Shown here piece by piece: positions 1-64,000 of a DNA stretch of 64,000 bases (within the stretch, counting starts at the first letter, position 1; the number at the start of each line of letters is the position of its first letter). A model generated the notes under the pieces. The model worked only from the letters and a program-made list of their open reading frames with translations, did no database searches and had not been told where the DNA came from. Made by a program: the position numbers and the translations under genes. The stretch is from Embleya scabrispora. Its GTDB lineage: Bacteria; Actinomycetota; Actinomycetes; Streptomycetales; Streptomycetaceae. The stretch covers positions 3,637,365 through 3,701,364 of the forward strand of contig NZ_MWQN01000001.1 in assembly GCF_002024165.1 (NCBI RefSeq), in the 5' to 3' direction.

Positions 1-2187
1 AACGCGCGCCTGGTCTCCCTCGACGGCAAGCGGGTCGCCTCGGGCCGCGACTTCGGCCCCGACGGCAAGCTCAAGAACGCCGGCGTGCTCCAGTTGGAGG
101 AGGCCGGCGCCCGGGCGCTGAGCGCCGCGCTCGAATCCGCCGCGTTCTCGGTGCGCGCCGTCGAGCGCAAGCCCTACCGCCGCTCTCCGTACGCGCCGTT
201 CCGCACCACCACGCTCCAGCAGGAGGCCTCGCGCAAGCTCGGCTACGGCGCGAAGCGGACCATGCAGGTCGCGCAGAAGCTGTACGAGAACGGCCACATC
301 ACGTACATGCGTACCGACTCCACCACGCTGTCCGACACGGCCGTCACGGCCGCCCGGGCGCAGGTGCGGGACCTGTACGGCGCCGAATACCTGCCGGACG
401 CGCCCCGGGTGTACGCCGGCAAGGTCAAGAACGCGCAGGAGGCGCACGAGGCGATCCGTCCCTCGGGCGAGAGCTTCCGCACCCCGGCCGAGACCGGTCT
501 GTCCGGCGACGAGTTCCGGCTGTACGAGCTGATCTGGATGCGCACCGTCGCGTCGCAGATGAAGGACGCGATCGGCCAGTCGGTCACCGTGCGCATCGGC
601 GGCATCGCCCAGGGCGCGGACCTGCCCGGGCGGGACGCGGAGTTCACCGCGAGCGGCAAGATCATCACCTTCCACGGCTTCCTCAAGGCGTACGTCGAGG
701 GCTCCGACGACCCGGACGCGGAGCTGGACGACCGCGAGCGCCGGTTGCCGATGGTCACCGAGGGCGACGCGCTGAGCGCCGACCAGCTCACCCCGGAGGG
801 CCACGCGACCAAGCCGCCGGCCCGCTACACCGAGGCGTCGCTGATCAAGGAGCTGGAGGACCGGGAGATCGGTCGTCCGTCGACCTTCGCCTCGATCGTC
901 GGCACCATCCTCGACCGCGGCTACACGTTCAAGAAGGGCACCGCGCTGGTGCCGTCCTTCCTGGCGTTCGCGGTGGTCGGGCTGCTCGAGGGCCACTTCG
1001 CCACGCTGGTCGACTACGACTTCACCGCGAAGATGGAGGACGACCTCGACCGGATCGCGCGCGGCGAGACCGAGGCCGTGCCGTGGCTGCGCAGGTTCTA
1101 CTTCGGCGACGAGAGCCGGCCCGACGAGGACCACCTCGGCGGCCTCAAGGCCCTGGTCACCGACCTCAGCTCGATCGACGCCCGCGAGGTCAACTCGTTC
1201 CCGGTCGGCGAGGGCATCGTGCTGCGGGTGGGCCGCTACGGTCCCTACGTCGAGCGCGGCGACCGGCGTGCCGACGTACCCGACGACCTGCCGCCGGACG
1301 AGCTGACCGTGGCCAAGGCCGAGGAACTGCTCGACAAGCCCAGCGGCGACCACGAGTTGGGCGTCGACCCGGTCAGCGGCCACATGATCGTGGCCAAGGA
1401 CGGGCGCTACGGCCCGTACGTGACCGAGGTGCTGCCCGAGCCCGAGGCCCCCGCCGCGCCCGCCCCGGCCGCGGACGGCGCCAAGGCCGACGGCGCCAAG
1501 CCGGCGAAGAAGACCGCCAAGAAGGCCGCCGCGAAGAACGGTCCCAAGCCGCGCACCGCGTCGTTGTTCAAGTCGATGTCGCTGGACACGGTGACCCTCG
1601 ACGACGCGCTGCGGCTGTTCACCCTGCCGCGGGTGGTCGGCAAGCACCCGGAGACCGGGACCGAGATCACCGCGCAGAACGGCCGCTACGGCCCGTACCT
1701 CAAGATGGACACCGACTCGCGCTCCCTGGAGAGCGAGGACCAGCTGTTCACGGTGACCCTCGAGGAGGCGCTGGCGATCTACGCCCAGCCCAAGGCGCGC
1801 GGTCGGGCCGCGGCCAAGCCGCCGCTCAAGGAACTGGGCTCCGACCCGGTCAGCGGCAAGGCGGTCACGGTCAAGGACGGCCGCTTCGGCCCGTACGTGA
1901 CCGACGGCGAGACCAACGCCACGCTGCGCGCGGGCGACGCGGTCGACACGATCACCCCCGAGCGCGGCTACGAGCTGCTCGCCGAGAAGCGGGCCAAGGG
2001 CCCGGCGAAGAAGACCACGAAGAAGGCGGCGGCCAAGAAGGCGCCCGCGAAGAAGGCGACGGCGACGAAGACCGCCGCGAAGAAGACGGCCGCGAAGAAG
2101 TCCGCGGCCGACGGCAAGACCACCAAGGCCGCCGCCGCGAAGGCGACCGCGAACGCCGGCGCGAACAACGCCGCCGACGAGGCGTGA
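1..2187 (+). CDS. topA: DNA topoisomerase I, 5'-truncated by the window edge
   Basis: Type IA topoisomerase that relaxes negative supercoils through a transient 5'-phosphotyrosine link. The frame is open from base 1, so the TOPRIM end lies outside the window; 728 residues are visible. The catalytic tyrosine sits in the motif ITYMRTDS (Tyr codon 304-306). The C-terminal half has four repeats built on G-R-(Y/F)-G-P-Y (near bases 1232, 1402, 1682 and 1880), the topoisomerase C-terminal repeat. The protein ends in lysine/alanine tracts (KKTAKKAAAKK type) as in streptomycete and mycobacterial TopA, probably for DNA binding and processivity. A hairpin terminator follows. Identity is clear. Confidence 0.97.
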   Translation, partial: NARLVSLDGKRVASGRDFGPDGKLKNAGVLQLEEAGARALSAALESAAFSVRAVERKPYRRSPYAPFRTTTLQQEASRKLGYGAKRTMQVAQKLYENGHITYMRTDSTTLSDTAVTAARAQVRDLYGAEYLPDAPRVYAGKVKNAQEAHEAIRPSGESFRTPAETGLSGDEFRLYELIWMRTVASQMKDAIGQSVTVRIGGIAQGADLPGRDAEFTASGKIITFHGFLKAYVEGSDDPDAELDDRERRLPMVTEGDALSADQLTPEGHATKPPARYTEASLIKELEDREIGRPSTFASIVGTILDRGYTFKKGTALVPSFLAFAVVGLLEGHFATLVDYDFTAKMEDDLDRIARGETEAVPWLRRFYFGDESRPDEDHLGGLKALVTDLSSIDAREVNSFPVGEGIVLRVGRYGPYVERGDRRADVPDDLPPDELTVAKAEELLDKPSGDHELGVDPVSGHMIVAKDGRYGPYVTEVLPEPEAPAAPAPAADGAKADGAKPAKKTAKKAAAKNGPKPRTASLFKSMSLDTVTLDDALRLFTLPRVVGKHPETGTEITAQNGRYGPYLKMDTDSRSLESEDQLFTVTLEEALAIYAQPKARGRAAAKPPLKELGSDPVSGKAVTVKDGRFGPYVTDGETNATLRAGDAVDTITPERGYELLAEKRAKGPAKKTTKKAAAKKAPAKKATATKTAAKKTAAKKSAADGKTTKAAAAKATANAGANNAADEA

Positions 2188-2205
2188 CGCGGTAGGACCG
2201 AGGTA

Positions 2206-2230
2206 GGGATGTCCCCGGCGGGGACGTCCC
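2206..2230 (+). terminator. Hairpin after topA
   Basis: Arms GGGATGTCCCC (2206-2216) and GGGGACGTCCC (2220-2230) pair with one G-U across a 3-nt loop, 19 bases after the topA stop. There is no U-tract, which is usual for streptomycete terminators. Confidence 0.6.
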
Positions 2231-2373
2231 GGTACGAATCGATCGGGCGGCGCCGGCGGGATCCGGCGTCGCCGCGGTCGGTTGCGGCGACGGCCACGAG
2301 CCCTGTGCTACGGTCCCGCCGCCGGAACTCGGGGATCCGGTCCAGGTTGCCGTTTCCCGTCAGATGACGACGT

Positions 2374-2379
2374 TAGGGT
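2374..2379 (+). promoter_or_regulatory. -10 box TAGGGT of a leaderless start
   Basis: TAGGGT ends 7 nt before the ATG at 2387, and no Shine-Dalgarno sequence lies in between. Transcription would start at or next to the ATG. No convincing -35 was seen. Confidence 0.5.
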
Positions 2380-2386
2380 TCTCCGT

Positions 2387-5300
2387 ATGACGAACGCGGA
2401 GCAGCAAGCGCCGGATTCGGCGATACCGCCCCGTCAGGTCGAACCGACGGAGAGCGTCGGGGGCGTGCTGAGCATCCGCCCGTTCCGACGCTTTTGGTTC
2501 GCGGTCGCGGCCTCCGCGCTCGGTGACTGGCTCGCGCTCCTCGCGCTGACCTCGGCCGCGCTGTGGACGGTCGAGGGCGACTACCGCAAGCACGCCACGG
2601 CGGTCGCCGTGGTGTTCGCGCTGCGGATGGTGCCGGCCGCGCTGACCGCCTCGGTGGCGGGCGCGATCGTGGACCATCTCGATCGGCGCTGGACGCTGGT
2701 CACGTGCGACGTGGTCCGGGCCCTGGTGCTCGTGTCCGTGCCGTTCGTGGACCGCATGTGGTGGATCTGGGGCGCGACCGCGGTGGTCGCCGTGATCGGC
2801 GCGCTCGCCGGGCCGGCGCGTGATGCCACCGTGCCGAACCTGGTGCCCCGGCAACGGCTGGGCACCGCCAATCAGTTCAACCTGGTGACCTCCTACGGCG
2901 CGGCCCCGGCGGCGGCGCTGTTGTTCATCCTCGGCGCGCTGGTCGGCACCGCGTTCTCGCACGACGTGTCGATGTTCGTCGAGCACCCCTCGAACCTGGC
3001 GTTCTACCTCGCGGGCGCGGTGTTCCTGCTCGCCGCGGTCTTCGCGTTCCTGATCCGGATGCCCACGCGCGGGCGTTCGGTCAGCACTCGGCGGCCCAAT
3101 CCGTTCAAGGTGCTCGCCGACGGACGCCGGGTGTTCGGCCACGGCCGGACCGCGCGCGGTCTGATCGTCGGGATGGTCGCGCTGTTCCTGGCGGGCGGCG
3201 CGCTCGTGTCCACCGCGCCGCTGCTCGTGGTCGGGCTGCACGGGGGCAACGCGGCGTACGGCACGGTGTTCCTGATGCTCATCGCGGGTGTCAGCGCGGG
3301 CATGTTGTGGGGCCCGAGGGTGGTGCCGGCGTTCAGTCGGCGGCGGCTGTACGGCATGGCCGTGATGTGCGCCGGGCTGACCCTGCTGATCCTGGGCGCG
3401 GTCGCCAACGTGGTGATGGCCGCGGTGCTCGCCGCCGTGCTCGGGGTGTTCGCGGGCGTCGCCTGGGTCACCGGATACACCATGTACGGCCTCGACTTCG
3501 GCGAGGACATGCGAAGCCGGGCCTTCGCGTTCGCCCAACTGATCGTGCGCGTCGTGCTGTTCGTGGCGCTGGTGGCCGGGCCGATCGCCGCGGGCTACGT
3601 GGGTGTGCGCTCGTGGGTGATCGCCGACCGGTTCACCTTCGACTACAGCGGTGCCGCGCTGGTCCTGGGCGGCACCGGCGTGCTCGTGGTGATCCTGGGC
3701 TGGATCGCGCTGCTGAGCGTGGACGACCGGCGTGGTGTGCCGATCCTGCGCGATCTGGCCGCGGCGACCCGCAACGAGGACCACATCACCGGCCGACCGG
3801 CCGGCGCCACCGGCTTCTTCATCGCCCTGGAGGGCGGCGAGGGCGCGGGCAAGTCGACCCAGGCCAACGCGATCGCGGCCTGGATACGGGCCAAGGGCCA
3901 CGAGGTGGTGGTCACCCGCGAGCCCGGCGCGACCGAGGTCGGCAAGCGGCTGCGGGCGATGTTGCTCGACCTGGACGGCGATCCGGTCGACCCGCGCACC
4001 GAGGCGCTGCTGTACGCGGCGGACCGGGCCGAACACGTGCAGACCGTGATCCTGCCCGCCCTGCGGCGCGGCGCGATCGTGATCAGCGACCGCTACATCG
4101 ACTCCTCGATCGCCTACCAGGGCGCCGGGCGTTCGCTGGGCGCGCGCGAGATCGGCCGGGTCTCGCGCTGGGCCACCGACGGGCTGCTGCCCGACCTGAC
4201 CATCCTGCTCGACCTGGACCCGGCGGTCGGACACGCGCGCTTCACCGAGGCGCCCGACCGGATCGAGTCCGAGTCGAGCGAGTTCCACCTGCGCGTGCGG
4301 CACGCGTTCCTGGACCTGGCCGCGCACGACCCGGACCGCTACCTGGTGGTGGACGCCGACCAGGAGCCGGACGCGGTCACCACGCCGATCCGACACCGGC
4401 TCGACCGCGAACTCCCGCTCTCCGAGCAGGAGAAGCGCCAGGCGTTGGAACTGGCCAAGCGGATGCGCGAGGAGGACGCCCGGCGCAAGGCCGAGCAGGC
4501 CGCCCGCGACGCGGAGAAGGCCGCGCTGATCGCCCGACTGCGGGCGGAGAGCGAGGAGCGCCAGCGGCAGGCCGAGCAGGCCCGGCTGGACGAGGAGTCG
4601 GCCCGGATCGCCGAGGAGGAGCAGCGGTACGCCGAGGAGCAGGCCCGCCGGATCGCGGCCGAGGCCGACGAGCGGGCCCGCGCGGCGGCCGAGGCGGCGG
4701 AGGAGGCCCGGCTGCACGCGGAGTCGGAGCGGCGCCGGCTGGCGCTGGAGGCCGAACGGCGGGCCGAGGAGCAGCAGCGGCTCGCCGAGGAGGCCAAGGC
4801 CCGGGCCGAGGAGGCCAGGGTGCGCGCCGAGGAGGAGGCCGAGCGCCGGGACGAGCAGCGCCGCCGACTGGAGGAGGCGTCGGCGCTGCAGGCCGAGCAG
4901 GCGCGGGCCGACGCCGAGGAGGAGCGCGAGGCCGCCCTGGAGCGGCAGCGGACGGCCGAGGAGGAGCGCGAACGGCTGGAGGCCGAGGCGGCCCGCGAGG
5001 TCGAGCGCATGCGCGCCGAGGAGGCCGTGCGGGTGGCCGACGAGCGGCGGCACGCCGAGGAGCGCCGCCGGGCGGAGGACGCCCTGCGCCGTGCCGAGGC
5101 GGATCGCCGGCGGGCCGAACGGGAGGCGTCCCGGGCCGCCGATGCCGCCGCGTCGGCGCGGGCGCGGGCCGCGCAGGAGGCCGCCGCGCTCGCGGCGGAG
5201 GCCGGTCCGGTGCCCGACACGGACATGGTCGAGACGCCGGTGCACGGCATTCGGCGCCCCGACCCCGCCCTCGCGGACACCCCCGTGCACGGCATCCCGA

Positions 5301-5590
5301 AGGTGTCGTCGGACGACGCCGACACCACCGAGTTGCAGCAGATCCGGCTGCGCGAGGCGGCCGAGGACACCCGGGAGATCCCGCAGGCGAGCCTGGACGA
5401 GACGCACGCGCTGCCGGTGCTGACGCCGCCGGCCGCCGGGAACCAGTCGCTGGCCGACGATCTGCTCGGGCCCTGGCGGGCCGAGGACGACGCGGAGGCG
5501 CCCGAGGGCGGCGACGCGGAGGGCTCGTCCGCCGCGGACGCGGCGCAGGAGGCGGGGCGCAAGCGACGCTGGCGCCGCAACAAGTCCTGA
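2387..5590 (+). CDS. tmk: MFS permease-thymidylate kinase-coiled coil fusion
   Basis: A 1067-residue three-part protein. Residues about 20-455 form a major-facilitator-like membrane domain with some 10-12 hydrophobic segments. Residues about 475-680 are a thymidylate kinase (dTMP + ATP to dTDP + ADP) with P-loop GGEGAGKST near residue 483, TREPG, and the DR motif in ISDRYIDSS. Residues about 680-930 are an almost unbroken Glu/Arg/Ala coiled coil, followed by a disordered tail with two copies of a TPVHGI motif. From memory this fusion is normal for Streptomyces, where it is the only tmk. ATG 2387 is preferred to an upstream in-frame start at 2282 because a -10 box abuts it. The role of the permease and coil is unknown; tethering dTTP synthesis to the membrane is a guess. 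Confidence 0.9.
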   Translation: MTNAEQQAPDSAIPPRQVEPTESVGGVLSIRPFRRFWFAVAASALGDWLALLALTSAALWTVEGDYRKHATAVAVVFALRMVPAALTASVAGAIVDHLDRRWTLVTCDVVRALVLVSVPFVDRMWWIWGATAVVAVIGALAGPARDATVPNLVPRQRLGTANQFNLVTSYGAAPAAALLFILGALVGTAFSHDVSMFVEHPSNLAFYLAGAVFLLAAVFAFLIRMPTRGRSVSTRRPNPFKVLADGRRVFGHGRTARGLIVGMVALFLAGGALVSTAPLLVVGLHGGNAAYGTVFLMLIAGVSAGMLWGPRVVPAFSRRRLYGMAVMCAGLTLLILGAVANVVMAAVLAAVLGVFAGVAWVTGYTMYGLDFGEDMRSRAFAFAQLIVRVVLFVALVAGPIAAGYVGVRSWVIADRFTFDYSGAALVLGGTGVLVVILGWIALLSVDDRRGVPILRDLAAATRNEDHITGRPAGATGFFIALEGGEGAGKSTQANAIAAWIRAKGHEVVVTREPGATEVGKRLRAMLLDLDGDPVDPRTEALLYAADRAEHVQTVILPALRRGAIVISDRYIDSSIAYQGAGRSLGAREIGRVSRWATDGLLPDLTILLDLDPAVGHARFTEAPDRIESESSEFHLRVRHAFLDLAAHDPDRYLVVDADQEPDAVTTPIRHRLDRELPLSEQEKRQALELAKRMREEDARRKAEQAARDAEKAALIARLRAESEERQRQAEQARLDEESARIAEEEQRYAEEQARRIAAEADERARAAAEAAEEARLHAESERRRLALEAERRAEEQQRLAEEAKARAEEARVRAEEEAERRDEQRRRLEEASALQAEQARADAEEEREAALERQRTAEEERERLEAEAAREVERMRAEEAVRVADERRHAEERRRAEDALRRAEADRRRAEREASRAADAAASARARAAQEAAALAAEAGPVPDTDMVETPVHGIRRPDPALADTPVHGIPKVSSDDADTTELQQIRLREAAEDTREIPQASLDETHALPVLTPPAAGNQSLADDLLGPWRAEDDAEAPEGGDAEGSSAADAAQEAGRKRRWRRNKS

Positions 5591-5717
5591 GCACGAGTCC
5601 CGGCCCCGGTTCCGCCGGGGTGTCGCGGACGACCGGTACCGGGGCGACGTGGCGTCGATTGTCACGGCGCCCCGGTACGGTCGTATCGGGCACACCGGAA
5701 CGAGGAGACAAGAGCGC

Positions 5718-6902
5718 GTGACCGTCTGGGACGACCTCGTCGGGCAGGATCGGGTCGCCGAGCAGCTGCGCACCGCGGCCGGCGCGGCCCGGGCGGTGCT
5801 CGCGGGCGAGGGCGTCGGCGGGATGACCCACGCGTGGTTGTTCACCGGCCCGCCCGGGGTGGGCACCGCGACCGCCGCGCGCGCGTTCGCGGCGGCGTTG
5901 CAGTGCGTCAGCCCCGATCTGGCGCTCGGCGCCGAACCGGGTTGCGGACACTGCGACGGCTGCCACACCGCGCTCACCGGCACGCACGCCGACGTCGACG
6001 TGGTCGCCACCGAACTGCTCTCGATCGGCGTCAAGGAGACCCGCGACCTGGTGCGCCGCGCGGCGATGACGCCGGCGGGCGGGCGCTGGCAGGTGATCGT
6101 CCTGGAGGACGCGGGGCGGCTCACCGAGGGTGCGGGCAACGTCCTGCTCAAGGCGATCGAGGAGCCCGCCGACCGCACCGTGTGGCTGCTGTGCGCACCG
6201 TCCCTTGAGGACGCGCTGCCCACGATCCGCTCGCGGTGTCGCCATGTGGCGCTGCGTACTCCGCCCGCCGGGGCGGTGGCCGATCTGCTGATGCGCCGGG
6301 ACGGGATCGACCCGGCGATGGCCGCGTTCGCCGCGGCGGCGTCCGGCGGCGACATCAAGAGCGCTCGCCGGCTGGCGCTCGACGAGCAGGCCCGGGGGCG
6401 GCGCGCCGATGTGCTGCGGATCCCGATGGTGGTCGGCGACATCGGCCTGGCGATGGCCGCCGCACAACGTCTGGTGGACGCGGCGGCGGAGGACGCGAAG
6501 CAGGTCGCGGCGGACCTGGACGGGCGCGAGACCGAGGATCTGCGGGCCGCGCTCGGCGCGGTCGGCGGCGGTCGCATGCCCAGCGGTACGGCGGGCGTGA
6601 TGAAGGAGTTGGAGAACAAGCAGAAGAAGCGCGCCACCCGCACCCAACGCGACTGCCTGGACCGCGCGTTGGTGGACCTGACCGCCTTCTATCGGGATGT
6701 GCTGGCGGTGCAGCTGCGCGCCGCGGTCCCGTTGGCGAACGACGTGTTGCGGGCGGACCTGGACACGGTGGCCCGGACGTCCACGCCGGAGGCGACGCTG
6801 CGGCGGATCGAGGCGATCCTGGCCTGCCGGCGGGCGATCGACGCCAACGTCGCGCCGCTGCTCGCGGTCGAGGCGATGGTGTTGACGCTGCGGACCGGCT
6901 GA
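5718..6902 (+). CDS. holB: DNA polymerase III delta' subunit
   Basis: Clamp-loader subunit, 394 aa, that works with gamma/tau and delta to load the beta clamp. The start is GTG 5718, preceded by GAGGAGA (5702-5708) and followed by MTVWDDLVGQ, the usual actinobacterial N-terminus. The Walker A region reads GPPGVGTAT (residues 44-52) and lacks the lysine, as expected for delta', which does not hydrolyse ATP. Four cysteines (63, 76, 79, 82) form the zinc module, and the SRC motif (SRCRHV) is present. It follows tmk by 127 bases, as in related genomes. Confidence 0.93.
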   Translation: MTVWDDLVGQDRVAEQLRTAAGAARAVLAGEGVGGMTHAWLFTGPPGVGTATAARAFAAALQCVSPDLALGAEPGCGHCDGCHTALTGTHADVDVVATELLSIGVKETRDLVRRAAMTPAGGRWQVIVLEDAGRLTEGAGNVLLKAIEEPADRTVWLLCAPSLEDALPTIRSRCRHVALRTPPAGAVADLLMRRDGIDPAMAAFAAAASGGDIKSARRLALDEQARGRRADVLRIPMVVGDIGLAMAAAQRLVDAAAEDAKQVAADLDGRETEDLRAALGAVGGGRMPSGTAGVMKELENKQKKRATRTQRDCLDRALVDLTAFYRDVLAVQLRAAVPLANDVLRADLDTVARTSTPEATLRRIEAILACRRAIDANVAPLLAVEAMVLTLRTG

Positions 6903-7041
6903 GGGCGTACCGGCTGAGGGCGTTACCGACCCGGGGCGGACACCGGTTCACTCCTTGGGGCGGAGGTGTTCGCCGGGCGGAACCCGAAACCCCCGCTTGG
7001 ACGTCATCGTGGGAGAGTTCCCGGGAACACGAGGGAACATT

Positions 7042-8556
7042 GTGACGGGTGAGGCTCGGAAGGACGGTGCGGGGTTGCGTTCCGTGACCAGGACGCTCAA
7101 AGGTCTGCTGATCGCGGTGACCCTCGGGGCGGTTGTCGTTCTCGTGTTGCGGGCGCGCAGGAGCCGTGACGCCGTTTCGACCGCCGGCGCCGGTCCGGAG
7201 GGTGAACCCGGGCCTCGGCCGGTCGAGTTGCCGCCGGTCGTGCCACACGTGTCGGTGCGGGAGCGGGCGATGGCGCCGGTGCGGGAGGTCGCGCCCGTTC
7301 GGGAAGTCGGCTCGGGGGCGGCGGACGCTTCGGGGTCGGCGGTCGCCTCGGGGTCGGCGGTGGCTTCGGGGTCGGCGGTCGCTTCGACCTCGGACGGGCG
7401 GGATGCCGGTGCGGCCGGGGCGACGCCGCAACGGGCCGAGGCGCCGCTGCCGTTCGCGCCGGTCGGGCTCGCCTCCTCGACACCCGCCGCGTTGGCCCGG
7501 CACGAGCCGGTACGACCGCCCCGGACCGATGCCGCCCCGGCCGACCCGGCGCCACGACGCGGTCGGCGCGGAGTGCGCTCGCCGCTGGGTGTGGGTCTGC
7601 TCGCCTTCGCGGTGATCGCAGCCGGGGTCGGCGGTGCCTTCGCCTACCGCAACATGTCCCACGACGACGCGCAGAACGTCGCCGCCACCGGGGTCGACCC
7701 GTCGGCGGAACCGGTGGCGCCCCCGGGCCAACCCAAGGTCGCGCCGCAGAAGTTCACCAAGGTCGGCACCAAGTCGGGTGGCACGCTCAACCGGATGACC
7801 GTCACGGGCCGGCAGTCCGCGGTCACCGCCGACGTGTGGGTCTGGCTGCCGCCGGGCTACGACACCCCCGCCAACCAGGGCCGCAACTACCCCGTCCTGG
7901 TCGCCCAGTCGTCGCTGCCGGGCGTCGAGTCGAACAGCTTCGTGGACGACTCGTCGGCGTTCCTGGGCAAGCTCGCCTCGGGCATCGAATCCGGCACCGT
8001 CCCGCCGTACATCGTGGTCGCGCCCGAACTGATGCCCTACCCCAAGCAGGACGTGGAGGCCGGCCTGACCACGGCCAAGGACACCGAGTGCAGCGACATC
8101 CCGAAGGGGCCGAAGATGGCCACCTTCCACAACGAGGACGTGCGCGAGGCGGTGCTCACGACCTACCGCGCGAGTGCCGACCGCGCGTCCTGGGCGCTGA
8201 TCGGAGACGGCTCGGGCGGGCTGTGCGCGGTCAAGTACGCCCTGCAATATCCGCAGTATTACGCGAGCGCGGTCAGCCTGTCCGGCCGCACCACGCTCAA
8301 GTCCGCGCTGTGGGGCGGCGATGCGGCGGCCAAGACGGCGAACGACCCGGTCCGCCTGCTCGACGCGCGACCCGACGTGGCGATCATGCTGTCGGGCCAT
8401 TCGGGTACCACCGGCAGCGAGTTCGCCGCGAAGGCGAAGGCCCCGACCACCGTCAAGGCGGTCGCGGGCGCGGGCGGCGCCTCCACCGACATCACGCGTC
8501 AGTTGCCCGACGCGCTCACCTTCCTCGGCCGCAACACCAGGAGTCCGGCCGCGTGA
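7042..8556 (+). CDS. Membrane-anchored esterase-fold protein, possibly inactive
   Basis: 504 aa. One hydrophobic segment lies near the N-terminus (residues ~17-35) and a second near residue 185, separated by an Ala/Pro/Ser linker with a short SGSAVA repeat (7330-7392). A C-terminal esterase-D/PF00756-like domain begins near VWLPPGYDTP. Where the family has a G-x-S-x-G nucleophile elbow, this protein reads GDGSGG, with serine one place late. The usual Gly-Gly-His near the end reads GGASTD. The catalytic triad therefore seems incomplete. GTG 7042 is the likely start; GTG 7084 is also possible. It lies directly before two TAP-like peptidases, so all three are probably exported hydrolase-fold proteins. 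Confidence 0.75.
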   Translation: MTGEARKDGAGLRSVTRTLKGLLIAVTLGAVVVLVLRARRSRDAVSTAGAGPEGEPGPRPVELPPVVPHVSVRERAMAPVREVAPVREVGSGAADASGSAVASGSAVASGSAVASTSDGRDAGAAGATPQRAEAPLPFAPVGLASSTPAALARHEPVRPPRTDAAPADPAPRRGRRGVRSPLGVGLLAFAVIAAGVGGAFAYRNMSHDDAQNVAATGVDPSAEPVAPPGQPKVAPQKFTKVGTKSGGTLNRMTVTGRQSAVTADVWVWLPPGYDTPANQGRNYPVLVAQSSLPGVESNSFVDDSSAFLGKLASGIESGTVPPYIVVAPELMPYPKQDVEAGLTTAKDTECSDIPKGPKMATFHNEDVREAVLTTYRASADRASWALIGDGSGGLCAVKYALQYPQYYASAVSLSGRTTLKSALWGGDAAAKTANDPVRLLDARPDVAIMLSGHSGTTGSEFAAKAKAPTTVKAVAGAGGASTDITRQLPDALTFLGRNTRSPAA

Positions 8557-8674
8557 CGGCGCGCGTGACGGCGCGCGGCGGGGCTCGGTACGCGGGTCGC
8601 GGCGAAAGCGTCGCGGCCCCGGTGTACCGGGTCCCGTTCGTGCGTCGGGGTGCGTCGGATGGTAGGCAGTACGG

Positions 8675-10309
8675 GTGAAACGAATACCCCGAGTGGGGCT
8701 CCTCGGCCGTGCGATCCCGGTCGCGCTCGCCGTTGCGACCGTCGCCGGCTGTTCCGTCGCGTCCGACCTCGGCGACGCCGCGGGCGGTGGTCGCACCAGT
8801 GCGTCGAGCCCCGCCTCGGGCGCCGCCAAGGCGCCGGCCACGCCCGGTGACCCCAATCCGGAGCTGGCCCGCTTCTACACCCAGCGGCCCACCTGGAAGT
8901 CCTGCGAGAGCGAGGACGACGACGAGCGCAGCCAGGCCAAGGCCTTCCGCTGCGCGACCTTCACCGTGCCGCTGGACTACAGCCGGCCGACCGGCCGGAC
9001 GATCGACATCGCGGTCACCCGCAAGAGCGCGGCCAAGCCCGGGCAGCGGCTCGGCTCGCTGCTGATCAACCCGGGCGGCCCGGGCGGCTCCGGGGTGACG
9101 GCGGCGTGGTGGATGTCCGAGAGCACCATCGGCAAGCCGCTCCAGGACGTCTACGACCTGATCGGCTTCGACCCGCGCGGAGTCGACCGCAGCGCGCCGG
9201 TGAAGTGCATGACCGACGCCGAACGCGACGCGTACGTGGCCGAGGACCTGCCCGAGGACCCGGTCCGCGCCGAGGCCCGGGCCAAGGAGCGGGAGCGGGC
9301 CTACGCGGCCGAGTGCCAGAGCCGATCCGGCGAACTGCTGCCGTTCGTGGGCACCGACAACGCTGCCCGCGACATGGACGTCCTGCGCGCGGCGCTGGGC
9401 GACGAGAAGCTCAACTACATCGGCTTCTCCTACGGCACCTATCTCGGTGCCACCTACGCCGAACGATTCCCGACCCGCACCGGCCGGCTGGTCCTGGACG
9501 GCGCGGTCGACCCGGCCGCGGACAACCTGAGCCAGGCGGTCGAACAGCAGGTCGGCTTCGACCGTTCGCTGCGCCGGTTCGCCGAGGACTGCGCGGCGCG
9601 CGCGGGCTGCGCGCTCGGCAACGACCCGAAGACCGCGCCGCGCAAGGCCGCCGACTTCCTGGACGGCCTCCAGGAGCATCCGCTGGTCGCCGGCCGGGGC
9701 GGCCGGACGCTGACCTCCAGCCTGGGCTGGACCGGTGTGGTCAGCCTGCTGTACGGCGACAAGGAGACCGCGTGGAAGTATCTGCGCGACGCGCTCGCCG
9801 ACGCGATGGTGCGCAAGTCGCCGGACGCCCTGCTGTTCTACGCCGACAACTACAACGGTCGCGACGAGCGGGGACACTACGACAACAGCGCCGACGCGTT
9901 CGTGGCGATCGGCTGCGCGGACGGCGCGGGGGAGGCGCCGACGCCGGCGCAGGTGCAGGCGGCGCTGGCCCGGCTCAAGGCCGAGGCACCGCTGCTGTCG
10001 CGCGATGTGACCGCGGAGGACCTGACCGGGGAGAACTGCGAGAGCTGGCCGTTCCGGTCGCCGGCCAAGCCGCACGCCATCCGGGCGCAGGGGAGCGCGC
10101 CGATCCTGGTGGTGGGCACGACGGGCGACCCGGCGACGCCGTACGCCTCGGCCGAGAAGCTGGCGGGGCAGTTGGCGGACGCGACGCTGTTGACCTTCGA
10201 GGGTGAGGGGCACACGGCGTACGGAGGCAACAGCCCGTGTGTGGACGGCGCGGTCGAGGGGTTCCTGTTGCGCGGGACCATGCCGCCGAAGGGGAAGCGG
10301 TGTAGCTGA
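8675..10309 (+). CDS. TAP-like alpha/beta-hydrolase lipoprotein
   Basis: A 544-aa secreted lipoprotein of the S33 tripeptidyl-aminopeptidase (SlpD/E-like) family, which trims N-terminal tripeptides from exported peptides. The signal peptide ends in the lipobox TVAGC. The nucleophile elbow is GFSYGTYLG, the acid lies in TTGDPATPY, and the histidine in EGHTAYG; cysteine-rich ends suggest disulfides. GTG 8675 has no clear Shine-Dalgarno sequence but is preceded by TAGGCA six bases upstream, an imperfect -10, so it may be leaderless. It is the paralogue of the next gene. Confidence 0.88.
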   Translation: MKRIPRVGLLGRAIPVALAVATVAGCSVASDLGDAAGGGRTSASSPASGAAKAPATPGDPNPELARFYTQRPTWKSCESEDDDERSQAKAFRCATFTVPLDYSRPTGRTIDIAVTRKSAAKPGQRLGSLLINPGGPGGSGVTAAWWMSESTIGKPLQDVYDLIGFDPRGVDRSAPVKCMTDAERDAYVAEDLPEDPVRAEARAKERERAYAAECQSRSGELLPFVGTDNAARDMDVLRAALGDEKLNYIGFSYGTYLGATYAERFPTRTGRLVLDGAVDPAADNLSQAVEQQVGFDRSLRRFAEDCAARAGCALGNDPKTAPRKAADFLDGLQEHPLVAGRGGRTLTSSLGWTGVVSLLYGDKETAWKYLRDALADAMVRKSPDALLFYADNYNGRDERGHYDNSADAFVAIGCADGAGEAPTPAQVQAALARLKAEAPLLSRDVTAEDLTGENCESWPFRSPAKPHAIRAQGSAPILVVGTTGDPATPYASAEKLAGQLADATLLTFEGEGHTAYGGNSPCVDGAVEGFLLRGTMPPKGKRCS

Positions 10310-10471
10310 GGGGTGTGGGGCGCGGCCCGGTCGGCGGTGCCCTCGGGTCGCCGGCGGTCGGGTCGCCGGCGTCTTTGTGCCGCCGCGGCGTCGTTGGGGA
10401 GTATCGCCGGCCTGCGTGGTTACCCTCCCCAGAGGTGCACGGTCGGTCTGGGCTACTGGAGGAGCGGTCGC

Positions 10472-12025
10472 ATGATGCGCAGTTCGTGCGCGAGGGTCGC
10501 CGCCGCGGCGGTCGGACTGCTCCTGGTGGCGGGGTGCTCGTCGGGTTCGTCGTCGAAGTCGCCGGACCGGGTCGCGGACACCGCCACGGCGCCGGCGACC
10601 GGCGTCTCGGGCGGCGGCGGGGGCCCGGAGTCGGCGCCGCCGACCGCGGCGGTGGCACCGATCGGCTGGACCCCGTGTACCGGCGGGTTCCAGTGCGGCA
10701 CGCTCCAGGTGCCGCTGGACCATGCCAAGCCGGACGGGCCGAAGATCCGGATCGCGGTCATGCGCAAGCCGGCGACCGGGGGGAACCGCATCGGCTCGCT
10801 GGTGCTCAACCCGGGCGGGCCGGGCGGCTCGGGGCTGGACTTCGCGCAGTACGCGGCCACCCGATACCCGGCCGAGCTGCGCAAACGCTTCGACATCGTC
10901 GGCTTCGACCCGCGCGGCGTCGGCCGCAGCACCGCGATCGGCTGCCTGGCCGACAACGCGATGGACGCCTTCACGCAGCTCGACGCGACGCCGGACACCC
11001 CGGCGGAGGAGCAGGCCTGGATCGACGGGGAGAAGGCGTACGGCCGGGCCTGTACGGACCGCTCGGGGGACCTGCTCGGCCATGTGAGCACGGTCGACGC
11101 GGCCCGTGACATGGATCTGCTGCGGGCCGCGCTCGGCGACCCCAAGCTGTACTACCTGGGCGCGTCCTACGGCACCTTCCTCGGCGCGACCTACGCCGAG
11201 CTGTACCCCCAGCGGGTCGGCCGCCTCGTGCTGGACGGCGCGATGGACCCGAGCCAGTCGGCGATGGCCGCCAACAAGGTGCAGGGCGGCGGCTTCGAGA
11301 CCGCGCTGGCGGCGTTCCTGGACGACTGCGTCGGCGGCGGCTCGTGCTCCCTCGGCGCGACCAGGGAGGCCGGCCTGGCCAAGATCCGCGGCCTGCTGCA
11401 ACAGCTCGACGCGCGCCCCCTCCCGGGCGACACGACCCGACGGGTCACCGAGTCGATCGCGACCACGGGCATCCTGTCGCCGCTCTACTCCAAGGACCAG
11501 TGGCCGGACCTGCGGCGCGCGCTCGACGCGGCGCTGCGCGGGGACGGACAGCGGCTGCTCGACCTCAACGACCAGTACTACGAGCGGGGCGCGGACGGCC
11601 GGTACAGCAACCTGATGTCCGCCAACGCGGCGGTGAACTGCCTGGATTCCCCGCCGGCGGCGACGACCCGGGAGGACGTCGAGCGCGATCTGCCGGAGTA
11701 CGTGGCCGCGTCGCCGACCTTCGGCCGCAACCTCGCCTGGGCCGGTCTGGCCTGCGCGTCCTGGCCGGTCCCGCCGACCGGGAAGCCGCACCCGATCCGC
11801 GCCGAGGGCGCCGCCCCGATCCTGGTCGTCGGCACCACCCGCGACCCGGCAACGCCGTACTCCTGGGCCCAGTCCCTGGCCGGCCAACTGGCCTCCGGCA
11901 CCCTGCTGACCTACGACGGCGACGGCCACACCGCCTTCGGCCGAGGCAGCGACTGCGTCGACCGCGCGGTCGTCGACTACCTCACCCAGTCCACCGTCCC
12001 CCCCAAGGGCAAGACCTGCCGCTGA
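10472..12025 (+). CDS. TAP-like alpha/beta-hydrolase lipoprotein, second copy
   Basis: 517 aa, paralogous to the preceding gene throughout. The lipobox is VAGC followed by a Ser-rich spacer. Catalytic motifs are GASYGTFLG, TTRDPATPYSW and DGHTAFG. ATG 10472 is chosen because GGAGGAG (10458-10464) lies 7 bases upstream; the in-frame sequence before it looks non-coding. The stop is 80 bases before tRNA-Thr. Probable role: extracellular or surface-bound aminopeptidase. Substrate specificity cannot be read from sequence. Confidence 0.87.
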   Translation: MMRSSCARVAAAAVGLLLVAGCSSGSSSKSPDRVADTATAPATGVSGGGGGPESAPPTAAVAPIGWTPCTGGFQCGTLQVPLDHAKPDGPKIRIAVMRKPATGGNRIGSLVLNPGGPGGSGLDFAQYAATRYPAELRKRFDIVGFDPRGVGRSTAIGCLADNAMDAFTQLDATPDTPAEEQAWIDGEKAYGRACTDRSGDLLGHVSTVDAARDMDLLRAALGDPKLYYLGASYGTFLGATYAELYPQRVGRLVLDGAMDPSQSAMAANKVQGGGFETALAAFLDDCVGGGSCSLGATREAGLAKIRGLLQQLDARPLPGDTTRRVTESIATTGILSPLYSKDQWPDLRRALDAALRGDGQRLLDLNDQYYERGADGRYSNLMSANAAVNCLDSPPAATTREDVERDLPEYVAASPTFGRNLAWAGLACASWPVPPTGKPHPIRAEGAAPILVVGTTRDPATPYSWAQSLAGQLASGTLLTYDGDGHTAFGRGSDCVDRAVVDYLTQSTVPPKGKTCR

Positions 12026-12043
12026 CCCCCACCAAACGCGCGT

Positions 12044-12071
12044 GTCGACCACCCCGACGGGTGTGTACACT
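12044..12071 (+). promoter_or_regulatory. Probable tRNA-Thr promoter
   Basis: GTCGAC (12044-12049) and TACACT (12066-12071) are separated by 16 bases and lie 35 bases before the tRNA. Confidence 0.45.
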
Positions 12072-12105
12072 CATTCCCTGTCGCCACCACAAGGTGGAGA
12101 GACAA

Positions 12106-12179
12106 GCCGCCTTAGCTCAGTCGGCTAGAGCGACGCACTCGTAATGCGTAGGTCAAGGGTTCGACTCCCTTAGGCGGCT
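12106..12179 (+). tRNA. tRNA-Thr (anticodon CGT)
   Basis: A 74-nt cloverleaf. Acceptor GCCGCCT (12106-12112) pairs with AGGCGGC (12172-12178), and T is the discriminator. The anticodon stem ACGCA/TGCGT flanks loop CTCGTAA with anticodon CGT, which reads ACG threonine codons. The T arm is AAGGG TTCGACT CCCTT. CCA is not encoded. Its 3' 42 bases are duplicated at 14197, marking it as an integration target. Confidence 0.96.
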
Positions 12180-12180
12180 C
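12138..12180 (+). repeat. attL: 43-bp direct repeat within tRNA-Thr
   Basis: The 43 bases from the anticodon loop to one base past the tRNA are identical to 14197-14239. This is the usual footprint of a site-specific tRNA integrase. Confidence 0.88.
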
Positions 12181-12560
12181 ACTATATGGACAGGTAAGAC
12201 CCCGTTGACCTGGGGTTTTACCTGTCCATTGTGTTTTCTTGAAAAAGTAAAACTACATACAGTAGGAGAATGGTCGCCTAGGATCATGCTATGGGGACGA
12301 GTTGGGGGGACGCAAGAGTCCGCTCTTGTCATGATTTACGAGATCTATTCCTGGGTACAGGGAGATGCTTTTGTCCGATTGTCGGATGGAGCTGCTCGCT
12401 GAGTCTCACATTGCATTGCGCTCACCGGGGCCGTTCGATCGTCCGGCCGATGATCGTGTCCGCGTCCGGTTCGGCCAGTAGGCTGTGCCCGCACGGGGGA
12501 GAAGGATCGTTTCCTATGTCCCCGGGTATTGAGTATGCGAGCGATGGAAGGGGGCGGAGC
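12181..12560. other. Gene-free left part of the islet
   Basis: Holds the tRNA terminator (12187-12228), an AT-rich stretch unlike the flanks, a possible -10 TAGGCT at 12479-12484 for the antitoxin gene, and a GGAGAAGGA purine run near 12498. A 65-codon open frame (12205-12402) overlaps the terminator and has no ribosome-binding site, so it is not called. Confidence 0.5.
12187..12228 (+). terminator. Terminator of tRNA-Thr, supplied by the islet
   Basis: 17-bp arms TGGACAGGTAAGACCCC (12187-12203) and GGGGTTTTACCTGTCCA (12212-12228) carry one G-U pair and an 8-nt loop, followed by a T-rich run. It replaces the original terminator, now at 14244-14278. Confidence 0.85.
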
Positions 12561-13196
12561 ATGGCTTATTCGACGCGGATGGCTGCGGCCCTTTCGGGGG
12601 CGACCGCAGGCCAGATCCGGCACTGGCGCTATGACACCGGTCACGGCCCGGTCTTGGTCCCCGAGCTCGCGTCGAGGCCCCGTGCCCTCTATTCCTTCCG
12701 TGACGTCCTGGCCCTGCGTGCCGTCGTGTACCTCCGTCGCGAGGTGTCCCTCCAGAAGGTCCGCACCGCACTAGGCACCCTGCGCGGTTTCGGCGAACTC
12801 GAGCACCTGTCCTCGTACTCCCTGGCCACCGAGGGCGACACGATCGTCCTGGTCACCGAACGGGGTGGCATAGACCTGGTGAAGAAGCCCGGTCAGGTAC
12901 TCCTGGCGACCATGGCCGAGATCCTGGAGCCTTTCTCTACCCGGCCCGGCGTCGTCGTTCCGCGCCTCTTCCAGCCGCGACGCCACCTCACTGTCGACCC
13001 CCGCACCCAAGGCGGAGTGCCGGTCATCGCTGGCACGCGGGTCCCGTACGACGTCGTCGCCGAACTCGTCGAGGACGGCATCACACCCGACCGCGTCGCG
13101 GACTACTACCCGGCGGTCGGCCCCGAAGCAGCCCGGGACGCCGTCGACTTCGCCTTGTACGTCGACAGCTTCGGGCAAGGGGCTCAAGCCGTCTGA
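12561..13196 (+). CDS. Antitoxin: MerR-like HTH plus DUF433
   Basis: 211 aa. The N-terminal ~60 residues (ALSGATAGQIRHWR, then YSFRDVLALRAVVYLRR) resemble a MerR-type DNA-binding domain. The C-terminal ~70 residues (RTQGGVPVIAGTRVPYDVVA... PDRVADYYP) are a DUF433 domain, the antitoxin half of DUF433/DUF5615 pairs. It likely neutralises the downstream toxin and represses its own promoter. ATG 12561 is chosen because family members begin with a short MAY-type N-terminus; ATG 12516 with GGAGAAGGA upstream is an alternative adding 15 residues. Its stop overlaps the toxin start (TGATG). Confidence 0.8.
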   Translation: MAYSTRMAAALSGATAGQIRHWRYDTGHGPVLVPELASRPRALYSFRDVLALRAVVYLRREVSLQKVRTALGTLRGFGELEHLSSYSLATEGDTIVLVTERGGIDLVKKPGQVLLATMAEILEPFSTRPGVVVPRLFQPRRHLTVDPRTQGGVPVIAGTRVPYDVVAELVEDGITPDRVADYYPAVGPEAARDAVDFALYVDSFGQGAQAV

Positions 13197-13627
13197 TGCG
13201 CATCCTCATCGACGAGAACACCGCTGTACAACTCCTGGAGATCTTGCGGCATCTCCTGCCCCAGCACGAGGTACGGCACGTCACCGAGATCAAGTGGTCC
13301 GGGAAGAAGGACGTCCCCGTCCTCCTGGATGCCGGCAAACGCGGCTTCGACGTCTTCATCACCAAGGACGCCCACCAACTCGACGACCCCGATGAGACCG
13401 ACGCGATTAAACGCTCGCGCCTGCACCACGTCCGCTACGGCCAGAAAGAGCGAGGTCTCGCGGGCCTCGCCCTCGCCATTGGTGCCGTCGTCGCGGCCAC
13501 ACCGAGCATCATCAAAGACCTCGAACAGTGCGAGGGTCAACGCTTGGTTCACATCGCCGGCCTCAACCCCAAGCACCGCTACGAGATCGCCGACCCACGC
13601 AAGGAGCCACCCCGATATTGGCGATGA
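13196..13627 (+). CDS. Toxin: DUF5615 PIN-like (Mut7-C-like) ribonuclease
   Basis: 143 aa, starting inside the antitoxin stop codon and so translationally coupled to it. The N-terminus MRILIDEN and the later DVFITKDAHQLDD carry the conserved acidic residues of the DUF5615 PIN-like fold (Asp6, Glu7 and the Asp residues near 57 and 62). PIN-like toxins cut RNA, and this one probably does so when the antitoxin is lost. The protein is slightly longer than the ~110 residues usual for the family. Activity is inferred from family and arrangement only. Confidence 0.8.
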   Translation: MRILIDENTAVQLLEILRHLLPQHEVRHVTEIKWSGKKDVPVLLDAGKRGFDVFITKDAHQLDDPDETDAIKRSRLHHVRYGQKERGLAGLALAIGAVVAATPSIIKDLEQCEGQRLVHIAGLNPKHRYEIADPRKEPPRYWR

Positions 13628-14196
13628 CTCTCGCCAACTTCGCTGCACAGATTGAGATGACCGGGCAAACCGAGCCCGTTACGAAGGCCCGCGCCACCAC
13701 GTCGCGGCGCCGTCAAGTCCGCTGGTCCGCGCACCAGCTTGAACAAGGCGTTCGAGGCCGGTGCGCACTGGCTAGCGCAGGTGCGTGCCCCTCGTCGCGA
13801 CGACCGCGGGACTGCGACCTTCCCGAGGCGTCCCAATCGACTGCGGGAGCCGCGTTGGCCTCGCCGCCGCAGTGTGGTTCACCCGGCCTCCGGCGGAGGG
13901 TCGACGAGCACCAAAACATGCGTGCTTCGGCCCTTGATGGAGTGAATAGGAGCCTACTTGCGTGGGAATGGCGATACTCCGCCGCCCGGAACGCTGCGCA
14001 AGCAATCGCCTGGGGAGATGTTCTCAACCTCTTCCCCTGGGGACGCGCGTGTCCCTGATGGGGACGCTCAGGGGACGGGATAGGAAGGTTTGATGCCTAA
14101 GGATCGGGCAAGGCCGGGGCAGCGCAGGGCACTTGACCTCGTGCATTGCCGAAAGGCGGGGCAAGATCAGGAACGATCAGGGTGAACCTGTGGGCG

Positions 14197-14239
14197 CTCG
14201 TAATGCGTAGGTCAAGGGTTCGACTCCCTTAGGCGGCTC
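14197..14239 (+). repeat. attR: 43-bp direct repeat (3' half of tRNA-Thr)
   Basis: Perfect copy of 12138-12180. It lacks the 5' half of the tRNA, so it is an attachment site and not a second tRNA. Confidence 0.88.
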
Positions 14240-14243
14240 CCTC

Positions 14244-14278
14244 AAGGCCCAGGTCACATACCCCGTGACCTGGGCCTT
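14244..14278 (+). terminator. Original tRNA-Thr terminator, displaced by the islet
   Basis: Perfect 14-bp arms AAGGCCCAGGTCAC (14244-14257) and GTGACCTGGGCCTT (14265-14278), 7-nt loop, with a TTTT run (14277-14280) at its end. Confidence 0.85.
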
Positions 14279-14466
14279 TTCGTTCCCCGACTTTCGGGAC
14301 ACGCGCGCCACCCGCGGTCCCGTGGGAGGGTGGCGGCGAAGCCGGTCCGCACGCCCCGCCACCTGCCTCCTGTCGGCCGGGGATGATCACTGCCCGTGTC
14401 CAACGAGTCCGCTAGTGTCTCCTGGCATCTGCGTTCGAGTCGGTACGACCTCGGGGACGGCTTCTC

Positions 14467-14871
14467 ATGGACGAAGGCACCGGTGACGGCGGCGGTTTCG
14501 AGGTCACCCTCGACCACCTGCGCAAGACCGTCGACCCACTCATCGCATCGCTGCAGGTGGCCGATCAGATCTGGAAGGACGACGGCCAGATGGCCGCCGG
14601 GATCGAGCGTTGCGAGTCGGAGAAGATCACCAACTGTGTGCGGCGCTTCCTTCACGACTGGGGCCACGCCATGGGGGTGGTGGTCAAGCAGGGCACGTTC
14701 GTCGCGAGCGCGTTGCAACAGGTGATCGCCAACTACGAGTTGGCCGAGCGAAACGCCGAAGCGGGCTTCCGGCCGGTCTCGCCGCCCGGGCCGATCGAGC
14801 GGGTTTCGCAGCAGGCCGGACTGCCCCGGGCCGCCAATCCGCTCGCCCCGAATCCGCCGGCTGCGAAGTAG
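14467..14871 (+). CDS. Small helical protein encoded before the RHS toxin
   Basis: 134 aa with no family I can name. It looks mostly alpha-helical up to about residue 105, then a Pro/Ala-rich tail. It has no signal peptide or membrane segment. It ends 18 bases before the RHS gene and runs in the same direction, so it is very likely cotranscribed. Size, helicity and position fit an ESX/WXG100-type partner or chaperone of a type VII secretion substrate, but the W-x-G motif is absent here and occurs instead in the RHS protein. ATG 14467 is the first in-frame start. Confidence 0.6.
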   Translation: MDEGTGDGGGFEVTLDHLRKTVDPLIASLQVADQIWKDDGQMAAGIERCESEKITNCVRRFLHDWGHAMGVVVKQGTFVASALQQVIANYELAERNAEAGFRPVSPPGPIERVSQQAGLPRAANPLAPNPPAAK

Positions 14872-14889
14872 GGGAAAGGGAGCGCACGC

Positions 14890-17800
14890 ATGGGCAGGAA
14901 CAGCATTCCGGAATGCCCGGTCGTCACAGACCTCATACCGGGTGACCCGTCCGTTCTCGACGCTCTCGCCGACACGCTCTCGCGCTACGCGGCCTCGTCG
15001 GTCGAGTCGGCCGGCCGGATGCGTCCGCTGGCCAACGTGGAGGAGTGGGGCGGTCCGGCCGCAGAGGGCTTCGTCGGGCAGATGAAGGACCTGCCCAAGA
15101 CCATGGACAAGGGCGTCAAGCACTTCACCGACGCCGCGAACGCGTTACGTGGCTACGCCGCGACGTTGCGCCAGGCCCAGGCCGAGGTCGCCGGTCGCAT
15201 CATTCCGGATGCCAACTCGGCGCGTGCGTGGTCGGCTCAGTGGAAGCTGGATCGCGAGGCCGTCAAGAATGGCACGCTCCAGCAGTCCATGCCGGACAAG
15301 GATCTCGGCAAGGAGCGCCTCGACGAACTGGCGGACGAGCTGGGGGCGATCCGCAAACGCCTCGAGGGCGTCGAGGGCAACTGCTGCGACATCCTCCTCA
15401 AGGGCCGGGACGCCGCACCGTCCGGTGGCGACCCGATCACCACCTCCCTCAAGGCGTTCGGCGGGGGTGCCAAAGACGGTGTGACGGGCCTGTTGCAGAC
15501 CGCCCAGATGCTCAACCCGGGTCGTGCCTATGCGGAACCCGGTGCCTATGGCACCGATCTCCTGAACATAGCGCGCGGCTTCCAGCGGGTCATCAACGAT
15601 CCGGAGGGCTTTGCGAAGGACTTCGTCAACTGGGACGAGTGGCGCAAGAATCCGGCCAGGGCGCTCGGATTGGCTGTGCCCGACCTCACGCTGTCGGTGC
15701 TCACGGGCGGGGCCGGCAAGGGCGCCGGTCTTCTGAAACCCGATTTGCCCGGGAAGCCGGACGCGCCCAAGGCGCCGGACCCGGTGGACCTCACGAAGAA
15801 GGGTCGGCCCTGCGACTCACGCGAATCGTGCGGCGACCCGGTAGATCCCGTCACGGGAGAGGTGACGCTGACCGCGACCGACGTGTGCTTGCCAGGGGCG
15901 CTGCCCCTCGTGCTGGCACGCAGCCACGGATCGGCCTACCGTCATGGCCGCCGCTTCGGCAGGTCATGGGCCTCCACGCTCGACCAGCACATCGAACTGG
16001 ACGCGGCCGGGGTGGCGTTCCACGCGTCCGATGGCGTGACCTTGCGGTATCCGGTGCCCGAGCCGGGACAACTCGTCCTTCCCTACACCGGCTCCCGATG
16101 GCCGATGGCCTGGGACGGGGAGCCGGGCGGCGTGATCGTCATCAGCCAACCGAAGCTCGGGAGGACGCTTACGTTTCGCCCCACAACCCAGGGGTCGACC
16201 ATCCTCGACCTCGAATCGATCATCGACCGCAACGGCAATGCCATCGCCTACGACTATGACGACCAAGGCGTTCTGATCGGTGTACGGCACAACGGTGGCT
16301 ACCACATCGCTGTGGACTCCGAGGCTGACCGGATCGTCGGCTTGCGCCTGCTCGACGCCCATCCGGAGACGCATTTTCGGTCCCCTGGTGACGAACTGCC
16401 CCTCGTCCGCTTTACATACAGCGAAGCCGGAGAACTGGCAGGCGTGATCGACTCGTCGGGTGAACCCCAGTGTTTCGCCTACGACGACGAGCACCGCCTG
16501 ACGTGCTGGCAGGACCGCAACGGCACGACGTACCACTACGAATACGACGCCGGTCGCTGCAGTCGCACCCGCGGCCCGGACGGCTTTCTGGATGCCTCGT
16601 TCCATTATGACGACGAACGGCGTGTCACCTGCCACACCAACTCTCTCGGTGATGTCACCAAGTTCTTCTACAACGAATGGTCACAGGTCGAACGAATAAC
16701 CGACCCGCTGGGCAACTCCGTCACCAAGGAATGGGATCGGCAGCATCGACTACTCGCTCGGTATGATCAGCTGGGCCGGGCGACCCGATTCACGTATGAC
16801 GAATTAGGCAACAAGACACGGGAAATACGTCCGGACAACACGACGATCACCGCCGAGTACGATCCTATGTGCCTGCTCGTCCGGTTTGTCGGAGCGGGCG
16901 GAGCGGTCTGGTCGTTTTCGTACTCGGAAAGCGGAAACCTGCGCACCGTGACGAACCCGGTGGGGGCCACCACCTCCTACACCTCGGACCCTTCGGGCAA
17001 CATCGACTCGATCACGAACGCTCTTGGTGCAACGACGCGGGTGGTGCACGACGCGGCCGGCCTGCCGGCGAAGGTCATCGATCCGCTGGGGGCCGTCACA
17101 GCCTATGCGCGCGATGCCCTGGGGCGCGTGACTGTCGAAACCGGTCCGGACGGCGCCGTCACCCGCAGGAGGTGGACGGTCGAGGGGAGGCCGGCCGGGA
17201 ACGACCTTCCGGATGGCTCCCACGAGACGTGGGTCTGGGACCCCGAAGGCAACCTCATCGAGCGGCGGAACCCCGCAGGTTCGGTCACCCACTACGAAAT
17301 ATCATATTTCGACCTACCGTCCTCGCGTACCGAACCCGACGGCGCCCGATACGAATTCTCCTACGACACCGAACTGCGGCTCACCGGTGTGGTCAATCCT
17401 CTGGGGCAGAGGTGGAGCTACGAATATGACCCCGGGGGCCGCCTCGTGGCCGAGGTGGATTTCGACGGGCGTGAAGTGACGTACCGGCACGATCCGGCGG
17501 GCCGGCTGGTTCTCCGTAGCAACGGGGCAGCCGAGGCCGTGACCTATGAGCACGACGCCTCGGGTCGAGTGATCTCCCAGCGTCATGTCGATACCGGTCG
17601 TACCACGGCTTTCACATACGATCCTGCGGGGCGTCTGACCCGGGCGACGAACCCGGATGTCGATGTTGCATTCACTCGAGATGCCCTCGGTCGTGTAACG
17701 GCGGAAACCAGCAATGGTCGCACACTTTCCAGTGCATACGATGCCCTGGGCCGCCGAACCAGGCGGGAGACCCCCTCGGGGCATGTCAGCGAATGGACCT

Positions 17801-19344
17801 ATGACCTTGCAGGCCGCCCTGTGCTCATGCGGAGCGGTGCTCACCTTCTGGAATTCGCTCACGATACGGTGGGTCGTGAAATCGAGCGCCGTTTCGGCGA
17901 GCGGGTGGTATTCCATCAGGAATGGGACTCGGCTGATCGTGTCCTGGTACAGGCGATCACCCTTGGTGACCCTCGCAGCGCAGTCGAGAAGGCATTGGAT
18001 CCTGCTCGAAAAACGGGTGAGATCAATCGTCGTGCGTATTCCTATCGTGCCGACGGCCATGTCTCGACCATTGATGACACGGTAACCGGTCTCACGTCGT
18101 ACGATCTCGATGCAGTCGGCCGAATTACGGCGGTAACCGGGCGGGAGTGGGGCGAACACTACGCCTATGACGCTATCGGGAACCAAGTCGGTGCCGCCTG
18201 GTCGGGCGGGGGTTCCGGCGCTCAAGGACCTCGCAGTGTTGCCGGCACCCGAATTGCAAGGGCGGGTCGAACCCATTACCGGTACGACGATCAGGGGCGA
18301 ATAACCGGTTGTACACGAAAAACGCTCTCGGGTAAATCGAGAGTGTGGATCTTCGTTTGGGATCCGGACGACCGCCTGACCGACGTCACGACCCCGGACG
18401 GGGTGCGATGGAATTATATATACGACCCGCTTTCTCGTCGGACCTCCAAGCGTCCGGTCGACCGTGAGGGTAACCCCGGAGATTCGGTCGAATCGGTTTG
18501 GGATGGTACCTGTCTTTCGGAGCAGGAGGAACGCGAGGCGAGTTCGGGACATCGTTCGGCCACGACATGGATCCACCTCCCCGGAAGCCATCGTGTCGTA
18601 GCCCAGAGTCGACGCCGGACGGGCGACGTCGCGATACCGGAAGGAGGCAACAACCCTCGTTTCCATGCCGTCGAAACCGATAGAGTCGGGACCCCTGTCC
18701 AGTTGGTCGATGAGAATGGGAGGGTGGTTCGGCGTCCTCGGGCTTCTGCATGGGGAGCGGTCGGGTCGGAAGGCGCTGGTGACGAATCCTTTCCACTGCG
18801 GTTCCCCGGCCAATACTTCGATCCCGAAACCGGGTGGCATTACAATCTTTTTCGTTACTACGATCCCGAATCGTCGACATATGCTTCCCCCGACCCATGG
18901 GGCCTGGCTCCGTCGTCACACCCCTATGCCTACCCGAGAAATCCGCTTTCGCTCACGGATCCACTGGGACTCGTGCCCCACGAGTGCACAGGGCCCGGAA
19001 GTCTCGAAGGCAAGAGTGATCAGGACGTCTACGATCCCGCCGTGCCGAACAACGGCAGGAGGATCACGGACATCGATCACGTGGAGAATGGTGTGCTGTG
19101 GGAGCTGAAAACGGCTATAGGCGCCGGAAACATCGAAGAATGGATACCCAAACACATCACTAAAAAAATGACTGCCTATCTGGATGCACGCCAACATCTC
19201 CACGGTTACGAGCAGGCCCCCATCGGTCTCCGGTTCACGCGATCCGGAGCGGAACCGGCGTTTCGCCGAGAGGTGGAGAATGCAGTGAATCAGTTCCGGG
19301 CCGAGCATCCCGGTGTCGATGTGAGATTGGAATGGGCAGAATGA
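14890..19344 (+). CDS. RHS/YD-repeat polymorphic toxin with WXG-like head and REase-like tip
   Basis: 1484 aa. Residues ~10-130 are a helical WXG100-like domain with W53-G-G. A DUF6531-like segment begins near residue 315 (DPVDPVTGEV). YD repeats of the Y-x-Y-D...G-R type run from about 430 to 1300 and form the RHS shell. The RHS core ends at residue 1361 with SLTDPLGL. The 123-residue tip (1362-1484) holds D1396 and E1405-x-K1407 (VLWELKTA), a PD-(D/E)xK-like nuclease signature. Such proteins kill competitors; the WXG head suggests export by a type VII system, none of which is in the window. TTA codons at 15145 and 16804 suggest bldA dependence. GC visibly falls towards the tip. The ribosome-binding site is GGGGAAAGGGAG. 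Confidence 0.88.
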   Translation: MGRNSIPECPVVTDLIPGDPSVLDALADTLSRYAASSVESAGRMRPLANVEEWGGPAAEGFVGQMKDLPKTMDKGVKHFTDAANALRGYAATLRQAQAEVAGRIIPDANSARAWSAQWKLDREAVKNGTLQQSMPDKDLGKERLDELADELGAIRKRLEGVEGNCCDILLKGRDAAPSGGDPITTSLKAFGGGAKDGVTGLLQTAQMLNPGRAYAEPGAYGTDLLNIARGFQRVINDPEGFAKDFVNWDEWRKNPARALGLAVPDLTLSVLTGGAGKGAGLLKPDLPGKPDAPKAPDPVDLTKKGRPCDSRESCGDPVDPVTGEVTLTATDVCLPGALPLVLARSHGSAYRHGRRFGRSWASTLDQHIELDAAGVAFHASDGVTLRYPVPEPGQLVLPYTGSRWPMAWDGEPGGVIVISQPKLGRTLTFRPTTQGSTILDLESIIDRNGNAIAYDYDDQGVLIGVRHNGGYHIAVDSEADRIVGLRLLDAHPETHFRSPGDELPLVRFTYSEAGELAGVIDSSGEPQCFAYDDEHRLTCWQDRNGTTYHYEYDAGRCSRTRGPDGFLDASFHYDDERRVTCHTNSLGDVTKFFYNEWSQVERITDPLGNSVTKEWDRQHRLLARYDQLGRATRFTYDELGNKTREIRPDNTTITAEYDPMCLLVRFVGAGGAVWSFSYSESGNLRTVTNPVGATTSYTSDPSGNIDSITNALGATTRVVHDAAGLPAKVIDPLGAVTAYARDALGRVTVETGPDGAVTRRRWTVEGRPAGNDLPDGSHETWVWDPEGNLIERRNPAGSVTHYEISYFDLPSSRTEPDGARYEFSYDTELRLTGVVNPLGQRWSYEYDPGGRLVAEVDFDGREVTYRHDPAGRLVLRSNGAAEAVTYEHDASGRVISQRHVDTGRTTAFTYDPAGRLTRATNPDVDVAFTRDALGRVTAETSNGRTLSSAYDALGRRTRRETPSGHVSEWTYDLAGRPVLMRSGAHLLEFAHDTVGREIERRFGERVVFHQEWDSADRVLVQAITLGDPRSAVEKALDPARKTGEINRRAYSYRADGHVSTIDDTVTGLTSYDLDAVGRITAVTGREWGEHYAYDAIGNQVGAAWSGGGSGAQGPRSVAGTRIARAGRTHYRYDDQGRITGCTRKTLSGKSRVWIFVWDPDDRLTDVTTPDGVRWNYIYDPLSRRTSKRPVDREGNPGDSVESVWDGTCLSEQEEREASSGHRSATTWIHLPGSHRVVAQSRRRTGDVAIPEGGNNPRFHAVETDRVGTPVQLVDENGRVVRRPRASAWGAVGSEGAGDESFPLRFPGQYFDPETGWHYNLFRYYDPESSTYASPDPWGLAPSSHPYAYPRNPLSLTDPLGLVPHECTGPGSLEGKSDQDVYDPAVPNNGRRITDIDHVENGVLWELKTAIGAGNIEEWIPKHITKKMTAYLDARQHLHGYEQAPIGLRFTRSGAEPAFRREVENAVNQFRAEHPGVDVRLEWAE

Positions 19345-19700
19345 GCTGCTTCTTCGATATCGCCGGTGAGACCGTGTGGAATCCATCGCTGAGTGCGGGG
19401 AAACTCTTTGCTTCTGCCGTCGGGAATCTTGCTCAGCTCTATGGTCTCGATTCGGGTATCGTCGATGATTCATCGGATACCTATGAGATCGACCGGGAGG
19501 TCTTTCTGTCTTTTGCGGAGAGGATCTTCGATCGCTACTTCGCTACGTCTCATCCGGAGTATCGACTTCTGCTCCGGGGCGTACTTGTGATGTCCTTGGC
19601 TCTCTTGGAAAGAGGTGGGGTGATCCTGCGGGCGACGACCGCCGAGCAGGCCGAACTATTGGGTGAGGTGCACGAGCGCAGCGTGCGACTGCCGGTCTGA
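19341..19700 (+). CDS. Candidate immunity protein for the RHS toxin
   Basis: 119 aa, no family recognised. The ATG overlaps the toxin stop (ATGA at 19341-19344), so the two are translated together, the standard place for an immunity gene. The protein is acidic and mainly helical, with no signal or membrane segment, fitting a cytosolic protein that blocks a nuclease tip. Base composition is less GC-rich than in neighbours, like the toxin tip, so tip and immunity were probably acquired as one cassette. Function is inferred from position only. Confidence 0.7.
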   Translation: MSCFFDIAGETVWNPSLSAGKLFASAVGNLAQLYGLDSGIVDDSSDTYEIDREVFLSFAERIFDRYFATSHPEYRLLLRGVLVMSLALLERGGVILRATTAEQAELLGEVHERSVRLPV

Positions 19701-19805
19701 GTGGGTCGGGTGGCGACGCGGGGTGTGCGCCGAGAATCCGCAGAGACACAACGCCGTTGCGCTTGTTGCTGTGCGCTGGTGGGTGTTCGTGGTCGGTGTT
19801 CCCGG

Positions 19806-21041
19806 TCATGTCCAGAGGCGGTTGCCTAGGGGTTCGTCTGCCGTGCTGCCCGGGAGGATGTAGGCGACTGCTGAGGAGCGGTGTTCGAGGTAGGGGTTCA
19901 GCGCGTCTCGGGCTGCCAGGCGGGATTGGACTCGGGTGAACAAGGCTGGGTCGCGCATGTAGGCGCAGAAGAGGAGGCCTCTGTCGGTGGGGGCGTCGTC
20001 GTAGTTGTAGCTGCGGCGGAGCATGCGGGCGCCGGCGTCGAGGCGGGGGCTGGTGAGGCGGACGTGGGCCGTGGCCGGGATGATGTAGGAGCCGTCCGGG
20101 TTTTTGGCGTAGATGTCCGGGTCGTCGTGTTCGGTGGTGCCGGTCAAGGGGACGCCGTCGGTGGCTCGGCGGCCGATCATCTTGTTTTGGTGGTCCTGTG
20201 GGACGGCGGCGAAGGCGGCTACGTCCATGTGGATTTTGCGGAACACCAAGGTGGTTGCGTGTTCGTGGGCGCCCGGTGGGCCCCAGACCCAGCGTCCGGC
20301 GGTCGGGTCGTCGGGGTTGGCGGTGCCGTCCTTGAGGCCGAAGAGGTTGCGCGGGGTGATGCCCGGTGGGGTGTGGGGCAGGAAGCCGGATTGGGTCCAG
20401 CGGGGGACGGCGCCAGCGGACTGCGCGGCGGCGGTGGCCAGTTCGGCGACGATGGTGAGCGTCCAGCGGTCGGCGGCGCAGAGTTGGAGCAGTATGTCGC
20501 CGTTGCTGCGGGCCGGGTCCAGGCGGTCGCCGGGGAAGGCGGGCAGGTCGGCCAGTTCGGCGGGCACGTTCAGGGCGAGGCGGGTCGCGAGGCCGACGCC
20601 GACGCCGACGACGCAGGCCAGGCGGGTCGGCTCTCCGGTGTGCAGGCGCGGGTCGGGCAGTGTGCCGGCGGCCGCGCCGGACAGGGTGTGGGTCAGTGCG
20701 GCGAGGATGTTGCGCAGCGTCTCGCGGTCCGCGCCGGCGGTCGTCGGCGGGACGTCGAAGGACAGTATGTGGGTGGTGGGTAACTGAGGCCCCGTCACAC
20801 CGGCTTGGCGCAGGCCGTGGAAGGGGATCGCGGCCGTCGGCGGGGCGTCGGACGCGGTGTCGCGGCGCCGTGGTCGGCTCGCCTGCGGTTCCGCCGCCGC
20901 GCCCAGCGTTGCGGCCAGTGCCGCTCCGGTCGCGAGCAGGGCTCTGCGTCCCAAACCGGATGTGGCAGGTCGCGCCTGCTCCTGTCGACTTTCCGGGTCG
21001 GTATGCATGGGCGACATTGCAGACGATAGAACACCTGTCAT
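19806..21041 (-). CDS. DyP-type haem peroxidase, Tat-exported
   Basis: 411 aa. A twin-arginine signal (LGRRALLATGAALAATLGA) implies folding with haem before export. DyP hallmarks are GLKDGTANP (distal Asp in G-x-x-D-G), proximal His in TAHVRL, and the distal Arg in RMLRRSYNY. DyP enzymes oxidise dyes, phenolics or haem with H2O2; the Tat-borne type is related to EfeB, but no efeU or efeO gene is near. ATG 21041 has GGAG five bases upstream. It faces the beta-helix lipoprotein gene, and the two start codons overlap in one CATG. A TTA codon lies at 20783-20781. Confidence 0.9.
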   Translation of the reverse strand: MTGVLSSAMSPMHTDPESRQEQARPATSGLGRRALLATGAALAATLGAAAEPQASRPRRRDTASDAPPTAAIPFHGLRQAGVTGPQLPTTHILSFDVPPTTAGADRETLRNILAALTHTLSGAAAGTLPDPRLHTGEPTRLACVVGVGVGLATRLALNVPAELADLPAFPGDRLDPARSNGDILLQLCAADRWTLTIVAELATAAAQSAGAVPRWTQSGFLPHTPPGITPRNLFGLKDGTANPDDPTAGRWVWGPPGAHEHATTLVFRKIHMDVAAFAAVPQDHQNKMIGRRATDGVPLTGTTEHDDPDIYAKNPDGSYIIPATAHVRLTSPRLDAGARMLRRSYNYDDAPTDRGLLFCAYMRDPALFTRVQSRLAARDALNPYLEHRSSAVAYILPGSTADEPLGNRLWT

Positions 21042-22422
21042 GCAACTCCAGTCTCCCGCACGTTCGTTACGCCCCGAGACGTCTCGCTCCGCGGGTCGGC
21101 GGTCGAGGACGACGGCGCTGCGCTGCCTGTCGGTGGCGCTTGTGTGTGTCGCGCCGACGGTCGCGGGCTGCTCGTCGTCGACGGACTCCGAGACGTCGGC
21201 CGGCAAGCACCCGCCAGGCACCGTGCTGCGGGTGCCGCAGGACTTTCGCACGGTGCAGAAGGCCGTGGATGTCGCGCGTGAGGGCGACACGGTGCTGGTC
21301 GATCCCGGCGTGTACCGGGAGAGCGTGCGGGTCACCAAGCCGCGCCTGGTGTTGCGCGGTACGGATCGCAACGCCGTGGTCCTCGACGGCGGCGTGCGGC
21401 TCGCCAACGGCATCACGGTCACCGGTGCGGGCTCCGTGGTGGAGAACCTCACCGTCCGCGGCTACCTCGCCAACGGCGTCCTGTTCACCGGCGTCACCGA
21501 CGAGCGGCTGCAGGGGCGGGGCGCGGGCGGCTCGGCGTACAACCCGCTGGACACCGCCCGCTTCCCGATGCTCCAGGGATTTCGGGCCACCAAGGTGACG
21601 GCGTACAACAACGGGCTCTACGGCGTCTACGCCTTCGACGCGCGCGGTGGTGTCATCGAGGACTCCTACGCGTCCGGGCAGGCCGATTCCGGCATCTACG
21701 TCGGCCAGTGCAAGCCGTGCGACACGCTGGTACGCGGCAACACGGTGGAGCGCAACGCGGTCGGCATCGAGATCACCAATGCCTCTGAGGGCCTGTCGGT
21801 GCTCGGCAATCGGGTCGTCGGCAACCGCGTCGGAGTCACGGTGAACTCCAACGACCTGGAGGCGCTCGCGCCGCAGCACGGCGCGGTGATCGCCGGCAAC
21901 GTGATCACCGACAACAACGCCTCGGATACGCCCGAACAGGCCGACGGAGGCTTCGGGATCGGCATCGGGATCGGGGGCGGCCAGGAGAACCGCGTCGCGC
22001 GCAACCTCATCCGGGGCAACCGCGCCGCCGGGGTCCTGATCACCGATCCGGCCGGACACCCGGCCGTCGGCAACCGCGTCGAGGGCAACCGCGTCACGGA
22101 CAACGGCGCCGACCTGGTGACGGCCTCGGTCGATCCCGGCAACTGCTTCACCGGCAACTCGCCCGCCACCCAGAGCCCGAGCGGCCTGGAGGACCTCGCC
22201 GGGTGCGGCGTCACCCCGCGCCGGGCCGTCCCGGCGGGTCGGGTCGTCGCCGTACAACCGCCGCCCGGCATCGCGTTCCACGCCGTACCCGCCCCGCCCG
22301 CGCAGCCCTCGCTGCCCGACCCGACGGTGCCCGGCCGGCCGGCGACGGACCTGCCCGGGGCGGTCGACCCCGAACGCTACGCCCTGCCGACCGACGCCGC
22401 CGCGATGCCGCAACCACGCTGA
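21040..22422 (+). CDS. Right-handed beta-helix lipoprotein (NosD/pectate-lyase-like)
   Basis: 460 aa. A lipoprotein signal with lipobox TVAGC is followed by a Ser-rich spacer. Residues ~60-370 form a parallel beta-helix with repeated N-x-(V/I)-x-x-N turns (NTVERNAVGIEITN, NRVVGNRVGVTVN, NLIRGNRAAGVLI). The C-terminus is Pro-rich. Such folds bind or cleave polysaccharides; no clear lyase active site is visible, so the substrate is unknown. ATG 21040 is taken to keep the n-region short; ATG 21007 is an in-frame alternative. Neither has a good ribosome-binding site. Codon 10 is TTA (21067). Confidence 0.75.
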   Translation: MQLQSPARSLRPETSRSAGRRSRTTALRCLSVALVCVAPTVAGCSSSTDSETSAGKHPPGTVLRVPQDFRTVQKAVDVAREGDTVLVDPGVYRESVRVTKPRLVLRGTDRNAVVLDGGVRLANGITVTGAGSVVENLTVRGYLANGVLFTGVTDERLQGRGAGGSAYNPLDTARFPMLQGFRATKVTAYNNGLYGVYAFDARGGVIEDSYASGQADSGIYVGQCKPCDTLVRGNTVERNAVGIEITNASEGLSVLGNRVVGNRVGVTVNSNDLEALAPQHGAVIAGNVITDNNASDTPEQADGGFGIGIGIGGGQENRVARNLIRGNRAAGVLITDPAGHPAVGNRVEGNRVTDNGADLVTASVDPGNCFTGNSPATQSPSGLEDLAGCGVTPRRAVPAGRVVAVQPPPGIAFHAVPAPPAQPSLPDPTVPGRPATDLPGAVDPERYALPTDAAAMPQPR

Positions 22423-22425
22423 GCG

Positions 22426-22450
22426 CCCCGCCGCCGTCGACGCGGCGGGG
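22426..22450. terminator. Bidirectional terminator
   Basis: Perfect 9-bp arms CCCCGCCGC (22426-22434) and GCGGCGGGG (22442-22450) with a 7-nt loop, between two convergent genes. Confidence 0.75.
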
Positions 22451-23251
22451 TCAGCCCGCGATCCACGGCGCCTCGGGCATGCGTACCTTGTCGTCGCGCC
22501 CGGCTATCTCCACGGTGGTCGGGGTGCCCAGACCCGGCATGCGCATCGTCGCCCGTCGCAGGCCGCCGTCCCCGTCGACCCAGTAGGTCAGCGGCGACAA
22601 CTCGCCGGCGGGCGCCCCGCCGCGCGCGGCGTCCTGGGCGCGCGGACCGGAGAACCTGTCGTAGGTCCGGCCCTGGATGCGGTCCCGGCCCAGCCAGCGT
22701 GCCCCCGACTGGGCGAGCAGCATCGGGTTGTCGGGCCGGTCCGCGCCGAGTTGGATCAGCAGCCGCAGCCCGGAGTCCAGGGGGTCCGCGGTGAAGGCGC
22801 GCGAGGACCAGCCGGAACGGGGGATGTGCTCGGCCTGCTGCCACGGCGGCCCGTCGACGCCCGCCGGCACCGGCGCCAGTCCCAGCCCGGCGCCGTCCCA
22901 CACGATCAGGCCGCGATCGAGTCGACCTGCGGCCCCGGTGACCTGATAGCCGCCCACGGCGCGGTGGTTGCGGTAGTCCACGACCGCCTCGACCCGGATC
23001 GTGACGCCACCCCCCTCGGCGGCGGTGAGCGTCACCGCGACCGGACTGGCCTGGTACAGCGTCAGCCGCGACAGCGCCAGGCGGCCCGCCTCGTCGATGG
23101 TCACCGCCCGGTCCGCGTCGCCACCGTCGGAGAGCGCCCGGTGCACGGCCAGCCCGCCCGCCGTACTCCCGCACAGCGCGACCGCCACCAGGGCCGCGAT
23201 CCAGAGCCGCCGCCGACGCGGCGCGCGGTCGCCGGTCTTCTTCCGGGCCAT
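22451..23251 (-). CDS. Membrane-anchored secreted protein, unknown function
   Basis: 266 aa. A basic n-region (ARKKTGDRAPRRRR) precedes one hydrophobic segment (residues ~17-37) without a lipobox, so it is probably a single-pass anchor with an extracytoplasmic body. The body is beta-rich and reminiscent of LolA/LprG-like folds (VEAVVDYRNHRAVGGYQV, LTYWVDGDGGLRRATMRM), but I cannot assign a family firmly. ATG 23251 has AGAAGG seven bases upstream, favoured over an in-frame start 17 codons earlier. It ends in a shared terminator with the beta-helix gene. Confidence 0.7.
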   Translation of the reverse strand: MARKKTGDRAPRRRRLWIAALVAVALCGSTAGGLAVHRALSDGGDADRAVTIDEAGRLALSRLTLYQASPVAVTLTAAEGGGVTIRVEAVVDYRNHRAVGGYQVTGAAGRLDRGLIVWDGAGLGLAPVPAGVDGPPWQQAEHIPRSGWSSRAFTADPLDSGLRLLIQLGADRPDNPMLLAQSGARWLGRDRIQGRTYDRFSGPRAQDAARGGAPAGELSPLTYWVDGDGGLRRATMRMPGLGTPTTVEIAGRDDKVRMPEAPWIAG

Positions 23252-23432
23252 GCGGATGCCTTCTCTCACATCGATCAACACACGGGCGGGCCCGTGGACC
23301 ATCGGTCCGCGAACCCGCCCGCTCCATCTCTTTCAACAGCCCCGACAGCCCGACAGCCCGACAGCCGGCAACCGCAGGCTGCCGGCCCGGCGATCGGCGG
23401 CCGGTATCGAACGCCGCCCGCCGACCCCGGAG

Positions 23433-26171
23433 TTACTGCTGCCGCGCCCCGCGCCTACGGAACAACACCAGCGCTCCGCCGCCCAGCGCGATCATCGCCG
23501 CCGAGACGCCGAAGACCAGTGGCAGGTTCCCGCCCAGACCGGTCCGAGCCAGCGGCCCCGACGAACCACCGTGGTTTCCGCCCGACGAGGACGGAGCAGA
23601 TGTCGTCGGCGCGCTCGTCGTCGGCGGAGGCGTGGTCGGCGGCACCAGCTTGTTGACCGCCGTCACCTCGACTCCGGCGTCCAGGTTCTGCGCGTTCAGC
23701 ACGAGCGGGCCGAGCACCGGCTTCTCCGGAGGGGCGTAGCCCTCGGGAGGGCTGATCTCCTTCCAGAAGTACGTCCCGGGCAGCACGTCGCGCTTGCAGA
23801 GGCCGTCCGTCCCGGTCGTGCAGGGCTCGCCGACCTTCGTGTCGGGAGTGGTCCCGTCGGACTGCAGGCCCTCGGTCCCGTTCGTCTCCCGCCACAACTC
23901 GAACTTCGCCCCGGCCAGCGCCTTGCCGTCCTGGTCGTGTTTGACCAGGCGCACCGCGCCCTCCTGTTGGCGGAATCCGAAGTCGTACGTATGGTCGTTC
24001 TCGCCGGGTCCCCCGGTGGTCAGCGCCCGTTCCGGATAACGCCCGCCGGTCGGGACCTTGCCCTTGGAGTCCACGAAGCGGTTGTCGCCGACACCCTCGT
24101 CGGTCGGCACCCACTGGTACAGCGGCCCGTTCGCCGCGTAGTCGGCCGGGTTGTCGAGCCGGATCGTGTACTTGGTCTTCGGCTTCAGACCGCCGGGCAC
24201 GTTCGAGTCGTCGAAGTAGTACTCACCACGCGCCGACGTCTTCGTCGTCCCGACCACCTTGCCGGACTCGTCGTAGAGGTTGACGGTGGCGCCGGGGACC
24301 GGACGCTGCCCCGGGCTCTGGACGCCCTTGCGCTCGGGGTCGTACCAGACCCGGTTGCCGATCTGGAGCGGTGCCTGGTCGCAGAGCACCTCCAGGTCGC
24401 CCATCGAGGCGCCCTTGCCGAAGGAGGCGTTGCCATCGGTGTTCAGGCGAAGACCGTCGGCCGCCTTCCGCTTACCGTCCCGCCCGATGAACATGATGCC
24501 GGCGCTCCACGCGGTGTCCGTGGGGTCGACACCGGCGGTCGCGACGAAGTCCTCGACCTTCGACAGGGCGAGGCCGGCGTAGGACGCGTTCGGGTGGCCG
24601 CCGTTCATGGTGTTCGTGTCGAAGAATCGCTCGCCCCGCTTGTCCTTCCCACAGCCGAGGTTCACGTCCATGACGTACTTGCCCTCGGACAGGCAGGCCT
24701 TGTTCAGGTCGCCGCCGGCCACCATCGCGATGCCGGTCGTGGGGTCACCGGGCCGGAAGAACGCCGCCGTGCGATCGGTGAATCGGTCGCGGAACGCCAA
24801 CACCATCGAGCCGTCCGTCTCGAAGGCGATGTCGGCCAACTCGGGCTCGGGGTTGGCCATGGAGCCGGTACACGTCTGCCCGTTCTGCTGCGTGGGGAAC
24901 GTGCTCGTCCAGGGGAACCAGCCCGCCCCGGGACAGACCCCGCCCGTGGGCTTGCGCGGGTAGTCCAGGAGTTGGTCGAGGACGGCCTTGCCGAAGGCCC
25001 CCTTCGCCGGGTCGAAGGGCAGGACCACGGCACGCATGTCCGAGAGTTTCCCGGTCGACTCGCCCGAGCAGACGCCGCCGACGTATCCGACACCGTCCTG
25101 CAGTCCCAGGCCGAACGGCCGCCAGTCGCCCGGCGCGGGGCAGCCCGGGTCCGGGATGGCGTACGAGGCCGCCGGCGCCGTCGCGGTCGCCGCAGTGGCG
25201 TCATACCGGTACAGCTTGCGGTTCGCGAGGTTGACCACGAACAGGTCGCGGCCGTCGTCGGAAACCTCCAGGTCGCCCAGGCTCTCCTTGCCGGGCGCGG
25301 CGAGGAAGGCGTCGTCACTGGTGCCCACGCCGTGCGCCGAGGTGCCGGCGTCCGGGACGGTCGTGAACAGCGACGTCTTCTTCGTGGCGACGTCGGTGAC
25401 GTAGATCCCGCCGGCGCCGCCGGGGCCATATGCGGTGTCGCGCTTGGCCAGTGCCGAACTGAACAGCCGCTTCCCGGGCTTGCTCCAGCCGATGCCGTAC
25501 AGGTTGCCCGTCTCGGCGGTCGTGGACAGGTTCGTCACGTTCGTGTTCGTGCCGCGGGCGTTGAACGGGAACGTCACCAAAGTCCGCGAGGACGTCGGTT
25601 CGTTCGTCGCGGGCTGGCAAGCGGTCGCCAGCGGCGCGTTCTTCTGGCAGTAGTCGCCGGGGCTCCACAGCCCCGTCGTGTACTCCACATTCTTGCCGTT
25701 GCCGAGGTCGACGAACTCCTCGTTGCTGCTCAGCTCGTTCGGTCCGCCGCCCAAGCCCTTCCGCGACGCGAACGCCGGGAACAGCACACCCGGCTTCGGA
25801 TTCACCACCTGAATCCGGTACTTGCCCGACGGCGTCCGCGCCGTGCCGGGCTCCAGTTCGACCACGCCGTTGGCGCCCGTCACCTTGGTGACCTTGGCGC
25901 CGTCGTCGTTGGTGAGCGTCACCGTGACGCCGCCCATGCCCGGTTCCAGGGCGGGACTCCATACCCCGGTGGTGTCCACGGCCCGCACGACACGGACCGT
26001 CACCTTCCCGTCGTCCGTCAGCGGATACGCCGGCGATGCCGCCAGTGCCAAACCGCCGAATGAGACGGCGAGGGCCGCGAGTCCGCCTATGGAACGACGC
26101 GCGCGTACCGCCGAACGTGGTCGGCGTCCTCCCTGCGCGGCGCCGTGCGTCCGTTCACTTAAAGGTGTCAT
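23433..26171 (-). CDS. LAXTG-anchored surface adhesin with propeller-like core, SdrD_B and SpaA-type domains
   Basis: 912 aa. Signal peptide (residues ~1-45), then a Cna-like beta domain (~50-120). A long region (~190-520) with repeating strand motifs such as LGDLEVSDDGRDLFVVNLA suggests a beta-propeller. An SdrD_B-like domain follows (IGNRVWYDPERKGVQ... GEYYFDDSNV), then a SpaA/Cna_B domain (VRLVKHDQDGKALAGAKFEL... YFWKEISPPEGY). After a Thr/Ser/Pro wall spacer comes LARTG, a hydrophobic helix and RRRGARQQ, a sorting signal of the LAXTG (class E sortase) type. No sortase is nearby. The fourth codon is TTA (26162-26160). Likely role: adhesion on aerial or substrate hyphae. Confidence 0.85.
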   Translation of the reverse strand: MTPLSERTHGAAQGGRRPRSAVRARRSIGGLAALAVSFGGLALAASPAYPLTDDGKVTVRVVRAVDTTGVWSPALEPGMGGVTVTLTNDDGAKVTKVTGANGVVELEPGTARTPSGKYRIQVVNPKPGVLFPAFASRKGLGGGPNELSSNEEFVDLGNGKNVEYTTGLWSPGDYCQKNAPLATACQPATNEPTSSRTLVTFPFNARGTNTNVTNLSTTAETGNLYGIGWSKPGKRLFSSALAKRDTAYGPGGAGGIYVTDVATKKTSLFTTVPDAGTSAHGVGTSDDAFLAAPGKESLGDLEVSDDGRDLFVVNLANRKLYRYDATAATATAPAASYAIPDPGCPAPGDWRPFGLGLQDGVGYVGGVCSGESTGKLSDMRAVVLPFDPAKGAFGKAVLDQLLDYPRKPTGGVCPGAGWFPWTSTFPTQQNGQTCTGSMANPEPELADIAFETDGSMVLAFRDRFTDRTAAFFRPGDPTTGIAMVAGGDLNKACLSEGKYVMDVNLGCGKDKRGERFFDTNTMNGGHPNASYAGLALSKVEDFVATAGVDPTDTAWSAGIMFIGRDGKRKAADGLRLNTDGNASFGKGASMGDLEVLCDQAPLQIGNRVWYDPERKGVQSPGQRPVPGATVNLYDESGKVVGTTKTSARGEYYFDDSNVPGGLKPKTKYTIRLDNPADYAANGPLYQWVPTDEGVGDNRFVDSKGKVPTGGRYPERALTTGGPGENDHTYDFGFRQQEGAVRLVKHDQDGKALAGAKFELWRETNGTEGLQSDGTTPDTKVGEPCTTGTDGLCKRDVLPGTYFWKEISPPEGYAPPEKPVLGPLVLNAQNLDAGVEVTAVNKLVPPTTPPPTTSAPTTSAPSSSGGNHGGSSGPLARTGLGGNLPLVFGVSAAMIALGGGALVLFRRRGARQQ

Positions 26172-26640
26172 ACCTACTCTCATTATCTCAAAGGGTCCGA
26201 CGTGCGATCCCCCCACGGATCGGCCGTGACCCGGTTTGTTGGCCGAAGCCTAAAGGGGATTCGGCAGGCCCATGACGGCAAGTCGAAGTTGACGTTGAAC
26301 CCTTTTTCCCGCCGCTGTCGCGGGCGCGTGGAGCCCAAATGAATCCGATCCGGACGGCGATGACTAATTCGGATTCGCATGGCGGCCGGATCGACGCCAC
26401 CGCCCACGGGGCGGGCACGCCGCGCCCGGACGTCGGCATGGCCGCCACCTTGGTGACAGCGGCCGACCGGCCGACGGTGGCCGGCCCCTGACCGGCATCC
26501 CGGGGCTCGTGCGGCCGACGGAAAGGCGAGCGAGCCGGACCGACACTGGTGCGTCCGGCCGCCAACGCTGAATACTTACCGCGGCTGGGGGGCCGAGGTG
26601 TGTCGCCTCCTGAGCGTTTCCGTTCCGGAGGTATGTCCCC
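26172..26640. other. Divergent intergenic region, no gene
   Basis: Relatively AT-rich. Contains an inverted repeat GAATCCGA (26341-26348) / TCGGATTC (26369-26376), possibly an operator, and AATACT at 26571-26576 as a plausible -10 for the helicase gene. GGAGG at 26627-26631 is the helicase ribosome-binding site. Confidence 0.5.
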
Positions 26641-29600
26641 GTGCCCGATTCGCCTACGACCGGAGCCGTGCGGTACGGCAGCGGTGGCTCCGCGACCGGC
26701 AACGACCCCGGTCTCGATCGGTTGAAGACCGTTCTGAGTACCTGGCAAAGTTCCCTACTCGACCTCGGCGGCCGGAATCGCCTGCTGAACTTTCGTCACA
26801 CGAGGGTCGCCACCCTGGAAATCAGGATGCCGGATGCCTCCGCCGTACAGGCCGGGTTGGCCCGCGGGTGGTCGTTCGCCCCGGTCGAGGGCGACGAGCC
26901 CGTCATCGACGGTGCGGGCACGCAGGAAACCCCGGTCGACGGCGAGACGTACTACACGTACGACGGCCCCATGACGATCGGCGGTACCGAGCGTGCCGCC
27001 GGCCTGGTGACGCAGAAGAACACGCAGGCCGGTCTGGACGCATCGCTCTACGAACTGCGGCAGAAGTCCGGCCAGATGTACAACGACTACGGCCTGTGGG
27101 TGCTGTGGCTGGGCATCGGGATGCTGGACTGGCGGGAGGCGGGTGCCGAGACGACGAGTTCCGCTCCTGTGCTGCTGGTACCGGTGGAGCTTCGCCGGGA
27201 CGACCGAAGGCGGACGCGCCTGTATCCGGCGGAGGGCCAGGACGCGATTCACAACCCCGCGCTCGCGGTCAAGCTGGAACACCTGGGCGTCGACTGGAGC
27301 CCCGTGGCGGACTGCGACGCCATGGATCCCGAGGCGATCCTGTCGGCGGCCCGGGAGGTCGTGCGGTCGCAGGAAGGCTGGTCGGTCGACGAACGTGTGG
27401 TACTGGGCCTCTTCGCCTCCCATAAGGAGGCCATGTACCAGGACCTGCAACAGAACAGAGAGCGCATACTGGCTCATCCGCTGGTACGAGCCATCGGCCT
27501 CGGACCCGACGCGGGGTTGCCCGATGACGTGATCGGTTTCGACCCACCCGAGATCGACCGGATCGATGAGACGCGGATGCCCGAGCAGACGCCACTCGTG
27601 CTCGATGCGGACTCCTCACAGCGGCAATGCATCGCCGCCGCGCTCGACGGCCGTTCCTTCGTCATGAGCGGTCCGCCCGGCACGGGCAAGAGCCAGACGA
27701 TCACCAACATGATCGCCACGCTCATGCATGCGGGGCGCACGGTGCTGTTCGTCAGCGAGAAGGCCGCAGCGCTCGACGTCGTGCGGAACAGGCTTCGAGG
27801 CGTCGGCCTCGGGGACTTCGTGATGGCCTTGCACAGCGGCGATACCGGTAAAAAGGCCGTGGCGAGGGAACTCGAACGGGTGCTGACCACCGAAGTGCGG
27901 ATTACCGGCGCGGCCGAGCACGAGCTCGATCGGGCCCGGCGACTGCGTGAGGAACTGTCGGCCTACGCCGCGGCGATGAACCAGATCCGTGAGCCGCTCG
28001 GTCGTTCCCTCCACGATGTGTTGGGTCGTCTGGTCCTCCTGGAACAGGCGGGTACTCCGCAACTCACGCTGGGCGCCAGGAGTAGCGACACGGTCCGGCG
28101 ATTGGGCGCAGGGCAGCTTCGGTCGCTCGTTGAAGCGGCCGGCGCCGTGAGCAGAGCCTGGCGTCCGGCCGCCGACCGCGAGGCTTTCGTTTGGCACGGG
28201 CTGAAGAAGGACGCCACACCCTCCACCCGTCTCGCCGAGGCAAACGACGCGCTCGCGGACCTGCGCACGATCGTCGAACGTCGCCCGTTCGAGGCCACGA
28301 CGCCCGAGCCGCGCACCGTGCGCGAGATACGCAAGGCCGTGGCGACGTTGGAGGCCGGGCTGCCTCGACGGGACCCGGCCGTGGCCGGCTCGGTCGGCAG
28401 CGCCCTGGGGGACGATCTCTCCAGCCGTCTCGCCCGGTTGGCCGAGCTCTTCGGACTGCCCAAGCCGGAGACCGTCGAGGCGACGTTCGTATTACTGGAA
28501 CTCTCCGACCTGGCCTCCGCATCGGTGCGGCCGCCCGAGCGATGGTTCGACCCCGAGGGACTTCGTGAAGCGCACCAAGCCGCCGGCGAGTTGCAGTTCG
28601 CCCTTGCCGCCTGCGCAGCCGCCCGTGCGGCGGCGGAGGACCTCTTCGGCGAACAGGTCCTCCACGCGGAGGAGTTGCCTGGCCTGATCGAACGATTCTC
28701 CGAACGCCACCGGGGTGTGTTCGGGCGGCTGACCGGACGGTATCGCGAGGATCGGGCGGCGGTTGCCGCGTTGAGCCGTGCCGGTACCTGGGACAAGGCG
28801 CTGCCCAGACGCCTGGGCGATGCCCTGGCCTGGCAGCACGCCGCGGCCGAGGTTGCTCGATTGATGTCACACCACGCCGAGGCGCTGGGTGGCTGTCTGC
28901 CCCGCGACGAGGATGCGCTGCCGACTCTCCGCCTGGCGCTGTCCAGGGCGGACCGCATAGCGGAAATCGCCCGAGGGACCGACGACAGAGAGGCGCTGGT
29001 TTCCCTACTGGGTGCCTGCTCCGACCCGGACCCACAACCAGGGCTGATCGCTCGTGACATTCGCGGTCTGCTGACGGTCTGGTGTGACGTGGCAACGCGC
29101 CGCGCCGATCACTGGTCGGAATCCTCGATCGCGCTGCTGGATGTTTTCGTGGAGCATCGCCGGGTCGGATTGTCCGCTGCCCTGTGGGGCACTTTCGAGC
29201 AGGCCCGGGAGGTCCTCGACGAGCTTCGGGCGGATGCCCATGGGCCGGAGGAATGGCAGGCATACCGCGCCGGGCTGGATGTTCTGGCGCGTTACGGTGT
29301 CGATGACCTCGTCCCGCGTGCCGTGGAGCGACACGTTCGGTCCGAGCAGTTGCCCGCCGTCGTGGAGCAGGCAGTGCTGAAGTGCTGGGCCGACGATCTA
29401 CTTGCCGGTGACCCCCGGCTTGCCATCACGCGTTCCGCGGACCTGGACGCGCGGGTGATGGATTTCCGGGAAGCCGACCGCCGTCTCGTCGCCGCCGCGA
29501 GCGGAGCCGTGATCGAGGCGTGCAACAAGCGCCGACCGCGCCGGCACACCGGAGGCGCTGCCTTGTTGATCAAGCGACAAGCAGAGCTGAAGCGGCGCCA

Positions 29601-31683
29601 TCTGCCGGTGCGTGAACTGCTGAGCCGGACCCGCGAGGTTGTCCGGCTGATCAAGCCGTGTTTCATGATGAGCCCTTTGACGGTGAGTCAACTGCTGCCG
29701 GCGGATCATCATTTCGATGTCGTGATCTTCGACGAGGCATCACAGGTCCGCCCTGCCGACGCCATCAACTGCATATATCGGGCGAACTCGCTGATCGTGG
29801 CGGGCGACGAGAAGCAATTGCCGCCCACGACCTTTTTCGATGCGGCGGTGGAGGACGATTCCGACCAGTACGACGAGGACGTTCCCGACAGCTTCGAATC
29901 ACTTCTGCACGCTTGCAAGGCGGGTGCTCTGCGCGAGTTGTCTTTGCGCTGGCACTACCGCAGCCGTCACGAGGATCTGATCACCTTCAGCAACAGATCT
30001 TTCTATGACAACTCCATGGTGACTTTTCCGGGAGCGGTGGAGTACGGCAACGACATCGGTGTCGAGTTCTTTCACGCGTCCGGTGTGTACGACCGGGGTG
30101 GTCGGCGGGACAATCGTGCGGAGGCGGATTTCGTCGCTCGGCGCGTCATCCATCACTTCGACACCCGACCCGATCGCACGCTGGGGGTCGTCGCGCTTTC
30201 CCAGGCCCAGGCGTCGGCCATCGATCAGTCCGTTCGACAGGCCCGACTGCGGCGTCCCGACCTGGATCACTGCTTCACCGAGGACCGGCTCGACGGGTTC
30301 TTCGTCAAGAACCTCGAGTCGGTCCAGGGTGATGAGCGCGACGTCATGATCATGTCTATCGGGTACGGCCCCGACGAGCACGGTCGGCTCGGTGCGAACT
30401 TCGGGCCTGTGAACAAGGAGGGTGGTTGGCGTCGACTCAATGTCGCGGTGACCCGGGCCCGCTTTCGTATGGAGGTCGTGGCGTCCTTCCGAGCCGGTGA
30501 TCTGGCGGACGGCGCGAATCAGAGCGTTCAGCACCTCAAGCGGTATCTGGAGTACGCCGCGCAAGGGCCCGCCGTCCTGGCGCAGGACGTCACGCATGTC
30601 GACGCCGAACCGGACAGTCCGTTCGAGGAGTCCGTCCTCCGAGTACTGCGCGACTGGGGCTACCACGTGCGGCCACAGGTCGGCGTTGCCGGGTACCGCA
30701 TCGACATCGGCGTCCGTCACCCGGAGCTTCCCGGCGCCTACATGTTGGGCATCGAGTGCGACGGGGCGATGTATCACTCGTCGAGGACGGCTCGTGATCG
30801 TGATCGATTGCGGGAGGAGGTACTCGCGGGGCTGGGTTGGCGGCTCCACCGCATCTGGGGCACCGACTGGTATCGCGGACGTGCGGCCGCCGAGCTGAGG
30901 TTGCGTGAAGCGGTGGAATCGGCGGTGTGGCGGGAGCCGACGCCGGACCTCGCGGTGGCGGGTTCGGCAGTGACCGTCCTGCGCGATGAGGAGCGGGTCA
31001 CGAACGCCGGGATGCCCGACCGGCCCTGCGATGAGCCGATCCCGTCCGAAGCTCGAGAAACCGAGAGGTTGTTGCCGAGGATGACGGTGCCGCCCGAGCA
31101 CGAGCGTGTTCCGGTCGAGACCGAGTCCGACCGCCCATGGAGCTCTCCGTACGAAACATGGGAGGCGAGCGCCTCCTCATCATACGAACTGCACACTCCG
31201 GAAGCCCGGCCCGAGCTGCTGATCGTGCTGAAACGGGTAGTCGAGGTCGAGGGCCCGATTCATGAGGAACTGTTGGTGCAACGCGCCCGGGAGGCATGGG
31301 GTGTGGCCCGGGCAGGCAACAGGATCCGCGACAATGTACGGGAAGTGGTGCGTGCTCTCGTCCGTGCGGGACGGATCGTGGTCGCCGGCGACTTTCTGGA
31401 CCTGGCCGGTAGGCAGGTACCGAACGCGCGATTTCCACAGGACGGTTGCCCCCCGCGCAAGGCCGCGCACATCGCCCCGGTCGAACGGCAACGTGCCCTT
31501 TACGAACTGGCCGCCGAATGCCCTGGCATGTCACGGGAGGAACTGGTGCGGCACGCATGTGAGTTGTTCGGCTGGCGACGCATGGGCCGGGACATCCGGG
31601 GCTTCCTGGACTCCGACATCGACGAACTGCACCGCCGGGGGAGGTTGCGGGATATGGACGGGCGCATCACGGCGGAGGGATGA
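26641..31683 (+). CDS. DUF4011-SF1 helicase-Vsr-like nuclease-DUF3320 protein
   Basis: 1680 aa. An N-terminal DUF4011 domain (residues ~20-230, LLDLGGRNRLLNFR) is followed by a superfamily 1 helicase: Walker A GPPGTGKSQT (~343), Walker B in VVIFDEASQVRPADA (~1031), GDEKQLPPTTFF, and motif VI NVAVTRAR (~1266). Residues ~1328-1420 form a Vsr/REase-MTES_1575-type nuclease with RIDIGV and IECDGAMYH. The C-terminus has two winged-helix-like segments, the first matching DUF3320. The architecture belongs to single-gene antiphage candidates; from memory it resembles the system called Hhe, which needs confirming. No partner gene is adjacent. A TTA codon lies at 28492. GTG 26641 has GGAGG nine bases upstream. 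Confidence 0.88.
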   Translation: MPDSPTTGAVRYGSGGSATGNDPGLDRLKTVLSTWQSSLLDLGGRNRLLNFRHTRVATLEIRMPDASAVQAGLARGWSFAPVEGDEPVIDGAGTQETPVDGETYYTYDGPMTIGGTERAAGLVTQKNTQAGLDASLYELRQKSGQMYNDYGLWVLWLGIGMLDWREAGAETTSSAPVLLVPVELRRDDRRRTRLYPAEGQDAIHNPALAVKLEHLGVDWSPVADCDAMDPEAILSAAREVVRSQEGWSVDERVVLGLFASHKEAMYQDLQQNRERILAHPLVRAIGLGPDAGLPDDVIGFDPPEIDRIDETRMPEQTPLVLDADSSQRQCIAAALDGRSFVMSGPPGTGKSQTITNMIATLMHAGRTVLFVSEKAAALDVVRNRLRGVGLGDFVMALHSGDTGKKAVARELERVLTTEVRITGAAEHELDRARRLREELSAYAAAMNQIREPLGRSLHDVLGRLVLLEQAGTPQLTLGARSSDTVRRLGAGQLRSLVEAAGAVSRAWRPAADREAFVWHGLKKDATPSTRLAEANDALADLRTIVERRPFEATTPEPRTVREIRKAVATLEAGLPRRDPAVAGSVGSALGDDLSSRLARLAELFGLPKPETVEATFVLLELSDLASASVRPPERWFDPEGLREAHQAAGELQFALAACAAARAAAEDLFGEQVLHAEELPGLIERFSERHRGVFGRLTGRYREDRAAVAALSRAGTWDKALPRRLGDALAWQHAAAEVARLMSHHAEALGGCLPRDEDALPTLRLALSRADRIAEIARGTDDREALVSLLGACSDPDPQPGLIARDIRGLLTVWCDVATRRADHWSESSIALLDVFVEHRRVGLSAALWGTFEQAREVLDELRADAHGPEEWQAYRAGLDVLARYGVDDLVPRAVERHVRSEQLPAVVEQAVLKCWADDLLAGDPRLAITRSADLDARVMDFREADRRLVAAASGAVIEACNKRRPRRHTGGAALLIKRQAELKRRHLPVRELLSRTREVVRLIKPCFMMSPLTVSQLLPADHHFDVVIFDEASQVRPADAINCIYRANSLIVAGDEKQLPPTTFFDAAVEDDSDQYDEDVPDSFESLLHACKAGALRELSLRWHYRSRHEDLITFSNRSFYDNSMVTFPGAVEYGNDIGVEFFHASGVYDRGGRRDNRAEADFVARRVIHHFDTRPDRTLGVVALSQAQASAIDQSVRQARLRRPDLDHCFTEDRLDGFFVKNLESVQGDERDVMIMSIGYGPDEHGRLGANFGPVNKEGGWRRLNVAVTRARFRMEVVASFRAGDLADGANQSVQHLKRYLEYAAQGPAVLAQDVTHVDAEPDSPFEESVLRVLRDWGYHVRPQVGVAGYRIDIGVRHPELPGAYMLGIECDGAMYHSSRTARDRDRLREEVLAGLGWRLHRIWGTDWYRGRAAAELRLREAVESAVWREPTPDLAVAGSAVTVLRDEERVTNAGMPDRPCDEPIPSEARETERLLPRMTVPPEHERVPVETESDRPWSSPYETWEASASSSYELHTPEARPELLIVLKRVVEVEGPIHEELLVQRAREAWGVARAGNRIRDNVREVVRALVRAGRIVVAGDFLDLAGRQVPNARFPQDGCPPRKAAHIAPVERQRALYELAAECPGMSREELVRHACELFGWRRMGRDIRGFLDSDIDELHRRGRLRDMDGRITAEG

Positions 31684-32047
31684 CCCGCCGGGCGGGCCTG
31701 CCCTGCCCCGGCCACCTTGACGCCGTATGGTTTGTCGGCCCGTCGTCGGGCTCGGGCTTGCGATGGGGGTCGGTGACCCGACGCGCCGCACACGGGCATA
31801 TGACGGCCCACTCGTCTTGCGCGGTGCCACGCCTTGGTGCCGTCCGTCACCGGGTCACGCACCGGCCCTGGCACACGTGAGCGATTCGGCCTCGCGAGGT
31901 CGTCCTCCGCGCCACGCGTGCGGGTGAAGCTTCGGGCGGGGGGCGTGCCGCGAGGGGGGACGGGGCGGTCGGGGGCCCAGGATCGGGGCGGTCGACCCGA
32001 GATCGTGCCGGCTTCGGCCGGCGGGATCGCCAGTGCCGGAGGTACCC
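31684..32047. other. Intergenic region, no gene seen
   Basis: GC-rich with no coding signal in any frame that I trust. GGAGGT (32038-32043) near the end serves the next gene. Confidence 0.5.
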
Positions 32048-32776
32048 GTGTCCACCGCGTCCCCCACCCGAGTGCGCCGTGCGGGCGCCGCGGTATTCGC
32101 CTGCTGTGTCGTGCTGTTCGGGCCGGCGAGTGCGCGGGCCGACGTGCCCACCGATCGGGTGCGGCCGGTGGCGGACCCCCAGCCGGTGACGAACCCCCGA
32201 CCCGTGGCGGACCTTCGGCCGATCCCGCCGCCCGTGCCGCCGGCGCCGCCCGGGCTGCCCGGGCCGCGTGCCTTCGCCGACGTGGTGGGCACCCGCGCCG
32301 GGCAGTCGGTGAATGTCGCGGTCCTGGCCGACGACACCGGCGAGGGGCTCGTCGTGCTCTCGCACACCAACCCCGAACACGGTCTGGTCTTCCAGGCCGA
32401 GGACGCGACCGGGACGGACGCCGTGTTGCGCTACACCCCGGGGCCGGGCTTCGTCGGCCGGGACGACTTCCGCTACACGGTGAGCGACCGGTTCGGGCGG
32501 CAGGCCACCGCGAACGTGCGGGTCGAGGTGACACCGGCCACCGGCCGGGTACGGGAATCCACCGCGAGCCGCGTCGTGGACCGACTCCGCACCGCCCCGA
32601 CCGACGCGGCGAGCCGGCCGCGCTCGGCCGGGGCCGGGTCGGGCGGACGGGTGCTGCTCGTCGTGTTCCTGGGCTCGGCCGTGCTCGGCGCCGGCTTCCT
32701 GGCCCTGGTCGCGCGGCGTCGTCGGCCGCGCGCCCGGGCGGCTCACGCCTTCCGGTCGCCCTGGGCCGATCGGTAG
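32048..32776 (+). CDS. Secreted surface protein with one Ig/cadherin-like domain
   Basis: 242 aa. Signal peptide (to about residue 30, ending ASARA), then a Pro-rich stretch of imperfect PRPVAD repeats. One bacterial cadherin/Ig-like domain follows, marked by VGTRAGQSVNVAVLADD and YTPGPGFVGRDDFRYTVSD. A C-terminal hydrophobic helix and an RRRRPR stop-transfer close the protein. No LPXTG is present. GTG 32048 follows GGAGGT. It probably sits on the outer face of the membrane. The 3' end overlaps the convergent small gene by 34 bases. Confidence 0.75.
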   Translation: MSTASPTRVRRAGAAVFACCVVLFGPASARADVPTDRVRPVADPQPVTNPRPVADLRPIPPPVPPAPPGLPGPRAFADVVGTRAGQSVNVAVLADDTGEGLVVLSHTNPEHGLVFQAEDATGTDAVLRYTPGPGFVGRDDFRYTVSDRFGRQATANVRVEVTPATGRVRESTASRVVDRLRTAPTDAASRPRSAGAGSGGRVLLVVFLGSAVLGAGFLALVARRRRPRARAAHAFRSPWADR

Positions 32777-32937
32777 ACCCCGTACAGCACTTCGGCGATC
32801 CCGAGGATCAGCAGCACCACGCCGAGCTTTCCGGGTTCGAACACGGGTGGGTGCACATCGTCGGCGAACAGCTTCAGGCCCGCGCCCACCAGCGCGGTGA
32901 CCACGCCGGCCACTATCGAGCCGCGTGCCTTGGCCAC
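32743..32937 (-). CDS. Small two-helix membrane protein (DUF5708-like)
   Basis: 64 aa with two hydrophobic helices (residues ~7-25 and ~38-55) and a charged tail; resembles the DUF5708 small membrane proteins of streptomycetes. GTG 32937 is preceded by GGAGGAGG. Function unknown. Confidence 0.7.
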   Translation of the reverse strand: MAKARGSIVAGVVTALVGAGLKLFADDVHPPVFEPGKLGVVLLILGIAEVLYGVYRSAQGDRKA

Positions 32938-33103
32938 GGTCCGCCTCCTCCACTCGACCTGCGGATACGCCTACGAGGCTAGGGCCGCGTCCGGCGTCGG
33001 CACGCCCTCCCTCGGGACGAAGCGGCGTACACACTTCGGCCTAGAAGCGCGGGCCTGCGACGCGCGGTGCGCGGCGGTCGCACGTCCCGAAGAGCCGATC
33101 GCG

Positions 33104-33124
33104 GGTAGGGGGTCTATCCCTACC
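33104..33124. promoter_or_regulatory. Inverted repeat upstream of the ABC exporter
   Basis: GGTAGGG (33104-33110) and CCCTACC (33118-33124) with a 7-bp centre. It lies 46 bases before a -10-like TAGCGT (33170-33175), so it could be an operator or activator site. Confidence 0.4.
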
Positions 33125-33224
33125 ACCAAGTGGCCGGCCCACCCCATGGGCGGGCGCTTCGGGCACTTCTAGCGTGGATTCGACGCCGCCCACGGGGAGC
33201 GGCCGAGCCGGCTGGAGGGTCACC

Positions 33225-34052
33225 GTGGGCGGGCAACCGACACGCGAGCGGGAGTGGGACACGAGCGGAGCGAGGCATGCCGACGCCGGGGAACCGGCGG
33301 TCCGGCTCGACGCGGTTCGCAAGGTCCACGGGAAGGGCTCCGCCTCGGTCGCCGCGCTCGACGGGGTCTCGATCGCCTTCACGCCCGGCTCGTTCACCGC
33401 CGTGATGGGGCCGTCCGGCTCGGGCAAGAGCACCTTCCTGCACTGCGCGGCCGGCCTGGACCGGCCGACCTCGGGCGCGGTCACCGTGGCCGGGCAGGAT
33501 CTCGCCGAGCTGAACGAGAACGCGCTGACCAAGCTGCGTCGGGAACGGATCGGCTTCGTCTTCCAGGCGTTCAACCTGCTGCCCACGCTCACCGTGGAGC
33601 AGAACGTCACCCTGCCGCTGCGCTTCGCCGGCAAGCGGGCGAACCGGCACCACATCGCCGAGGTGATCGCGCGGGTCGGCCTCACCGACCGGGCCCGACA
33701 CCGCCCGCACGAGTTGTCCGGCGGCCAGCAGCAACGGGTCGCCATCGCCCGCGCGTTGGTGGTCCGGCCCGCCGTGCTGTTCGCGGACGAGCCGACCGGC
33801 GCGCTGGACACCCGGACCGCGGCCGAGGTGCTCGGGCTGCTCCGGGAATCGGTACACGTCGACGGCCAGACCATCGTCATGGTCACCCACGACCCGGTCG
33901 CCGCGTCCTACGCCGACCACGTGGTCTTCCTCGCCGACGGTCGGATCGCCGGCCGGCTCGCCGCGCCGACCGCGGACGCGATCGCGGACCGGATGACCCA
34001 CCTGGGCGCCTTCGAGGCCGGCCCGGGTCGGTCGGTGGGCGGGGTGCGCTGA
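33225..34052 (+). CDS. MacB-type ABC transporter ATPase
   Basis: 275 aa. Walker A GPSGSGKST, Q-loop FVFQAFNLLP, signature LSGGQQQR and Walker B AVLFADEPTGALD, as in LolD/MacB-type ATPases that work by mechanotransmission and not by substrate transport through a channel. It powers the FtsX-like permease encoded next, whose ATG overlaps this stop (TGATG). GTG 33225 is chosen for its GGAGGG site; an earlier in-frame GTG at 33174 overlaps the probable promoter. No two-component pair lies beside it, so the substrate (antibiotic, peptide or lipoprotein) is unknown. Confidence 0.9.
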   Translation: MGGQPTREREWDTSGARHADAGEPAVRLDAVRKVHGKGSASVAALDGVSIAFTPGSFTAVMGPSGSGKSTFLHCAAGLDRPTSGAVTVAGQDLAELNENALTKLRRERIGFVFQAFNLLPTLTVEQNVTLPLRFAGKRANRHHIAEVIARVGLTDRARHRPHELSGGQQQRVAIARALVVRPAVLFADEPTGALDTRTAAEVLGLLRESVHVDGQTIVMVTHDPVAASYADHVVFLADGRIAGRLAAPTADAIADRMTHLGAFEAGPGRSVGGVR

Positions 34053-36598
34053 TGTGGGGACTCGCGCTGCGCACGCTGCGCTTTCGGGCGGGCAGCTTCG
34101 TCGCGACCTTCGTCGCGCTGTGTTTCGGTGCCACCGTGGTGATGGCCTGTGGCGGTCTGCTCGAGACGGGCGTTCGCAACAACGCCCCGCCGCAACGCCT
34201 GGAGCGGGCCTCGTTGGCGGTGATCGGCGACCCCACCTACACCGGCCCGCGCGACGGCGACGGAGACCGCGAGCGGGACTACGCGCTGGGTGAGCGCGTC
34301 CCGTTGGACGAGGGCATGGTGGAGCGGGTGCGCGGCGTCGCCGGGGTGCGAGCGGCGGTCGGCGAGCGTACCTTCCGCACCGCGCTGATCGGTCCCGACG
34401 GCAACCGCAGGGCCCAGGGACACGCGTGGGAGTCCGCCCAGTTGACGCCGTACACCCTGGCCGGGGGCGCCGCGCCGGCCGGGCCGGACGAGGTGGTCCT
34501 GGACACCACGCTCGCGCGCCGCGCGGCGGTCGGGGTGGGCGACCGGGTCCGAATCGCCGCACACGGCGGGGCGCGCGCCTACCGGGTCAGCGGAATCGCC
34601 CGGCCCGCGCGCACGGTGCCGCAGGCCACGATGTTCTTCGCCGCGGCCGAGGCCGACCGGCTGTCCGCGCCCACCGGCGCCGTCGCGGACATCGCGATCG
34701 TGGCCGCGCCGGGCACCGACCTCGGCGCGCTGCGCAAGGCGGTGTCCCGCGCGGTGCACGACGAGCGGACCCGGATCCTGGCCGGGGACGATCGCGGCGC
34801 GGTCGAGCATCCCGAGATCCTGGCGAACAAGTCCGACCTGATCGCGCTGTCCGCGGTGTTCGGCGGCCTGGCCGTCGCGGTCGCGGTGTTCGTGGTGGCC
34901 GGGACGATCGGGCTGTCCGTACAGCAGCGGCGGCGCGAGTTCGCGCTGATGCGGGCGATCGGCGCCACCCCGCGCCAACTGCGCCGGATGTTGCTCGGCG
35001 AGACGCTCCTGGTCACCGTGCTCGCGGCGGGCGTCGCCTGGTTCACCGGCCCGGCGGCCGGGCGGGTGCTCTTCGATCGGCTGGTCGCCTCGGGCATGGT
35101 CGCCGAGACGGTGGAGTTCGAGCAGGGCTGGATCCCGGCGGTGGCCGCGGCGGGCGCGGTGCTGCTGACCGCGCTGGTCGGCGGGCTCGTCGGTGCCTGG
35201 CGGACGGTGGCCGCCAAGCCGACCGAGGCGCTGGCCGAATCCGCCTTCCGGCAGCGCTGGTTCAACTGGTTCCGGTTCGTGCTCGCGCTGATCGCGCTGG
35301 CCGGCGCCACCGCGCTGGGCCTGGTCACGATGTACGTGCTGGAGGGGCCCATGGCGGGGAGCACCGCGGGTCCGGCGGTGATCTGCGCGACGATCGGGCT
35401 GGCCCTGCTCGCTCCCGGATTGACCAAGCTGCTCGTCTGGATCCTGTACCGGCCGCTGGGCGCGCTGACCGGGCGGTCCGGGCGGATCGCGATGCTCGGC
35501 GCGCGGGTCACCTCGGTCCGCATGGCCTCGGCGGTCACCCCGATCATGCTGGCGGTCGCGATCAGCACCGGGGAGTTGTACCTCCAGACCACCACGACCG
35601 GACAGGCCGAGCGGGTGTACACGGAAAGCCTGCGGGCCGACGCGGTGCTGACCGCCGCGGTGGGCGGCGTGGACCCGGGCCTGGCCGAGCGGGTGCGGAC
35701 GATCCCGGGCGTGGCGAGCGCGAGCGCGTACACCGCGAGCGCGGGCTTCGTGGAGAACCCGCGTGTCACGCCGGACAGCCGGCACGGGGTGCCGATGCGG
35801 GGCGTCGACGTGGACACGGGCCTGGCAACGGTCGGGGTGACGGCCTCCGCCGGCTCGCTGGCCGAACTGCGCGGCGACACGGTGGCGTTGCCGAGGGCAC
35901 TGGCCCGGTCGATCCATCGCGGGCTCGGCGACACGATCCGGCTGCGACTCGGCGACGGCGCCTCGGCGGACGTCCGGGTGGTCGCACTGTTCGAGAGCCG
36001 GCCCGGCTACGACACCATGCTGCTGCCGGTGTCCCTGCTCGCGCCGCACACCACGGACGGGCTGCCCGCGCAGATCCTGGTCCGCGCGGCCGAGGGCACC
36101 GACCCCGACCGGCTGGTCGCCGCGCTGGGCGCCTGGGCCAAGGAGTACCCGGGGTTGCGGGCGGCCTCGCGCGAGGCGCTGCTCGAAACGCACGCCGAGG
36201 AGTCGAAGACCCAGGCGTGGGTCAACTATCTGATCATCGGCATGCTGACCCTGTACACCGCGTTGTCCCTGGTCAACTCGCTGATCCTGGCCACGCACAA
36301 CCGCCGCCGCGAGTTCGGGCTGCAACGCCTGAGCGGCGCGACCCGCGGCCAGATTCTGCGGATGTCGGCGGTCGAGGCGACGCTGACCACGCTGATCGGG
36401 GTCCTCCTGGGCACCGCGGCGGCGGCCGCGGCGGTGGTCCCGTTCAGCCTGTCGCTGACCGATTCGTGGCTGCCCATGGGCTCGATCCGGATCTACGCGG
36501 CCGTGGTCGGCACGGCGGCGGTGCTGACCTTCGCGGCGACGCTGCTGCCGACCTGGAGGGTGTTGCGGACGAACCCGGTGGCGGTGGCGCAGGGCTGA
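34052..36598 (+). CDS. FtsX-like ABC permease
   Basis: 848 aa, two FtsX modules. The N-terminal helix (residues ~15-35) is followed by a large extracellular MacB-PCD-like domain, a group of helices with QQRRREFALMRAIGATPRQL, then a second extracellular domain and a final FtsX group with RRREFGLQRLSGATRGQI. About ten membrane helices in all. It forms the membrane part of the exporter with the preceding ATPase. A hairpin terminator follows at once. Confidence 0.9.
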   Translation: MWGLALRTLRFRAGSFVATFVALCFGATVVMACGGLLETGVRNNAPPQRLERASLAVIGDPTYTGPRDGDGDRERDYALGERVPLDEGMVERVRGVAGVRAAVGERTFRTALIGPDGNRRAQGHAWESAQLTPYTLAGGAAPAGPDEVVLDTTLARRAAVGVGDRVRIAAHGGARAYRVSGIARPARTVPQATMFFAAAEADRLSAPTGAVADIAIVAAPGTDLGALRKAVSRAVHDERTRILAGDDRGAVEHPEILANKSDLIALSAVFGGLAVAVAVFVVAGTIGLSVQQRRREFALMRAIGATPRQLRRMLLGETLLVTVLAAGVAWFTGPAAGRVLFDRLVASGMVAETVEFEQGWIPAVAAAGAVLLTALVGGLVGAWRTVAAKPTEALAESAFRQRWFNWFRFVLALIALAGATALGLVTMYVLEGPMAGSTAGPAVICATIGLALLAPGLTKLLVWILYRPLGALTGRSGRIAMLGARVTSVRMASAVTPIMLAVAISTGELYLQTTTTGQAERVYTESLRADAVLTAAVGGVDPGLAERVRTIPGVASASAYTASAGFVENPRVTPDSRHGVPMRGVDVDTGLATVGVTASAGSLAELRGDTVALPRALARSIHRGLGDTIRLRLGDGASADVRVVALFESRPGYDTMLLPVSLLAPHTTDGLPAQILVRAAEGTDPDRLVAALGAWAKEYPGLRAASREALLETHAEESKTQAWVNYLIIGMLTLYTALSLVNSLILATHNRRREFGLQRLSGATRGQILRMSAVEATLTTLIGVLLGTAAAAAAVVPFSLSLTDSWLPMGSIRIYAAVVGTAAVLTFAATLLPTWRVLRTNPVAVAQG

Positions 36599-36620
36599 CC
36601 GGCCCGGTCGCCCGGGCCGG
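36599..36620 (+). terminator. Hairpin after the ABC exporter operon
   Basis: 9-bp arms CCGGCCCGG (36599-36607) and CCGGGCCGG (36612-36620) with a 4-nt loop; the left arm begins right after the stop codon. Confidence 0.6.
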
Positions 36621-37072
36621 GGCGGCGGTCGACGTACCGTAGTACCGGCCGTGTTCAGGCCACCGACCGCTCGCCGCCGGGATCCACGTCCAGCACGCGC
36701 AGACAGAAGCCGACCATCGCCTCGGCCCCGGTGCCGCGTGCGGCCGGCCGGGGAGAACCGTTTCGCTCACTTACAGGACTGCGCGTTGCCGGGTGGTTCG
36801 TCGCCGACGGTCGCGACGAACGATCGGCTCGGTGGCGGGTGCGATCGAGGTCGGACACGCCGGGTGAGGCATCCGGGTGATGATTCGTGACTCTTGCTCC
36901 GGTTCTTTCTAGCCTCGGGCCGAGACACCGATCGGGGATCGAGGCCGTCGAGCGCCGAGGCCGTGTCCTCGGTCCTGCCGGGACTGCGCCCCCGGCAGGA
37001 TCGGGGAGACGGTCCCGACCGGCGGTGCTCGGCGGCATGCGCACGAACCGGACCGCGCAGAGGAGCACATCG
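36621..37072. other. Intergenic region with a possible promoter
   Basis: No convincing gene. GTGACT (36887-36892) and TAGCCT (36910-36915), 17 bases apart, may drive the small gene at 37073 through a 150-nt leader. Confidence 0.4.
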
Positions 37073-37261
37073 ATGACCGCCCCGAGCCGAGCCCCCGGGC
37101 ACCCCGCGCCCGACCCGCTCTTCGAGCACACCCCCGATCCGCTGCGCTACACGCGGCTCGCCGCTCCGATGCGGGCGCGTCGGGGGCCGATGCCCGCCGG
37201 CGTCGCGGCGGTGGCGACCGTGGCGCTCCTGGTCTGGGCGATGCGCCCGAAGCGTCGGTAG
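37073..37261 (+). CDS. Small single-helix protein, unknown
   Basis: 62 aa. Mostly Pro/Arg-rich with one C-terminal hydrophobic helix (AGVAAVATVALLVWAM) and a basic RPKRR end. ATG 37073 follows AGGAG with eight bases between. The stop is one base from the end of the convergent APH gene. It could be a real small membrane protein; the evidence is position and ribosome-binding site only. Confidence 0.45.
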   Translation: MTAPSRAPGHPAPDPLFEHTPDPLRYTRLAAPMRARRGPMPAGVAAVATVALLVWAMRPKRR

Positions 37262-37262
37262 C

Positions 37263-38036
37263 TCACCGGGTCGCGGCGTCCTTCGCCCACGCGTGCAACA
37301 GCCGCCGGGTCGCCTCGTTCGCGCCGGGCCCGTACCTGGCCGGCGCCGTCGCGGCGATCACGGCCCGGACGTCCGCCTCGGCGAGCCCCGCGCCTCGCGC
37401 GTACTCGGCGGGCAGCGCGGCGTCCAGCGCCTCGGCGACCTTCGGCTCGGCGACGTGCGCGAGGATCAATCCAGCCAGGTCCTCGCCCGGCAGTCCGTAG
37501 CCCGCGTGCGACCAGTCGAGCAGCACCACGTCCTCGTCCCGCGCGATCAGGTTGCCCGGCCGCAGGTCGAGGTGGCACAGCAGGTACGGGAGTTCGGCGA
37601 CCCGGGTCGCCAGCGGCCCGACGGGGGACGGACGTTCGAACAACCAGGACGGCCCGAGCGGCTCGGTCGCGGCCTGCGCGGCGCCCAGGCGGTGGGCGAA
37701 GTCGGCCCAACGGTCGGGATCCCACTCGGTCCCGGCCACACCATGGACGTAGTCCAGCCACAGCGCCACCGACCCGTCGCCGCGCTGATCCACCCGCAGC
37801 GTCCGGGGCGCGGTCAACCCGTGCGCGGCGTAGACACCGGCCGCCAGACCGCTCTCGTACGCCTCGACCTCCCGGGCCCAGTAGCGCGGATTGGCCGGCG
37901 CCGTGCCGTCCGGTGTGGCCAGCTTGAGCACCGCGTCGGCATCGCTGCCGAGCACGTGCCAGATGTCGGAACGGGTCGACAGCGGGGCGGCGTCCAGGGG
38001 CGAGCCCAACTCGGGCGGGACGGATTCGATGCGCAC
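37263..38036 (-). CDS. Aminoglycoside-phosphotransferase-fold kinase
   Basis: 257 aa. The APH fold is shown by the catalytic loop CHLDLRPGNL (H-x-D-x-x-x-x-N) and the metal-binding D-W-S in VVLLDWSHAGYG. The N-lobe lysine is in AVLKLATP. Actinomycetes have many such kinases, and few act on antibiotics. No resistance or cluster context is visible, so the substrate is open. GTG 38036 is the start; no strong ribosome-binding site is seen. Confidence 0.82.
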   Translation of the reverse strand: MRIESVPPELGSPLDAAPLSTRSDIWHVLGSDADAVLKLATPDGTAPANPRYWAREVEAYESGLAAGVYAAHGLTAPRTLRVDQRGDGSVALWLDYVHGVAGTEWDPDRWADFAHRLGAAQAATEPLGPSWLFERPSPVGPLATRVAELPYLLCHLDLRPGNLIARDEDVVLLDWSHAGYGLPGEDLAGLILAHVAEPKVAEALDAALPAEYARGAGLAEADVRAVIAATAPARYGPGANEATRRLLHAWAKDAATR

Positions 38037-38109
38037 CGGCGGCGGTGCGGCGGACTCGGACAGGGTCGACTCCGGGGCGGGATGTACCGGTCGATGGTGG
38101 ACCGGTACG

Positions 38110-38442
38110 TCAGCGGAAGGCCGGGGCGCGGGGTGGGCGTCGGCGCCCGATGTGGTGGCGGTAGCCGAGTACCGACGCGTGTCGACGGGCGTGCCGGCCG
38201 CGGCCCGAGCGCACCGTGTGGTGGTCGGTCGGTCGGCGCTCGGCCGAGCGCCCGAGCGGCGCCGGAACCGGGAGCGGGATCGGCGCGGCGGCGGCCGGTT
38301 CGATCGCGGGGCGCGCGGTCGACGGCGGATGCGGTGGCGCGGGTGAGGTCAGCGGCCCGAGCAGGCGGTCCTCCAGCCAGGCGAGTCCGGGTATCAACAG
38401 GAACATCACGATCGGTGCAAGCAGAGCTAGGACCAAGTACAT
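38110..38442 (-). CDS. Small membrane protein with Pro/Arg-rich tail, unknown
   Basis: 110 aa. One N-terminal hydrophobic helix (residues ~2-22) with acidic WLED after it, then a low-complexity Pro/Ala/Arg tail. No family recognised. The ribosome-binding site is weak (AGGCGG). The C-terminal half could be spurious reading through GC-rich DNA; the membrane helix is the best evidence for a real gene. Confidence 0.4.
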   Translation of the reverse strand: MYLVLALLAPIVMFLLIPGLAWLEDRLLGPLTSPAPPHPPSTARPAIEPAAAAPIPLPVPAPLGRSAERRPTDHHTVRSGRGRHARRHASVLGYRHHIGRRRPPRAPAFR

Positions 38443-38727
38443 GAGTGCCGCCTGGGGTGAGCTCGTCCGGGCCGTAGTAGCCCCCTAGCCGGTGGCGAAC
38501 GGCGCAAACGTGACGGTTAGGCAACGAAGGCCGTTTCCCCGCGGCTGCCGACGATCGCTTCCGATCGATATCTGCGCTATGTGGGTGACCGATCAGCGCA
38601 ACGTGATCATGAGACGAAGGCCCGCACGACCACGAGGCACACGCGCCCACGGCTACGCGGCGCACCCGCCCGATCCCCCGCCGAGAACTCCTCGACGCCG
38701 CGTCGCCGTGCCTGACAGCCTGGCCGC

Positions 38728-39408
38728 ATGGCGAACCACGGTACGACGCTCGACTGCGACGCGATCCTGTTCGATCTCGACGGTGTGCTGGTGGACTCCC
38801 ACCCCCTGATCGAACGCATCCTGCGTGCCTGGGCCGCCGACCGCGGCGTGGATCCGGACGTCGCGGTCGCCGCCTCGTACGGCCGCCGGGACATCGACCT
38901 CGTGCGCGTGGTCGCCCCCACGCTGGACGCCGAGGCGGAGGCCGCGTGGATCGTCGAACGCGAGGAACGCGACTTCACCGGCATCGTGCCGATCCCCGGC
39001 GCGGTCGGCCTGCTCGCCGCGCTGGCCCCGGCGCGCTGGGCGATCGTCACCTCCGGCACCCGCCGGGTCGCGCGGGGGCGCCTGCGCGCGGCGGAGTTGC
39101 CGGAACCGGTCCACATGATCACGGCGGAGGACGTCACCGAGGGCAAACCGGCTCCCGAGGGCTATCTGCGCGCCGCCGAGCTGCTGGGCGTACCGCCGCA
39201 CCGCTGCCTGGTCGTCGAGGACGCGGAGAGCGGAGTAGGCGCGGCCGAGGCGGCCGGGATGCGCTGCCTGGGCATCGGCGCGGCGCTGGCCGACAGCCGG
39301 AGCGGCGCCGCGCTCGACGCCTGGGCCACGGATCTGCGATCGATCGATCCCGAACAGGTCACGGCCGAACACGTCCGGCTTAACATCCACCCGAATGGGT
39401 CAAACTAG
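38728..39408 (+). CDS. HAD-family phosphatase (subfamily IA)
   Basis: 226 aa. Nucleophile Asp16 in FDLDGVLVD, motif II serine in VTSGT, motif III lysine in EGKPAP, and motif IV VVEDAESGVGAA. Closest in appearance to sugar-phosphate phosphatases such as those acting on mannitol-1- or sorbitol-6-phosphate. The cap between residues 20 and 85 would set specificity but cannot be read. It stands alone between genes on either side. Confidence 0.85.
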   Translation: MANHGTTLDCDAILFDLDGVLVDSHPLIERILRAWAADRGVDPDVAVAASYGRRDIDLVRVVAPTLDAEAEAAWIVEREERDFTGIVPIPGAVGLLAALAPARWAIVTSGTRRVARGRLRAAELPEPVHMITAEDVTEGKPAPEGYLRAAELLGVPPHRCLVVEDAESGVGAAEAAGMRCLGIGAALADSRSGAALDAWATDLRSIDPEQVTAEHVRLNIHPNGSN

Positions 39409-39501
39409 GGACGCAACCTCTCGGGCCCCCATGGCGTCTACAAGGGTGCACGACTCGGGGAACACCACATTTTGGTTTGGGTCGGGAGAGGCCACCACTC
39501 G

Positions 39502-40215
39502 ATGAAGAAGACACGTATATCCCTCGCGGTCGCCGTGACCGCGGTGCTGGCCCTGTCGGCCTGCGACTCCGGCTCGTCGAGTGATTCGACCGCCAAGGCG
39601 GGCACACAGTCGAACCTGCCCACCACCGTCTCGTCCGCGCCCGTCACCCCGAGTGCGGAGAGTACGCCCCCCGCCACGTCGGCCGCGCCGAGCAGCAGCG
39701 CCCCGACCAGCGCGTCGCCGACGGCTCCCGCGACGTCCGCGAAACCGGCCACGAGCAAGCCGCCGACTCCCAAGCCGCCGACCACGAGCAAGCCCCCGAC
39801 GACGACCAAGCCCAAGCCGCCGGCCGCGCAGGCGGGCCTGGACGAGCGGTGCCTGACGGGTCGGGCGATCTGCATCGACAAGCGCACCGACCGGCTCACC
39901 TGGGTGATCGACGGCAAGGTGCAGTATTCGACCGCCGTGCGCTTCGGCTCGGCCGAGACGCCGACCCGTGAGGGCGCGTTCAGCATCAACTTCAAGAGCC
40001 GCGACCACGTCTCGACGATCTACCACACGCCGATGCCGTTCGCGATGTTCTTCTCCGGCGGCCAGGCCGTGCACTACTCGGCCGACTTCGCCGCCAACGG
40101 CTACAACGGCGCGTCGCACGGCTGCGTCAACGTCCGGGACAAGGGCCTGGTGCAGCGGCTCTTCAACGAGACCCGGGTCGGCGACAAGGTGATCGTCTAC
40201 CGCTCGGCCAAGTAG
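39502..40215 (+). CDS. L,D-transpeptidase lipoprotein (YkuD)
   Basis: 237 aa. The lipobox LSAC is followed by a ~75-residue Ser/Thr/Pro/Lys linker with PKPPTTSKPP repeats that would span the cell wall. The YkuD domain ends in the active site SHGCVNVRD, with catalytic Cys208 and His206. It forms 3-3 cross-links in peptidoglycan, or attaches proteins. GGGAGAGG lies about ten bases before ATG 39502. A shared terminator separates it from the convergent TerD gene. Confidence 0.9.
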   Translation: MKKTRISLAVAVTAVLALSACDSGSSSDSTAKAGTQSNLPTTVSSAPVTPSAESTPPATSAAPSSSAPTSASPTAPATSAKPATSKPPTPKPPTTSKPPTTTKPKPPAAQAGLDERCLTGRAICIDKRTDRLTWVIDGKVQYSTAVRFGSAETPTREGAFSINFKSRDHVSTIYHTPMPFAMFFSGGQAVHYSADFAANGYNGASHGCVNVRDKGLVQRLFNETRVGDKVIVYRSAK

Positions 40216-40242
40216 GCCGCGCGTTCACCCATCCCGGCGTTG

Positions 40243-40275
40243 GGGACCGCTCGGCGGGCACGGCCGAGCGGTCCC
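40243..40275. terminator. Bidirectional terminator
   Basis: Perfect 13-bp arms GGGACCGCTCGGC (40243-40255) and GCCGAGCGGTCCC (40263-40275), 7-nt loop, between convergent genes. Confidence 0.85.
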
Positions 40276-40302
40276 GACCCCCGGGGGCCCCGCGCACCGT
40301 GC

Positions 40303-41571
40303 TCAGCGCTCGCGCGGGGCGCGCACCGTCTTGAACTCCGCCGGGCCCGCGCCCATCTCGAACGTGCCGTCCGGATAGAGCATCGGGCGGCGCTCCTGCA
40401 TCAGCTTGGAGTACTTCTCCACGTGCTGGATCGAGACGCCCTCGGGGTCGGTGAAGTCGACCAGCGCGATCGCCACCCAGAACACCGCCCGCTTGTTGTT
40501 GAACAGCGGCACGTTCACCGTCGAGCCCTGGCCGTCGGTGACCTCGGCGTGCGCGCCGTACGACTTGAAGCTGCCGAAGCCGTTCTCGACCGCGCTGTAG
40601 GCGCAGATCAGCACGTAGCCCTGCTGGTCGGGCCGGGTGATCCGGACCGTCTCGCGGCCGGGTACGCGCGAGTCGCCGTCGAGCTTGATGTAGGGCGCGG
40701 AGTTCAGGCTGCCCAGGTCGCGGTAGTAGATCACCCCGTCGCTGTCGCCCTTGTTCAGCGCGCCCAGCTTCGATCGGGGCACGTAGAGCGCGTACAGGTC
40801 CAGGTCGGCGCCGGACTTGCGGCGGGCGTCGTTGCCGCCGTCCCAGACCAGGGACGCGGTGACGGTGATCGAGCGGTCGTCCTTGTCCATGCTGATCGTC
40901 GCCCGGCCGCCCTTGGCCAGGTCGACCCGGCCCAGCGGCTCCTTGGCCATCGAGATCGGCGCGGGCGCGGCGGGCGCGGGTGCGGCGGCGGGCTCCTTGA
41001 CCAGGGCGTGCACCGGCGCGGCGGGCGCGGGAGTCGGCTCCGGCTCCGGTTCGTCCTCCACCGAGATGCCGAAGTCCGTGGCGAGCCCGGCCAGTCCGCT
41101 CGCGTAGCCCTGGCCCACCGCGCGCACCTTCCACGCGTCGCCGCGCCGGTACAACTCGACCAGCACCGCGACCGTCTCGCCGCCCTCGAACGCGCCGGCC
41201 GGGTAGGCGATCCGCGCGTCGCCGGAGGTGGTGAGCGCGCCCAGGCCGGGCACCTGGCCGAGGGTGGCCCCGGGCCGGTCCGCGTCCGCGCTCACCACGA
41301 CCACCACCTTGGTGATCTCGGCCGGCAGCTTGGCGAGTTCCACCGCGACGTGCGTGGTCCCCGAGGGTCCCGCCGTGGTGCGCACCGCGCCGTCGCCGCC
41401 GACGGGATTGTTGAAGAACACCAGGTCCTCGTCGGTACGCACCTTGTGCGCGTCGGTCAGCAGCACGGCGGACACGTCCACGACGTCGGCCGAGGCCCAC
41501 CCGATCGAGACCTCGGCGCGGTCGCCGGTCAGGGGCGCGTTGGCGCCGGTGGGCAGCGTGACGTCGGACAT
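40303..41571 (-). CDS. Double TerD-domain protein
   Basis: 422 aa. An N-terminal TerD domain (residues ~1-175) and a second TerD/TerA-like domain (~210-400) are joined by a Pro/Ala/Glu linker. TerD domains bind calcium through Asp-rich loops, as in GADLDLYALY here. The family belongs to tellurite/stress (ter) systems and is abundant in Streptomyces, where it is linked to stress and development. No other ter gene is near. ATG 41571 has GGGAGG six bases upstream. An inverted repeat lies about 90 bases upstream. Confidence 0.87.
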   Translation of the reverse strand: MSDVTLPTGANAPLTGDRAEVSIGWASADVVDVSAVLLTDAHKVRTDEDLVFFNNPVGGDGAVRTTAGPSGTTHVAVELAKLPAEITKVVVVVSADADRPGATLGQVPGLGALTTSGDARIAYPAGAFEGGETVAVLVELYRRGDAWKVRAVGQGYASGLAGLATDFGISVEDEPEPEPTPAPAAPVHALVKEPAAAPAPAAPAPISMAKEPLGRVDLAKGGRATISMDKDDRSITVTASLVWDGGNDARRKSGADLDLYALYVPRSKLGALNKGDSDGVIYYRDLGSLNSAPYIKLDGDSRVPGRETVRITRPDQQGYVLICAYSAVENGFGSFKSYGAHAEVTDGQGSTVNVPLFNNKRAVFWVAIALVDFTDPEGVSIQHVEKYSKLMQERRPMLYPDGTFEMGAGPAEFKTVRAPRER

Positions 41572-41660
41572 GGCGGGGCCTCCCGGTTGGACAAAGACGC
41601 CGTATCGCGCCGTTGTCCAGGGGAACGACCCTCCCGGCGACGACGTTCCGCAAACCTGAA

Positions 41661-41684
41661 ACTTTACCCAAGCAGGGGTAAAGT
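41661..41684. promoter_or_regulatory. Perfect inverted repeat upstream of the TerD gene
   Basis: ACTTTACCC (41661-41669) and GGGTAAAGT (41676-41684) with a 6-bp centre, in the 142-bp gap before the TerD gene. AT-rich arms favour an operator over a terminator of the preceding gene. Confidence 0.45.
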
Positions 41685-41713
41685 CCCAGGTGACAAGCCT
41701 GTCCCGGGCTCGG

Positions 41714-42637
41714 TCAAACGCCCGACACCACCTTGTCGAACGCCTTTCTGGCCTCGGCGAAAAAGGCGGGCGCGCCCTCGGGCCCGGCGCAGAACACCTG
41801 GATCGGCAGATGCACGGCGGTGGCCCCGGCGGCGATCACCTCGGCCGCGCCGGCCATCGTGCGCGACAGGTCGAACCGGCCCGCGTCGTCCTTGACCAGC
41901 GGCAGCGGCCCCTGCACCCGCAATGCCCCCGGGTCGCGGCCGGCGTCGGCGAGGGCGGTCCGGATCCGCGCCACGTCCCGGGCCATGTCGGCGGTGGACA
42001 GGCCCATGATCGGGATCCAGCCGTCGCCGCTGCGCACGATCCGCGCCAGGTTGCGGGTGTTCAGCGTGCCGCCGATCCACAGCGGCACCCCGCCGGGCTG
42101 GACCGGCCGCGGCGCGCAGTAGGCGTCGGTGAAGTTCACCGTCTCGGACGCGAACGACGCGGGCAGGTCGGTCCACAGCGCCTTGCAGGCCGCGAGCGTG
42201 TCGGTGAGCAGTCGGCCGCGGTTGTCCCAGTCGATCCCGGCGGCGTCGTACTCCTCGCGCTGCCATCCCGTGGCCACGCCCAACTCCAGGCGCCCGCCGG
42301 AGAGTTGGTCCAGCGTCGCGGCGGTCTTGGCGAGCAGGGCGGCCCCGCGCAGCGGGGCGACGAGGATGCCGGTGGCGAGGCGCACCCGCGAGGTGACGGC
42401 GGCGATCGCGGCGAGCAGGGTGAGCGGTTCGGGCCAGTCCGCCTCGGGCGGGGTGGGGAAGCGGCCCCAGGAGTAGTTCTGCGTGTTCGGGCCCATCACC
42501 ACGTGGTCCACCAGCACGATGCGGTCGATCCCCGCGTCGTCGGCCGCGCGACCGACGTCCGTGAAGCCGCGCCAGTCGCCGGCCGGCCAGCTGCCGAAGT
42601 TGGGCAGGCCGATGGAAAGTTGCACGTCAGTGCTCAT
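41714..42637 (-). CDS. Luciferase-like (LLM) F420/flavin oxidoreductase
   Basis: 307 aa TIM-barrel of the bacterial-luciferase family, with the family pattern RVRLATGILVAPLR and DQLSGGRLELGVATGW. Many actinobacterial members use F420. Its start overlaps the stop of the upstream SDR gene by 11 bases, so both are translated from one message and may act on the same compound. Cofactor and substrate are not determined by the sequence. Confidence 0.85.
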   Translation of the reverse strand: MSTDVQLSIGLPNFGSWPAGDWRGFTDVGRAADDAGIDRIVLVDHVVMGPNTQNYSWGRFPTPPEADWPEPLTLLAAIAAVTSRVRLATGILVAPLRGAALLAKTAATLDQLSGGRLELGVATGWQREEYDAAGIDWDNRGRLLTDTLAACKALWTDLPASFASETVNFTDAYCAPRPVQPGGVPLWIGGTLNTRNLARIVRSGDGWIPIMGLSTADMARDVARIRTALADAGRDPGALRVQGPLPLVKDDAGRFDLSRTMAGAAEVIAAGATAVHLPIQVFCAGPEGAPAFFAEARKAFDKVVSGV

Positions 42638-43667
42638 CCGGATGCTCCGTCGAATCGGTGTCGGTGTCGGTGTCGGTGTCGGGCGTGGTGCCCGTGTCGG
42701 GCGCGGTGTCGGAGGCGCGGGGGTGACGGGGGCCGGGACCGGCGCCGGGTTCCGCGATCGGGCGCGGTGGTCGGTTCGGTCGCGGTGGGTGCGTCGGTCG
42801 CGTGGGTACGGGTGCCGGCGTCGGCGGGGCGTACGGGTCGCGGCCCGCGAGCGCCGCGTCGATCACCGCGTCGCCGAGCGCGGCCCGGGCGTACTTCTCG
42901 AAGGAGGGCGCGCGGCGCAGCTCGTTGCCGCCGTCCACGGCCAGGCTCTGCCCGGTGGTCCAGGACGACTCGGGGCCGGCGAGGTGGCGGACCGCCTCGG
43001 CGATGTCCTCGGGCAACCCGGTCCGGCCCAGCGGCTTGTTGGCCAGGAAGCCGGCGATCATCTCCTCGTCCGCGAAGATCCGCGCGTCCTCCCGCGAGCG
43101 CACCAGGCCGGGGCGGACCGCGTTGACCCGGACGCCGGCCGCGCCCAACTCGTCGGCGGCGGCCCGGACCAGCGCCTCCAGGCCCGCCTTCCCGGCCGCG
43201 TAGCCGCTCAGGAACGGCATGGTCAGCCGGGCCGCTGTGGAGGAGACGCAGACGATCGAGCCACCGCCGCGCGCGGCGATCACCGGCGCCGCGTACTTGA
43301 TCGCCAGGAACGCGCTGTGCGTGTTGCGGTGCAGGTCGGCCAGGAACGCGTCATCGGCCATGGCCAGGATCGGCGCGGTGCTCCCGCCGCCCACCGTGGC
43401 CACGCACACGGCGAGCGCCGGGCCCGCCGCGCGGACCGCCTCGCGGACGCCGTCGGTGGTGCAGGCGTCGACCGCGACGTGCCGCACCTCGGTCCCGGCC
43501 GGCGCCCCCGCGCGCAGCCGTTCGGCGGTGGCGGCGAGCGCGTCGGCCCGGCGGGCGGCGAGCGTCACCGAGCAGTCGTCCGCCAACAGGCGGGCCGCAC
43601 AGGCGGCGCCGATGCCGCCGCTGCCACCGGTGACCAGGGCCATGCGGCCGGCCAGGATCGCGGGCAT
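42627..43667 (-). CDS. Short-chain dehydrogenase with a disordered tail
   Basis: 346 aa. A classical SDR core of ~255 residues: TGGSGGIG nucleotide-binding motif, catalytic Ser in CVSS, and Y-x-x-x-K in GYAAGKAG. About 90 extra residues follow, rich in Pro and ending in a DT repeat coded by four copies of a 6-bp unit (42658-42684). GGAGGAG lies seven bases before ATG 43667. The gene is divergent from a MarR regulator and shares its operator. The reaction is probably oxidation or reduction of a hydroxyl or keto group. Confidence 0.85.
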   Translation of the reverse strand: MPAILAGRMALVTGGSGGIGAACAARLLADDCSVTLAARRADALAATAERLRAGAPAGTEVRHVAVDACTTDGVREAVRAAGPALAVCVATVGGGSTAPILAMADDAFLADLHRNTHSAFLAIKYAAPVIAARGGGSIVCVSSTAARLTMPFLSGYAAGKAGLEALVRAAADELGAAGVRVNAVRPGLVRSREDARIFADEEMIAGFLANKPLGRTGLPEDIAEAVRHLAGPESSWTTGQSLAVDGGNELRRAPSFEKYARAALGDAVIDAALAGRDPYAPPTPAPVPTRPTHPPRPNRPPRPIAEPGAGPGPRHPRASDTAPDTGTTPDTDTDTDTDSTEHPDEH

Positions 43668-43725
43668 GGGCGGGCTCCTCCAAGGGCGACCAGGGGGGCT
43701 GACGATCTGTCAGCTCACGGCAGAC

Positions 43726-43754
43726 GTTACACCTCGAATCATTCGAGTTGTAAC
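43726..43754. promoter_or_regulatory. Operator palindrome between SDR and MarR genes
   Basis: Half-sites GTTACACCTCGAAT (43726-43739) and ATTCGAGTTGTAAC (43741-43754) about a central C match at 13 of 14 positions. It covers the -35 zone of the MarR promoter and the likely -10 of the SDR promoter, so MarR bound here would repress both directions. Confidence 0.75.
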
Positions 43755-43764
43755 GAAGTTCGGC

Positions 43765-43770
43765 TAGAGT
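43765..43770 (+). promoter_or_regulatory. -10 box TAGAGT of a leaderless MarR gene
   Basis: Ends 6 nt before ATG 43777, with no Shine-Dalgarno sequence between. Confidence 0.55.
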
Positions 43771-43776
43771 GTGGCC

Positions 43777-44193
43777 ATGACCACGCCGGAGGGCGAGCTG
43801 CCCGGACTGACCGCGCTGCTCTACGCGGCCACCGCCCGCCTCGACGCGCACTTCGCGGCCTGCGCGGGAGCGATCGGGCTGACCGCGTCCCAGGCCAACG
43901 CGGTGCACGAACTCGCCGAGCCGCTGGGCATGCGCGAGCTGGGCCGCCGGATGTGCTGCGAGCCGCCGAACGTGACCTTCGTGGTGGACCGGCTGGTCGA
44001 GCGCGGCCTGGTCGAGCGCCGACCGCACCCGAACGACCGCCGGGCGAAGTTGATCGCACTCACTCCGGAAGGCGCCGAACTGCGCGCCCGCCTGTTCGCC
44101 GGCCTCGCCGTGGACCCGCCGCTGTCCGGGCTGGCGGACGCCGACCGACGGGCGCTGCGGGTCCTGCTCGACCGGGCCCTGAACGACGACTGA
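43777..44193 (+). CDS. MarR-family transcriptional regulator
   Basis: 138 aa winged helix-turn-helix. Recognition helix region MRELGRRMCCEPPNVTFVVDRL and the wing VERRPHPNDRRAKLIALTPEG with the D-x-R pattern are typical. It should dimerise on the palindrome at 43726-43754 and release it on binding a small ligand, controlling itself and the divergent SDR-LLM operon. ATG 43777 is preferred to GTG 43771 because of the -10 box spacing. Confidence 0.88.
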   Translation: MTTPEGELPGLTALLYAATARLDAHFAACAGAIGLTASQANAVHELAEPLGMRELGRRMCCEPPNVTFVVDRLVERGLVERRPHPNDRRAKLIALTPEGAELRARLFAGLAVDPPLSGLADADRRALRVLLDRALNDD

Positions 44194-44293
44194 GCGCCGA
44201 CCCTGGTTCTCCTCGACCCCGGCCACTAACCTGACGCGCCATCAGACAGTGCGGTGTCGCCCACCCCGGTGGCGCCGGGGACAGGAGTACGGC

Positions 44294-45274
44294 ATGGCTG
44301 TGTTCGCGCTGCGTTTCGACTTCCGGAATCCGGCCTTCGCCGGGACGACCATGGGAGAGCGCTACGCCGCGGCACTCGACATGGTCGAGTGGGCCGACGA
44401 GCGCGGATTCTTCATGGTCACGCTGTCCGAGCACCACGGCTTCGCCGACGGATACCTGCCCGCCCCGCTCCAGTTCGCCGCCGCGATCACCGCCCGCAGC
44501 CGGAACATGGGCGTCACCATCGCCGCGATCCCCGCGCCGCTGCACGACCCGCTGCACCTGGCCGAGGAGTTGGCGGTGCTCGACCTGCTCAGTCAGGGTC
44601 GGGTGAACGTGGTGCTCACCAACGGTTACGTGGACACCGAGTTCGCGATGTACGACGTGCCGATGCGCGAGCGGGTCAAGCGCACCGTGGAGACCGTCGA
44701 GACGCTGCGCAAGGCGTGGACGGGGGAGGAGTTCGAGTTCCGCGGCCGGACCGTGCGGGTGACCCCCGCGCCGTTCCAAAAGGGCGGTCCGCCGATCATC
44801 CTCGGCGGCAGCGTCGAGGCGGCCGCCCGCCGGGCCGCGCGGATCGCCGACGGGTTCATGCCGTCCACCCCGGACATCTGGGAGTTCTACCGGGACGAGA
44901 AGGTCGCACTCGGCGAGGAGGACCCGGGCCCCTACTTCGGCGGCGACACCGGCTTCTTCCACCTCTCGAACGACCCCGACCGGGACTGGGACCGGATCGC
45001 GCCGCACGCGCTGCACGAGGTCAACGCCTACGGCGAGACGATGGCCAGGGCGGGCACCGCCGGGGTGGGCGGCTACGCGAGCGTCACCGACGCCGACGCG
45101 CTGCGGGCGGGCGGGCAGTACCGGGTGATCACCCCGGAGACCCTGGTGGCCGAGTTGAAGGCCCAGGGCGACGCGGCGTTCGCGATCCTGCACCCGATGA
45201 TGGGCGGCATCCCGCCGGAGTTGGCCTGGGAGAGCCTGCGCCTGTTCGAGAACGAGGTACTGCCGAACCTGTAG
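44294..45274 (+). CDS. LLM-class flavin-dependent oxidoreductase
   Basis: 326 aa luciferase-like TIM barrel (MVTLSEHHGFADGYLP; LLSQGRVNVVLTNGY; GGPPIILGGSVEAAARRAA). A second, distant LLM enzyme lies 1.7 kb away on the other strand. AGGAG lies six bases before ATG 44294. TAACCT at 44227-44232 is a possible -10. It may belong with the MarR-controlled group, as it directly follows the marR gene, but has its own promoter. Substrate unknown. Confidence 0.85.
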   Translation: MAVFALRFDFRNPAFAGTTMGERYAAALDMVEWADERGFFMVTLSEHHGFADGYLPAPLQFAAAITARSRNMGVTIAAIPAPLHDPLHLAEELAVLDLLSQGRVNVVLTNGYVDTEFAMYDVPMRERVKRTVETVETLRKAWTGEEFEFRGRTVRVTPAPFQKGGPPIILGGSVEAAARRAARIADGFMPSTPDIWEFYRDEKVALGEEDPGPYFGGDTGFFHLSNDPDRDWDRIAPHALHEVNAYGETMARAGTAGVGGYASVTDADALRAGGQYRVITPETLVAELKAQGDAAFAILHPMMGGIPPELAWESLRLFENEVLPNL

Positions 45275-45319
45275 CGGGCGCCGGGCGGCGGGCGACCCAC
45301 CCCGGCCGCCCGTCGTCGG

Positions 45320-46078
45320 TCAGCGGTGCGGCGCGCCCGCCACGAAGTCCTTGGTGTGGTCCCACCACGTGCGCCGGTCGGGCGGGAACCGGCGCAGCGA
45401 GCGGGCCAGCTTGGTGTCCGCGTGCGGCGAGGTCCGCCCCGGGCCCTCCTTGTAGCGCCAACGCGCCCACGGCGACTCGGGCTTGGCGATCCGCACCGCC
45501 GAGACCATCGCCACGAACGGGACGAACACGCCGATCAGCCCGGTGGCCACCTTCCCCTTGGCCAGCGCGCACAACGCGAAGGCCAGGTTGAACACCACGA
45601 TCACCGCGGCCACCGGCTTGCTGTCGCCGTCGCCCAGGCCGAGCGGGTTGGCACCGACGAACAGCAGTACGCCCATCGCGGCGGTGATCAGTACGGCGTC
45701 CACCGACTTGCGCCCGTCCGCGGCCCAGTACACGTCGTCCAGGTGTACGAGCAGCGCGAACTCGTCCAGGGTGAGTGCGGCGCCCATCCCGAAGAATCCG
45801 GCCAGCACCTGCCGCAGTGCGCCGCCCGGTTCGTAGGCGAACTCCAGCGCGCCCGCGATCAGCATCAGGAAGATTCCGTAGACCTGGTGGTGCACGTGCA
45901 CCTTGCCGACCACCATGTTCCGGAACGGGCCCTTGCCCGCCCGGATCAGCCGGGTGATCAGCCTGGTCACCGCGAAGGTGAAGATGAACGCGACGAGCAT
46001 CCAGCCGACGCCGTGGGGCCCGGCCTCGGCGTCGCCCGCCAGCCGAGCGGTGGTCGAGATCCAGCCCTGGTGCTGCAC
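45320..46078 (-). CDS. Polytopic membrane protein, unknown
   Basis: 252 aa with about six hydrophobic segments (WMLVAFIFTFAVTRLI, IFLMLIAGALEFAY, VDAVLITAAMGVLLFVGA, KPVAAVIVVFNLAFALCALA, LIGVFVPFVAMVSAV). A conserved-looking VHVHHQVYGIFLM stretch might bind a metal. The start is uncertain: GTG 46078 is taken because it has AGGGACG upstream. I recognise it as a common actinobacterial integral membrane protein without an assigned role. Confidence 0.7.
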   Translation of the reverse strand: MQHQGWISTTARLAGDAEAGPHGVGWMLVAFIFTFAVTRLITRLIRAGKGPFRNMVVGKVHVHHQVYGIFLMLIAGALEFAYEPGGALRQVLAGFFGMGAALTLDEFALLVHLDDVYWAADGRKSVDAVLITAAMGVLLFVGANPLGLGDGDSKPVAAVIVVFNLAFALCALAKGKVATGLIGVFVPFVAMVSAVRIAKPESPWARWRYKEGPGRTSPHADTKLARSLRRFPPDRRTWWDHTKDFVAGAPHR

Positions 46079-46196
46079 AGCCCGTCCCTGCTCGTGAATT
46101 CCGTGTGAGGAGGATTGTCCATGATCGAATGGACCGCGTGGCGCCATCGCCACTCCCGCGTGATGGCGACCGGATCGAATCGAGGTTAGGACGCGC

Positions 46197-47075
46197 ATGG
46201 CCCTCCCCACGACTTCCACCGAGGTGACCTTCCCGGTCGGTGCCACCACCGGCGAAGCGCCGATCCTGGCGGCGCCCGTGCTGCCGGACGGGCGCACCGC
46301 CCTGGTGGTCGGGCGTACGCCGTTCCACCCGCTCGACCACACCTGGCCGGACCAGCCCGCGGACACGGGGGTGATCCGGGTGGCGGGCGCGGAACTGCCG
46401 GTGGTGGACTGCCTGACCGGCGGGGTCGGTCCGGACGGGACGTTCGCGGTCGGCGAGGCGATCCCGGTGCGGCGCGGTGACGAGGACTGGGCCTGGCTGG
46501 CGCTGCACGTGGTGGACCCGGCCCCGGGCGACCCGGCCGACCTGGTCGGCGCGGCGGCCGAACTCGTGGTCGACGCCGAGCGCCGGGCCGCGCTGAGCGC
46601 CGCGCACACCGCGTGCCACCTGCTGGCGTTCGCGCTGAACGCGGTGCTCGCGCCGCGCTGGCGCAAGGAGGTGCGCACCGACAGCCTGGGCCGCCCGGAC
46701 TTCGACAACCTCGCGATCACCCGGTCCCGGCTGACCGAGGCGGGCAGCCGGGACGACTACCGGATCGGCAAGTCGCTGCGGAAGAAGGGCTTCACCGCGG
46801 ACACGCTGGCCCGGGACCTGCCCGGGATCCGCGACGAGGTCGAGGCGCTGCTCGGCGAGTGGTTGAAGACCGACGCCGGGGTCCGGATCGAGGTGCCGGC
46901 CCCGGCGCTGACCGCGCGTCGGGTGTGGCACTGCGGGCTGCCCGACGGCGACGCGCACGTCCCGTGCGGCGGCTCGCACCTGGCCCGACTCGGCGAACTG
47001 CGCTCATTGGCGGTCGAGTTGACCCTGGAGGAGGACGGTGCGCTGGTCGCGCTGACCCGGCCCGAGCGGGTGTGA
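46197..47075 (+). CDS. AlaX-like alanyl-tRNA editing protein
   Basis: 292 aa. Zinc-binding motifs of the AlaRS editing domain are present: AHTACHLL (H-x-x-x-H) and CGGSHLARLGEL (C-x-x-x-H). Stand-alone AlaX proteins deacylate Ser-tRNA(Ala) or Gly-tRNA(Ala). The N-terminal beta domain (VLPDGRTALVVGRTPFHP) fits. ATG 46197 has little Shine-Dalgarno sequence. It is divergent from the membrane protein gene. The family call is firm; the tRNA substrate is inferred. Confidence 0.8.
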   Translation: MALPTTSTEVTFPVGATTGEAPILAAPVLPDGRTALVVGRTPFHPLDHTWPDQPADTGVIRVAGAELPVVDCLTGGVGPDGTFAVGEAIPVRRGDEDWAWLALHVVDPAPGDPADLVGAAAELVVDAERRAALSAAHTACHLLAFALNAVLAPRWRKEVRTDSLGRPDFDNLAITRSRLTEAGSRDDYRIGKSLRKKGFTADTLARDLPGIRDEVEALLGEWLKTDAGVRIEVPAPALTARRVWHCGLPDGDAHVPCGGSHLARLGELRSLAVELTLEEDGALVALTRPERV

Positions 47076-47213
47076 GCCGCAGTCCGATTCGGGTCCTCGG
47101 GAACCGGTCCCCCGGTGCGGACGTTACCTTCGGAAGGAAATCTCTTTACCCAACCATGACCTGGTCGGGGGGCTTCCGCTGTCCGCCATCGCCCGCTCCG
47201 GGAGGCACGTGCC

Positions 47214-47933
47214 GTGCAAACCATCGCCCTGGGTCCCTCGTTCCTGGATCCCGACAAGCTGATCTCCACGTTCGGCCTGATCGGCATCCTGGTCATCGTC
47301 TTCGCCGAGTCGGGCCTGCTGATCGGCTTCTTCCTCCCGGGCGATTCGCTGCTGTTCACCACCGGCCTGCTGGTGTCCGACGGCAAGTTCTCACAGCCGC
47401 TGTGGCTGGTGTGCCTGCTCCTGTGGACCGCGGCGGTGGTCGGCGACCAGGTCGGCTTCCTGTTCGGCCGCAAGGTGGGGCCGTCGCTGTTCAATCGGCC
47501 GAACTCACGCTTCTTCAAGCGGGAGAACGTGGAGAAGGCGCACGAGTTCTTCGACCGGTACGGCCCGCGCTCGATCGTGCTGGCCCGGTTCGTCCCGATC
47601 GTGCGCACCTTCACCCCGATCGTCGCGGGCGTGGCCCGGATGAAGTACCGCACCTTCGTCGTCTACAACATCGTCGGCGGCTTCCTGTGGGCGTGCGGGG
47701 TCACCGTGCTCGGCTACTCGCTGGGCCAGGTCGACTTCGTCCGCGACAACATCGAGTTCATCCTGATCGCCATCGTGCTGATCTCGGTGATCCCGGTGGC
47801 GATCGAACTCCTGCGCGCCCGCTCGACGTCGCGCACGCGGGCCGCGGCCGAGCCGACCGCGTCGACCGAGCCGCCGGCCCCGGCCGCGGGCCGGGGCCGG
47901 CACCGGGCGGGCGACGACCGGCGGGACGGGTAG
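47214..47933 (+). CDS. DedA-family membrane protein
   Basis: 239 aa. DedA/SNARE-associated motifs: FAESGLLIGFFLPGDSLLF, the FDRYG segment, ARFVPIVRTFTPIVAG, and a terminal helix. DedA proteins act as lipid-carrier or undecaprenyl-phosphate flippases and affect envelope charge and drug tolerance. The C-terminal ~35 residues are a disordered Ala/Pro/Arg tail. GTG 47214 is preceded by GGGAGG. Confidence 0.9.
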   Translation: MQTIALGPSFLDPDKLISTFGLIGILVIVFAESGLLIGFFLPGDSLLFTTGLLVSDGKFSQPLWLVCLLLWTAAVVGDQVGFLFGRKVGPSLFNRPNSRFFKRENVEKAHEFFDRYGPRSIVLARFVPIVRTFTPIVAGVARMKYRTFVVYNIVGGFLWACGVTVLGYSLGQVDFVRDNIEFILIAIVLISVIPVAIELLRARSTSRTRAAAEPTASTEPPAPAAGRGRHRAGDDRRDG

Positions 47934-47974
47934 GACGGCCGTTGCCACTGGGCCGTACGGGTGCCGGGCGCCAA

Positions 47975-47980
47975 TAGAGT
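47975..47980 (+). promoter_or_regulatory. -10 box TAGAGT of a leaderless gene
   Basis: Ends 7 nt before ATG 47988; identical hexamer to the one before the MarR gene. Confidence 0.55.
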
Positions 47981-47987
47981 GCACGCC

Positions 47988-48917
47988 ATGCGTGCTCAAC
48001 TTCTGGCCCGGGCGACCCTGCCGTCCCTGTGGAGTCTCGACCGCATCCCGGGGGCGGCGGCCTGGCTCGCCCACGGCGTGGACGGTTCCCTCGTCGTGCT
48101 CGACGACTCGTTGGCGGTGGTCCGCGAGATCCGGCTGCCCGAGGACTGGAAGGGGGGCCACTCGGTCACCCCCGACCTGGCCCGCTTCGTCGCCTCGACA
48201 CCCGACCGAGTCGTCGTGCTCGGCGCCGACGGCACCGAGGTGTGGTCCCACCCGCACGTGCCCTGGCAGTCCGAGGAGGCCGGGTCGAGCGCGGTCACCG
48301 CGGCCGGGATCTGGGCGGTGGTCCGCACCGCCGAGGGCGACCGGTGCGTGCTGTTCGACGCCGCGGACGGCGCGCCGCGCGCGATCCGGCCGGTGGCCCC
48401 CGCCACCGTCGGCTCCGAGTTGATCCCGCACCCCGACGGCGTACACCTGGGCCTGGCCGCGTCGCACACGGACGACGCGTACCGGATCTTCGTCCTGGCC
48501 TCGGCCGGTTCGGAGGAGGTCGCCGAGGTGCCGCCGGGGGACAGCCGGGTGCTCACCGACATCCACGCGTCGGGGCTGATGATGCTCACCACTCCGATCG
48601 AGGCCGGCCCACTGTCCCTGGTGCGCTTCCCGGACGGCGCGGTGATAGCGGCCCGACCGGGCGAGCAGGTCTTCCCCGACCCGGACGAGGTCTTCGACAT
48701 CTACGCCGGCTTCCTGCGCCGCGACCTCGTGCTCGCGGCCTCCTCGGGCGAGCGGCACGTGCTCTTCTCGGTGCCGGATCTGCGCGCCGTCGCGGAGATC
48801 GAGTACCCCGAGGACGCGCCGCGCGAATGGCTCGTGGTGCGCTCCGACGGCATCTGGCTGACCGCCGACGCGGAATCCGGGACGGTCTGCGCGTGGACGC
48901 TGGAGTCGGGCGGCTGA
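47988..48917 (+). CDS. Predicted beta-propeller protein, unknown
   Basis: 309 aa, no signal peptide. Alternating strands such as GSLVVLDDSLAVVREIRLP, RVVVLGADGTEVW and GIWLTADAESGTVCAW suggest a WD40/PQQ-like propeller of six or seven blades. No catalytic motif is seen. Probably cytoplasmic and a protein-binding scaffold, but this is inference from strand periodicity. A strong terminator follows. Confidence 0.65.
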   Translation: MRAQLLARATLPSLWSLDRIPGAAAWLAHGVDGSLVVLDDSLAVVREIRLPEDWKGGHSVTPDLARFVASTPDRVVVLGADGTEVWSHPHVPWQSEEAGSSAVTAAGIWAVVRTAEGDRCVLFDAADGAPRAIRPVAPATVGSELIPHPDGVHLGLAASHTDDAYRIFVLASAGSEEVAEVPPGDSRVLTDIHASGLMMLTTPIEAGPLSLVRFPDGAVIAARPGEQVFPDPDEVFDIYAGFLRRDLVLAASSGERHVLFSVPDLRAVAEIEYPEDAPREWLVVRSDGIWLTADAESGTVCAWTLESGG

Positions 48918-48922
48918 CCCGA

Positions 48923-48960
48923 CGGCCGTGGCCGATCGGGAGCCCGATCGGCCGCGGCCG
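48923..48960 (+). terminator. Long GC-rich terminator hairpin
   Basis: 18-bp arms at 48923-48940 and 48943-48960 with one G-U pair, six bases after the stop codon. Confidence 0.75.
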
Positions 48961-49129
48961 TGACGCGAGTTGGTACCGATGTTCGAGTCGGCTTCCGCGC
49001 ACTGAGCCCATTGGCGGGAAATATGTCGCTTATGGTGCGTTTGTGACTACGGGTGGCTAGCGTGAGGAGACCTGCCCGGAATCGGAATCTCCGGTTCCCC
49101 TCGGTGCCCGCCGCTTGGAGGGAGACCGC

Positions 49130-50500
49130 ATGCCTCGCCGATCGTTCATCCGCGCCGCAGTCCCTGCCGGACTCGCCGCCGTCCTCGTCCTCACGCTCAC
49201 GCCCGAAGCCCTCGCCGACGACCCGGGCGGCGCCGGCTACCCCGGCGCCGACCAGGTGCGCCGGGCCCACGACGCGGTCACCGGCAAGGCCGACGACATC
49301 GCCCGGATCGAGGCCGAACTCGATCGCGAGGCAGGCGACCTGGCCCGGCTCGACATCCGCGCCGACGCCGCCGTCGAGGAGTACAACGGCGCCGTGGTGC
49401 TCCGGCGGCAGGCCCAGGACCGGGCCGCCGACGCCGACGTGTACCTGCGCACCGCCGACGCCCGCCTGACCCGGGCCCGGGACGAACTCGGCCGACTGGC
49501 CGCGCAGACCTACCGGATGGGCGGCGGCGCGGGGCTCGGCGCCTTCCGGGCGATGCTCGGCGCCGGCTCGCCCGGCGACCTGGTCTCCCGGTTGGAGAGC
49601 CTGCGGCGGATCTCCCAGGACGGCGACGACACGCTCCGGCGCGGCATCGCCGCCGTGCACGACGCCGCGGCCGCCAAGACCGACGCCGAACACAGCGCGG
49701 AAGCGGCCGGCCGGGCGACCGAGGCGGTGCGCGCGGCCAAGGACCGGGTCGAGGCCGAACTCGCCGCCCAACAGGGCCGGGTCCACGAGATCACCGCCCG
49801 GCACACCACGCTGCTGGCCGAGTTGGCCACGCTGAAGCAGTCCTCGATCGACCTGGAGACGCAGCGCCGGGACGGCCGCGCCGCCGAGGCGCAACGACGC
49901 GCCGAGGAGGAGGCCCGGGCCCGGGCCGAGGCCGACGCGGCCCGCGAACAGGCGCGCCGGGAGAAGGAGGAGGCCGACCGGCGGGCGGAGCAGGCGCGCC
50001 CGGCCGAGGCGGCGCGCGAGCAGGAGGCGGCCCGACCCGCGAAGCCGGGCACCGCCGCCGAGCCCGCCGAGCGGGTCGACGCCGTGGCCGCGAGCAAGCC
50101 CGCCCGCCCCGGCGACAAGGCCGCGGCCGACCCCGCCGGCGCGACCGCCGCGATCGCGTACGCGAAGGCCCAACTCGGCAAGCCCTACGTCTGGGGCGGC
50201 GAGGGGCCGAGCGGCTTCGACTGCTCCGGCCTGGTCATGCAGGCCTGGCGCCGGGCGGGCGTGAAGATGGCCCACTTCGCCGCCACCCAGTACTTCGAGA
50301 GCACGCCCGTGTCGTACAAGAACCTGCGCCCGGGCGACCTGGTCTTCTGGACCGAGACCAAGAGCGCCTCCGACATCCACCACGTCGCGATGTACCTGGG
50401 CGGCGGCAAGATGATCCACGCGCCGCGCACCGGCGACGTGGTCAAGATCAGCAACCTGTTCTACATGGGCACCCCGGACTACTACGCCCGCCCGTCCTGA
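49130..50500 (+). CDS. NlpC/P60 peptidoglycan endopeptidase with coiled-coil stalk
   Basis: 456 aa. Signal peptide with basic MPRRS start, ending EALADD. Residues ~35-320 form a coiled coil rich in Ala/Glu/Arg, then a disordered linker. The NlpC/P60 domain (~340-456) has catalytic Cys365 in FDCSGLV and His in DIHHVAMYLG. It cleaves the D-Glu-mDAP bond in stem peptides, like RipA, where the coil keeps the enzyme in check. ATG 49130 follows GGAGGGAGA. It converges on ppa across a shared terminator. Confidence 0.92.
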   Translation: MPRRSFIRAAVPAGLAAVLVLTLTPEALADDPGGAGYPGADQVRRAHDAVTGKADDIARIEAELDREAGDLARLDIRADAAVEEYNGAVVLRRQAQDRAADADVYLRTADARLTRARDELGRLAAQTYRMGGGAGLGAFRAMLGAGSPGDLVSRLESLRRISQDGDDTLRRGIAAVHDAAAAKTDAEHSAEAAGRATEAVRAAKDRVEAELAAQQGRVHEITARHTTLLAELATLKQSSIDLETQRRDGRAAEAQRRAEEEARARAEADAAREQARREKEEADRRAEQARPAEAAREQEAARPAKPGTAAEPAERVDAVAASKPARPGDKAAADPAGATAAIAYAKAQLGKPYVWGGEGPSGFDCSGLVMQAWRRAGVKMAHFAATQYFESTPVSYKNLRPGDLVFWTETKSASDIHHVAMYLGGGKMIHAPRTGDVVKISNLFYMGTPDYYARPS

Positions 50501-50548
50501 CTCCGCACGCGCGGACCGCCCCCCGACGCGCGGACGCGACAAGCACGG

Positions 50549-50597
50549 ACGCCGATCGGCGGCAGCACCCCGAGAGGTGGCTGCCGCCGATCGGCGT
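50549..50597. terminator. Bidirectional terminator between NlpC/P60 gene and ppa
   Basis: Perfect 18-bp arms ACGCCGATCGGCGGCAGC (50549-50566) and its complement (50580-50597), 13-nt loop. Confidence 0.88.
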
Positions 50598-50619
50598 TCG
50601 TCCGGGTCGGGCTACCGGG

Positions 50620-51111
50620 TCAGTGGTGGCCCTGCTCGGTGAGCCGCTTGCGCGAGGCCTCGACCTCGGCCTCGGCGTCGTCGCGGCCGACCCAGTTCGC
50701 GCCCTCGACCGACTTGCCCGGCTCCAGGTCCTTGTAGACCTCGAAGAAGTGCTGGATCTCCAGGCGGTCGAACTCCGAGACGTGGTGGATGTCACGCAGG
50801 TGCTCCACGCGCGGGTCCGTCGCCGGCACGCACAGGACCTTGTCGTCGCCGCCGGCCTCGTCCGTCATCCGGAACATGCCGATGGCGCGGCAGCGCACCT
50901 GGACGCCGGGGAAGGTCGGCTCGTCCAGCAGCACCAGCGCGTCCAGCGGGTCACCGTCCTCACCGAGGGTGTCCTCGATGAAGCCGTAGTCCGCCGGGTA
51001 GCGCGTCGAGGTGAACAACATGCGGTCGAGCCGGATGCGACCCGTCTCGTGGTCCACCTCGTACTTGTTGCGCGATCCCCGGGGGATCTCGATGGTGACG
51101 TCGAACTCCAA
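50620..51111 (-). CDS. ppa: Inorganic pyrophosphatase
   Basis: 163 aa family I soluble pyrophosphatase, PPi to 2 Pi. Motifs are [32 protein letters not shown] and the metal-binding [13 protein letters not shown] (D-x-D-P-x-D type). The start is TTG 51111, preceded by GGAGGAG and giving the MEFDV N-terminus shared by the family. The frame stays open far upstream, but that part is the antisense of dacB. Divergent from dacB as in Streptomyces. Confidence 0.94.
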
Positions 51112-51261
51112 GGCTCCTCCATGTGCTGCGCCGGGACCGTTGCCGGGACCGTTAGGGTCGTTCTGTCCGCGAGGCCGAACCCGGCACAGGTCCCGGACAG
51201 AACCTGATCTGCACTCAGTGTCTCGCATGGCCGGTGGTCCGGCGGAAGGGGATGGTCTCGC

Positions 51262-52671
51262 GTGCCCGGCATGAGGAGCAAAGCGATCGCCGCGGCGTTG
51301 GCGGCCGTGCTGCTGGCCGTGCTCGTGACCCTCGTCCACGGATCGTGGAAGGGCGAGCGACTGGGCGCCCGGGCCGACGACGGCTCCGGTCGGGTCGCCG
51401 CGACGGCCGCGCCGCCCGTGCTCGTGCCGGTGTCCGGGGACCCGGCCGGAGCGACTCCGACCGAGGCCGGCATCCGGGCCGTGCTCGAGCCGCTGGGCCG
51501 TACGACCGCGCTCGGCGCGCCGCCCGCGGTCGCGGTCGTCGACGCGCTGACCGGACGCCTCCTGTACGGCGCCAACCAGGACCGCGCGGCGACGCCCGCG
51601 TCCACCACCAAGATCACCACGGCGGTGGCCGCGCTCACCGCGCCCGGCCCCGACCACCGGATCACCACCCGCGTGGTGCCCGGTCCGACGCCGGGCACCA
51701 TCGTCCTGGTCGGCGGCGGAGACCCCACGCTGACCGCGCTCGACGGCCGGCAGTACAGCGGCTATCAGCCCGCGCGCCTGTCCGACCTCGCGGCGGCGAC
51801 TGCGGCGGCGCTCAAGGCGAGCGGGACCACCCAGGTCAAGCTCCAATACGACACCTCGCTCTACACCGGCCCCGCGCTGCACGCGATCGGCGTCAACGAG
51901 AACATCGCCCCCGTGGTGTCGCTGATGGTCGACGAGGGCCGGGTGGACCCGACGGTGGTCGGCAAGGAGAGCAACCGGGTGCCCTCCCCGGGCGTCGACG
52001 CGGCGAAGAAGTTCGCCACGATGCTCAAGACCGCGGGCGTCACGGTCGACGGCGCGCCGACCCCCGGCACCGCGCCCGGCGGCGGCGCGCCCGAACTCGC
52101 CTCCGTACAGTCCCCGCCCCTGTCCGCCATCGTCGAGCAGATGCTCACCGTCAGCGACAACGACCTGGCCGAGGCGCTGCTGCGGCAGGTCGCGATCGCC
52201 AAGGGGCAGCCCGCGAGCTTCCAGGGCGGCACCGCCGCGGCCCGGCAGGTCCTGGAGGGCCTGGGCGTGACCTACGGCGCCTCCAACCTCAAGGACGGCA
52301 GCGGCCTGGACAAGGAGAACCGGCTCACCCCGCTGACCCTCGTACAGACCCTCTCGACCGCCGCGTCCGGCACCCACCCCGAACTGCGCCGGGCGCTGAC
52401 CGGACTGCCGATCGCGGGCTTCACCGGCACGCTGACCGATCGGTACGGGCCGAACAGCGGCGCCGCCGACGCGGCCGGCGTGGTCCGGGCCAAGACCGGC
52501 TCGCTGACCGGGGTCAGCACGCTGTCCGGCCTGGTACGCGACCGGGACGGCCGACTGCTCGCCTTCGCGATACTGGCCGACCGCTTCACCGGCGACCCCG
52601 ATCCGGCCCGCGCCGCGATCGACCGGATGGCCGCGGCGCTGGCCGACTGCGGCTGCGGCACCGCCGGCTGA
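51262..52671 (+). CDS. dacB: D-alanyl-D-alanine carboxypeptidase/endopeptidase (PBP4 type)
   Basis: 469 aa, exported. Penicillin-binding motifs: S114-T-T-K117, S298-D-N and K411-T-G. It removes terminal D-Ala or splits 4-3 cross-links in peptidoglycan. The N-terminal hydrophobic segment (residues ~8-25) is a signal or anchor. GTG 51262 has GGAAGGGGA ten bases upstream; ATG 51271 is an alternative. Confidence 0.93.
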
Positions 52672-52772
52672 CCCGCATTCGTCCCGCCGGCGCGACGGTC
52701 CGCGGCCCGGCAAAACCGGAACCCGATCCGAACGCGGACCCCGGATCCTCTTTCGACGCCGCTTCGAGCACG

Positions 52773-52778
52773 TAACGT
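52773..52778 (+). promoter_or_regulatory. -10 box TAACGT of a leaderless gene
   Basis: Ends 6 nt before ATG 52785. TTTCGA (52751-52756) lies 16 bases upstream as a weak -35. Confidence 0.55.
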
Positions 52779-52784
52779 GGCCGT

Positions 52785-53936
52785 ATGACGAGCGGCAACG
52801 GTGCGGACATGATCGATTGGGACCTGGCCGTGGCGACGGCGAACCGGCTCGTGCGGCCGGGACCCGACGTCGGGCGGGACGAGGCACGGGCCGTGGTCGC
52901 GGAATTGCGCGCACACGCCAAGACGTCCGAGGAGCACGTACGGGCCTTCACCGGACTCGACGCCGGCGACAACGACACCCCGGTCCTGGTGGTGGACCGA
53001 CCCGGCTGGGCCCGCGCCAACGTGCAGGGCTTCCGGCACGTATTGCGCCCGCTCCTGGACAAGGTGGAGGAGCGCCGCGAGACGCTGCCGGGCGGCGCGG
53101 CCCTGGGCGCGGTGGGCGGCAAGGTGACCGGCCTGGAACTGGGCACCCTGCTGGCGTTCCTGTCCTCGCGCGTGCTCGGCCAGTACGAGACCTTCGCCCC
53201 GCAGACCCCGGGCGCGAGCGGACGCGGCCCCGGCCGACTGCTCCTGGTCGCCCCGAACATCGTCCAGGTCGAGCGCGAACTGGGCGTGGATCCACACGAC
53301 TTCCGGCTGTGGGTGTGCCTGCACGAGGAGACCCACCGCACGCAGTTCACCGCCGTACCGTGGCTGCGCGACCACCTGGAACAGGAGATCCACGGGTTCC
53401 TCGGGCAGACCGAGGTGGATCCGTCCGCCGTGCTCGGCCGGTTGCGCGAGGCGGTCTCCGCGTTCGCCGGCGCGCGCCGCGGCGAGGGCGACGGTGACGG
53501 CGCCTCGCTGGTCGAACTGGTCCAAACACCCGAGCAGCGCGAGATCCTGGGCCGGATCACCGCGGTGATGTCGCTCCTGGAGGGGCACGCCGACTTCGTG
53601 ATGGACGGGGTCGGACCGCAGGTCATCCCCACCGTCACCGAGATCCGGGAGAAGTTCGCCGAGCGCCGCGCGCAGGGCACCGGGCGGCTGGACCAGGCAC
53701 TGCGCAAGCTGCTCGGGATGGACGCGAAGCTGCGCCAGTACCGCGACGGCGAGCGGTTCGTGCGCGAGGTCGTCGGGCGGGTCGGCATGGAGGGCTTCAA
53801 CCGGGTGTGGACGTCGCCGAACACCCTGCCCACCAAGGCCGAGGTGGCCGACCCGGGCTCCTGGGTGGACCGGGTGCACGGCAGGGCGGGCACGACCGGC
53901 GAGGCCGAAGCCGAGGGACCGACCGACGCGGAGTGA
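52785..53936 (+). CDS. Zinc-dependent metalloprotease (DUF2342 type)
   Basis: 383 aa, cytoplasmic. Zincin motif H180-E-E-T-H184 with a downstream glutamate in [11 protein letters not shown] as likely third ligand. The family is widespread in actinobacteria, is annotated as F420-biosynthesis-associated, and sits between dacB and tilS in related genomes. The substrate is not established. The C-terminal ~25 residues are a disordered acidic tail. Confidence 0.87.
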
Positions 53937-54246
53937 TCCGGGCGCGGCGATCCGGGCCCGGTGCCGAGAGCCGGCCGATCGGGCCGGGGAACGTGGCCGC
54001 CCGACCGTCCGGTCCCGGCGGCCGGAAGCGGCCGGCCGGAACCGGGCCCGGGCGGGGCGCCGGGTGCCGCGCGGCCGATCGCCGGCCCGCCCGCGTCCTC
54101 ATCCGGGCGACATCCGGCGGTGTCTGCGGTCCGAGCCGCTTCGGGTGACGTAGCGTGGGCAAACCAATTCTCTTCGGCACATCTCGCGGAGGCCGCGACC
54201 TCCGCTGACCGGCCGAACCGGACGTGCAAGGAGGTGTCGTCGAGCC
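53937..54246. other. Intergenic region before tilS
   Basis: No gene. TAGCGT at 54151-54156 may be the -10 of the tilS-hpt transcript. AAGGAGGT (54228-54235) lies 11 bases before the tilS start. Confidence 0.45.
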
Positions 54247-55227
54247 GTGGGACCCCATCCCGCCGTGGCCGCCACCAGGGTGGCCGTCCGCAATACCCTG
54301 CGCGACCTGCAACCGGGGAGTCTCGTCCTGGTCGCGTGCAGTGGTGGCGCGGACTCGTTGGCGCTCGCAGCGGCCACCGCGTTCGAGGCCCCGCGCGCGG
54401 GGCTGCGGGCCGGCGCCATCACCGTCGACCACGGCCTGCAGGCGGGCTCGACCCGTCGCGCCGTGGACCTGGTCGCCCGGCTGCGCGAGCTGGGCCTGAC
54501 GCCCGTCGAGGCGCTCGGCGTCACGGTCGGCACCCGGGGCGGCCCCGAGGGCGCCGCGCGCCTGGCCCGATACACCGCCCTGGACACCGCCGCCCGCACC
54601 CACGGCGCCGCGCTCGTGCTGCTCGGACACACCCTGGAGGACCAGGCCGAGACCGTCCTGCTCGGGCTGGCCCGGGGCTCCGGCGCCCGGTCCCTCGCGG
54701 GCATGCCGCCGCTGACCGGCCACTACCAGCGCCCGTTCCTGGACCTGGGCCGCGACATCACCCGGCAGGCCTGCGTCGCGCAGGACCTGCTGCCCTGGGA
54801 GGACCCGCACAACGCCGACCCCGCCTACACCAGGGCGCGGGTGCGGCACGAGGTGCTGCCGGTCCTGGAGAAGGCGCTCGGCCCCGGCGTGTCCGAGGCG
54901 CTGGCCCGCACCGCGCGGCTGTTCCGCGACGACGCGGAGGCGCTGGACCAGTGGGCGGACCGGGCCCAGGCCGACGTCACCTCCGACGACGGCGAGCTCG
55001 AGGTCGCCGGGTTGGCCGAACTGCCCGCCGCGGTGCGCCGCCGGGTGCTGCGCCGCACCGCGGTCGTCGCGGGCAGCCCGTCCGGCGCGTTGTTCGCGCG
55101 CCACGTGGAGGCGGTGGAGAAGCTGGTCATCTCGTGGCACGGCCAGGGCCCCATCCACCTGCCCGGGGGCGTCGAGATACGCAGGCGGTGTGGCAGGCTT
55201 CTCTTTCACCGGCCGGCTCAATCCTGA
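54247..55227 (+). CDS. tilS: tRNA(Ile)-lysidine synthetase
   Basis: 326 aa. The PP-loop [10 protein letters not shown] (S32-G-G-A-D-S37) binds ATP, and [21 protein letters not shown] is the second family motif. The enzyme adds lysine to C34 of tRNA-Ile(CAT) so that it reads AUA; it is essential. The C-terminal domain is short, as in actinobacteria. GTG 54247 follows a full AAGGAGGT. It lies 43 bases before hpt, probably in one operon. Confidence 0.93.
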
Positions 55228-55270
55228 CCGGTGCTCGCGGGGCTCTGTCGACAACTTCGTAGTAAGGCAT

Positions 55271-55840
55271 GTGGTGGACGAGAAGGACATGGGCGCCGAC
55301 CTCGAAAGGGTCCTCGTCACGCAGGAGGAGATCGAGGCGAAGCTCGTCGAGCTCGCCGAGCGGATCGACGAGGACTACCGGGGCCAGGACCTGCTCCTCG
55401 TGGGCGTGCTCAAGGGCGCCGTCATGGTGATGGCCGACCTCGCCCGGGCGGTGCACTCGCCGGTCAAGATGGACTGGATGGCGGTGTCCTCCTACGGCTC
55501 CGGCACCAAGTCCTCGGGCGTCGTGCGCATCCTCAAGGACCTCGACGCGGACATCGCCGGTCGGCACGTCCTGGTCGTCGAGGACATCATCGACTCGGGC
55601 CTGACCCTGTCGTGGATGCTCGCCAACCTCACCTCGCGCGGCCCCGCCTCGCTGGAGGTGTGCGCGTTCTTCCGCAAGCCCGAGGCGGCCAAGGTCGACA
55701 TCCCGGTCAAGTACGTGGGCTTCGACATCCCCAACGAGTTCGTGGTCGGCTACGGCCTCGACTACGCCGAGCGCTACCGCAATCTGCCGTTCGTGGGCAC
55801 ACTGGCCGAGCACGTATACGGCGGTTCGAAGCCGACCTGA
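55271..55840 (+). CDS. hpt: Hypoxanthine-guanine phosphoribosyltransferase
   Basis: 189 aa. PRPP-binding motif [14 protein letters not shown], plus [16 protein letters not shown] and [11 protein letters not shown]. Salvages hypoxanthine and guanine to IMP and GMP. The start is one of GTG 55271, GTG 55274 or ATG 55289; 55271 fits homologue length. The tilS-hpt-ftsH order is widely conserved in bacteria. Confidence 0.93.
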
Positions 55841-56146
55841 CCCGCTCGGGCACTCGGATCGCGACTTCGGGTTTGCGCGATCGACATCCGGTTGCAGCAT
55901 CCGGGAACAAGGGGAACGTTTCCCCTCGTTGGAGGGTGCGTCGGGGGTCGATCCACGAAGGCGCGCATCGCGAGTGAACGCGCGGCGCGTTGGCGTGCGG
56001 ACGCCCGGTGTACCGTCTAACGCAACGACATCCGATCAGCACGGGCGACCGTGCCGGGCGATACCGGACAGGCAACGTACCCGGGGCCATGAGGCGCCCG
56101 GGTCAAAAGTCGGCAGGAGGGACGGGGCGTCTGCTGCCCCGCATCG
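55841..56146. other. ftsH upstream region
   Basis: No gene. TTGGCG (55990-55995) and TACCGT (56011-56016), 15 bases apart, may be the ftsH promoter. The end of the leader carries the Shine-Dalgarno-hairpin structure listed separately. Confidence 0.4.
56115..56146 (+). promoter_or_regulatory. ftsH Shine-Dalgarno followed by a spacer hairpin
   Basis: AGGAGGG (56115-56121) is 25 bases from the ATG, too far to work directly. Between them CGGGGC (56123-56128) and GCCCCG (56136-56141) pair over a 7-nt loop. With that stem formed, only about 6 unpaired bases separate the Shine-Dalgarno sequence from the ATG. Confidence 0.55.
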
Positions 56147-58201
56147 ATGGACGTCAAGCGCTATTTCCGCGGGCCGGTCATGTGGATCGCGCTGGCCGTC
56201 ATTGCTGTGATCCTCCTGATGCAGCTCGTCTCCTCTTCGAGCGGCTTCAAGGGTGTCGACACCGGCAAGGCGATCCAGGCGATCCAGAACGACCAGGTCA
56301 AGTCAGCCAAGCTCATCGGCGGCAACGATCAGTCACTCGAGCTCACCCTGATCCCCGGGGTGAAGGTCGACAAGCACAACAAGATCAAGACCTCCTACAT
56401 CGACGAGCAGGGCGTGGAGATCCAGCGCCTGCTCCAGTCGAAGTACGAGCAGGGCAAGATCCAGGACTCGTACACGGTCAAGCTCAGCAAGCAGAGCACG
56501 ATCGTCAGCATCCTGTTCTCCCTGCTGCCGTTCGTGCTCATCGTCGTGGTCTTCCTGTTCCTGATGAATCAGATGCAGGGCGGCGGCTCCCGAGTGATGA
56601 ACTTCGGGAAGTCCAAGGCCAAGCTGATCTCCAAGGACACGCCGAAGACGACCTTCGCCGACGTGGCGGGTGCCGACGAGGCGGTCGAGGAACTGCACGA
56701 GATCAAGGAGTTCCTCCAGGAGCCCGCCAAGTTCCAGGCGGTCGGCGCGAAGATCCCCAAGGGTGTGCTGCTCTACGGCCCGCCCGGAACCGGCAAGACC
56801 CTGCTCGCCCGCGCGGTCGCGGGTGAGGCGGGCGTGCCGTTCTACTCGATCTCCGGTTCCGACTTCGTCGAGATGTTCGTCGGTGTCGGTGCCTCCCGGG
56901 TGCGCGACCTCTTCGAACAGGCCAAGGCCAACGCGCCGGCGATCGTCTTCGTCGACGAGATCGACGCGGTCGGTCGACACCGCGGCGCGGGCATGGGCGG
57001 CGGCCACGACGAACGCGAGCAGACGCTCAACCAGCTGCTGGTCGAGATGGACGGCTTCGACGTCAAGGGCGGCGTGATCCTGATCGCCGCGACCAACCGG
57101 CCCGACATCCTGGACCCCGCGCTGCTGCGCCCGGGCCGCTTCGACCGGCAGATCGCGGTCGACCGCCCCGACATGCAGGGCCGCTGGGACATCCTCAAGG
57201 TGCACGCCAAGGGCAAGCCGGTCACCGAGGACATCGACCTCAAGGCCGTCGCCCGGCGCACCCCCGGCTTCACGGGTGCCGACCTGGCCAACGTGCTGAA
57301 CGAGGCGGCGCTGCTCACCGCCCGCTCCGACGCCAAGCTGATCGACGCGTTGGCGATGGACGAGGCGATCGACCGGGTCGTGGCCGGGCCGCAAAAGCGC
57401 ACCCGGATCATGAGCGACAAGGAAAAGAAGATCACCGCGTACCACGAGGGCGGCCACGCCCTGGTGGCCCACGCGCTGCCGAACACCGACCCCGTGCACA
57501 AGATCACCATCCTGTCCCGGGGCCGGGCGCTCGGCTACACCATGGTCCTGCCGGAAGAGGACAAGTACTCCACCACCCGCAACGAGATGCTCGACCAGCT
57601 CGCCTACATGCTGGGCGGGCGCGCGGCGGAGGAACTGGTCTTCCACGACCCGACCACCGGCGCCTCGGACGACATCGAGAAGGCCACCGGCCTGGCCCGC
57701 TCGATGGTGACCCAGTACGGCATGACCGAGCGGCTGGGCGCGATCAAGTTCGGCAACGACGGTGCCGAGCCCTTCCTGGGTCGTGAAATGGGTCACCAGC
57801 GCGACTACTCCGAAGAGGTCGCGGCTATCGTCGACGAAGAGGTCAAGCGGTTCATCGAGACCGCCCACAACGAAGCGTGGGAGATCCTCGTCGAGAACCG
57901 CGACGTGCTGGACAACCTGGTGCTGGAGCTGTTGGAGAAGGAGACCCTGGACAAGGCCCAGGTCGCCGAGATCTTCGCACCGGTCACCAAGCGTCCGGCC
58001 CGCCCGGCGTGGACCGGCTCCAGTCGGCGTCAGCCGTCCAGCCGGCCCCCCGTGATGACGCCCCGCGAGCTCACGCTCTCCGGCGGCGGCAGCGACAATG
58101 GGATTCTCAACGGCGGCGCGACCTCCGCGACGGGCACCACGACGGCGTCCGGTGGGGCGGTAACGCACCCCGAACCGCCGTCCGATTCTCCGGAGAACTG
58201 A
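56147..58201 (+). CDS. ftsH: ATP-dependent zinc metalloprotease FtsH
   Basis: 684 aa membrane-bound AAA+ protease that removes misassembled membrane proteins and regulators. Two helices (residues ~10-27 and ~124-143) flank the extracytoplasmic domain. The AAA domain has GPPGTGKT from residue 211, Walker [11 protein letters not shown], and the SRH ending in RPGRFDRQI. The protease site is H433-E-G-G-H437, with the third ligand in the ASDDIEKAT region. The last ~60 residues are disordered. ATG 56147 is the only in-frame start that fits the [11 protein letters not shown]-terminus. folE begins two bases after the stop. Confidence 0.97.
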
Positions 58202-58203
58202 AC

Positions 58204-58812
58204 GTGACGATCGACCCGGTCACCTTCGACGGCCGTCCCGCCGTGGGTGAATTCGACCAGGATCGCGCCGAGCGCGCGGTTCGGGAGCTGCTGCTCGCGG
58301 TCGGGGAGAACCCCGACCGCGAGGGCCTCAAGGACACCCCGGCGCGGGTGGCCAGGTCGTACCGGGAGATCTTCGCGGGACTCCGGCAGGAGCCGGAGGA
58401 CGTGCTGACCACGACCTTCGACCTCGGCCACGACGAACTGGTCCTGGTCAAGGACATCGAGGTCTACAGCACCTGCGAGCACCACCTGGTCACCTTCCAC
58501 GGCGTCGCCCACGTGGGCTACATCCCGTCGGAGGACGGCCAGATCACCGGCCTGTCCAAGCTGGCCCGCCTGGTCGACGTCTACGCCAAGCGGCCGCAGG
58601 TGCAGGAGCGGCTGACCACGCAGATCGCCGACGCGCTGGTGAACATCCTGCGCCCGCGCGGGGTGATCGTGGTGGTCGAGTGCGAGCACCTGTGCATGAC
58701 CATGCGCGGCATACGCAAGCCGGGTGCGCGCACGCTCACCTCGGCCGTACGCGGCCAGTTGTTGAACGCTGCCACCCGGGCCGAGGCGATGAGCCTGATC
58801 CTGAGCCGGTAG
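58204..58812 (+). CDS. folE: GTP cyclohydrolase I
   Basis: 202 aa. Converts GTP to 7,8-dihydroneopterin triphosphate, the first step of folate synthesis. Zinc ligands are Cys91 and His94 (STCEHHLV) and Cys164 (EHLCMTMRG). GTG 58204 begins two bases after the ftsH stop, with GGAGA at the end of ftsH as ribosome-binding site, so the two are cotranscribed and probably coupled. Confidence 0.96.
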
Positions 58813-58876
58813 CGACCCGAGGGCACCCGGTCGCGAGCCGACGAGGTGCCGATAACAAGTCGCGACGCAGTAGTCG

Positions 58877-58907
58877 GGGGTTGACCGGGCAGTGCCCGGT
58901 CAACCCC
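58877..58907. terminator. Perfect 31-bp palindrome between folE and folP
   Basis: GGGGTTGACCGGGCA (58877-58891) is mirrored exactly by TGCCCGGTCAACCCC (58893-58907) about one central base. It could end the ftsH-folE transcript, but it also touches the folP -10 box directly, so an operator is equally possible. The one-base centre suits a protein site better than an RNA loop. Confidence 0.55.
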
Positions 58908-58913
58908 TACTCT
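58908..58913 (+). promoter_or_regulatory. -10 box TACTCT of leaderless folP
   Basis: Ends 7 nt before ATG 58921 and directly abuts the 31-bp palindrome. Confidence 0.55.
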
Positions 58914-58920
58914 GTTCCCC

Positions 58921-59805
58921 ATGACAGCGACGACCGGCCCGCGCCACCGGGCTCCCGACCGCCCGCCGAGGGTGCGCGGCCTGCCCGAGTTCGGCCGGTG
59001 CGCGGTCATGGGTGTGGTCAATGTGACCCCCGATTCGTTCTCCGACGGCGGCCTCTGGTTCGACGCGAAGGCCGCGATCACGCGCGGGCTCACGCTGATC
59101 GAACAGGGGGCCGACCTGATCGACGTGGGCGGCGAGTCCACCCGCCCGGGGGCCGGTCGGGTGGACGCCGACGAGGAACTGCGTCGGGTCGTGCCGGTGG
59201 TGCGCGAGCTGGCCGCGGCCGGCGCGGTGGTCAGCGTGGACACCACCCGGGTCGAGGTGGCGAGCGCGGCGGTGGCGGCCGGTGCCCGGCTGGTCAACGA
59301 CGTCAGCGGCGGGCTCGCGGACCCGGCGATGGCCGCCTACGTGGCCGAGAGCGAAGTGCCCGTCGTGGTCATGCATTGGCGCGGACACTCGCGGGGGATG
59401 CAGGAGCAGGCGGTCTACTCCGACGTGGTCGCCGAGGTGCGCGCCGAACTCGCCGAGCGGATGGACAAGGTGGTCTCGGCCGGGGTACACCCCGACGCGA
59501 TCGTGCTCGACCCCGGCCTGGGCTTCGCCAAGACGGCCGAACACAACTGGCCACTGCTCGCCCACCTGGACGCGCTGCACGACCTGGGCCGTCCGCTGCT
59601 GGTGGCCGCGTCCCGCAAGACCTTCCTGGGCCGGCTGCTCGCCGCCGAGGACGGCACACTGCGCCCGCCCCGCGGGCGCGACGACGCGACGGCCGCGGTC
59701 TCCGCGCTGGCCGCCGCCGCGGGCGCGTGGGCCGTCCGTGTGCACGAGGTGCCCGCTTCGCTCGACGCGGTCAAGGTGGCGGCTGCCTGGCAGGAGGCCC
59801 GATGA
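58921..59805 (+). CDS. folP: Dihydropteroate synthase
   Basis: 294 aa. Joins hydroxymethyl-dihydropterin diphosphate to p-aminobenzoate; target of sulfonamides. Signatures VMGVVNVTPDSFSDGG and DVGGESTRPGA bind the pterin and the diphosphate. It overlaps the next gene by ATGA. It heads its own transcript, judged by the -10 box before it. Confidence 0.95.
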   Translation: MTATTGPRHRAPDRPPRVRGLPEFGRCAVMGVVNVTPDSFSDGGLWFDAKAAITRGLTLIEQGADLIDVGGESTRPGAGRVDADEELRRVVPVVRELAAAGAVVSVDTTRVEVASAAVAAGARLVNDVSGGLADPAMAAYVAESEVPVVVMHWRGHSRGMQEQAVYSDVVAEVRAELAERMDKVVSAGVHPDAIVLDPGLGFAKTAEHNWPLLAHLDALHDLGRPLLVAASRKTFLGRLLAAEDGTLRPPRGRDDATAAVSALAAAAGAWAVRVHEVPASLDAVKVAAAWQEAR

Positions 59806-60266
59806 ACCCGATCGACGACCAGACGTCGCCCGAGGCGGACGCGGTACGTGAGGTCAACCTCGCGCTGTGGACGGCCGTCGAGGAGGGCGACATCGACGCC
59901 CTCGGCGCGATCTGGGCCGACGGCGCCGACGCGCCGAGCGTGACCTGTGTGCATCCGGGCTGGCCCGCGCTGCACGGACGCGCGGAGATTCTGCGCTCCT
60001 ACGCGCTGATCATGGCCAATACCGCGTACGTGCAGTTCTTCCTGACCGACGTCGAGGTCAAGCTGGCCGGTGAGGTCGCGGTGTTGTCCTGCACGGCCAA
60101 CATGCTGACCGGGATGGCCGAGGAGGACGGCGGCGACGAGACGGGCTTCGCCGGGGGCCGCGCGGTGGTCACCAACGTCTTCCGGCGCACCCCCGCGGGT
60201 TGGCGCCTGTGGCTGCACCACGCGTCCCCGGTGATGGCGGAGGTCGACGCCGAAGAGGAGATCTGA
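59802..60266 (+). CDS. NTF2/SnoaL-like protein in the folate operon
   Basis: 154 aa, one cone-shaped NTF2-like domain (REVNLALWTAVEEGDIDAL, WADGADAPSVTCVHPG, GWRLWLHHASPV). It starts inside the folP stop (ATGA), so it is coupled to folP. The same gene sits here in Streptomyces folate operons. A ligand-binding or enzymatic role in pterin handling is possible but unproven. Confidence 0.8.
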   Translation: MNPIDDQTSPEADAVREVNLALWTAVEEGDIDALGAIWADGADAPSVTCVHPGWPALHGRAEILRSYALIMANTAYVQFFLTDVEVKLAGEVAVLSCTANMLTGMAEEDGGDETGFAGGRAVVTNVFRRTPAGWRLWLHHASPVMAEVDAEEEI

Positions 60267-60457
60267 CCGATCCCGACCGCTTCGAGGTGTCGTTCGGGTG
60301 CGTTCGAGGCACCCGGACGACGGAACCTGTCGGGACCGCTGGGTACATTCGTACCGCACAGAGGTGGTCCGGCCGTCGGCGCGACCGCCCCTCGACCGGA
60401 AGGGCGACCGACCGTTCGGGGTGCGCAGTGATGGGATACGCGCCGAGGAGGCGACTG

Positions 60458-60823
60458 ATGCTGGACCGCGTCTCGCTGCGGGGGCTGAAGGCCCGCGGCA
60501 ACCATGGAGTGTTCGCGAAGGAACGCGAAGAGGGCCAGACGTTCGTGGTCGACGTCGTGCTCGGAGTGGACACCCGGCCGGCCGCGCAGGCCGACGACCT
60601 CACGCTCACGGTCCACTACGGCGAGGTCGCCGAGGACGTGGTCGGCGTGGTCCAGGGCGACGCGGTGGACCTGATCGAGACACTGGCCCAGCGGATCGCC
60701 GACGTGTGCCTGGCCCGGCCGCTGGTGCAGGAGGTGGAAGTGATCGTGCACAAGCCCGACGCCCCGATCACCGTCCCGTTCGACGACGTCACGGTGACCA
60801 TCGTGCGGGGACGCGACCGATGA
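60458..60823 (+). CDS. folB: Dihydroneopterin aldolase
   Basis: 121 aa. Cleaves dihydroneopterin to 6-hydroxymethyl-dihydropterin and glycolaldehyde. Typical LRGLKARGNHGVFAKEREEGQ N-terminal pattern and VEVIVHKPDAPI near the end, with the catalytic lysine. ATG 60458 follows GAGGAGG. A 191-bp gap precedes it, where TACATT (60344-60349) inside a small inverted repeat may be a secondary promoter. Confidence 0.94.
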   Translation: MLDRVSLRGLKARGNHGVFAKEREEGQTFVVDVVLGVDTRPAAQADDLTLTVHYGEVAEDVVGVVQGDAVDLIETLAQRIADVCLARPLVQEVEVIVHKPDAPITVPFDDVTVTIVRGRDR

Positions 60824-61410
60824 CCGACACCTCCGCCGCCCGGACCCCGCGCGAGCCGGCCCCGGAGCGTCCCGCCGAAACCACCGCGCAGCGCGCGCAG
60901 CTGTCCTGGAGCCGGGTCGTGCTCGCGCTGGGCAGCAACCTGGGCAACCGGCTCGAGACCCTGCAGGGCGCGATCGACGAGATCGCCGACACCCCGGGGG
61001 TGACCCTGCTGCGGGTGTCCCCGGTCTACGAGACCGACCCGGTGGGCGGTCCCGAGCAGGGCACCTACTTCAACGCGGTGGTCGAAGTGCGCACGCTGCT
61101 CACCCCGGATCTGATCCTGGAGCGCGCCAACTCGATCGAGGAGGCGTTCCAACGGGTCCGGGTCGAGCGCTGGGGACCGCGCACGCTCGACGTGGACGTG
61201 ATCTGGTTCGAGCACGTGACGCAGGACGACCCGCGGCTGACCCTGCCGCATCCGCGCGCGCACGAGCGTTCGTTCGTGCTCGCGCCCTGGCACGACATCG
61301 ACCCCGAGGCGGAACTGCCCGGCCACGGCCCGATCGCCGACCTGCTCGCGCGGGTGGGCCCGGCCGGTGTGCACCGTCGTGACGATCTGGAGCTGACCGC
61401 AGACCGATGA
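60820..61410 (+). CDS. folK: Hydroxymethyl-dihydropterin pyrophosphokinase
   Basis: 196 aa. Transfers diphosphate from ATP to hydroxymethyl-dihydropterin, making the folP substrate. Motifs ALGSNLGNR, VYETDPVGGPEQGTYFN, WGPRTLDVDVIWF and LPHPRAHERSFVL are all present. About 28 extra N-terminal residues precede the core and look disordered. It overlaps folB (ATGA) and the next gene (ATGA). Confidence 0.95.
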   Translation: MTDTSAARTPREPAPERPAETTAQRAQLSWSRVVLALGSNLGNRLETLQGAIDEIADTPGVTLLRVSPVYETDPVGGPEQGTYFNAVVEVRTLLTPDLILERANSIEEAFQRVRVERWGPRTLDVDVIWFEHVTQDDPRLTLPHPRAHERSFVLAPWHDIDPEAELPGHGPIADLLARVGPAGVHRRDDLELTADR

Positions 61411-61871
61411 AGCCCACGCGCCCGCTCGTCCTGCTCGCCCTCGCGCTGGGGGCGGGCGGCATCGCGTATGCCGGAATCGACCTGTGGGACTCGCGCGGGA
61501 CACCGCCCGTGGTCCCGATCCTGGCGCCCATCGTGCTGTTGTGCCTGGCCGCGGTCGCGCTGGCCACCGCGTTGTCCCTGCGCTCGCGGCTGAAGGCGCA
61601 GCGCGAGCGGCGCCCGAACGCGCGCGCGGTGGACCCGCTGGTCGCCGCGCGAGCGGTGGTCTTCGCCAAGGCGGGCTCGCTGGTCGGCGCCCTCGTGGTG
61701 GGTCTGTACGGCGGCTACGCGCTCTACCTCTCGCACTTCCTGGAGGTCACCGAGCGCTCCGCACAGGCCCAGCGGTGCGCCTTCGCGGTGGGTGCGGGCG
61801 TGCTCCTGGTCGGCGGGTGCCTGTTCCTGGAGCGCATACTGCGCGTGCCCGAGGACCCCGAGGACAAGTGA
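61407..61871 (+). CDS. DUF3180 membrane protein
   Basis: 154 aa with four hydrophobic helices (residues ~7-24, ~37-57, ~86-108, ~125-143). DUF3180 proteins end the folate operon in actinobacteria; their role is unknown. It starts within the folK stop (ATGA). Confidence 0.85.
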   Translation: MKPTRPLVLLALALGAGGIAYAGIDLWDSRGTPPVVPILAPIVLLCLAAVALATALSLRSRLKAQRERRPNARAVDPLVAARAVVFAKAGSLVGALVVGLYGGYALYLSHFLEVTERSAQAQRCAFAVGAGVLLVGGCLFLERILRVPEDPEDK

Positions 61872-61914
61872 ATCCCGGGCCGGTACCCACCATCCGGTAG
61901 GCGGTGCGGGCCGC

Positions 61915-63063
61915 TCACCCCTCGATGGTGTCCAGGACGACCTCGGCCGGCGGGATGTCCCGCTCCTCGGCGCCGATCGACCGCCGCAGCGCCTCGTGCA
62001 GCCGCGCCGGGGTCAGCACACCCACGAACCGGTCGCCGTCCACCACCGCGATCCAGCCGGCGTCGTGCTGCAACATCTCGCCGAACGCCTGCTTGAGCGA
62101 GGCGTGCACGGGCACCCACGCCTCCATCCGCCGGGCCCGGTCGCGCACCGTGCCGGTGCCCACCCGGTCGTCCACCCAGCCGTGCAGGTCGCCCGCGTCG
62201 TCGAGCACCACGGCCCAGCGCGAGCCGGCCGCGCGCAACTTCGCCAGCGCCTCCGGCATCGGGTCGTCCAGGTGCACGATCGGCGGCAGTTCGAGGTCGT
62301 CGGGGGTGATCTCGGTCACCGACAGCCGCTTGAGCCCGCGGTCGGCGCCGACGAAATCGGCGACGTAGTCGTTGGCGGGCGCGCCGAGCACGCTGGAGGG
62401 CGTGTCGAACTGCTCGATGCGACCGCCCATCGAGAACACCGCCATGCGGTCGCCGAGCCGCACCGCCTCCTCGATGTCGTGGGTGACGAACAGGATCGTC
62501 TTGCGCAGCTCCTGCTGGAGGCGCAGGAACTCGGTCTGCAGGTGCTCGCGCACCACCGGGTCCACCGCGCCGAACGGCTCGTCCATCAGCAGCACCGGCG
62601 GGTCGGCCGCGAGCGCGCGGGCCACGCCGACCCGCTGGCGCTGACCGCCGGAGAGCTGGTGGGGGTAGCGGTCGCCGAGTTTCGCCGGGTCCAGGCCGAC
62701 CAGCTCCAGGAGTTCGACGCCGCGCGACCTGGCCTTCTTGCGGTCCCAGCCCAGCAGGCTCGGCACGGTGACGGTGTTCTCCAGCACGGTGCGGTGCGGG
62801 AACAGACCGCCGGACTGGATCACGTAGCCCATCCGCCGGCGCAGCTTGACCGGGTCGGCCCGGGTGATGTCCTCGTCGTCCAGGAAGATCCGCCCGGACG
62901 TGGGCTCGATCAGCCGGTTGACCATCTTCATCGTGGTGGTCTTGCCGCAGCCGGACGGGCCGACCAGGGTGACCAGCTCGCCCGTGGCGACGTCCAGGGA
63001 CAGGTCCGCCACCGCGTCGGTGCCGTCGGGGTACCGCTTGGTGACGCGGTCCAGCCGGATCAT
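61915..63063 (-). CDS. Osmoprotectant (OpuC-like) ABC transporter ATPase with CBS domains
   Basis: 382 aa. Walker A GPSGCGKTT, signature LSGGQRQR and Walker B VLLMDEPFGAVDP. The C-terminal ~130 residues are a CBS pair (PPIVHLDDPMPEALAKLRA; WVPVHASLKQAFGEM), the ionic-strength sensor of glycine-betaine/choline importers. ATG 63063 has GGAGGG upstream; the frame stays open further, but without a start of family length. It is divergent from the permease genes of the same system. Confidence 0.92.
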   Translation of the reverse strand: MIRLDRVTKRYPDGTDAVADLSLDVATGELVTLVGPSGCGKTTTMKMVNRLIEPTSGRIFLDDEDITRADPVKLRRRMGYVIQSGGLFPHRTVLENTVTVPSLLGWDRKKARSRGVELLELVGLDPAKLGDRYPHQLSGGQRQRVGVARALAADPPVLLMDEPFGAVDPVVREHLQTEFLRLQQELRKTILFVTHDIEEAVRLGDRMAVFSMGGRIEQFDTPSSVLGAPANDYVADFVGADRGLKRLSVTEITPDDLELPPIVHLDDPMPEALAKLRAAGSRWAVVLDDAGDLHGWVDDRVGTGTVRDRARRMEAWVPVHASLKQAFGEMLQHDAGWIAVVDGDRFVGVLTPARLHEALRRSIGAEERDIPPAEVVLDTIEG

Positions 63064-63213
63064 GGGGGCCCTCCGGGGCATGGCAGGCGGTCGTGGCAGG
63101 TGTCCGGAGACCCGAGTGTTTCCCGGCCCCCAGGGGAGGCAACGTACCCGGGTGCCCTCCCTCGCACACCGGGTGTGTCCGCCGTCACGGGCATGTGTGT
63201 CCGACCGCCGGGG

Positions 63214-63219
63214 TACTGT
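63214..63219 (+). promoter_or_regulatory. -10 box TACTGT of a leaderless permease gene
   Basis: Ends 6 nt before GTG 63226. It would serve the permease operon. Confidence 0.5.
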
Positions 63220-63225
63220 CCGCGA

Positions 63226-63972
63226 GTGATTGTGGCCTCCGGTGACTGCCTGAAGCGCAACTCGTGGATCTGCGGGAAGTACTTCGACGAGTACTCCGGG
63301 GAGATCACCGACGCGTTGCGCGAACACGTCTATCTGACCGTCGTCTCGGTGGCGATCGGCGTACTCGTCGCGTTCCCGATGGCCCTCGCGGCCCGGCGGT
63401 GGCGCCCGGCGGGCAGCGTGCTGCTCGGCTCCACCACGATCCTGTACACGATTCCCTCGCTGGCGATGTTCGCGATTTTGCAGCCGTTCACCGGGCTGAC
63501 CGAGACCACCGTGATCATCGGTCTGGTGCTGTATTCGCTGACCATCCTGGTCCGGAACATGCTGGCCGGTCTGCGGGCGGTGCCGCCCGATGTGGTCGAG
63601 GCGGCGAAGGGGATGGGCTACGGGCCGGGACGACTGCTCTTCCAGGTCGAACTGCCGCTCGCGCTGCCCGCGATCATGGCGGGCGTGCGGGTCGCCACGG
63701 TGTCCACGGTCGCGCTCACCACGGTCGGCGCGATCGTCGGCTCCGGCGGCCTCGGCAACCTCATCTACTCGGGCATCGACACGCTGTTCAAGGCGCAGGT
63801 GCTCACCGCGTCGGTGCTGTGCGTCGCGCTGGCGATCGTGGCGGACCTGCTGTTGCTGGGCGTACAGCGGTTGTTGACGCCGTGGGAGCGGGCAGGCGGC
63901 CGCAAGCGGCGGTTGCCGTACGTGTCCGCGCCGACCGCCGAGGTCGACACACGAGCGGGGGCCGCGGCGTGA
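63226..63972 (+). CDS. OpuC-like ABC transporter permease
   Basis: 248 aa, five or six helices. The permease coupling loop VVEAAKGMGYGPGRLLFQVELP and the TVGAIVGSGGLGNLI segment place it in the glycine betaine/choline permease family. It pairs with the ATPase encoded divergently. GTG 63226 is chosen because the -10 box lies six bases before it and MIVASGDCLKRN suits the family. The stop overlaps the next start (GTGA). Confidence 0.9.
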   Translation: MIVASGDCLKRNSWICGKYFDEYSGEITDALREHVYLTVVSVAIGVLVAFPMALAARRWRPAGSVLLGSTTILYTIPSLAMFAILQPFTGLTETTVIIGLVLYSLTILVRNMLAGLRAVPPDVVEAAKGMGYGPGRLLFQVELPLALPAIMAGVRVATVSTVALTTVGAIVGSGGLGNLIYSGIDTLFKAQVLTASVLCVALAIVADLLLLGVQRLLTPWERAGGRKRRLPYVSAPTAEVDTRAGAAA

Positions 63973-64000
63973 ACGTACTGGGAGACGCCTGGGACTGGTT
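63969..64000 (+). CDS. Second transporter permease, cut by the window end
   Basis: Starts GTG 63969 inside the preceding stop (GTGA) and reads MNVLGDAWDW before the window ends. By position it should be the second OpuC permease. Confidence 0.65.
   Translation, partial: MNVLGDAWDW

Follow-up and report, generated by a model that had tools for sequence, protein, structure and literature searches.

Several described systems resemble the locus analyzed here. CIMEs and accretion are defined in the corresponding section of PMC5704250. In Streptomyces, the part of PMC9513070 considered here reports the decay and accretion of AICEs, their insertion in tRNA-Thr genes, and decayed elements (DAICEs, recognised by traB) that have kept part of the integrase, cargo and the two repeats, and a section of PMC3218068 gives a tRNA-Thr integrase group, that of the pSE211-type AICE. 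Concerning possible cargo, the relevant passages of PMC2701414 present PIN-DUF433 pairs in which DUF433 is fused to a DNA-binding HTH (for example Rv2018 with Rv2019), and stabilisation of islands by toxin-antitoxin (TA) systems is a subject of PMC5006074 and PMC8978831. The present analysis concerns a 2-kb islet integrated at a tRNA-Thr gene, whose kind is already known; what is new is its minimal size, the retention of its end code and indications that this minimal form spreads.

The window, i.e. the whole stretch of 64 kb that was analyzed (G000:C1:3637365-3701364), comes from a genome of 10.96 Mb and contains a single tRNA gene according to ARAGORN. The features of the islet and of its borders are:

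12106..12180, + strand: tRNA-Thr(CGT) (ARAGORN)
12138-12180, + strand: attL core, 3' half of the tRNA (exact 43-bp repeat)
12186..12229, + strand: terminator-like hairpin after the tRNA, element side, 18-nt arms (inverted repeat; aligned in G003 and G001)
12293..12312, + strand: putative left integrase arm site, GGGGACG at 12293 and 12306 (end-repeat search; G001/G003 alignment)
12561..13196, + strand: MerR-HTH/DUF433 antitoxin, 211 aa, start chosen from homologues (Pfam, PDB profile, alignment)
13196..13627, + strand: PIN_10/DUF5615-like toxin, 143 aa (Pfam; invariant acidic residues)
14039..14077, + strand: putative right integrase arm site, GGGGACG at 14039, 14060 and 14071 (also in the G003 islet)
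14197..14239, + strand: attR core, where the 43 bp of the tRNA 3' half recur
14240..14297, + strand: displaced tRNA terminator, chromosomal side, outside the islet (84% match near the G001 junction)

ARAGORN and the repeat search gave exact coordinates for the two copies of the tRNA-Thr(CGT) 3' half that the initial annotation had seen around 2.06 kb of DNA. No third copy of the 43-bp core was found in the window at up to three mismatches (0 in 100 shuffles), and the 39-base inner part of the core, with the same tolerance, matches only the two islet sites in the whole genome. If the islet was integrated as proposed, the tRNA 3' half in attL would be supplied by the element. The interior is AT-richer as claimed (63.9% GC compared to 71.0% for the whole window), and the claimed absence of an integrase was borne out by the lack of any PF00589 match at E <= 0.001 in the window. 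The three islet ORFs scanned with Pfam revealed TA domains only, with no TraB/FtsK domain, and the longest listed ORF inside the islet (301 aa, in the antitoxin frame) is too short for a usual traB.

The islet is therefore CIME-like in being bounded by attL and attR (two 43-bp cores, compared to a single core in islet-free genus mates) and in having no integrase or transfer gene found by the PF00589 search over the window and by Pfam on the three ORFs; moreover, it appears to lie in tandem near an integrase-bearing segment in another genome, that of Streptomyces sp. SID3343 (G003). It departs from CIMEs by its size of 2 kb with a TA pair, its kept matching end repeats and the apparent spread of its minimal form between species. 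The host family, the tRNA site and the loss of the integrase with both repeats kept recall the DAICEs as presented in the part of PMC9513070 considered here, but these are recognised by traB, whereas the ORF list and Pfam on the three ORFs revealed in the islet neither an integrase fragment nor an ORF of usual traB length. The pSE211-type AICE, as described in that section of PMC3218068, shares a tRNA-Thr target with the islet (anticodon not compared) but carries its own integrase, as an autonomous tRNA genomic island would.

Two genomes of the same genus (G001 and G002) corroborate the integration proposed by the initial annotation, as each contains one core copy and no islet at this tRNA. 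The expected empty sites were found only in part: these sites are islet-free, but they are not clean empty sites, since the tRNA is followed by 1.4 kb of other DNA in G001 and 0.9 kb in G002 before the match to the window resumes at 19803-19806. A second core in islet-free relatives, which the initial annotation had named as an objection to the islet, was not found in the islet-free ones among three genus mates. Furthermore, the idea that the original terminator was displaced beyond attR is supported because the 58 bases that follow attR (14240-14297) show an 84% match to DNA close to the G001 chromosomal junction. G001 and G002 lack not only the islet but also, at this position, the RHS-encoding DNA that follows (14298-19800), so that two variable segments lie side by side; the RHS segment was either gained in the window or lost in G001 and G002, and no core copy is found at its right end. 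It encodes, at 14890-19344, an RHS-repeat protein carrying a T7SS secretion-signal domain (GC content of 63.5% for 14240-19800), followed by a 122-aa ORF (19332-19700) that is perhaps an RHS immunity gene, and it has only partial matches (63-70%) longer than 100 bases elsewhere in the genus. Farther away, the stretch 31870-36681 of the window appears inverted in G001, between collinear blocks.

Throughout Streptomycetaceae, the tRNA-Thr(CGT) gene is a hotspot of insertion where tandem arrays and segments lacking an integrase are found, so that other elements do occupy this site, a point that the initial annotation had proposed to check. The core pattern was matched in 358 of 394 family genomes; at least two exact copies are present in about 120 of the 394 (hand count of the table), and eleven in two genomes. 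These two (G164 and G022), each with five of the copies on one contig, are natural material for a study of accretion. Two or more cores were found in 13 of 20 hand-picked loci of relatives. Overall, 31 core-to-core segments of 1.7 to 17.6 kb were delimited, 11 with an integrase and 20 without according to our own HMM, which was seeded from 11 integrases, seven of them from the segments themselves; the PF00589 cross-check of the integrase-less calls covered six of the 20 (L038, L039, L050, L139 and L144 twice) and the window. Because the first 20 loci were hand-picked, mostly as strong matches, and the second 20 were also chosen by hand, often because of closely spaced cores or of more than one copy, these counts do not represent a random sample. 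In L043 and L052, an integrase-bearing segment is directly followed by an integrase-less one. Genes located near attR in segments called integrase-less include VapBC (L139), a PIN gene (L047) and an OLD-like nuclease (L148), and a 2.5-kb segment of L043 has an AbiEii fragment beside a transposase gene near attR; 17 of the 23 proteins scanned, mostly from right-end ORFs, gave no TA or defence match. The L139 element (G132, segment 1115-6532 in tRNA orientation, 5.4 kb) also encodes a large protein (1207 aa) with a sub-cut-off AAA/STAND match and without PADLOC match. The smallest segment (1.7 kb between tRNA-Thr cores; L137, in G200) contains a flavoprotein-domain gene and an ORF that extends to 7 bp from attR.

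Tyrosine integrases bind arm-type sites, and the ends of the islet were considered by analogy with such sites. The direct repeat GGGGACG is present twice at the left end and three times at the right end. In the window, the pattern GGGGAC-N4..7-GGGGAC occurs only twice, both times on the + strand and once per islet end (mononucleotide expectation of 0.19 per strand), and it occurs three times in 2.1 million strand-bases of relatives, two of which are in the G003 islet; the left spacing of GGGGACG is 13 in the window islet compared to 11 in G003. A spaced motif common to both ends of the window islet was reproduced by none of 1000 shuffles for a 7-mer and by one of 1000 for a 6-mer. At this tRNA, 16 of the 31 segments, besides the window islet, share a spaced motif of at least six bases between both ends and 15 have none, and for any segment at most one of 1000 shuffles reproduced such a motif. 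The general plan is a direct repeat placed at about -138 relative to the right core, its copies mostly spaced by 11 bp; many segments also have this motif near the left core, at a distance specific to each motif group: +91 for TGCGTGAG, about +203 for CGGTGGAC, +224 for AGGGGAGC and +112 for the GGGGACG of the islet. Since both islet ends share GGGGACG and many other elements have their own matching repeats, these repeats look like integrase arm-type sites. Their similar rate in segments without (11 of 20) and with an integrase (5 of 11, own HMM) suggests, in this small and non-random sample, that they are in use. Among the papers listed by literature searches, we recognised none that describes matched end repeats in integrase-less tRNA islets. 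In G001, the insertion that follows tRNA-Thr (L035, 786-2200) has an islet-like left terminator, then TGGGGACG at the same offset, both aligning with the islet end, whereas the stretch that separates them hardly aligns; it carries a tectonin gene as cargo and no attR core, and seems to be a fossil with the arm type of the islet.

The integrase expected to read this code was searched for in the same genomes. The islet ends (core left out) were found among the 394 family genomes only in G000 and G003, with the left end alone in G001, and the arm-plus-core pattern only in G000 and G003, none of these genomes yielding an integrase with GGGGACG arms. The initial annotation had also pointed to a possible integrase elsewhere in the source genome using the 43-bp core; none emerged, as the 10 loci covering the 11 PF00589 matches of this genome contain neither a GGGGAC pair nor tRNA-Thr(CGT). 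The best relative of a tRNA-Thr-site integrase in this genome (C1:3089610), 50% identical to the L043 integrase, was discarded since it lies beside tRNA-Lys(TTT) and not tRNA-Thr.

Between its ends, the islet carries a pair that is probably an addiction module, a type II TA system, judging from its domains. The MerR/DUF433 antitoxin announced by the initial annotation exceeds the Pfam cut-off for both MerR_1 and DUF433, whereas DUF5615 falls just below it for the toxin (22.4 vs 23.8 bits), which exceeds that of PIN_10 instead. A DUF433 gene thus adjoins a PIN gene, the domain pair of PIN-COG2442 (DUF433) type II TA systems; unlike in these, the pair is here the main cargo of an att-bounded islet and its toxin matches PIN_10 and, just under the cut-off, DUF5615. 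The toxin start overlaps the antitoxin stop as TGATG. Searches of PDB with the antitoxin profile retrieved 5AF3 (E 5.5e-4) and 2GA1 (E 1.1e-3), and the toxin profile retrieved no chain at E <= 0.1. The predicted toxin structure (pLDDT 93.6) matches generic alpha/beta folds, with no PIN chain among the best 50 matches listed in either fold search, and PADLOC and NCBIfam gave nothing for the pair at E <= 0.001. Residues D6, E7, D39, D58 and E67 of the toxin are invariant in 22 sequences; the structure alignment retained 21 homologues from 52 loci, L179 and L192 (in-frame stops), short ones and several others being dropped. Both TA genes were matched in 22 of 22 homologous loci, partially in L118 and L134. 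According to the comparison of G000 and G003 (dN/dS of 0.021 for the antitoxin and 0.053 for the toxin), the TA genes are under purifying selection.

The same TA family is found in other elements. Toxin homologues are present in 29 of 249 family genomes, and the GTDB scan gave 52 loci, 15 of which include a tRNA within the retrieved DNA (at most 8 kb on each side), a proportion without matched baseline from which we claim no enrichment. Five of the loci (L170, L171, L172, L175 and L204, all from Streptomyces) lie 0.3-1.5 kb from tRNA-Gly(CCC), with no exact tRNA repeat of at least 20 bases within the fetched stretch. Four TA loci are located inside elements with a tRNA repeat:

L174: S. longisporoflavus, tRNA-Thr(CGT), 5.9 kb, TA pair 0.27 kb from attR
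L177: tRNA-Thr(TGT), 25-bp repeat, 7.1 kb
L128: G002, tRNA-Pro(CGG), 7.2 kb
L180: MAG, tRNA-Arg(CCT), 9.1 kb

Only integrase fragments were found in L174, L177 and L128; that of L174 is a 133-aa ORF of which 78 aa align with the L054 integrase at 97% identity. In these three elements, the TA pair is oriented opposite to the tRNA, and its antitoxin gene lies beside attR, the distal core, at a distance of about 0.27 to 0.36 kb. L180 has an open integrase frame; its TA pair, like that of the islet, has the orientation of the tRNA, and it ends 2.3 kb from the distal core. The arm repeat of L174 and L177 is TGCGTGAG, L128 has another one, and none is GGGGACG. Because of this different arm repeat and of the opposite TA orientation, the partly decayed L174, L177 and L128 are analogues of the islet and not its ancestors.

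G003, an assembly of 1650 contigs with 7% contamination, also has an integrase-less islet, whose identity to that of the window is 96% over 1.55 kb (1548 bp). Identical positions amount to 360/378 in the left noncoding part, 615/633 in the antitoxin gene, 419/432 in the toxin gene and 167/192 in the right noncoding part, the last (about 190 bases) being only 87% identical; the window block 13681-14004 (about 320 bp) is largely missing from the G003 islet. The antitoxin genes differ by 18 changes in 636 nt (one nonsynonymous; dS 0.105) and the toxin genes by 13 in 432 nt (two nonsynonymous; dS 0.116). Since the dS of the single flanking gene compared, encoding a hydrolase, is 0.50, i.e. four- to five-fold above that of the islet genes, the islet looks younger at this locus than the G000/G003 split, which suggests that this minimal form moved horizontally between both lineages; vertical inheritance of the islet genes, which the initial annotation had held to be incompatible with integration, was thus not seen by this one-gene comparison. 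Upstream of the G003 islet lies a core that has non-tRNA DNA before it; we read this core as the attR of another segment. A PF00589 integrase adjoins the tRNA-Thr of G003 on another contig, not joined to the islet contig. We infer a tandem accretion, which would allow cis mobilisation.

Different scenarios could account for these observations. That the second core arose from a chance or old duplication of the tRNA, with no link to mobility, is hardly credible: stray core copies do lie megabases apart in a few genomes (such as G158), but the repeat has 43 identical bases and does not arise in shuffles, the same core is reused in tandem segments of several genomes, and the islet-free G001 and G002 have a single core, so that we rejected this explanation. 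Spread between G000 and G003 by homologous recombination or by uptake of a large chromosome piece, rather than by site-specific recombination, is improbable as well. Although flanking homology could have guided such an exchange, since both islets appear to lie at the same locus, the high identity is confined to the islet: the left flank is about 80% identical over 1830 bp and on the right an 86% match extends through the terminator and stops some 40 bases beyond attR.

The initial annotation had opposed a remnant kept by toxin addiction to a satellite moved by the integrase of another element. Both ideas fit and do not exclude each other, the first as an origin, because larger elements of other species have the same TA family near attR together with integrase fragments, and the second as a present state, because the end repeats are kept and the minimal islet has apparently been transferred. 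A strictly immobile remnant, i.e. a larger element decayed in place that left a selfish TA pair and att scars without any present movement, is the most serious rival and appears rather unlikely. It would agree with the decayed AICEs reported in Streptomyces in the cited part of PMC9513070, with the existence of L174, L177 and L128, with the failure to find a matching integrase in the 394 genomes or at the loci of the own genome, with the left arm spacing being off by two in the window islet and with the G001 insertion, a fossil that has this left end but no attR. However, it accounts poorly for a G003 islet whose dS (about 0.11) is so far below that of the flanking gene, and for end repeats kept in G003 and, for the left end only, in G001. 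We therefore favour, as the probable explanation, a CIME-like non-autonomous integrative element, stabilised by its TA pair and moved in cis or in trans by the integrase of another element. Several results weigh against it: no integrase with GGGGACG arms was found in the 394 genomes or at the own-genome loci, L174, L177 and L128 differ in arm repeat and TA orientation, 15 of the 31 segments have no shared motif, the left spacing in the window islet is 13, the transfer is judged from one flanking gene and a contaminated G003 assembly, the right noncoding part is less similar to G003 and the fold searches did not favour PIN chains. A larger tyrosine-integrase element carrying the TA pair would have given rise to the islet by internal deletion. 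As the end sequences are present and the integrase is absent, the islet looks like a stripped-down hitchhiker that would have to borrow the enzyme of another element: the GGGGACG repeats would serve as arm sites, and an integrase with the same core and arm specificity would move it, either alone in trans or in cis as part of a tandem composite. The DUF433 antitoxin would be labile and the PIN-like toxin would poison the cells losing the islet, which would thus be kept.

A broader and more tentative view is that of a class of integrase-less satellites at Streptomycetaceae tRNA genes, each made of a core, a private arm code and cargo and moved in trans by a resident integrase, which would be borrowed as MITEs borrow a transposase. 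Under the same tentative view, the cargo could be addiction, defence or other genes, and the islet would be the minimal TA member, with the GGGGACG code of an integrase not yet seen.

Overall, the islet suggests what a tRNA-targeting element may need at minimum: an addiction pair, together with att cores and arm repeats. Should the proposed reading of the arm code be right, sequence could predict which integrase moves which integrase-less island, and the distinction between a dead scar and a live satellite would become testable by PCR. It may also bear on the presence of TA genes close to the distal end in some tRNA islands.
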